DNA of 23,051 nucleotides, taken from the IMG/VR virus record IMGVR_UViG_3300049825_000233, positions 1 to 23,051 of that record; one strand, written 5' to 3'. Made by a program: the position numbers and the translations under genes. Positions 1 to 23,051 of this stretch are shown here, in pieces. The notes under the pieces are model-generated. The model worked only from the letters and a program-made list of their open reading frames with translations. It did no database searches and was not told the origin of the DNA. The stretch's first letter is position 1. Every line of letters begins with the position of its first letter. Origin of the DNA: a virus.

Positions 1-3000
1 AGCGCCGCGACGAGCGAACGGTGGCGCGGGCTTTCCGTTTCGCCAAGATCGGCTATGGCTGCTTGTATCGCGGCAGCTCGATCGTCGCGGTCTTGTGCTG
101 ACGCCAACAATGCGCCATCCCCTTCGGCCCGGACCCCAACATCCTCCCCCGCCGCCAGTATGCGAACCGCACCCACCCGAGCCCCGTACTTCTTGATGAG
201 GTCGTTGGTGATGTTGACGAGGTTCCGGTCGTAGAACGCCTTCATGCCCTCGCCGCCGACGGAGAAGCTCTGCACGTCTACCACGTCCGCGCCAGCGAGC
301 CCCATGTCGAAAGACCGCCCGCCGAAGTCCGCGCCCATGACCGCGACCGCCTGTTCGCGGGTCATGGCGACTTCACCGGAGTTGGACATGCGGACGCCGT
401 TTCCGCTTTCCTCTATGCGGTCGGCTACGCGCGGCTGCTCGGAGAACCCGAAGATGACCTCGGTGCCGTTGCCCATTGGCTGCACCGTCATCTCGCCGCC
501 CACTGCCTGCGACAGATTGTACCGCTCGGCCTGCTGCTCGCCCGTCGTCCACGCGATCTTCTGGTAGCCGTGGTCGGCGGCCCAGCGGATCATCCGCTTC
601 ATCACCAGCGCGGGCCACGTCGTCTTGAATGGGGCGTTGGGGACGCCGCCGTTGGTGATAAGGCCTTTGGCGATGTCGAGTTCGCGGCCTGCGAGCTTGC
701 GCGCGTCGAAGGCCGCTTGTAGCTGCTGACGTGCTTCGGCGAACGCAGGGTTCTCCTGCGCTGGACTGTTTGCACCGAAGTCTGGAACCGAGAGGAATGC
801 GCCGCTCGCCCACTCTGCGTTGGGACGCGGGTACGCCTCGCGGAAGATGTTCGGTCGGTCAGCCATCAAGGCCAGTCCGTTCTCCCAATCCTGCTGCGCC
901 AACGGTACGAAGACTTCGCTTGCCGCGTCTTCTTCGCGCAACGCAGCGTCGTACTTCGCCTGTGCAGCCGCAACCACAGCCGGATCGACCTTCGTCTCGT
1001 ACCCCTGATCGCGACCCTTCTGGTGCCAGTCGCTCTGGACCTCTTCGATGAACAGCACACGGTTGCCGTCCGCGTCGACCTTGTCCATGAACCGGGCGTG
1101 AGCGACAACACCCTCGGTGTCCCAGTGGGTCGAGGCGGCGCGGCTGGGGTTGCCCGCTTCGGAGAGCGGCAGAGTAATCAGCAGCTCGCGGTAAGTGTTG
1201 TTCTGCGGGTCGGAAGACCAAGATGCGAACTGGGACTGGTTCTCCGCCGCTTCAAGCAAGCGATCTTCTTCCTGTTCGCGGATGGCAGGGGTTGCGCCCA
1301 ACACGACCTCATCGACCTGAACACCGCCACCGCGCACCAGTTCGAGGATCGCGTCGCGCGTGACCGAGCCTTCGACATCGGCGAGGAAGTCGAGCAGCCC
1401 GGTCCACTCAAGCTCTTCTTGCTTGACGCCGGGGGTCTTCTTGAGCGTGGCAGCCCACTGCTGTCCGCTGGCCTTGGCCTGCGCGCTGCGCTCGATCGCG
1501 CGCTCCAGCGCCGAATAGAACACCGCGTCCTGCGCGTAGACCTGCGCGCTGGCACGCTTCACGTCGAGCGGGTCGAACACTGTGGCCACGAGGCCCAGCT
1601 CCTCGTTGTTGGTCCAGTAGCCGATGTAGCCCGCAGCGTGGATGCGCTTCTCCAGCGCGGTCACGCCGTCGCCCTGTTTAAACCCATCGGGATCGGCGGC
1701 CACATCGTACAGCTTGGCGGGGTCGACCCGCGTCTCGTACTGCGCAGTGCCCGGGCCGAACTCGACCTTGTAGCCACCCGGCTGGCGGCTGGCGATCCCG
1801 AAGTACGTGCGCGGCAGAGCAGTGCCGATGCGGGCGCGCTCAGCCGGGGAGATGAAGTTGGTCGTGCCCCACAGGGCGGGGTCGGTGCGCTCGATCCCGG
1901 CAGGGCCAAAATGATCCAGACGAACCATTCCATCGGCTTCGATCGGGGGCCGGGTGAACCAGAGCGGTACGCCTTGATCGAGGCGCTTGTCGTTGTCGTT
2001 GACTGCGGTTACCGAGGGCACGCCGAGCTGCTCGGCGATCTTCGCGAGGCGGTCCGGGTAGCCGAGCATCTCACCTGAGACAACGACCGAGCCGTCCGCG
2101 AGGCGCGAGGCGCGGGTCGGGTACAGGCTCTCGCCCCGGAACAGCCTCAGCGGGTCGGGGGTGTTCTCGGCAATGCGTACGCCGTCGCCAAGGTCGACCG
2201 CTGCAGGAGCTGCGCTTCCCTGTTGATCTCGCGCATCGGCAGCTCGGTCAGGGACGTCGACGCCCCGCTTCGCCGCGGCTGCGCGGGCTGCTTCGCTGAA
2301 ACTGGTGCTCTCTGCGTTGATGCCATGGCTACGATACAACCTCTGTTCGAAGTACCACAGGGCCGCCTGCATAGCGCTCGGCGTGATCCCTGCCTGCTGG
2401 GCCGCATCGCGGACCAGCGACTTGATGGTAGCACGTTCGGCCTTGCCGCGCAATTGTTCCGCGATCCCCCCGGCAGCGGCGTCCTTGGCCGGAACGTCGA
2501 GCAACCGCCCGATCAGGCGGTTGTAGGTCCGGGCCATCCACAGATCGACCGTGACTGCGTCGTGGTCGATGCCTGCGCTGTTGAGTGCGAAGTCGCCGAC
2601 CTTCGGGCCGAACATGTAGACCCCGAGCTTGCTCTCGGTGAAGTTCATCTCGCTGGGCAGGTACTTCTGCAGGTTGTCGTGGTTCTTGAAGATGCCGCTG
2701 GCCTTGCGCATCTCGGCCATCTCGCGGCCCGTGTGCTCGGTGCGCAGCCAGAGCAGCGCTTCCTTGTCGCCCAGCGTGTCGATCAGGTGCTGGAACAGCC
2801 GCAGGCCAGAGCCGTGCGACGCCACCCCGAAGTTCTGGCCGTCCGGCTTGGAGAGCGCGAAGCGGCCCGAGTCGTAGTACCCGTCGAACGCGAGCAGCGC
2901 GTTCTCCCAATTGCCGATCGGCCCCTGCTGCGGCGAGAGCAGCGCCGCCACCTGCAGGAAGATGTCGCGGTCGATCGGGTGGGCGATGTCGGCCACCTGC

Positions 3001-5477
3001 TGCGTGACCTGCAGCGCCTCGGAGATGTCGTCGCTGTACCACGCCTCGCCGCTGTCGGGCTGGGCCTTCTGGTCCGCGTACTCGTCGAGCAGCGCGTCAA
3101 GCACGATCTGGTAGTCAGCCGGGTCGCTCGGGTCGAGCGCCCGCCCGTACTTGAGCTGGTGACGCAGGTTGAACGCCTGCGCGAGATCGCGGTTGCGCAC
3201 CACGCGCCCGCCGCGCTCGGCCTCAAGCGGCTGGGACTGGAGCGCTGCCGCCGACTGGTTGAGCACAGTGCTCAGCCGCGAGCCGTCGAGGTTGAAGAAG
3301 AACTCGGGGTTGAAGTCGCCCCAATTCGCCTTGCCCGGGCCTTCGAGCAGGCCCTGCCCGTTGGCGAACTGCGCGATGGCTTCCTGCTGCAGCGCGGCGC
3401 TCAGCTCGCTGAGTTGCTGGGCGTCGAGCGCCTGCGCAAGCTGGGCCACCAGCGTCGGCTCGCTGTCCGACTGCAGCACTGCATCACTCTGCAGTACCCC
3501 GTACTGCTGCAGTGCTGCACGGACCTGATCCGCGTCGAGCTTGCCGCCCCCGGGGATGTCGAGCCCGATGTTGAGGAGCGCACCCTGACCATAGGTCGGT
3601 TGGGCGATCTCTCCGCTCTGGACCTTGAGCGGGTACAGCGCGGCCATGTCCTCGGCGCTCTTGCCGAGGCGCCCGCCCATCGTCGCGTAGAAGTCCGCGA
3701 CCAGCCCGGCGTAGGCTTGGTTCACGTCGTCGGTGAAGCGCCGCGCGGAGCCGATCTCGGTGGCGATGACTTCGCGCACCCGGTCGCGGCTGGCGCGCTT
3801 CTCGTCGACCTGCAGCCCGTCGGCCAGCGCCCGCTCGGCATCAGCGGCAAACTCGTCCTTGGCACCCTGCAAGTAGACCTTGGCCTCTTCGATCGACATG
3901 TCGTGCGGGTCGATCCGCAGGTGCGGGATCAGCGTCTCGCCCACGCTCGACGGGGCGATGTACGCCGCGAACTGCTCGACCGGGATGCGGACCTGCTCGC
4001 CGCGATCGGCCATGGCAGCGATCTCGTCCGGGGTGAGGCCCGTCATCTGGTACGCCGCCTCGGGCTCGATGTTGCCCTGATCGAGCACCGTGCCGAGCTG
4101 GAGCGCGTCGACGTAGACGTCGGTCGCCTCGGTCCCTGCCGATGCCTGCTGGATGAACTCGGCGAAGGTCGGCGCGTCGCGTTTGAGCACCTCGCTCGCC
4201 GCCGAGAGATTGCCGAGCGCGTTGAGGAAGCGGGCGTTCTCCTCTGCCGGGAGGACGCGCGGGACCGTGCGGCCCATCTTGTTCGCCGCGAACTCGAAGG
4301 CGCTGGTGGTCGAGGTGATAGCCCCGGTCCCGACGAGCGTCGCGATCAGGGTCTGGTAGGCCGCGTCCGGGCGCTCGGCGATGAAGTCGCCAAAGGTCTT
4401 GCCCTTGTTCGCGTCGATCGCGACCCACGAGTTGAAGTCCTGCCCGATCGTGGCGAGCTGCTCGCCCCCAATTTCAGAAGGGAGCGTCTCGACAAACCGG
4501 GTCAAGAACCCCTTACCCGAGCCGATCCCGCCTAGCAGCTTCTCGAACGGCAGTCGCTCTGTGGCGTACTCGATCCCCGCGTCAACGGCGCCGTAGGCCG
4601 CAGCACCTTCGAGCGAGAGCCCCTCGTCGCGCCCACGGCGGAACGACTGCCCGCCGACCGGGATCGCGGTGAGCGTCGCGGCGATCTTGGCGCTCTTGCC
4701 GAACACGCCGCCGACCAGCGCAGACGCGCTAACCGGAAGGCTTTCGAGCCCGGACTGGAACGCCTTGCCCTCGGCGCTTGCCGTAGTCGGGCGCAGATAG
4801 TCGGCGACCTTCTTCCACTGCTCGCTCTTCTCGCGGAAGCGCGTGGTCAGGAAGCCCTCTTCGGCGGGGCCGATCAGCCCCAGCTCGCGAAGCGCAGCCT
4901 GCCCCGGGTTGTACTTGTCGGCCAGCGAGGTGACCGCCTCGAACGTGCCCGCCGTACCTGAGAGAGCGCCGGCCACGCCCGCGCCGATGCTCGCCCGGTT
5001 CTTGTCGGGGTCGAGATCGCCAGCGCGATACGCCCCGGGGATGTTAGCCCCCATGCGAACCGCAAAATCGTTCGCGTACAGCACGGGGTTGCTGTCGCGC
5101 ATGAAGCCATAGAGCCGCCCCCAGAACCCCGGCTGGGCCTGCTCCTGCTTGGTGCTGATCGCTTGCGCGGTGTCCGCAAGGCGGCTGGTGTCGGTCTTGC
5201 CGATCGCCGCGTTGGCCTCGCTCCGCGCCAGCCAGTTCGCCAGCGCCGGGGAACGGGCGATGTCGTAGCTCGCGGTCTGCTGGTCCACTGTGCGTTTAAA
5301 CGCCTTCGGATCACCACGCACGATCTCTTCGGGCATCCCGATCGCGCGGGCGCCCTTCTTGACCACGATCGCGTCAGGCGCGTTTAGCGCGTCCGAGGCG
5401 ATCTGCGCTTCCGCGATCTGCCGCGCCAGCGGGGTGTTCTCCCGCTCGCGCAAAAACTTGTCGAGTTGCTCGCTCAT
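1..5477 (-). CDS. Giant polyvalent-type ejection protein at the T7 gp16 position, 3' end beyond window
   Basis: I read this frame codon by codon from the ATG at 5477 and found no stop down to base 1, so at least 1825 residues are encoded. The ATG overlaps the preceding stop as ATGA. Residues about 1-400 look like phage internal-virion sequence: Ala/Gly-rich segments, then EIGGEQLATIGQDFN near 336 and AYQTLIATLVG near 373. Later motifs recall large polyvalent phage proteins: TVDLWMARTYNRLIGRL (974-990), ALWYFEQRLY (about 1037), EEVQSDWHQ (1478-1486), WTTGEQQAERY (1643-1653) and YDRNL (1749). Residues about 1190-1290 may be an ADP-ribosyltransferase-like module; this is a guess from memory. The gene follows the gp14- and gp15-like genes, so it probably enters the host with the DNA. 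I see no lytic transglycosylase motif at its N-terminus, unlike T7 gp16. Domain names are inference; the open frame is certain. Confidence 0.9.
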   Translation of the reverse strand, partial: MSEQLDKFLRERENTPLARQIAEAQIASDALNAPDAIVVKKGARAIGMPEEIVRGDPKAFKRTVDQQTASYDIARSPALANWLARSEANAAIGKTDTSRLADTAQAISTKQEQAQPGFWGRLYGFMRDSNPVLYANDFAVRMGANIPGAYRAGDLDPDKNRASIGAGVAGALSGTAGTFEAVTSLADKYNPGQAALRELGLIGPAEEGFLTTRFREKSEQWKKVADYLRPTTASAEGKAFQSGLESLPVSASALVGGVFGKSAKIAATLTAIPVGGQSFRRGRDEGLSLEGAAAYGAVDAGIEYATERLPFEKLLGGIGSGKGFLTRFVETLPSEIGGEQLATIGQDFNSWVAIDANKGKTFGDFIAERPDAAYQTLIATLVGTGAITSTTSAFEFAANKMGRTVPRVLPAEENARFLNALGNLSAASEVLKRDAPTFAEFIQQASAGTEATDVYVDALQLGTVLDQGNIEPEAAYQMTGLTPDEIAAMADRGEQVRIPVEQFAAYIAPSSVGETLIPHLRIDPHDMSIEEAKVYLQGAKDEFAADAERALADGLQVDEKRASRDRVREVIATEIGSARRFTDDVNQAYAGLVADFYATMGGRLGKSAEDMAALYPLKVQSGEIAQPTYGQGALLNIGLDIPGGGKLDADQVRAALQQYGVLQSDAVLQSDSEPTLVAQLAQALDAQQLSELSAALQQEAIAQFANGQGLLEGPGKANWGDFNPEFFFNLDGSRLSTVLNQSAAALQSQPLEAERGGRVVRNRDLAQAFNLRHQLKYGRALDPSDPADYQIVLDALLDEYADQKAQPDSGEAWYSDDISEALQVTQQVADIAHPIDRDIFLQVAALLSPQQGPIGNWENALLAFDGYYDSGRFALSKPDGQNFGVASHGSGLRLFQHLIDTLGDKEALLWLRTEHTGREMAEMRKASGIFKNHDNLQKYLPSEMNFTESKLGVYMFGPKVGDFALNSAGIDHDAVTVDLWMARTYNRLIGRLLDVPAKDAAAGGIAEQLRGKAERATIKSLVRDAAQQAGITPSAMQAALWYFEQRLYRSHGINAESTSFSEAARAAAAKRGVDVPDRAADARDQQGSAAPAAVDLGDGVRIAENTPDPLRLFRGESLYPTRASRLADGSVVVSGEMLGYPDRLAKIAEQLGVPSVTAVNDNDKRLDQGVPLWFTRPPIEADGMVRLDHFGPAGIERTDPALWGTTNFISPAERARIGTALPRTYFGIASRQPGGYKVEFGPGTAQYETRVDPAKLYDVAADPDGFKQGDGVTALEKRIHAAGYIGYWTNNEELGLVATVFDPLDVKRASAQVYAQDAVFYSALERAIERSAQAKASGQQWAATLKKTPGVKQEELEWTGLLDFLADVEGSVTRDAILELVRGGGVQVDEVVLGATPAIREQEEDRLLEAAENQSQFASWSSDPQNNTYRELLITLPLSEAGNPSRAASTHWDTEGVVAHARFMDKVDADGNRVLFIEEVQSDWHQKGRDQGYETKVDPAVVAAAQAKYDAALREEDAASEVFVPLAQQDWENGLALMADRPNIFREAYPRPNAEWASGAFLSVPDFGANSPAQENPAFAEARQQLQAAFDARKLAGRELDIAKGLITNGGVPNAPFKTTWPALVMKRMIRWAADHGYQKIAWTTGEQQAERYNLSQAVGGEMTVQPMGNGTEVIFGFSEQPRVADRIEESGNGVRMSNSGEVAMTREQAVAVMGADFGGRSFDMGLAGADVVDVQSFSVGGEGMKAFYDRNLVNITNDLIKKYGARVGAVRILAAGEDVGVRAEGDGALLASAQDRDDRAAAIQAAIADLGETESPRHRSLVAA
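3472..3519. repeat. Large imperfect palindrome inside the giant gene
   Basis: Outer arms TGCAGCACTGCA (3472-3483) and TGCAGTGCTGCA (3508-3519) are perfect 12-base reverse complements. Directly inside the right arm lies a second perfect stem, GCAGTAC (3491-3497), CCC, GTACTGC (3501-3507). Only seven bases (3484-3490) are unpaired on the left side. Read as protein, the region gives a short VLQSD / AVLQSD repeat. It could form a strong hairpin in RNA or a cruciform in DNA; no function is known. Confidence 0.8.
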
Positions 5478-7618
5478 TGATCGCCTGCTGCTTGCGCGGC
5501 GGCGTTGTACTCACGCGCCACTGCGTCCTGCGTAGGCTTAACGCCGCGGCGGATCAAGGACTGTTCGATCGCGTTGCGCGAGCTGGCTGGGATAGCCCGG
5601 TAAGGCAAGCGGGCACCCGGTCCCAACTCGTACCCCCGGAGCCCGCGCCCGAAGATGCCGGTGCTCTTGGTCGCCGTGGTAGCGAGCATCGACGACGCGA
5701 TCTGGTTGGCCTCGTCGCTGGTAAGCGGCTTGCCCTTAAGGCGCTCGTCGCGCCTGATCCGGTCGAGCAGTTTGCCACGAAATTTGATGAACTCCTCGGG
5801 GTCTTCCTTCTCGTCGATCCCGATTTGCTTGAGCGACGGCTCGACGTACGACAAGACATCCTTAACAGTCTTGACACTGTCGAGCGCCTTGGTGTCGCCC
5901 TTCTTGATGCCGGTTACGTCGTCTATGAGCTGCTTGGTCAGCGACCGTCCGAGCGCCGGGGCGTACCGCAAAATCTGGTTCGGATCGGTGATTTCGCCCG
6001 CTGCGATCTTGGCGCGCACCTGCCCATACGTCCCGAGGTCCGGGTTGGCGTTCTCTGCCGGCTGCTGCAGCGCGCGGCCAAAGGACATGAGCCCCGGCAG
6101 ATCGCTGCCCTCGACCCGCGAGCGCACACTCGCAGGCACCTTGCTCCATTCTCCACCTGCCTGCGCGAGCGCGGTGTACGCAGCGTTAATCGTGTCTTCC
6201 TTGCGGTTCCGCTCGCTCTCCTCGTGCGCTGAGTACATCGAGCGGATTTGCCGCTCGGCCTCACCCAGCCGCTTCGGGTCGGACGTAAGCCGTGGGTCCG
6301 AGCGCGCCTGTTGGAGCATCTCCAGCAGCGAGCCCATCCGCGACCCACCGCCGCCAGCAGAGCCGGTGGTGCTGTGCGATCCGGTGGGGTCGACCGGCTT
6401 GCCGTTGATGCGTACCTCATAGTGGACGTGCGGCCCCTTCGAGTTACCCGCACCCGGGGCACCTTGGGCGCCGCCCGACTTGCCTATGATCTGCCCCTGC
6501 CGAACCCGCTCGCCGTCAGCCACGCCGAACGCGGAGAGGTGCGCCAGCCGCGTTACGGTCTTGCCGTCGTCCGCGACGATCTCGTAATACTGCCCATAAC
6601 CGTTCGGATCGTTCTTGCGCCGGGCGACCCCGTCCATCGGCGCGGCCACCGCGGTGCCCGTTGGCACCGAGAGGTCAAGCCCCTTGTGGGTCCGCGTCCC
6701 GCGCCACGTGCCGAACGCGCCGCCGATGTTGCCGCGTACTGGCATGATGAGCGGCTGGGGCGCGGCGGCAGCGGCGGTGCGCGTGCTGGCCCCGAGGATT
6801 TCGTTGACGACCTGCGTCGTGACCTGCATGTCCTGCGCCTCGCCGATCGCTGCGTCGATCGTCAGGAGCGCCTCGGGGGTGAGGTACTCCTTGTAGAGGT
6901 CCATGTACTTCTCCGCCGCCGACACGTCGTTGTCGTCGAGGAACGACTTCATCGCGCCGACCAGACCCGGGGTCAGCGCCTTGCGGGTCAGAGCCTCAAT
7001 CGCCTCGCCGCTGTTGTTGCCGGTAAGCTGGGCCAGCTCGTAAGTCGCGGCGCGGATCGAGGTGATGGCGTTGCGTGTGACTTCGGGGTCGCCGCCGTTG
7101 AGCGCGATCTCGCGGTTGCGGGTCTGGATCAGACCTTCCTTGACCCCGACGCTGTACTCGACAAACTCGTTGCCAGTGTGGCTCTCGACGCGCGAGCGCA
7201 TCGAAGTCGACATGCCGGTCGCAATCTTGTTGAACGCCTCGCGCTGTGCGTCGTTGCTGAGCCCCGCCGCGATCTGCTGCGCGCGTTCGCCGAACGTGCC
7301 GCCATACTCTTCGGCAAGCGACTTGCCATCTGGGCGGAACAGCGCGTCGCCGCCCTTCTTCCGCGTGTAGCCGTCGTCGCCGAAGGTCAGGTCAAGCTCG
7401 GCTTCCTTGAGCTGGTTCGCCGCGTCGTCAACCTTGGTCTGGTTGGCGCGCTGCAGCACGTCGAGGTAGATACCCTGCGCCTGCGCGCCTGCGCGCGATA
7501 CCGCGTCGCCGAACTGCCCAAGCTGCTTCGGGTTGTAGTTTTCGACCTGCGGAGCGTCAACCTTGGGCGTGCCCTGTGTGGTCGGCGATACGCGAAAAGT
7601 GTCCAGCTCGCCGGCCAC
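5474..7618 (-). CDS. Internal virion protein at the gp15 position with embedded M23 endopeptidase domain
   Basis: This 714-aa protein begins at a GTG (7618), a few bases after the gp14-like stop, and its stop overlaps the next start as ATGA. The N-terminal 280 residues are mostly helical, Ala/Gln/Glu-rich sequence typical of ejected inner-core proteins. Residues about 290-410 form a LytM/M23 zinc peptidase domain: HKGLD (H311, D315), H360 in RLAHLSAF and HVH (H397, H399) match the usual metal and catalytic residues. A Gly/Ser-rich linker follows, then another helical region to the end. The position after gp14 and before the giant gene is that of T7 gp15. The likely role is release into the periplasm during infection and cutting of peptide cross-links for DNA entry. 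In T7 the wall-cutting activity is a transglycosylase on gp16, so the enzyme type and its location both differ here. Confidence 0.88.
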   Translation of the reverse strand: MAGELDTFRVSPTTQGTPKVDAPQVENYNPKQLGQFGDAVSRAGAQAQGIYLDVLQRANQTKVDDAANQLKEAELDLTFGDDGYTRKKGGDALFRPDGKSLAEEYGGTFGERAQQIAAGLSNDAQREAFNKIATGMSTSMRSRVESHTGNEFVEYSVGVKEGLIQTRNREIALNGGDPEVTRNAITSIRAATYELAQLTGNNSGEAIEALTRKALTPGLVGAMKSFLDDNDVSAAEKYMDLYKEYLTPEALLTIDAAIGEAQDMQVTTQVVNEILGASTRTAAAAAPQPLIMPVRGNIGGAFGTWRGTRTHKGLDLSVPTGTAVAAPMDGVARRKNDPNGYGQYYEIVADDGKTVTRLAHLSAFGVADGERVRQGQIIGKSGGAQGAPGAGNSKGPHVHYEVRINGKPVDPTGSHSTTGSAGGGGSRMGSLLEMLQQARSDPRLTSDPKRLGEAERQIRSMYSAHEESERNRKEDTINAAYTALAQAGGEWSKVPASVRSRVEGSDLPGLMSFGRALQQPAENANPDLGTYGQVRAKIAAGEITDPNQILRYAPALGRSLTKQLIDDVTGIKKGDTKALDSVKTVKDVLSYVEPSLKQIGIDEKEDPEEFIKFRGKLLDRIRRDERLKGKPLTSDEANQIASSMLATTATKSTGIFGRGLRGYELGPGARLPYRAIPASSRNAIEQSLIRRGVKPTQDAVAREYNAAAQAAGDQ

Positions 7619-7621
7619 AAC

Positions 7622-8284
7622 TCAATACCCCAACCCTGCGTTGAGCATGCTCGGAACCTTGCGTCCCTTGCCGAAGATGCCGCCCGGCATCCGCTCGTCG
7701 TATTCTTGCGGGCTGCTCTCCGGCCACACAGCGGAACTCGAAGCGCCGCTCGCGGGCTTCTTGGCGAACGCCCCTTCCTTGTTGAGCGAGTACCACGAGC
7801 TGGCCACCTGCCCCGCCCCCGCGATCAGCGAAGTGAGCCCGGCCATGACCGGGCTAATCGAGGCCGCCGAGGCGCGGGCGCTGTTAGCCTTGGCGCGCTC
7901 GTTGCCTGCCTCGATCCGCTGGCCCCACGCGGCGCGCAGGGCGTTTGCGCGCATCGTGTTGGCGTCCACCTCGGTGATGAGGTCAGTGCCCGCGAGGCGG
8001 GCCTGCGCCGTAGTGCTGGTCAGGTCGACCCCGCTCGACGCGATGCGCGCGATCTGGGCGCCCTTGGCCTGCGACCCGGCCAGCTTGATCCGGCTCTCTT
8101 CGACGATCCCGGCGTGGATCATGTTGCGCGCGTTGCCTTCGGAGATGCGCGCATTGATGTCCGCCATCGTGGCCGCGTACTTGTACCCGCTCTTCTGGCT
8201 GGACGCACCGAAGATCGCGCCGACCGTCGAGGTCACCGCGCCGAAGGATTGCGCACCGAGAATGGCGAGGCCGGGGCTACACAT
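7622..8284 (-). CDS. gp14-like internal virion protein
   Basis: I choose the ATG at 8284 (MCSPGLAILG, 220 aa) rather than the longer open frame from 8332. This ATG overlaps the upstream stop in ATGTGTAG, and MC-x-P is a typical start for this class. The protein has a hydrophobic Gly/Ala-rich N-terminus (about 5-30), a long helical Ala-rich middle, a second hydrophobic stretch near 145-165 (ISPVMAGLTSLIAGAGQVA) and a Pro/Gly-rich tail. T7 gp14 inserts into the outer membrane at infection to form the entry pore, and the amphipathic/hydrophobic layout fits that role. Its N-terminal part resembles the small MCDP protein encoded at 16313-16630. The call rests on order (after a gp13-like gene, before the gp15-position gene) and composition. 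Confidence 0.8.
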   Translation of the reverse strand: MCSPGLAILGAQSFGAVTSTVGAIFGASSQKSGYKYAATMADINARISEGNARNMIHAGIVEESRIKLAGSQAKGAQIARIASSGVDLTSTTAQARLAGTDLITEVDANTMRANALRAAWGQRIEAGNERAKANSARASAASISPVMAGLTSLIAGAGQVASSWYSLNKEGAFAKKPASGASSSAVWPESSPQEYDERMPGGIFGKGRKVPSMLNAGLGY

Positions 8285-8747
8285 CGTCAAATCCCATGTG
8301 GAAGCGGTGAAAGGGAAGTCCTCGCCGACCATACGGCAAAGCGGGGTCTATTGTAAAGCCCAGCGCGCTCAGCCAACGTACGCTGGGGGTGTTGCGCGCG
8401 TCGACGTGGTTGACCAGCCGGGGGTACCGCTGACGCGCCCAGACGAGGTAGCCTCGCGCGGTGCGCAGCGCTTCGCGGGCGCGGCGGGTCATTAGGTCTG
8501 TACCGAGCAGCCACGGGGCCGCGGTATCACTGAGGAGCGTGACAGGCGCCACCCCGAACAGGCAGACCAACCCTTCGGGGGCCACTGCCGCGATCGGGTC
8601 AAAGCTCAGCCGTATGCTCATGTCGATCACCCAATCAACCGGCTCAGTGTGGATCGCGTCCAGCTCCTGCCGGTCGAGCAGCCGCAACCCCGCAGCGAGC
8701 CTGTCGACATCGCCTAGTTCTGCCGGGTGGAACTCAACCCCCGCCAA
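8277..8747 (-). CDS. gp13-like (DUF2833/GNAT-like) protein
   Basis: This 156-aa product resembles T7 gp13 and its GNAT-fold relatives. It contains PWLLGTDLM (about residues 78-86), a basic helix, and HVDARNTPSVRWLSALGF (about 118-135), the N-x-x-x-x-x-W-L-x-x-x-G-F pattern near the end of GNAT domains. T7 gp13 is needed for virion morphogenesis; no acetylation role is established for that family. The start is uncertain: the longest frame opens with TTG at 8747, overlapping the gp12-like stop by 14 nt, with no clear Shine-Dalgarno sequence. No ATG lies near the start. The stop overlaps the gp14-like ATG, which indicates translational coupling. Confidence 0.8.
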   Translation of the reverse strand: MAGVEFHPAELGDVDRLAAGLRLLDRQELDAIHTEPVDWVIDMSIRLSFDPIAAVAPEGLVCLFGVAPVTLLSDTAAPWLLGTDLMTRRAREALRTARGYLVWARQRYPRLVNHVDARNTPSVRWLSALGFTIDPALPYGRRGLPFHRFHMGFDDV

Positions 8748-10935
8748 GCGCCACGTCCAGCGTCATGGAGACGATCGTCAGGGCGAGTGGGTCGCTCTGC
8801 CGGACGCAGACCGCGCCGTCATCGGTCCACGCGCCCTTGGTCACGATCTCGACCTCTCCGGTGTAGAGTGCTGGGGGCGACCCGAGGTTCTCGGTGGTGC
8901 GCTGCTTGTGCTCGACCAGCTCGGTGAACGAGGGGCCGGCGAAGATGCCCGAGCTGCGGTAGACCCGGAGGAACGCCGTGTTGACGTTCTTCGGCATCCC
9001 CTGCGCGTAGCCCTGCACCTCGATCGCCATGGGCAGCGTCTGGAGGTCCGAGACGTAGCTGAGGCCGAAGGTGATCGTCGTCGCGGTGATACCGTCAGGC
9101 AAGGTCAGCACGCCAGCCGTGATGGTCTGCGGATCGACCACGTTGCCGTCCGCGAGGATCGAGACTTCTTCGCCCTCAAGCCAATCAATACCGCTGACCG
9201 TGTTGGCCGCTGCGCCCGAGTAGGTGTACCCGCAGTCGACGAAGAACTGGTCGGCCTGATCGACGAAGGCGCGCGGCGCGAAGCGTTCGATGTAGCGCAC
9301 GGTGTCGCCGTCGATCGTCCGGCGCACTACGAAGTACGTGACGTCGCGGCCTTCCTCGTAGATCGTGGTGGCGTCTTCGAAGTACCCGCGCGTCTCGTGC
9401 TGGTGGAACGCGCCGACCTGCTGCTCGGGGATGTAGGTGAACCCGATCAGCTTGCCGCTCGACGAGGCCGCCCAGACGATCGGGAACGGCGCGAGCTGCA
9501 GCGTCATCGAGAGGACCGTGTAGTTGTCGAACAGGTGCGGCGCGCGGATGCAGACGTCGCCGCTGATGTACCCGTTGCGGTCGCCATCGTAGCCGAACTC
9601 GCGCAGGTGGCCGCCCCGGGCCGCGACGTAGATCAGCGTGTTGCCGACCTTGAGCGGCTTGGTCTGGGCGCAGCCGACGAAGGTCTGCTCCTTGGCGTTG
9701 AGCGTCAGCGGGGTGAGCACGTCGCTGAGCCCGCCGTTGATGCGCCAGAGCGCGGCTGGCGTGGCGGCGATCAGATCAGCCATCGGGACCAGATGCAGGA
9801 TCGCGTTGTTCTCGCGGCTGGCGAGCTTGAACTGGATGCTGTCGTTGTCTTTCGCGGGGATCGAATAGTTGAAGTTGTCCTCGCTCGCGGCGCGCGAGAG
9901 TCCGGTGAACTGCGGGCTGTTATCGGTGCCAGCCCAACCGGCGCGCTGGTCGAAGTGCGCCACCGCCCCGGGGTAGTCGCCCACGGCGTCGAAGAGCTGG
10001 ATGTCGAGCGGCGGTGTCGCGCCGAGGTCTGGCGCGATGTTGTCGTCGCGGTACTCAAGCTGGTCGGTCTGGCCGATGTAGCCGAACAGGCCCGCCGCCT
10101 TCTTGTAGACATTGTACCTCACCGCCCCTGTGACTGCGTCCCACGTCAAGGTGTTGTACGCGCCGTCGTCGTAGAGGTTGTTGCTGACCGTCTCAGTCGC
10201 GCTCTGCAGGCTCTCGTCCCCGTCGCCAGTCAGCGCGGTGACGACGTAGTCCGTGTCGAACGGGGCGCCGGGGGTGCCGCCCGCGGTCGGGGTGCCGACA
10301 AGATTGATCGGCGCTTCGAGCACCGGCCCCTCGGCGAGCGCGAGTAGCTGCCACGTCGTCGCGCCCAGACGGCGCAGCTCGCGGCGCGGGTGGTTGCGGT
10401 GCGCCAGCTTCACCACGTCGCCGGACTGCGAATAGGTCACCACGAACAGCTCGGCTTCGAGGTAGGTGTGCGGGACTTCCAGCTCGCCTGTCACCGGTTG
10501 GGCGTGCCATTTGGCCGCATCGGTCGCGAACAGCGCCGCCGAGGTGTGGGCTTCCTTGCAGTAGTAGGTCGTGCCTGACCGCAGGACGAAGTCGCCCACC
10601 GCGTAGGGGGTGGCGGTAACCCACGCGGCGGCGGCGGGCCACTGCAGCGTCGCGCCCAGCGCGTGGAAGCGGAACGCGCCCACCGCGAACTCGATCACGA
10701 GGCTCTGCCCAAAGCCGTAGACGAACGGCAGGGTGCGGGTCACCTTGGTGCTGTCCTTGACCGCGTTGACGAACTGCGTGCCGGGGCGGTTCTCGACCGG
10801 ACCGTGTGGCTGGACGATGAAGTTCAAGCACTTCGCGAGGCCGGTCTGGTACTTGCCGTCGTCGATCCGCCCGGAGAACTCGGGCGTCACCTCGCCGCCG
10901 CCGAACGAGCGGTAGTGATTGCGGAAGTCGCCCAT
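8734..10935 (-). CDS. Tail tubular protein B (gp12-like)
   Basis: The product is 733 aa, close to T7 gp12 in size, and starts MGDFRNHYRSFGGGEVTPEFSGRIDDGKYQTGLAKCLNFIVQPHGPVENR. That is the usual opening of podovirus tail-nozzle proteins (gain of a GEVSP/GEVTP-type motif, then R.D...Y..G...C.N). The remainder is beta-rich, with repeated W/Y and Gly turns and many short strands, including a fibronectin-like stretch at roughly 200-300. It should form the distal nozzle of the short tail, bound to gp11. Its ATG shares one base with the gp11-like stop (TGATG). It is followed by the gp13-like gene with a short overlap. No truncation or frameshift is seen. Confidence 0.92.
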   Translation of the reverse strand: MGDFRNHYRSFGGGEVTPEFSGRIDDGKYQTGLAKCLNFIVQPHGPVENRPGTQFVNAVKDSTKVTRTLPFVYGFGQSLVIEFAVGAFRFHALGATLQWPAAAAWVTATPYAVGDFVLRSGTTYYCKEAHTSAALFATDAAKWHAQPVTGELEVPHTYLEAELFVVTYSQSGDVVKLAHRNHPRRELRRLGATTWQLLALAEGPVLEAPINLVGTPTAGGTPGAPFDTDYVVTALTGDGDESLQSATETVSNNLYDDGAYNTLTWDAVTGAVRYNVYKKAAGLFGYIGQTDQLEYRDDNIAPDLGATPPLDIQLFDAVGDYPGAVAHFDQRAGWAGTDNSPQFTGLSRAASEDNFNYSIPAKDNDSIQFKLASRENNAILHLVPMADLIAATPAALWRINGGLSDVLTPLTLNAKEQTFVGCAQTKPLKVGNTLIYVAARGGHLREFGYDGDRNGYISGDVCIRAPHLFDNYTVLSMTLQLAPFPIVWAASSSGKLIGFTYIPEQQVGAFHQHETRGYFEDATTIYEEGRDVTYFVVRRTIDGDTVRYIERFAPRAFVDQADQFFVDCGYTYSGAAANTVSGIDWLEGEEVSILADGNVVDPQTITAGVLTLPDGITATTITFGLSYVSDLQTLPMAIEVQGYAQGMPKNVNTAFLRVYRSSGIFAGPSFTELVEHKQRTTENLGSPPALYTGEVEIVTKGAWTDDGAVCVRQSDPLALTIVSMTLDVALGGG

Positions 10936-11633
10936 CAGCTACCAGCCCAGAAGGGAAGCTGGTGGCGCTCCTGCCCGCTCTCGATCGTGGTGCTGGCCGG
11001 GCCGCCCTGCCGCGCCCGGACCCCTGCCGGGATGTAGCGCGGCGCGGTGTGCCCTTGGTTGGCGTCGATCACCGCTGCTTGCGCCGAGAGCTTGTCCCAG
11101 ATGTTGCGCATCGCCACCGAAGTCTGCACCCCGGCCTTGCCCTTGATGATCGGCCCCGCGAGATACGAGGCGAGCAGATAGCCGATCGCAGTGACGAACT
11201 TGGCCGGGTATTTGGTCGGATCGTAGACCCGGCGCGTGTACCTCAGGCTCAAGTCCTCGTAGTTGGCGAAGAGCACCTGCGTGCCGTTCTCGATGGTGCC
11301 CAGCTCGAACTCGATCGTGCGCTGGTCCCACGACAACCACAGCGCGCTGTCGCCGAAGCGGAACTCGCGGGCAACGAGGTAGTCGGCGGGGAGCGAGTAC
11401 GCGTAAAGGAAAGCGGGGTTGGTCTGGATGGTGTCGCCAAGCCTCGCCGTGGTTACGGTGTTGGAGAAGGCTCGCCAGTCGTGGCTTGACATCGCCTCGT
11501 CGCGGGCGATCGGCCAGAATACCGCGCAGTGGTCGGCCTGCGCCGAGCCCTCGGGCGGGTCGATGCTGGACAGTGTGGCGCGATCCCCGAGGAGGGACAG
11601 GGCCACGTTGCAGATAGAGACGACACTTGCCAT
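10935..11633 (-). CDS. Tail tubular protein A (gp11-like)
   Basis: This 232-aa protein starts MASVVSICNVALSLLGDRATLSSIDPPEGSAQADHCAVFWPIARDEAMSSHDW, the classic N-terminus of T7 gp11-type adaptor proteins (N.AL..LG......I.D....A......Y...RD..L..H.W). Mid-protein it has YAYSLPADYLVAREF and later a helical LLASYLAGPI. It should form the ring joining portal and nozzle. The ATG is preceded by TAGGA at 7-8 nt spacing, a good ribosome site. It lies only about 15 nt downstream of an intrinsic terminator, so it must be reached by read-through or by a promoter I did not identify. The C-terminal residues overlap the gp12-like start. Confidence 0.92.
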   Translation of the reverse strand: MASVVSICNVALSLLGDRATLSSIDPPEGSAQADHCAVFWPIARDEAMSSHDWRAFSNTVTTARLGDTIQTNPAFLYAYSLPADYLVAREFRFGDSALWLSWDQRTIEFELGTIENGTQVLFANYEDLSLRYTRRVYDPTKYPAKFVTAIGYLLASYLAGPIIKGKAGVQTSVAMRNIWDKLSAQAAVIDANQGHTAPRYIPAGVRARQGGPASTTIESGQERHQLPFWAGS

Positions 11634-11647
11634 AGCCTGATCCTACG

Positions 11648-11680
11648 AAAAAGGCGCGCAGCCTGCAAGACCGCGCGCCT
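11648..11680 (-). terminator. Intrinsic terminator between head and tail genes
   Basis: Read on the minus strand: AGGCGCGC, a 13-nt loop, GCGCGCCT, then a run ending in TTTTT (A-run at 11648-11652 on the plus strand). It is a perfect 8-bp GC stem followed by U's. It sits after the small acidic protein gene (stop at 11707) and just before the gp11-like start. T7 has its main terminator at the equivalent place, after the capsid gene and before gene 11. Confidence 0.8.
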
Positions 11681-11706
11681 AACTCTTTGTCCGGTCCCGC
11701 CGCGGG

Positions 11707-12093
11707 TCAGGCGAACGGATTGTCCTTCTCGCCCTCGTCCTTCTTGTCCTCGTCCTTGGCCGGCTCGGGAAGATTGCCCACCCGGTTCGCGACCTCGTCG
11801 GTCAGACGGGCGAGGAGCGACTTGCGGGCGTTGCCCCCGGTTTCGACGTCGATCGCCTTGCGGAGATCGGCGTCGCTAAGTTTGGGAACCGCGTTGAGGA
11901 TGTCGCCGACCTTGCCCTTGAGCAGCTCGGCGATCGGGTCTTCAGCCTTGGTTTTGGCTTTCGCCTCGACCGACCCGGCTGTGGTGAACCACTTGCCGGT
12001 GAAGCCCTCGTCCGCGTAGAACTCGTCGCCCGGTTCACGAAGTACGCCCTCGTGATACCCCCGAGCGTGTGCGATCTTCAGTTCAGTAGCCAT
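11707..12093 (-). CDS. Small acidic structural-module protein, function unknown
   Basis: This 128-aa protein starts MATELKIAHARGYHEGVLREPGDEFYADEGFTGKWFTTAG. The first 45 residues look like a small beta domain of a type found in phage head-gene clusters (a G-x-x-x-x-P-G-D-x-F segment followed by a K-W-F motif). A helical region about residues 50-100 follows, then a highly charged tail rich in Glu, Lys and Asp ending NPFA. The ATG has GAGGG about 8 nt upstream and starts 10 nt after the cement-protein stop. It is the last gene before the terminator at 11648-11680, so it is probably co-transcribed with capsid and cement. It may be a minor head or head-completion protein; I do not recognise a named family with confidence. 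Confidence 0.85.
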   Translation of the reverse strand: MATELKIAHARGYHEGVLREPGDEFYADEGFTGKWFTTAGSVEAKAKTKAEDPIAELLKGKVGDILNAVPKLSDADLRKAIDVETGGNARKSLLARLTDEVANRVGNLPEPAKDEDKKDEGEKDNPFA

Positions 12094-12103
12094 CGATCAA
12101 CCC

Positions 12104-12556
12104 TCAGATACCATCCGGGTACGCGAAGCGTGCCGGCGGTGTGGTGGTCAGGAAGGCGTTGATCTTGCCCGCGGTGAACGCCGCGACGCCGGTGGTCTGC
12201 CGGATGCCTAGGTAGCGTTCGAGCGTGTCGATGACCGGCAGCGCGATCACACAGAGCAGCTTGCCCGCGGTGAGCTGTGCGACCGGGGTGGCGGGCACCG
12301 CAGTGAACAGCACGGCCGGACTGGCCATACCGGTGTTGTCGTCTCCGATCACGTCGATCGCCAGCGTCGCCGCGCCGCCCGAAGTCGCCGTGGTCTGCAC
12401 GGTGACCACGAGGTAGAGCGCGGACAAACCCGGGGTGGCCCCGATACCGCGAAGCGCGGCGCGGAGGTCGATGGTGTCGCCGAGCAGGTAGTTGCCCGCC
12501 GCGCCCGTGTTTAGCGCTAGGTCATCGGCGAAAGTGTTGAGGACATCGGCAATCAT
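12104..12556 (-). CDS. Bbp16-like capsid cement protein
   Basis: The frame stays open far upstream into the capsid gene, but the true start is the ATG at 12556 (MIADVLNTFADDLALNTG, 150 aa). It has AAGGA at 8 nt, with that ribosome site overlapping the capsid stop codon (TAAGGA). The protein is beta-rich with the pattern GAATLAIDVIG...LFTAVPATPVAQLTAGKLL...ERYLGIRQ...AAFTAGKINAFL, which matches the Bbp16 family that trims and stabilises BPP-1-type capsids. Location directly after the capsid gene supports this. It should sit on the outside of the mature head at capsomer junctions. No membrane or signal segment is present. Confidence 0.87.
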   Translation of the reverse strand: MIADVLNTFADDLALNTGAAGNYLLGDTIDLRAALRGIGATPGLSALYLVVTVQTTATSGGAATLAIDVIGDDNTGMASPAVLFTAVPATPVAQLTAGKLLCVIALPVIDTLERYLGIRQTTGVAAFTAGKINAFLTTTPPARFAYPDGI

Positions 12557-12567
12557 CGTTCTGGTCC

Positions 12568-13578
12568 TTAGCTGATGACGGTTTCGGTGGCGAGGAGTGC
12601 GTCGCAGCGGCGGACCGGGATGTCGTCGAACGCGAGAACGCGCTTTCCTGCAACGGTGTCCATGGTGAGCGACGCGTTCTTGACCGCGTTGGTGATCTGC
12701 TTGCGCAGGAAGGTCCGGGTGCGGCGGTTCATGTACCACGCCAGACGGGTGGACCCGGCAGCGCCCTGCGGGAGCCGCTCGACCGCATCGGTCATCAGGT
12801 CGATCAGGTCCGGGCCGCTCGTGGCGTCCTTGACGAGGTCTTCCTGATTGAACTGGATGCGGACCACGTAGCGCCAGTCGCGGACGGACAGGCCGCCAGT
12901 CCACTGGTAGTGCGTGCGGTAGGCTTCCATGCGACCGCCAGTCGGTCCGCCCGGGGCGTTCTCGACGGTGACGCGGCCAAGGTCTTCGACCTGAATGCCG
13001 GTCGGGATGCCCTTCGGGAAGAACATGTGGACCGTGTTCGGCCCCCAGCCGACCAGCCAGATCGAGGCGTTGTCCGAGGCGTCGGTGCCGGGCTGCAGGA
13101 CGATGTTGTCCGCCGACTGCGCCGAGAGCGAGTTGAACCGCGCGGCGAGGCCGGTGAACTTGGCTTCGTCGATGAGGTCGTTGCCGTAGAACAGGGTCGA
13201 GGCGAACTCTTGGTTCATGCCCTCGACGTAGGCCATGTCCTCGCTCAGGCGCCACGCGTCCTCGTTACCGTTGAGGTCGGCGAGCATCTTGTCGACTTCC
13301 GCGTAGGCTTCCATGTTGCCCGCGGTGTCGGTGACCTGAGCGGTCGTGCTCTTGCCCGGGACCACGCCGTAGTTCAGCTTGCGCCACGTCGGAGCGGGAA
13401 TGCCGGTGCGAACCGTGGTCTTGTGGCCGGTGGGCAGATTGCCCTCGACCCAGACCGCGTCTTCGAGGATTTCGTTCGTGAGGTTGAGAACCTCGGCGAC
13501 CTTCTGGACCTTGCCGTCCACGCCTTCGCGGTTGGCGAAATCGAGGAGCGTCGGGTGGGTGGTAGCAAGAACGGCCAT
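12568..13578 (-). CDS. Major capsid protein (GP7/Bbp17-like)
   Basis: This 336-aa protein opens MAVLATTHPTLLDFANREGVDGKV and continues NEILEDAVWVEGNLPTGHKTTVRTGIP and STTAQVTDTAGNMEAYAEVDKMLADLNGN, the recognisable N-terminal half of GP7-like major capsid proteins. The fold in this family is HK97-type. ASTLFYGND and the Arg-rich WYMNRRTRTFLRKQI segment are also family-typical. It lies between the scaffold and cement genes, as in BPP-1. The ATG at 13578 follows the scaffold stop by a few bases (AAGAGGTAATCACGATG), with AGAGG serving as a ribosome site. A candidate internal promoter lies in the scaffold gene about 60 to 90 nt upstream, which would suit a gene needed at high level. Confidence 0.94.
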   Translation of the reverse strand: MAVLATTHPTLLDFANREGVDGKVQKVAEVLNLTNEILEDAVWVEGNLPTGHKTTVRTGIPAPTWRKLNYGVVPGKSTTAQVTDTAGNMEAYAEVDKMLADLNGNEDAWRLSEDMAYVEGMNQEFASTLFYGNDLIDEAKFTGLAARFNSLSAQSADNIVLQPGTDASDNASIWLVGWGPNTVHMFFPKGIPTGIQVEDLGRVTVENAPGGPTGGRMEAYRTHYQWTGGLSVRDWRYVVRIQFNQEDLVKDATSGPDLIDLMTDAVERLPQGAAGSTRLAWYMNRRTRTFLRKQITNAVKNASLTMDTVAGKRVLAFDDIPVRRCDALLATETVIS

Positions 13579-13583
13579 CGTGA

Positions 13584-14252
13584 TTACCTCTTGGGCTTAC
13601 TGGTCGGGTGGTCGTAGAACGAACCGGTGGGAGCGCTTGTAGACCCGTTCACAAAGTCGTGTTCACCAGTCGCCTTCCCGACGCGGTAAAACAGGCGGAT
13701 TACCTCGGGATGATCGCCCAATCCGCTCTGGTTGAGCAGCTCGGTCAGCTCTGGTGTACCGAAGCGATCACGCCCCGCAACCGCGATCGGCAGGTTGGTC
13801 GCGAACGCCTTGCCGCCGAACTCGGGATCGGCCTGCGCCTGCTCGCGCCACGCGGCTCGCTGCTCGATGATCTGGTCCGCAAAGGCTTGGTTCTGCTCGG
13901 CCTGCAGCTCGACCGCCATGTCGACGAGGCCCTGCGCCTCGGCCTGCGTCAAGTTCTTCGCCTTGGAGAACTCCTTGAGCTTGTCGATCTTCTCCGCGTT
14001 GAGCGTGACGCCGTCAGGCGCTTCGAAGTCCGCGTACTCCTCGGGCGCACCCTCGGGTGTCTCTTCCTTCTCGCCCTCGACAACCTCGGCTTCGCCTTCG
14101 GGCTTCTCGCCCTCGGGCTTCTCGCCCTCGACAACCTCGGCTTCGCCTTCGACAACCTCGGCTTCGCCTTCGACGACAGTCTCAGAAGTGAGCGGCGCGT
14201 CCATCAGGAGCGGCTGCGGGGCTTCTACGGCGGCGGGTGCTTCATCAGCCAT
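13584..14252 (-). CDS. Scaffolding / capsid assembly protein with acidic repeats
   Basis: I start it at the ATG at 14252 (MADEAPAAVEAPQPLL, 222 aa) rather than the ATG two codons upstream. The later ATG overlaps the upstream stop (ATGGCTGA) and has AAGGA at about 7 nt, while for the earlier ATG that site is too close. Residues about 25-70 consist of acidic heptads of the VVEGEAE/EGEKPEG type. A helical region (about 80-140, EKIDKLKEFSKAKNLTQAEAQGLVDMAVELQAEQNQAF) and a more globular C-terminus follow. Helical, acidic proteins directly upstream of the capsid gene are typically scaffolds that bind capsid by their C-terminus. The last part includes GRDRFGTPELTELLNQSGLGDHPEVIRLFYRVGKA, a pattern common in phage scaffold proteins. 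Confidence 0.88.
   Translation of the reverse strand: MADEAPAAVEAPQPLLMDAPLTSETVVEGEAEVVEGEAEVVEGEKPEGEKPEGEAEVVEGEKEETPEGAPEEYADFEAPDGVTLNAEKIDKLKEFSKAKNLTQAEAQGLVDMAVELQAEQNQAFADQIIEQRAAWREQAQADPEFGGKAFATNLPIAVAGRDRFGTPELTELLNQSGLGDHPEVIRLFYRVGKATGEHDFVNGSTSAPTGSFYDHPTSKPKR
13636..13667 (-). promoter_or_regulatory. Candidate phage promoter, copy D (upstream of capsid gene)
   Basis: GGTGAACAC occupies 13667-13659 on the minus strand. After 14 nt comes GTCTAC (13644-13639), with TACAAG as a weak -10. It lies inside the scaffold gene, about 60 nt before the capsid ATG. The flank GACTGGTGAACAC is shared exactly with the copy at 14588-14596. This is the least well conserved copy in its second half. 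Confidence 0.45.
14068..14177 (-). repeat. In-frame acidic 21-nt repeats in the scaffold gene
   Basis: Tandem units on the plus strand such as CTCGGCTTCGCCTTCGACAA recur with mostly 21-nt spacing, encoding repeated VVEGEAE, with shorter EGEKP units between. Such tracts change length by slippage without breaking the frame. Confidence 0.85.
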
Positions 14253-14556
14253 TTGCATTTTCCTTCATCATTACAGCGTATTCGTCTGGGGTGAGCTGGG
14301 CGGTGAGCCACAGCCCAAGGTTGCGTTGCCCCTCGTTGAAGGCGGTGTGCAGCGCGTCCCCCGCGACGAAAGAGATGCGCTGCACACCCGCCATGTCGAG
14401 CAGTTTAAACACTACCCTACGCCCCTGTTCGGTCGACATCACGGTGCGGATGTCGTCTTCGGCGATCGTTCGCCGGATGAGCGCCTTGTTGTCGCGCTCT
14501 TCCTGCTGCGCGGCACGCACGTCCGGGTCGATCGAATATGGTCTTCGGGAGGACAT
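14245..14556 (-). CDS. Bbp19-like small structural protein
   Basis: This 103-aa protein contains GRRVVFKLLDMAGVQRISFVAGDALHTAFNEGQRNLGLWLTAQL (about residues 45-88). It is the diagnostic core of the Bbp19 family of podovirus head proteins (F-NEGQRN-G). It sits between portal and scaffold, as in BPP-1. Its role is likely head assembly or a minor head component; no enzymatic motif is present. The ATG at 14556 has no Shine-Dalgarno sequence. Instead the bases immediately before it form the second half of a repeated bipartite motif, so its mRNA may be leaderless. Its stop overlaps the scaffold ATG. Phe-Lys at about residue 50 is encoded TTT AAA inside a GTTTAAAC palindrome. Confidence 0.9.
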   Translation of the reverse strand: MSSRRPYSIDPDVRAAQQEERDNKALIRRTIAEDDIRTVMSTEQGRRVVFKLLDMAGVQRISFVAGDALHTAFNEGQRNLGLWLTAQLTPDEYAVMMKENANG

Positions 14557-14557
14557 T

Positions 14558-14596
14558 GCGCGTAGCGTAGCACACTACCAACTGGTTGTGTTCACC
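14558..14596 (-). promoter_or_regulatory. Candidate phage promoter, copy C (abuts bbp19-like start)
   Basis: On the minus strand GGTGAACAC (14596-14588), a 14-nt spacer, then GTGCTACGCTACGCGC (14573-14558), one base before the ATG at 14556. It shares 14 of 16 bases of the second block, and the exact spacer length, with the copy before terS. TGCTACGCT can be read as a weak extended -10 whose start point would fall at the ATG. Confidence 0.65.
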
Positions 14597-14598
14597 AG

Positions 14599-16311
14599 TC
14601 AGATTTCGGTGGCGGAAGGCGACTGGTAGCCGCTGAACAGATTGAGGATGTCGGCCCCCGCGTTGTTCTCCGGTGCGCCCCCTGTCTGGACCCCGCCGAG
14701 CTTGCCCGCCGCGCCGGCCAGCTTCTCGGCCATCTCAGCCTGCTGCTGCTGCGCGATAGCCTGCGCCCGCTGCTGGCGCACCAGCGCGACCTTGTCGTCG
14801 CTGACGATCAGGTCCGGGTCGACGCCGAGCTGGTCCGCGTAGCGCTCGATCGACTTGTCGCCGTCGAACTTGTCGAAGCCGGACGGGTCGCCGCTCGCCT
14901 GCGCGAGCATCCCAATGTGGCCCACCAGCCGATCGACCGCGTTGACGTTGACCGCCTTCTGGGCCTGCGCGAGCATCGAGACGAACTCGACCTGCAGCTC
15001 CTGTCCGTTCAGCTCCTCAGGGAGCGGCGGCAGGATGCCCGTCTCGACGCAGCGCTGGAACGTCATCGTCACCATCGGGTCGAGCAGCTCGTTGTGCAGG
15101 CGCTCCAGCACCGGCCCGAGCATCAGGAGCTTCTCCTCGTGGCGTTCGGCCACCTCGGTCGCGGTCATGTTCTTGTCGGCCTGCGCGATCATCAGGAACA
15201 TGTCGGCGAAGAACGCCGAGTTGATCCTCTCGCGCACGTCGCGGATGTCTTCGAGCAGGACGTTGGGATCGAGCTTGACGTCGAACGCCGTCCGCACCCC
15301 GCCCTGCGGCTGGGCGCTGTCGTAGTACGACACGCCCCCGGGGAGGAAGTCCGCGTTCTGGTTGCGCAGCGCGAGCGGGGCCTGCAGCGGCGGATCGGTC
15401 TGGTAGTCGATCACCTTGGCCTTGGCGCGCTGGTTGTGCTGGAGCTGCAGCAGATCGCCAAGCGCGTCCATGCCCGGGCTCGACCCGTAGGTGTCGCCCC
15501 ACAGCACGTCCCACCGAGGGCCGAGGGCCGGGAAGTCGCGGTAGCCGCCCTCACTGAGCAGGCCGCTCTCCGGCCCATCGCTCTCCTTGGCGTCCCAGTA
15601 GCACGACTTGTAGGCCATGTTGTACTTGTCGCGCTTGCCCGGCTCGCGGTTCGTGTTCGGCTGGAGCAGGTGCATCACGCTGATCTCGCGGCTGTAGTTG
15701 CCGTTGTCGTACGCGTTGCGCGTGGTGGCCGAGACGCTGTTGTATCCGAACCACTGGATAGCCTGCTCGACCGTGAGCTTGAACTCGCGGCCCAGCTTGT
15801 CGACGTAGCCCTCGTGGCTGGTGCCCAGCGCGTACTCGCCCACGGTCATCGTGTTGTGGTGGATGATCCGGTCGAAGTTCGGCTGGACCACGCTGAGCCC
15901 GGTGCCAAAGCCGCCCAACTCGCGGTACATGAAGTGCAGCGCGTTGTAGGTGTTGGACTTGCGGAAGATGCGCAGCAGCAGCTTAGTCACGTCGTCGAGC
16001 CAGACCTTGACGTTGTGCGTCGCGGCGAGGTCTTCGTCGGGCAGCGAGAGGCGGAACCACGGACGCGCCGGGCTGGTCATGCCCGCCATCATCCCTGCCG
16101 AGAGGGTGCGCAGCGCGCGGGTGCCGGCGCTGTCGATGATGTCCTGATTGCGGTCCCCGCCACGGTTGCGGCTGTCGGTGAAGAACCGCGACTGGCGCGG
16201 CAGCAGGTTGTTGGCGATCGACTTCCAGTGGCTGTCCCAGCCCTGTTCGCGATCCTTCTTCAGCGTGTTCCAGCGCTGCAGCGCGCGTTTGCGCTCGTCG
16301 AGACGGTCCAT
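14599..16311 (-). CDS. Portal / head-tail connector protein
   Basis: I place the start at the ATG at 16311 (MDRLDERKRALQRWNTLKKDREQGWDSHW, 570 aa); the frame is open a further 12 codons upstream but that would run into the preceding gene. The upstream stop is TAA, then one base, then this ATG. WDSHWKSIANNLLPRQSRF, GTRALRTLSAGMMAGMTSPARPWFRL and GTGLSVVQPNFD are characteristic of T7/BPP-1-type head-tail connectors. The C-terminal third contains a Gln/Ala-rich helix (about 500-545, RQQRAQAIAQQQQAEMAEKLAG) and a Gly-rich tail. Twelve copies should form the portal ring through which TerL pumps DNA and to which the gp11-like adaptor docks. Confidence 0.95.
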   Translation of the reverse strand: MDRLDERKRALQRWNTLKKDREQGWDSHWKSIANNLLPRQSRFFTDSRNRGGDRNQDIIDSAGTRALRTLSAGMMAGMTSPARPWFRLSLPDEDLAATHNVKVWLDDVTKLLLRIFRKSNTYNALHFMYRELGGFGTGLSVVQPNFDRIIHHNTMTVGEYALGTSHEGYVDKLGREFKLTVEQAIQWFGYNSVSATTRNAYDNGNYSREISVMHLLQPNTNREPGKRDKYNMAYKSCYWDAKESDGPESGLLSEGGYRDFPALGPRWDVLWGDTYGSSPGMDALGDLLQLQHNQRAKAKVIDYQTDPPLQAPLALRNQNADFLPGGVSYYDSAQPQGGVRTAFDVKLDPNVLLEDIRDVRERINSAFFADMFLMIAQADKNMTATEVAERHEEKLLMLGPVLERLHNELLDPMVTMTFQRCVETGILPPLPEELNGQELQVEFVSMLAQAQKAVNVNAVDRLVGHIGMLAQASGDPSGFDKFDGDKSIERYADQLGVDPDLIVSDDKVALVRQQRAQAIAQQQQAEMAEKLAGAAGKLGGVQTGGAPENNAGADILNLFSGYQSPSATEI

Positions 16312-16312
16312 C

Positions 16313-16630
16313 TTAGGCGCCCCCGAGCAGCGACGGTCGCCCGCCAAGCATCCCCGCGAGCGACGGTACGCCCTTCGAGCCGGTCAGGAAGGTCGAGCCG
16401 ATCCCCTTGCCGCTCGCGTTGAGGTTCTTCTGCAGGATCGCAGCGATCCCGGGTTGCTTCTGGTTGGCCCGGTTGTACTGTTCCTCGGACCGCTGGGCGT
16501 TGCCCTCAGCGATCTGGACGTTCTGCTTCTGAGCCGCGGCCTGCTGCTTGCTGGCCTTGCTCGCGGTGTAGACTGACGTGCCTGCCCCGAGGACAGCGGC
16601 ACCAATGATGGCGGAAACGGGATCGCACAT
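16313..16630 (-). CDS. Small MCDP protein between TerL and portal
   Basis: This 105-aa protein begins MCDPVSAIIGAAVLGAGTSVYTASKASKQQ: a short hydrophobic Gly/Ala segment (about 6-22) followed by a Gln/Ala/Lys helix (about 25-60) and a Gly/Ser/Leu-rich tail. Proteins starting MC-[DG]-P in this place are common in podovirus packaging clusters and may be virion-associated or membrane-active, but no function is established. The MC-x-P start and the later IAEGNA-x-R segment resemble the start of the gp14-like protein (MCSP..., ISEGNARN), which suggests common origin. The ATG has AGGTGA a few bases upstream, overlapping the TerL stop. Confidence 0.82.
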   Translation of the reverse strand: MCDPVSAIIGAAVLGAGTSVYTASKASKQQAAAQKQNVQIAEGNAQRSEEQYNRANQKQPGIAAILQKNLNASGKGIGSTFLTGSKGVPSLAGMLGGRPSLLGGA

Positions 16631-16633
16631 AGG

Positions 16634-18268
16634 TCACCTGTTGTAAGGGTTGTAGCCCCGGCGTTGAGAGGACGCTGTACCACCTCGCTGCAAACCGTGT
16701 TCACCGCCTGTGGGGAGCGAGCGCGGGGTGCGGATCAGCGCGAGCATCATCGCGGTGGCCCGGTCAGGCGATCTGCCGATCCGCTTGACGATGTCCTCGC
16801 GGCTCTCGACGTAGATCGACGCCCCGCGCAGCGTCCACTTCGCAGAGGTCAGCTCGAGCAAGATGTTGCGGCCCGGGGGCAGCGCTACGCCGTTGTTCGC
16901 ATCGGGGTCGAGCACCTCGCGCATCCGCCACCACAGCTCGGAGCGCTGGTTGAAGAACGTGAGCCGCCCCGACTTGTCTGTGCCCAGCGCCTTCTCCGAG
17001 ACGTTGATCCCGAGCACCTGCTGGCCTGCCTGCATCAGGAAGTCGTACGGGCTCGCACCGACGCCGATCACGTCGATATGGATCGGTGCGTGGTCGCGGT
17101 TCGAGGCTATCACCATGCCAGCCGTGCTCGGCCCGTCTGGCGTCTCCTTGCCGGGGTACTCGATCAGCTCGTCGAACCACAGGTCGTGGCTCAGGCGCGA
17201 AATGACGGTGTCGTCCTCGCCGCCGCGTGCCACGTCGACCCCGAGACTGGCGATCTCGGGCCGCGGCATCCGCGTCTTCCACCGCGCCTGCGCAATCTCG
17301 ACCCACTTGGTCGGGATGACCTGCCACGGGTCGTCGCTCATCCCGGCCTTGAAGTCGCCGTAGAGCATCTGGCTGCGGAGCGGTTCGGGCAGCGCTTGGA
17401 GCGTGGACATGTAGTTGGTCCTTACGAGAAACGGGTTGTCGCCCACCGAACTGGGGACGAAGGTGCGCGACTGCGGCAGGATGATCTCCGCGGCACGCGA
17501 GCCGCGGTACTTGGCCGGGTCGAAGTTGTAGACCCACTCGCCGTTCTCGACCACGAAGGGGGTCTTGTCCTGCACTTCCACGTCCTGCGCCTTGCCATCG
17601 CGATCGGGGACCGAGGCGAAGATGCGCAGGTCACCCGGCAGGGCGGGGTTGGGGTACTTCTCGTCGAGCCACGGGGCGAAGTAGTCGATCACCCAGCGCC
17701 CCTCTGCGGTGGTCGGCGGGTTGAACGTGAGCAGCGACTGCATGGGCTGGTTGGGGTCTGTGGTGCGCGTCCAGCCCATCAGGAACACGACCATGTCGCG
17801 CAGGAAGTTCGCCGCCTCGTCGATCCCGAGGAAGTCACGCGCCTGCCCCTGATAGTTCATCTCGTCGCCGAGGTTCGGGGTCGAGCCGAAGCGCACCATG
17901 CGATTGTTCGAGAGGCGCCAAATCTTGTCCGACTTGTTGAAGCCATCCGTACCGCCCATGATCTCGGTCATGCGGTTGTAGATGCCCTGCATCTGGGTGG
18001 CTTCGCGGCGCAGGATGTAGCTCACGGTGTGCTGGTTGAGCGCCTTGCCGATCATTAGGTCGGTCTTACCCCCGCCCGCTGCGCCCCCGTAGCCGAGCAC
18101 GTCGGCGGTGCTGTGATACGCCATGGACTGCGGCCCGGGGAGCGGGCGCCATACCGCGTTTACACAGTCCTGCGCCAACAACTCGAACAGCTCTTCCCGC
18201 TCCTCGACGGTGAGGTGCGGGAGAAGCTCTTCGACTTCGGGGATGCTGAACGGGTCAGCTTCGAGCAT
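16634..18268 (-). CDS. terL: Terminase large subunit (TerL)
   Basis: This 544-aa protein has all parts of a packaging motor. The ATPase Walker A motif is GAAGGGKT (62-69), Walker B is FLGIDE (146-151), and a coupling-like TFNP lies near 181. The C-terminal RNase H-like nuclease has D345 in SLGVDVARGG, D399 in HIDVIGVG and D502 in RSPDRATAMMLAL, the three expected acidic residues. The last 40 residues are Gly/Arg/Ser-rich and probably flexible. Its ATG lies a few bases after the stop of the exported-protein gene, with no strong ribosome site, so coupling is likely. A candidate promoter lies near its 3' end. Function: ATP-driven packaging of DNA into the procapsid and cutting of the concatemer, together with TerS and portal. 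Confidence 0.96.
   Translation of the reverse strand: MLEADPFSIPEVEELLPHLTVEEREELFELLAQDCVNAVWRPLPGPQSMAYHSTADVLGYGGAAGGGKTDLMIGKALNQHTVSYILRREATQMQGIYNRMTEIMGGTDGFNKSDKIWRLSNNRMVRFGSTPNLGDEMNYQGQARDFLGIDEAANFLRDMVVFLMGWTRTTDPNQPMQSLLTFNPPTTAEGRWVIDYFAPWLDEKYPNPALPGDLRIFASVPDRDGKAQDVEVQDKTPFVVENGEWVYNFDPAKYRGSRAAEIILPQSRTFVPSSVGDNPFLVRTNYMSTLQALPEPLRSQMLYGDFKAGMSDDPWQVIPTKWVEIAQARWKTRMPRPEIASLGVDVARGGEDDTVISRLSHDLWFDELIEYPGKETPDGPSTAGMVIASNRDHAPIHIDVIGVGASPYDFLMQAGQQVLGINVSEKALGTDKSGRLTFFNQRSELWWRMREVLDPDANNGVALPPGRNILLELTSAKWTLRGASIYVESREDIVKRIGRSPDRATAMMLALIRTPRSLPTGGEHGLQRGGTASSQRRGYNPYNR
16678..16705 (-). promoter_or_regulatory. Candidate phage promoter, copy B (before the MCDP gene and portal)
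   Basis: GGTGAACAC (16705-16697 on the minus strand), a 13-nt spacer, then GTGGTA (16683-16678), one mismatch from the GTGCTA of copies A and C. It lies inside the 3' end of terL, about 50 nt before the MCDP start, which keeps a normal ribosome site. Confidence 0.55.
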
Positions 18269-18271
18269 GGC

Positions 18272-19108
18272 TTACGGCCCGGTGTGCCCTTGGCAGTTGA
18301 CCCACGCGGTGCCCGTGGTGTTGGCCGTGGTGGTCACCACTTCGAGCAGCGTGTTCGCGGTGCTGCGCAGCGGCGTGTCGAAGTTGAGGTTGATCGGCTG
18401 CAGGAAGCCCGCAGTGGGCACGCTGAGCGCGAAGATCACGGTGCCGCCTGCGCCATCGCGGATCGCGATCGGCACGCTCGTGCCGAAGGCCGTTGTGTTG
18501 ATCTGGCAACTGTCGATGTAGTTGCGCACCGAGGCGCCGGCAGCGGCCTTGATGGTCACCGCGGTCGTGGTGTTCGACAGGATGCCCGTCGCACCGTTCG
18601 CGTAGCTCCAGTACGTGCTGCTCAGACCGCGCTGCACGACCAACCCGTTGGTGTCCCCGCGCTGCCGATCAAAGGTCGAGCCATTGAAGACGAAGTTGTG
18701 GGTCGCGAGGCGCCCGCTCTGGTTGGTGTCGACCGTGGCGGCTTGGAGAAGGTTACCGGACGCGGCGTCAGCCCCCGAGCCCTGATTGGTGCCCGAGATA
18801 ACGGTAGCACCCTGCAGGCTCAGCCACAGGTTCGCTCTGTCGCCCTGCGCGACGATAGCCGGGCTGGCGTGCGCCACACCGCCAACCTTGACCGGGTTGC
18901 CGCTGTCGACCGCGTCGTGCGCCACGTCGCCCGCGACTGCGCCGACTGTCGAGCCGTCCGCGCTGCGGATGGTGACCTGCACAGGGTCGCCGAACCCGGG
19001 CGGCACACCCTGCACGCGGGGCGAGTTGCTGGTCCCGTTCTGGGCGTACGCTGGAGACACACAGGCCGCGAGGGCGAGGATGATCGAGAGGGAGATGATG
19101 CGTTTCAC
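18272..19108 (-). CDS. Exported protein with virion-like sequence, between TerS and TerL
   Basis: The GTG at 19108 is supported by TAGGAG at 8 nt; that site overlaps the terS stop. The 278-aa product starts MKRIISLSIILALAACVSPAYA, a classic export signal. It offers a lipobox L13-A14-A15-C16 and also a signal peptidase I site after A20-Y21-A22. The rest, including VAHDAVDSGNPVKVGGVAHASPAIVAQGDRANLWLSL and a C-terminal SVRNYIDSCQINT...TPLRSTANTLLEV...TGTAWVNCQGH, resembles beta-rich phage decoration or fibre-like proteins, which normally lack a signal. It could be a lipoprotein acting at the envelope (for example superinfection exclusion) or a surface decoration protein; both are inference. It lies within the terminase operon, in frame and undamaged. 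Cys residues at about 187 and 272 might form a disulfide after export. Confidence 0.85.
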   Translation of the reverse strand: MKRIISLSIILALAACVSPAYAQNGTSNSPRVQGVPPGFGDPVQVTIRSADGSTVGAVAGDVAHDAVDSGNPVKVGGVAHASPAIVAQGDRANLWLSLQGATVISGTNQGSGADAASGNLLQAATVDTNQSGRLATHNFVFNGSTFDRQRGDTNGLVVQRGLSSTYWSYANGATGILSNTTTAVTIKAAAGASVRNYIDSCQINTTAFGTSVPIAIRDGAGGTVIFALSVPTAGFLQPINLNFDTPLRSTANTLLEVVTTTANTTGTAWVNCQGHTGP

Positions 19109-19119
19109 GTGGTGTACTC

Positions 19120-19611
19120 CTAGCTGAAAGGATCAGGGTCTTCGCCCGGCGTGCCCGCCGCGCGTCGGCGTGCAGCAGCGTCGAGCAGCGCAGTGATGCG
19201 TGCCGCCGCGGTGGTTTCGTTGAAATCGTTGAGCGGTGCGCCGCCCGGCCCGGACAGCTCGCTCTTGGTGCGGTCCGCGAACTGCTCAGGGCGGGTTGCC
19301 TTGAGCAAGGCGAGCATCAGGGTGTCGCTGTACTGGACCTCGGTGATGAAGCGAGCGCTGTCGCCCGAGCCGATCACCTTCTCGCGCTCCACACCTTCGT
19401 AGGCGCGGCGCCGGGCTTCCTCGAAGAGCGTGTCGCTGGCGGTGTCGAGTGCGTCGACGTAGCCCTGCGCGAAGGCCGCGTCGTTCTTGCGCCACTGGCG
19501 TATCACCTCGTGCGAGCAGCCGATCGCCTCACGCCCACGGCGCTCGATCCCCGTCTGGGCGAGGATGTCGAGGAACATCTGCTTCTCGTCGTCGGTGTAT
19601 TGCTGGGCCAT
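19120..19611 (-). CDS. terS: Terminase small subunit (TerS)
   Basis: This 163-aa protein fits the TerS pattern: N-terminal helix-turn-helix (about 8-38, FLDILAQTGIERRGREAIGCSHEVIRQWRKND), a helical central part (AAFAQGYVDALDTASDTLFEEARRRAYEGVERE) and a C-terminal helix with KATRPEQFADRTK. The segment LLKATRPEQFADR...ELSGPGGAPL is typical of phage TerS and tends to mark the region that contacts TerL. It should bind the packaging site and regulate TerL. The ATG at 19611 has no visible ribosome site; the bases directly upstream are the second half of the bipartite motif, so the mRNA may be leaderless. TerL follows after one intervening gene, an uncommon interruption. Confidence 0.9.
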   Translation of the reverse strand: MAQQYTDDEKQMFLDILAQTGIERRGREAIGCSHEVIRQWRKNDAAFAQGYVDALDTASDTLFEEARRRAYEGVEREKVIGSGDSARFITEVQYSDTLMLALLKATRPEQFADRTKSELSGPGGAPLNDFNETTAAARITALLDAAARRRAAGTPGEDPDPFS

Positions 19612-19650
19612 GCGCGTACCATAGCACGCGGTTCGCGGGGCGTGTTCACC
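19612..19650 (-). promoter_or_regulatory. Candidate phage promoter, copy A (abuts terS start)
   Basis: On the minus strand GGTGAACAC (19650-19642), a 14-nt spacer, then GTGCTATGGTACGCGC (19627-19612), followed directly by the terS ATG. TGCTATGGT resembles an extended -10 (TGnTATAAT) with four of six hexamer matches. The predicted start would be at or next to the ATG. The GGTGAACAC block overlaps the stop of the HTH gene. Confidence 0.65.
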
Positions 19651-19858
19651 ACGCCTTGTCGAGCGGCGCGACCCGGGCTTGGTAGTTCACGATCAGGATC
19701 ACGTAGCGCTTGCTCACTTCGAACTTCTCGGCCAGCCGTGAGGTCGACCAGTAGCGCACCCCGCGAGGCTTGAAGCGGTCCGCCTCGTACAGGTCGCGGA
19801 TCATGTCGACCTCGTCGTCCGTGAGCTTGGTCTTCGCGTTGTTCAGGCCGTAGGGCAT
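19646..19858 (-). CDS. Small helix-turn-helix-like protein upstream of TerS
   Basis: This 70-aa protein contains LTDDEVDMIRDLYEADR, then WSTSRLAEKFEVSKRYVILIVNYQARV, a likely helix-turn-helix (about residues 40-62: S-x-x-x-L-A-x-x-F-x-V-S-x-x-x-V). Its length and position before terS suggest a small DNA-binding protein, perhaps a regulator or a packaging-related accessory. The same kind of HTH is seen in N-terminal parts of phage HNH proteins, but no HNH motif follows here. The ATG overlaps the stop of the truncated transposase gene (TGATG), so its original upstream region may have been replaced by the insertion. Function not established. Confidence 0.75.
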   Translation of the reverse strand: MPYGLNNAKTKLTDDEVDMIRDLYEADRFKPRGVRYWSTSRLAEKFEVSKRYVILIVNYQARVAPLDKAW

Positions 19859-20424
19859 CAGTCCGCAATCATACGCTTTGGGGCTTTGCCGCCGCGTTCC
19901 ACGACACCAACGACGGCCTGTTTCTTACTCGCATGGCCGCGCGGCGCAGGCGGGTCGTCGTCCCGATTATTGGCTTTTCGCGGCTTACCGCCAACATAGG
20001 TTTCGTCGATTTCGACAAGGCCGGTAAGCATCGAAGCGTCAACGTCGCGCGCCATCGCGGCGCGGACGCGGTGCATCATCGACCAAACAGTCGGCATCCG
20101 CATTTCGAGATCACGCGCGGCCTGCGCTGCGGACAGCCCTTTTTTGGCGTTCAACATCAAGGAAATCAGCAGAAACCAGCGTTGCAGGTCGATGTGGCTG
20201 TTGTGAAAGATGGTGCCGACGGTCACAGAATAGGACCGCTTGCAAGCCTGACACTGCCAGCGCGCACCGGTCAGAGTGCGCGTCGGGTCGTTCTTGCGAG
20301 AGGCCTTGGGGCTGGCGCAGTAAGGGCAAATAGGTCCGTCCGGCCAGCGCACCGTTTCAAGATGTTCGATTGCGGCGGCACCGTCCGGAAACTGGCGGTA
20401 GATCGAGACGATGGACTCGGCCAT
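19858..20424 (-). pseudogene. IS1595-family (ISXO2-like) transposase, 3' part missing
   Basis: From the ATG at 20424 (a TTG at 20454 is also in frame) 188 residues are encoded. They include a zinc ribbon with C33/C36 and C58/C61, an HTH region (about 97-125, GLSAAQAARDLEMRMPTVWSMMHRVR) and the first catalytic Asp in VEIDETYVGGK (D140). The frame ends at KRMIAD. IS1595 transposases are usually around 300 residues, and the second Asp and the final Asn/His/Glu region are absent. None of it appears in other frames downstream, where phage genes begin at once, so it cannot be an active transposase. Base composition is visibly lower in GC than neighbouring genes, indicating foreign origin. A retained role as a DNA-binding protein is possible but unsupported. 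No inverted terminal repeat could be assigned. Confidence 0.82.
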
Positions 20425-20453
20425 GAGTTTGTGCTTTCTGGCGGTGTCGTGCA

Positions 20454-20469
20454 ACGGCGTTCGCGCCGT
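20454..20469. other. Small hairpin before the transposase fragment
   Basis: ACGGCG, TTCG, CGCCGT on the plus strand form a perfect 6-bp stem (loop CGAA on the minus strand). It lies in the leader of the truncated transposase. Confidence 0.5.
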
Positions 20470-20476
20470 GCTGCGA

Positions 20477-20492
20477 TTTCTGACGGGGCCGG
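20477..20492. repeat. Leader repeat, copy 2
   Basis: TTTCTGACGGGGCCGG on the plus strand is the same as 20776-20790 apart from one extra G. It lies upstream of the transposase fragment and overlaps the next hairpin. Confidence 0.7.
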
Positions 20493-20512
20493 GATGTTAG
20501 CGCATCCCGGCC
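20487..20512. terminator. Strong hairpin after the 81-aa gene
   Basis: GGCCGGGATG, loop TTAGCG, CATCCCGGCC: a perfect 10-bp stem starting about 9 nt after the 81-aa gene's stop. On the plus strand it is followed by TTTGT; on the minus strand, the direction of the genes, no T-run follows. It may therefore stop or attenuate transcription only weakly in the gene direction. Confidence 0.55.
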
Positions 20513-20520
20513 TTTGTCGT

Positions 20521-20766
20521 TCAAGCGTTGTCGATCCGGTCGTGCAAAGCCATCCAGTTCATGCAGTTCTGCTGACAATATTCGCGTGCTTGCTTGTGTT
20601 CGACCCAGCCACCGACGTTGCGGCGACGCATCTCGCCACGGTGGTTCAAAAATGGCTCCCCGACGAAGTAAAGCCCTTCGCCATTTTTGACGATGTAGTA
20701 GCCGCCATAGTTCGAATGCTGTGTCACCTGATCGAGAGCGCTAAGGGTGCGGATAGCGGTGGTCAT
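20521..20766 (-). CDS. Hypothetical 81-aa cargo protein
   Basis: This 81-aa protein begins MTTAIRTLSALDQVTQHSNYGGYYIVKNGEGLYFVGEPFLNHRG and ends WVEHKQAREYCQQNCMNWMALHDRIDNA. It is soluble, with several aromatic residues, a short predicted beta hairpin (GGYYIVKNGEGLYFVG) and a C-terminal helix containing a CQQNC pair. I do not recognise the family. The ATG has GAAAGG about 7 nt upstream. It has its own consensus-like promoter upstream (20819-20847) and a strong hairpin downstream, a moron-like layout that suggests expression independent of the phage programme. Codon use includes AAA, TTT and TTG in a GC-poorer setting than the structural genes, fitting recent acquisition together with the adjacent IS fragment. 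Confidence 0.75.
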   Translation of the reverse strand: MTTAIRTLSALDQVTQHSNYGGYYIVKNGEGLYFVGEPFLNHRGEMRRRNVGGWVEHKQAREYCQQNCMNWMALHDRIDNA

Positions 20767-20775
20767 GTCATTGCC

Positions 20776-20790
20776 TTTCTGACGGGCCGG
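20776..20790. repeat. Leader repeat, copy 1
   Basis: TTTCTGACGGGCCGG on the plus strand, in the leader of the 81-aa gene just upstream of its ribosome site. It matches 20477-20492 with one indel. Confidence 0.7.
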
Positions 20791-20818
20791 TCAGCAATAG
20801 CGCCTTCCGATGCACCCA

Positions 20819-20847
20819 CTTCTAAATGGCTAAATAGCGACTGTCAA
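20819..20847 (-). promoter_or_regulatory. Sigma70-type promoter with possible operator, upstream of the 81-aa gene
   Basis: On the minus strand a perfect -35 TTGACA (20847-20842), a 17-nt spacer and TAGAAG (20824-20819; four of six -10 matches). The spacer carries two ATTTAG repeats (ATTTAGCCATTTAG), so a repressor could bind between the promoter elements. The start point would be about 45 nt before the 81-aa ATG. Confidence 0.65.
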
Positions 20848-20870
20848 GCCCTAAAGTGTAAGGTTGTGCA

Positions 20871-21095
20871 TCAGTCGATCTTCCGCCCAATGTGGAAAGT
20901 ATGGCAGTGCGCGCAGAGGTACGCGTCTCGCTTGTGTTGGTCCGGCCCACTGTGCTTGCCGCGCGGCTTGCGCCTGCGCCGCTCGATCAGCTTGATGATC
21001 TTCAACGCCTCGCGCCGCGATGCGTAGCCCGACTTCCCAGCGCATGCTCCGAGGAACATCGGCGAAGCCACCGTGGGGTCGAACTCTTCACGCAC
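20871..21095 (-). CDS. Small Cys/His (zinc-knuckle-like) phage protein
   Basis: The GTG at 21095 has a strong AAGGAG at 8 nt. The 74-aa product MREEFDPTVASPMFLGACAGKSGYASRREALKIIKLIERRRRK... ends AYLCAHCHTFHIGRKID. C18 with C61-x2-C64 and H68 makes a likely zinc site. The pattern C...K..Y.S...A.........Y.C..C...H.G is common in small phage and mobile-element proteins of unknown function. The basic stretch (RRRRKPRGKH, about 38-47) may bind nucleic acid. It is the first gene downstream of the AT-rich repeat region and is therefore probably expressed from a promoter there. The next gene downstream belongs to the lower-GC island. Confidence 0.8.
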   Translation of the reverse strand: MREEFDPTVASPMFLGACAGKSGYASRREALKIIKLIERRRRKPRGKHSGPDQHKRDAYLCAHCHTFHIGRKID

Positions 21096-21124
21096 TTCTC
21101 AGCTCCTTGATCGCGAAAACAGGC

Positions 21125-21377
21125 GTTACAGGGTGTTACATGGGCGTTACAGGCTGCAAATCACACATAAACCGCTGATTTCGTTGCCGTGTTACATGTT
21201 ACATACCAAAACGCCTTTGAAACCCTATATACGTACCTACCGTATTAACACACTAATACACTCTTATGTATCTATATTATATATATAGCATGTAACATGT
21301 AACCTAATCGTTTTTTCAACCACTTAGGCGCAAAATCCAGCATGTAACAACGCGCCCCGAGCCTGTAACATGTAACA
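21125..21377. other. Non-coding AT-rich region with opposed GTTACA repeats: candidate origin or operator array
   Basis: The gap 21096-21435 holds no gene. Five plus-strand GTTACA units start at 21125, 21135, 21146, 21191 and 21198. Five reverse units (TGTAAC) start at 21291, 21298, 21343, 21364 and 21371. Pairs abut as TGTTACATGTTACA or its complement (21190-21203, 21291-21303, 21364-21377), and the first three are spaced 10-11 bp. Between the two sets lies an AT-rich core; 21243-21288 has only 9 G/C in 46 bases. Iterons beside a melting region next to a primase-helicase gene suggest a replication origin. A repressor operator array is the alternative. Confidence 0.65.
21276..21303 (-). promoter_or_regulatory. 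Possible promoter within the repeat region
   Basis: On the minus strand a perfect TATAAT (21281-21276) lies 16 nt after GTTACA (21303-21298), which matches four of six -35 positions and is itself one of the repeats. It would serve the small Cys/His gene. The TATAAT sits in a run of alternating T and A, so chance is a real possibility. Confidence 0.35.
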
Positions 21378-21403
21378 CGATCCTGCAAATCCTGCGAGCA
21401 AAC

Positions 21404-21419
21404 CTCAACCCGCGTTGAG
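21404..21419. other. Short hairpin downstream of the VapE-like gene
   Basis: CTCAAC, CCGC, GTTGAG form a 6-bp stem about 17 nt past the replication gene's stop. On the minus strand it is followed by GTTTGC, on the plus strand by CTTTTCC. It might be a weak terminator. Confidence 0.3.
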
Positions 21420-21435
21420 CTTTTCCTGCAAACTT

Positions 21436-23051
21436 TTACGAGAATGGGTCGACCTCATCCTCGTCTTCCTCGACGTACAGCCAGTCACGCTCGACGCGAT
21501 AAACCCACCCAGCCATCCCCCGACGCCGTTTGCGCAGCGCGCCAAGCGCCACCAGCACCGCTCCGACACGCGCCTGATCGCCCGGTGTGACCTGCGCCAG
21601 CCGCTTCCCGATCGCGCCCACAAGAACGTCCGTCGTGCCCCACGTGTAGGGGTTATCGACCGGCACCTTGCCGGTCATCGGGTCTTCTTCGAGCAGCCAG
21701 CGCGTCACCGCTGGCCCCCATGCGTCCGCGCTTGAGAACTTCACGTGCTCATCCTTCGCCAATGTCTCTGCCTCTCGCCAGTCGATCCCGCCCGCCTTGA
21801 ACTTGGCGATCCCCTCGGCCCAGAGCTGATCGCGGTCTGCGGCGATCCTGTCGAGGTCGATCATCGTGCCGGCATCGCCCGCACCGCAGACCCTGAACGG
21901 CAGGAAGCGCCGCGAGCCCGTGGGGTCTTTGAGGATGTCCTCGGGGTTGCATGTGCCGTGCAGGATCGCGCGACGTTTAAACGATGTACTGAACTCTTGG
22001 TACTTCGGCACCCACGTCTCGACCTGCTTGGTGATGAAGGTCTTGAAGTCCTCGTCGTCGATGTTCCGCACGCGGCTCATCTCACTCATCTCGACCACCA
22101 GCACCCCGCGCATCAGTCTGGGCGTGTCCGCGTCGCGATGCCCGACCTTTAGCTCGAGGAACATCGACGACACCGGCGACATCGCCAGCAGCGCCGCGCT
22201 CTTGTACTGCCCTTGCGGCCCCTGCCAGATCGTCGCCATGTCGGCCTTGATCCCGGGGACCAGCAGGCGGCCCGCGTGCGCGGTCCAGATGTACCGCCCG
22301 ACTGACCGGTGGTACTCGTCGTCGTCCGTCTTGAGGTAGTCCGGCAGGAAGCGCTCGATCCGCTCTACACCGTCCCACGCCGGCAGGCGCTCGGCCCACT
22401 GCAGCGCGAGGTCGGTCGCGCGCAGCTCGGCGGCCTTGATGACCGCGGGCCTGAGCGTCGCTGGCTGCAACGACTTGAACCCCCGGTTGTCCATCCGCAT
22501 CGCCACCGAGGCGTAGTCGCTGTCACGCCACGCGCGCCAGTTGTCCGGCTCGCCCTGCGGTGCCCAGACGATCTGGGCCGTGAAGTCGTCGTAGGCGATA
22601 TGCCTGCCTGCGAGATGCGGGTGCGTGAGGAACTGGACGAAGTTGTAGGTGTTCGCTTCGATCCGCCCCTTGCCATCGGTGATGAACCGGACCTCGGGCT
22701 CTTGCTCCTCAACCACCTCGATCGCGGTGCCCGGCTCTGCGGCTGGCTCTTCCTCAACCACCGGGAAGGTCGAGGCGGTGTACCCACAGGCGTGCTCGAA
22801 CTCGTCGTCGGTCCGCCCCATGCAGTGCGCGTGCAGGCACTTGAAGTGCCCCTGCTGGTAGCCGCGTGTACCAGCGACGTAATACACTGTCTCACTCGGC
22901 CCGGAGAACGAGGTGTGCTCGTCGTCGAACGGACAGCGGATGAATATCTCCCCATCGCGGCCCTCGTCGCGCACTTCCCACTCGGCGAGCAGGAACTGTG
23001 CCACCGGGTCTTCGAGCCCGGGACGTGGGCTGTCATCGGCGGTAAGCCGGG
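21436..23051 (-). CDS. VapE/D5-like primase-helicase, N-terminus beyond window
   Basis: The frame stays open from the stop at 21436 to the right edge. The in-frame GTG at 23004 is probably not the true start, because coding-like sequence (RLTADDSPRPGLEDP) continues upstream. Counting from that GTG: C24-x5-H30 and C56/C61 form a zinc-finger-like part as in phage primases (GHFKCLHAHC). A VapE-type ATPase follows, with Walker A GPQGQYKS (262-269), Walker B-like VLVVEMSEM (301-309) and GSRRFLPF (363-370) as arginine-finger region. The usual last Gly of the P-loop is Tyr. Related proteins often carry a primase-polymerase domain N-terminally, which would lie outside the window. Its role is likely initiation or unwinding in phage DNA replication. 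Phe-Lys at 342-343 is encoded within a GTTTAAAC palindrome. Confidence 0.88.
   Translation of the reverse strand, partial: RLTADDSPRPGLEDPVAQFLLAEWEVRDEGRDGEIFIRCPFDDEHTSFSGPSETVYYVAGTRGYQQGHFKCLHAHCMGRTDDEFEHACGYTASTFPVVEEEPAAEPGTAIEVVEEQEPEVRFITDGKGRIEANTYNFVQFLTHPHLAGRHIAYDDFTAQIVWAPQGEPDNWRAWRDSDYASVAMRMDNRGFKSLQPATLRPAVIKAAELRATDLALQWAERLPAWDGVERIERFLPDYLKTDDDEYHRSVGRYIWTAHAGRLLVPGIKADMATIWQGPQGQYKSAALLAMSPVSSMFLELKVGHRDADTPRLMRGVLVVEMSEMSRVRNIDDEDFKTFITKQVETWVPKYQEFSTSFKRRAILHGTCNPEDILKDPTGSRRFLPFRVCGAGDAGTMIDLDRIAADRDQLWAEGIAKFKAGGIDWREAETLAKDEHVKFSSADAWGPAVTRWLLEEDPMTGKVPVDNPYTWGTTDVLVGAIGKRLAQVTPGDQARVGAVLVALGALRKRRRGMAGWVYRVERDWLYVEEDEDEVDPFS

Follow-up and report, generated by a model that had tools for sequence, protein, structure and literature searches.

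The window analysed here, a stretch of 23,051 nucleotides from an IMG/VR virus record, is part of the genome of a BPP-1-like podophage (Rauchvirus relatives). Homologs of TerL, portal, Bbp19, protease/scaffold and capsid were found in BPP-1 order. Four copies of a short element lie among these genes, and the features discussed below are as follows.

19646..19858, minus strand: bbp27-like helix-turn-helix (HTH) protein, 70 aa, candidate late regulator; gene immediately 5' of terS in most relatives
19642..19651, minus strand: copy A, element TGGTGAACAC of the putative terS promoter (place P1); orthologous sites in relatives P003, P004, P005, P006 and P008
19618..19623, minus strand: putative -10 box of A, TATGGT, 20 nt after GTGAAC and 6 nt 5' of the terS ATG; predicted start 19611 (leaderless)
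19120..19611, minus strand: terS, PHROG 4044 terminase small subunit (E 5.7e-33); first gene 3' of putative promoter A, without Shine-Dalgarno
16697..16706, minus strand: copy B, CGGTGAACAC (place P2), within terL C-terminal codons; GAA codon kept in the clade members having a P2 site
16674..16679, minus strand: weak putative -10 box of B, TACAGC, spacer 19
16313..16630, minus strand: T7 gp14-like ORF (internal virion protein), 3' of B; PHROG 418, with PF24072 below cut-off
14588..14597, minus strand: copy C, element TGGTGAACAC of the putative bbp19 promoter (place P3); ortholog in relative P065 (L065:3106)
14564..14569, minus strand: putative -10 box of C, TACGCT, 7 nt 5' of the bbp19-like ATG; predicted start 14556-14557 (leaderless)
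14245..14556, minus strand: bbp19-like gene, Pfam PF25181 Phage_Bbp19 (E 3.7e-17); first gene 3' of putative promoter C, without Shine-Dalgarno
13659..13668, minus strand: copy D, TGGTGAACAC, within scaffold C-terminal codons and ahead of the gene for the major capsid protein; site probably specific to the clade, with the rare GGT codon retained by 4/4 relatives
13636..13641, minus strand: weak putative -10 box of D, TACAAG, spacer 19
12568..13578, minus strand: major capsid gene, downstream of D; 58% identity to BPP-1 bbp17

Four copies of a two-part motif

A preliminary description had reported the 9-mer GGTGAACAC four times on the gene strand, and all four copies were recovered on the minus strand at exactly the positions given there. 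Its expectation per strand was 0.097 under a second-order Markov model. Repetition by itself is not unusual, since 166 different 9-mers are present at least four times on the coding strand of the window; GGTGAACAC has the lowest expectation among them. Each copy had been placed within about 100 nt of a start codon, and the distances from GTGAAC to the start were 38 nt for A (terS), 74 nt for B (the T7 gp14-like ORF), 39 nt for C (bbp19-like) and 88 nt for D (capsid). When the window was scored with a weight matrix trained on relatives only, its four top sites were copies C (score 29.4), A (score 26.8), D (score 17.5) and B (score 14.5); Markov-simulated sequence gave 0.43 matches per genome at a score of at least 14 and 0.13 at a score of at least 16. 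The strong sites are therefore A and C; B and D are weaker ones that overlap codons.

The agreement of A and C in a second block (14 of 16 bases) was reproduced. The motif had been described as bipartite throughout; this stands for A and C, whereas in B and D the second block is weak (TACAGC and TACAAG) and the spacer is 19 instead of 20. Rather than a new element, the second block is best read as a -10 box, extended in A and C to GTGCTAYGST. It is of host type and stands at fixed spacing, and a good consensus -35 is absent.

Same layout in relatives

The comparison set consisted of about 30 relatives, supplemented by a blind scan over 2.9 million viral contigs. Apart from P012, P014, P018, P019, P032-P035 and Acinetobacter phage 4316, to which no element was assigned, the phages each carry their own element of 10-13 bp followed at fixed spacing by a TANNNT -10 box, and element sites occur at shared junctions (terS, the end of terL and bbp19, joined by bbp9 and bbp12 where the genome is complete). 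The BPP-1 element, GGGTGCCCGTGCC, is present in four exact copies (terS, after terL, bbp19 and bbp9); DC33 has three copies of its own element, zth2-2 four, SR18 three, P013 five and P031 three. All of these copies lie on the late strand, and each is followed at near-fixed spacing by a TANNNT-like box. The element recurs 5' of more than one late operon and is rare at other places. A random scatter of hits in relatives, named beforehand as the outcome that would speak against a promoter family, was not seen: from phage to phage the copies recur at corresponding late-gene junctions, at a fixed distance from TANNNT. The zth2-2/DC33 class has no element 5' of terS, which counts against the explanation proposed below.

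Within the clade of the window, NNGAMC-N20-TA is kept at P1, P2 and P3 (spacer 19 or 21 in a few). Coordinated changes were found in P003, which has GTGACC at P1, P3 and D, and in P008, which has GAACTT at P1, P2 and P3. At the same places other relatives carry GGTACCCGTA, GTTTCCATA or GGGTGCGCAT. Across the genomes compared, GGTGAACAC is private to the close relatives of the window, while the architecture is family-wide.

For the blind scan of the GGTACCCGTA version the pattern GGTACCCGTANC-N15-TANNNT-N6/7-ATG was used. It gave 74 sites in the 2.9 million contigs. Contigs of the BPP-1 family account for 71 of them, and 66 coincide exactly with the bbp19 ATG. The family contigs hold 99 copies of the element, every one with TA 14-15 nt further on, including about 25 that were not selected for TA. 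The corresponding scan for the version present in the window itself (GTGAACNC-N14-GTGCTANNNT-N6/7-ATG) gave eight matches, none of them in BPP-1-family contigs, and seven of the eight have in common a TATAGGGA-like sequence of other phages.

The fixed spacing to TANNNT, and the location of several sites far from terS but each 5' of a gene start, make it highly improbable that the element works in RNA or DNA for packaging, replication or translation control instead of as a promoter, even though one site adjoins terS, a possible packaging-site location. Recognition by a host alternative (ECF-type) sigma factor is nearly as hard to credit. In that case GAAC would be the -35 core, with TGCT in the -10, and the GAAC and TGCTA of the window clade, 17 nt apart, do resemble the Caulobacter SigT motif GGAAC-N16-TGCT (PMC4287350). 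However, the elements of relatives at the same places are quite different, many -10 boxes within the clade lack TGCT (TATAAC, TATGGT, TATAGA), and a host sigma factor is not expected to track a phage HTH protein.

Copies B and D lie within coding sequence

The preliminary description had overlooked that B (terL C-terminus) and D (scaffold C-terminus) are within coding sequence, where both read GGT GAA CAC, Gly-Glu-His. The two could therefore be coding coincidences at conserved C-termini, only A and C being regulatory. They are in the same codon phase, the scaffold relatives have a common E-D/E-H motif, and both copies have poor -10 boxes, a point that also weighs against the promoter explanation of these copies. 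Against a coincidence, P2 is a putative promoter place throughout the family, and relatives have -10 boxes at spacer 20 there (P004 TATGGT, P005 TATGAC, P007 and P009 TATAAC, P008 TATGAT). At the B site the peptide varies (EH, EL) and GAA stays, though GAA makes up just 12-52% of Glu codons. At the D site GGT is kept in all four phages, in three of which it accounts for 3-13% of Gly codons, and P003 has switched to GTGACC, matching its P1 and P3. The -10 sequences of relatives at the D site are TACAAG (P065), TAAACA (P004) and TAAACC (P003). In view of the family-wide P2 place and the codon checks, coincidence was dropped as the main view of B and D, and we regard it as possible but rather doubtful.

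A candidate regulator encoded before terS

The small HTH ORF ends within copy A, which overlaps its stop codon. Distances between bbp27-like HTH proteins track distances between elements when terL is controlled for (partial Mantel r 0.47, p 2e-4), and recognition-helix classes correspond to element classes. Element distance also retains a correlation with terL distance given the HTH (r 0.24, p 0.013), so the covariation partly reflects shared ancestry. For one bbp27-like member, a late transcriptional activator came out as the best PHROG match (E 1.3e-7). Because its recognition helix covaries with the element, the bbp27-like HTH is the best candidate for the regulator, which would act, presumably as an activator, together with host RNA polymerase. 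A search with terS as query returned no matches.

Three readers had been suggested earlier: host polymerase with a phage activator, a sigma factor, or a phage polymerase encoded outside the window. Of these, the best fit is host polymerase assisted by a small DNA-binding protein of the phage: the -10 is housekeeping-sigma-like, the conserved HTH before terS covaries with the element, and neither a phage RNA polymerase nor a sigma factor is annotated in BPP-1. A search with PF00940 (phage RNA polymerase) gave no matches, its controls being equally silent.

An unlikely alternative is that the element serves as a genuine -35 box, recognised by a phage protein resembling sigma region 4 that acts as a split or appropriating sigma. 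The element is asymmetric and stands in one orientation at fixed spacing at -35. Two of eight bbp27-like records match Sigma70_r4, below the curated cut-off, but the resolvase-type HTH_7 scores better; the HTH fold aligns to sigma region 4 with Z ~4.5, but the structure search returned only generic three-helix HTH matches, with no strong relative, at a level common among HTH proteins. A palindromic operator was also tested, and the element is mostly not palindromic; this is unusual for a dimeric activator and counts against an activator reading.

We consider it quite improbable that the bbp27-like protein is a loader of the Q/GafZ type, which would bind at the promoter and then ride RNA polymerase as an antiterminator instead of only activating initiation. 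Its gene is placed before the first late promoter, as is lambda Q, BPP-1 P4 overlaps a strong terminator-like hairpin, and GafZ of the Caulobacter GTA has a sigma-like HTH and a putative site between -35 and -10 (PMC11150451). Three to five late promoters would, however, be needless with one antiterminated transcript, and the bbp27-like protein has a single HTH in only ~55-90 residues.

Predicted start sites

At P1 and P3, 21 of 29 starts have a TA hexamer ending 6-7 nt 5' of them, compared with 8 of the 136 starts elsewhere (p 6e-14). The count is biased towards leaderless starts in that the P1/P3 starts were picked by eye, with the -10 in view for ambiguous cases. Shine-Dalgarno-like 4-mers precede 2 of the 29 and 74 of the 136. 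Copies A and C have this arrangement, and since the -10 usually ends 6-7 nt from the ATG where a Shine-Dalgarno is absent (terS, bbp19), leaderless mRNAs are predicted for these two genes. The distance of 6-8 nt from second block to start site, proposed earlier, would likewise put the beginning of transcription at the terS and bbp19 start codons, where the late-gene mRNA probably begins.

Discussion

The late-promoter family proposed earlier is strongly supported by comparative evidence (same junctions, fixed TANNNT spacing). We hold with considerable confidence that the four copies are late-promoter sites used by host polymerase with a phage HTH protein, leaderless at terS and bbp19. The promoter would combine a recognition element peculiar to each phage, lying at about -39 to -27, with a -10 of the housekeeping-sigma type (TANNNT). 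Host RNA polymerase would initiate there helped by a small phage-encoded DNA-binding protein that replaces or assists -35 region recognition, the best candidate being the bbp27-like HTH encoded directly 5' of terS. At terS and bbp19 the -10 is so near the ATG that the mRNA would start at, or 1 nt before, the start codon. A broader proposal, to which we give slightly less than an even chance, is that across the family the small HTH and its ~12-bp element form private regulator-operator pairs whose two partners diverge rapidly together, replacing host -35 recognition and giving leaderless terminase and head mRNAs. No mapped BPP-1 late promoter was found in the literature searched, which was mainly open-access, most subscription papers being outside it.

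Mu C/Mor and P2 Ogr are small phage activators that work with host RNA polymerase at late promoters. The present system resembles them in its host polymerase, several late operons, a phage protein (here proposed) near -35 and a gene for it beside the late region; it differs in an element centred at about -33, mostly asymmetric and of different sequence between phages, in a single resolvase-type HTH protein and in the leaderless head-gene mRNAs predicted. T4 gp55, SPO1 and T7 use phage sigma or phage RNA polymerase promoters; a phage-specific sequence repeated 5' of late genes is common to both, but here the -10 is of housekeeping type and BPP-1 has no annotated polymerase or sigma factor. As with lambda Q, AlpA and GafZ (PMC11150451), the regulator gene adjoins the late region and the site is in the core promoter, GafZ also having a sigma-like HTH; unlike their one promoter with antitermination, three to five separate promoters are found here. 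In Caulobacter, 375 genes (9.6%) have leaderless mRNAs (PMC4117421). Those start at the start codon without Shine-Dalgarno, as measured there and predicted here, but the set predicted here concerns two named structural genes, at which it is conserved throughout a phage family, and extends to Bordetella and Limnohabitans phages.

The analysis provides a late-transcription map, open to experimental test, for the phage family of BPP-1, the model phage for diversity-generating retroelements. One of the four promoters predicted in BPP-1 precedes bbp9 and so lies 5' of mtd, avd, the template repeat and the reverse transcriptase. The analysis also proposes a candidate late-regulator role for a gene annotated until now as endonuclease or hypothetical protein, and leads to the prediction that phage head genes have conserved leaderless mRNAs. 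The diverged protein-element pairs would form a natural series in which to follow how DNA-binding specificity shifts without breaking a multi-promoter regulon.

Position and conservation of the repeat in the window

The window is a 23-kb virus record of a BPP-1-like podophage, with a TerL 54% identical to BPP-1 Bbp25 and 70–73% identical to those of its nearest uncultivated relatives. Its gene order is that of the family: TerS, T7 gp14-like ORF, portal, Bbp19 (PF25181), protease/scaffold, capsid and tail genes. An IS1595-type transposase ORF, apparently truncated, lies between the HTH gene and the replication region (19858–20454), and a related ORF is found in L063 (relative P004). A 278-aa ORF with a signal-peptide-like N-terminus is inserted between terS and terL (18272–19108); it had no Pfam or PHROG matches.

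The 9-mer GGTGAACAC, for which 0.097 copies per strand are expected under a second-order Markov model, was found exactly four times, on the gene strand only, at the positions given in the preliminary description:

19650–19642, minus: copy A, before terS
16705–16697, minus: copy B, in the C-terminal codons of terL
14596–14588, minus: copy C, before the bbp19-like gene
13667–13659, minus: copy D, in the C-terminal codons of the scaffold/protease gene, upstream of the capsid gene

Coding DNA being repetitive, four or more copies are seen for 166 different 9-mers, among which GGTGAACAC is the least expected. Copies B and D each translate as Gly-Glu-His. In the second block, a predicted -10 box, A and C are identical at 14 of 16 positions; the block is poor in B and D. 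When the window was scored with a weight matrix trained on relatives only, the four top sites were, in order, C, A, D and B, with A and C far above simulated background and D and B only modestly above it.

Family-wide set of elements

Comparison of upstream regions showed that many relatives carry one phage-specific element upstream of both terS and bbp19. Complete genomes have it at a small number of corresponding places, and a TANNNT-like box follows it at near-constant spacing.

Places of the element
P1: before terS
P2: terL end
P3: before bbp19
P4: before bbp9
P5: before bbp12 (some genomes only)

Elements by phage
BPP-1: GGGTGCCCGTGCC, 4 exact copies, each on the late strand
DC33: GGTACCCGTATCC, 3 copies
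zth2-2: GGTACCCGTA, 4 copies
Caulobacter phage SR18: GGTGCGCATGAT, 3 copies and a two-mismatch copy at the terL end
P013: AGTTTCCATAAC, 5 copies
P031: GTTTCCATA, 3 copies
P028: (G)CGTCTCCTA, 3 copies

The record of Limnohabitans phage DC33 (L050, PQ492659) places it in the Inoviridae, yet the phage encodes a terminase, portal, Bbp19 and tail proteins like those of BPP-1. That of Bordetella phage vB_BbrP_003 contains an intact, unannotated bbp19 ORF (L049 21593–21950).

IMG/VR was scanned as DNA only with GGTACCCGTANC-N15-TANNNT-N6/7-ATG. This gave 74 sites (not 74 independent events, because many contigs are closely related), 71 of them within contigs bearing BPP-1-family late genes. The ATG was the exact start of a bbp19 homolog at 66 of the 74; other sites preceded bbp24, bbp23 or bbp9, and three were chance-like. 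In those BPP-1-family contigs a relaxed element was followed by TA 14–15 nt downstream in 99/99 copies, about 25 of which, mainly P2 copies before bbp24, had not been selected by the scan. Of 44 sites returned by an analogous GTTTCCATAAC scan, six belong to bbp19 or terS and the others look like chance. Scanning for the window's own version did not find it outside its close relatives. Seven of eight loci from other phages (L074–L081) share GTGAACAC-N14-GTGCTACTATAGGGA before ATG; TATAGGGA resembles a T7-type polymerase promoter.

Predicted leaderless arrangement

A TA hexamer ended 6–7 nt before 21 of 29 P1/P3 start codons but before only 8 of the 136 other annotated starts, and Shine-Dalgarno-like tetramers preceded 2 of 29 and 74 of 136, respectively. 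The contrast is somewhat inflated, since P1/P3 starts were picked by homology and visual inspection, and where the choice was ambiguous the -10 was visible to the eye that made it. The blind scan is independent of these choices. Given the usual -10 to +1 distance, the predicted +1 falls at the start codon. Leaderless mRNAs are made from 9.6% of Caulobacter genes (PMC4117421). The arrangement is not general to the set, because at P4 and P5 the gene is at least about 60 nt away from the site, and zth2-2 has a Shine-Dalgarno before bbp9. The annotated BPP-1 terS start (L046 26318) is 63 nt upstream of the family-architecture ATG (26255) and is probably wrong, as it places the promoter element inside the gene.

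Window clade and copies B and D

NNGAMC-N20-TA is kept at the sites of P003–P009 and P065, a few of which have a spacing of 19 or 21. Within one phage the sites change together: GTGACC at P1, P3 and D in relative P003, and GAACTT at P1, P2 and P3 in relative P008. Relative P004 has an extra copy on the strand opposite to the others (L063 3739, minus), its -10 ending 6 nt short of the start codon (ATG) of an ORF of 1003 residues (PHROG 34846, unknown), a predicted leaderless arrangement.

Copy B occupies the family-wide P2 place. Relatives whose P2 site falls in these codons keep GAA (12–52% of their Glu codons) although the peptide goes from EH to EL, and B is probably a site of the predicted late-promoter set. 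In L056 (2870) and L060 (5707) the P2 -10 box TACGAT coincides with codons for Tyr-Asp-Pro near the end of TerL's C-terminal part, so that coding and predicted promoter sequence overlap. Copy D has no counterpart outside the window clade. Its rare GGT codon, which makes up 3%, 5% and 13% of the Gly codons of three phages and 48% of those of a fourth, is kept in 4/4, as is TACA/TAAA at spacer 19, and the balance tips somewhat towards D belonging to the set.

Candidate regulator and mechanism

The gene directly before terS in most relatives encodes a bbp27-like HTH protein of 55–90 residues (window 19646–19858). HTH and element distances were correlated (Mantel r 0.61; r 0.47, p 2e-4, with terL distance removed), and the recognition-helix region still gave 0.47 with the rest of the HTH removed. 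This covariation is partly shared ancestry, incompletely removed.

Recognition-helix classes and elements
[QR]D-I: GGGTRCGCAT
K-I-C: GGTACCCGTA and BPP-1
SKGY-SK: GTTTCCATA
R-[YH]: GTGAAC

Matches were obtained to the resolvase-type domains HTH_7 and HTH_38; those to late activator PHROGs and to Sigma70_r4 were weak. Its predicted structure is a three-helix HTH (core confidence near 88), for which a structure search returned no close solved relative.

Host RNA polymerase acting with the phage HTH protein at -35 is the best reading of these sequences, all promoters being predicted ones. The protein may activate, replace sigma region 4 or load as an antiterminator; a dimeric activator is made less likely by the asymmetry of most of the elements. 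A search of mainly open-access literature turned up no late promoter mapped in BPP-1, so novelty is judged cautiously.

Between bbp10 and bbp9, upstream of the DGR genes, BPP-1 P4 (L046 6186–6120, minus) overlaps a strong and perfect terminator-like hairpin (CCCCTGGGGAAG...CTTCCCCAGGGGTTTTT), with the -10 box in the loop. Read-through RNA would carry the whole hairpin, whereas a transcript beginning at P4 would have just the 3' half.
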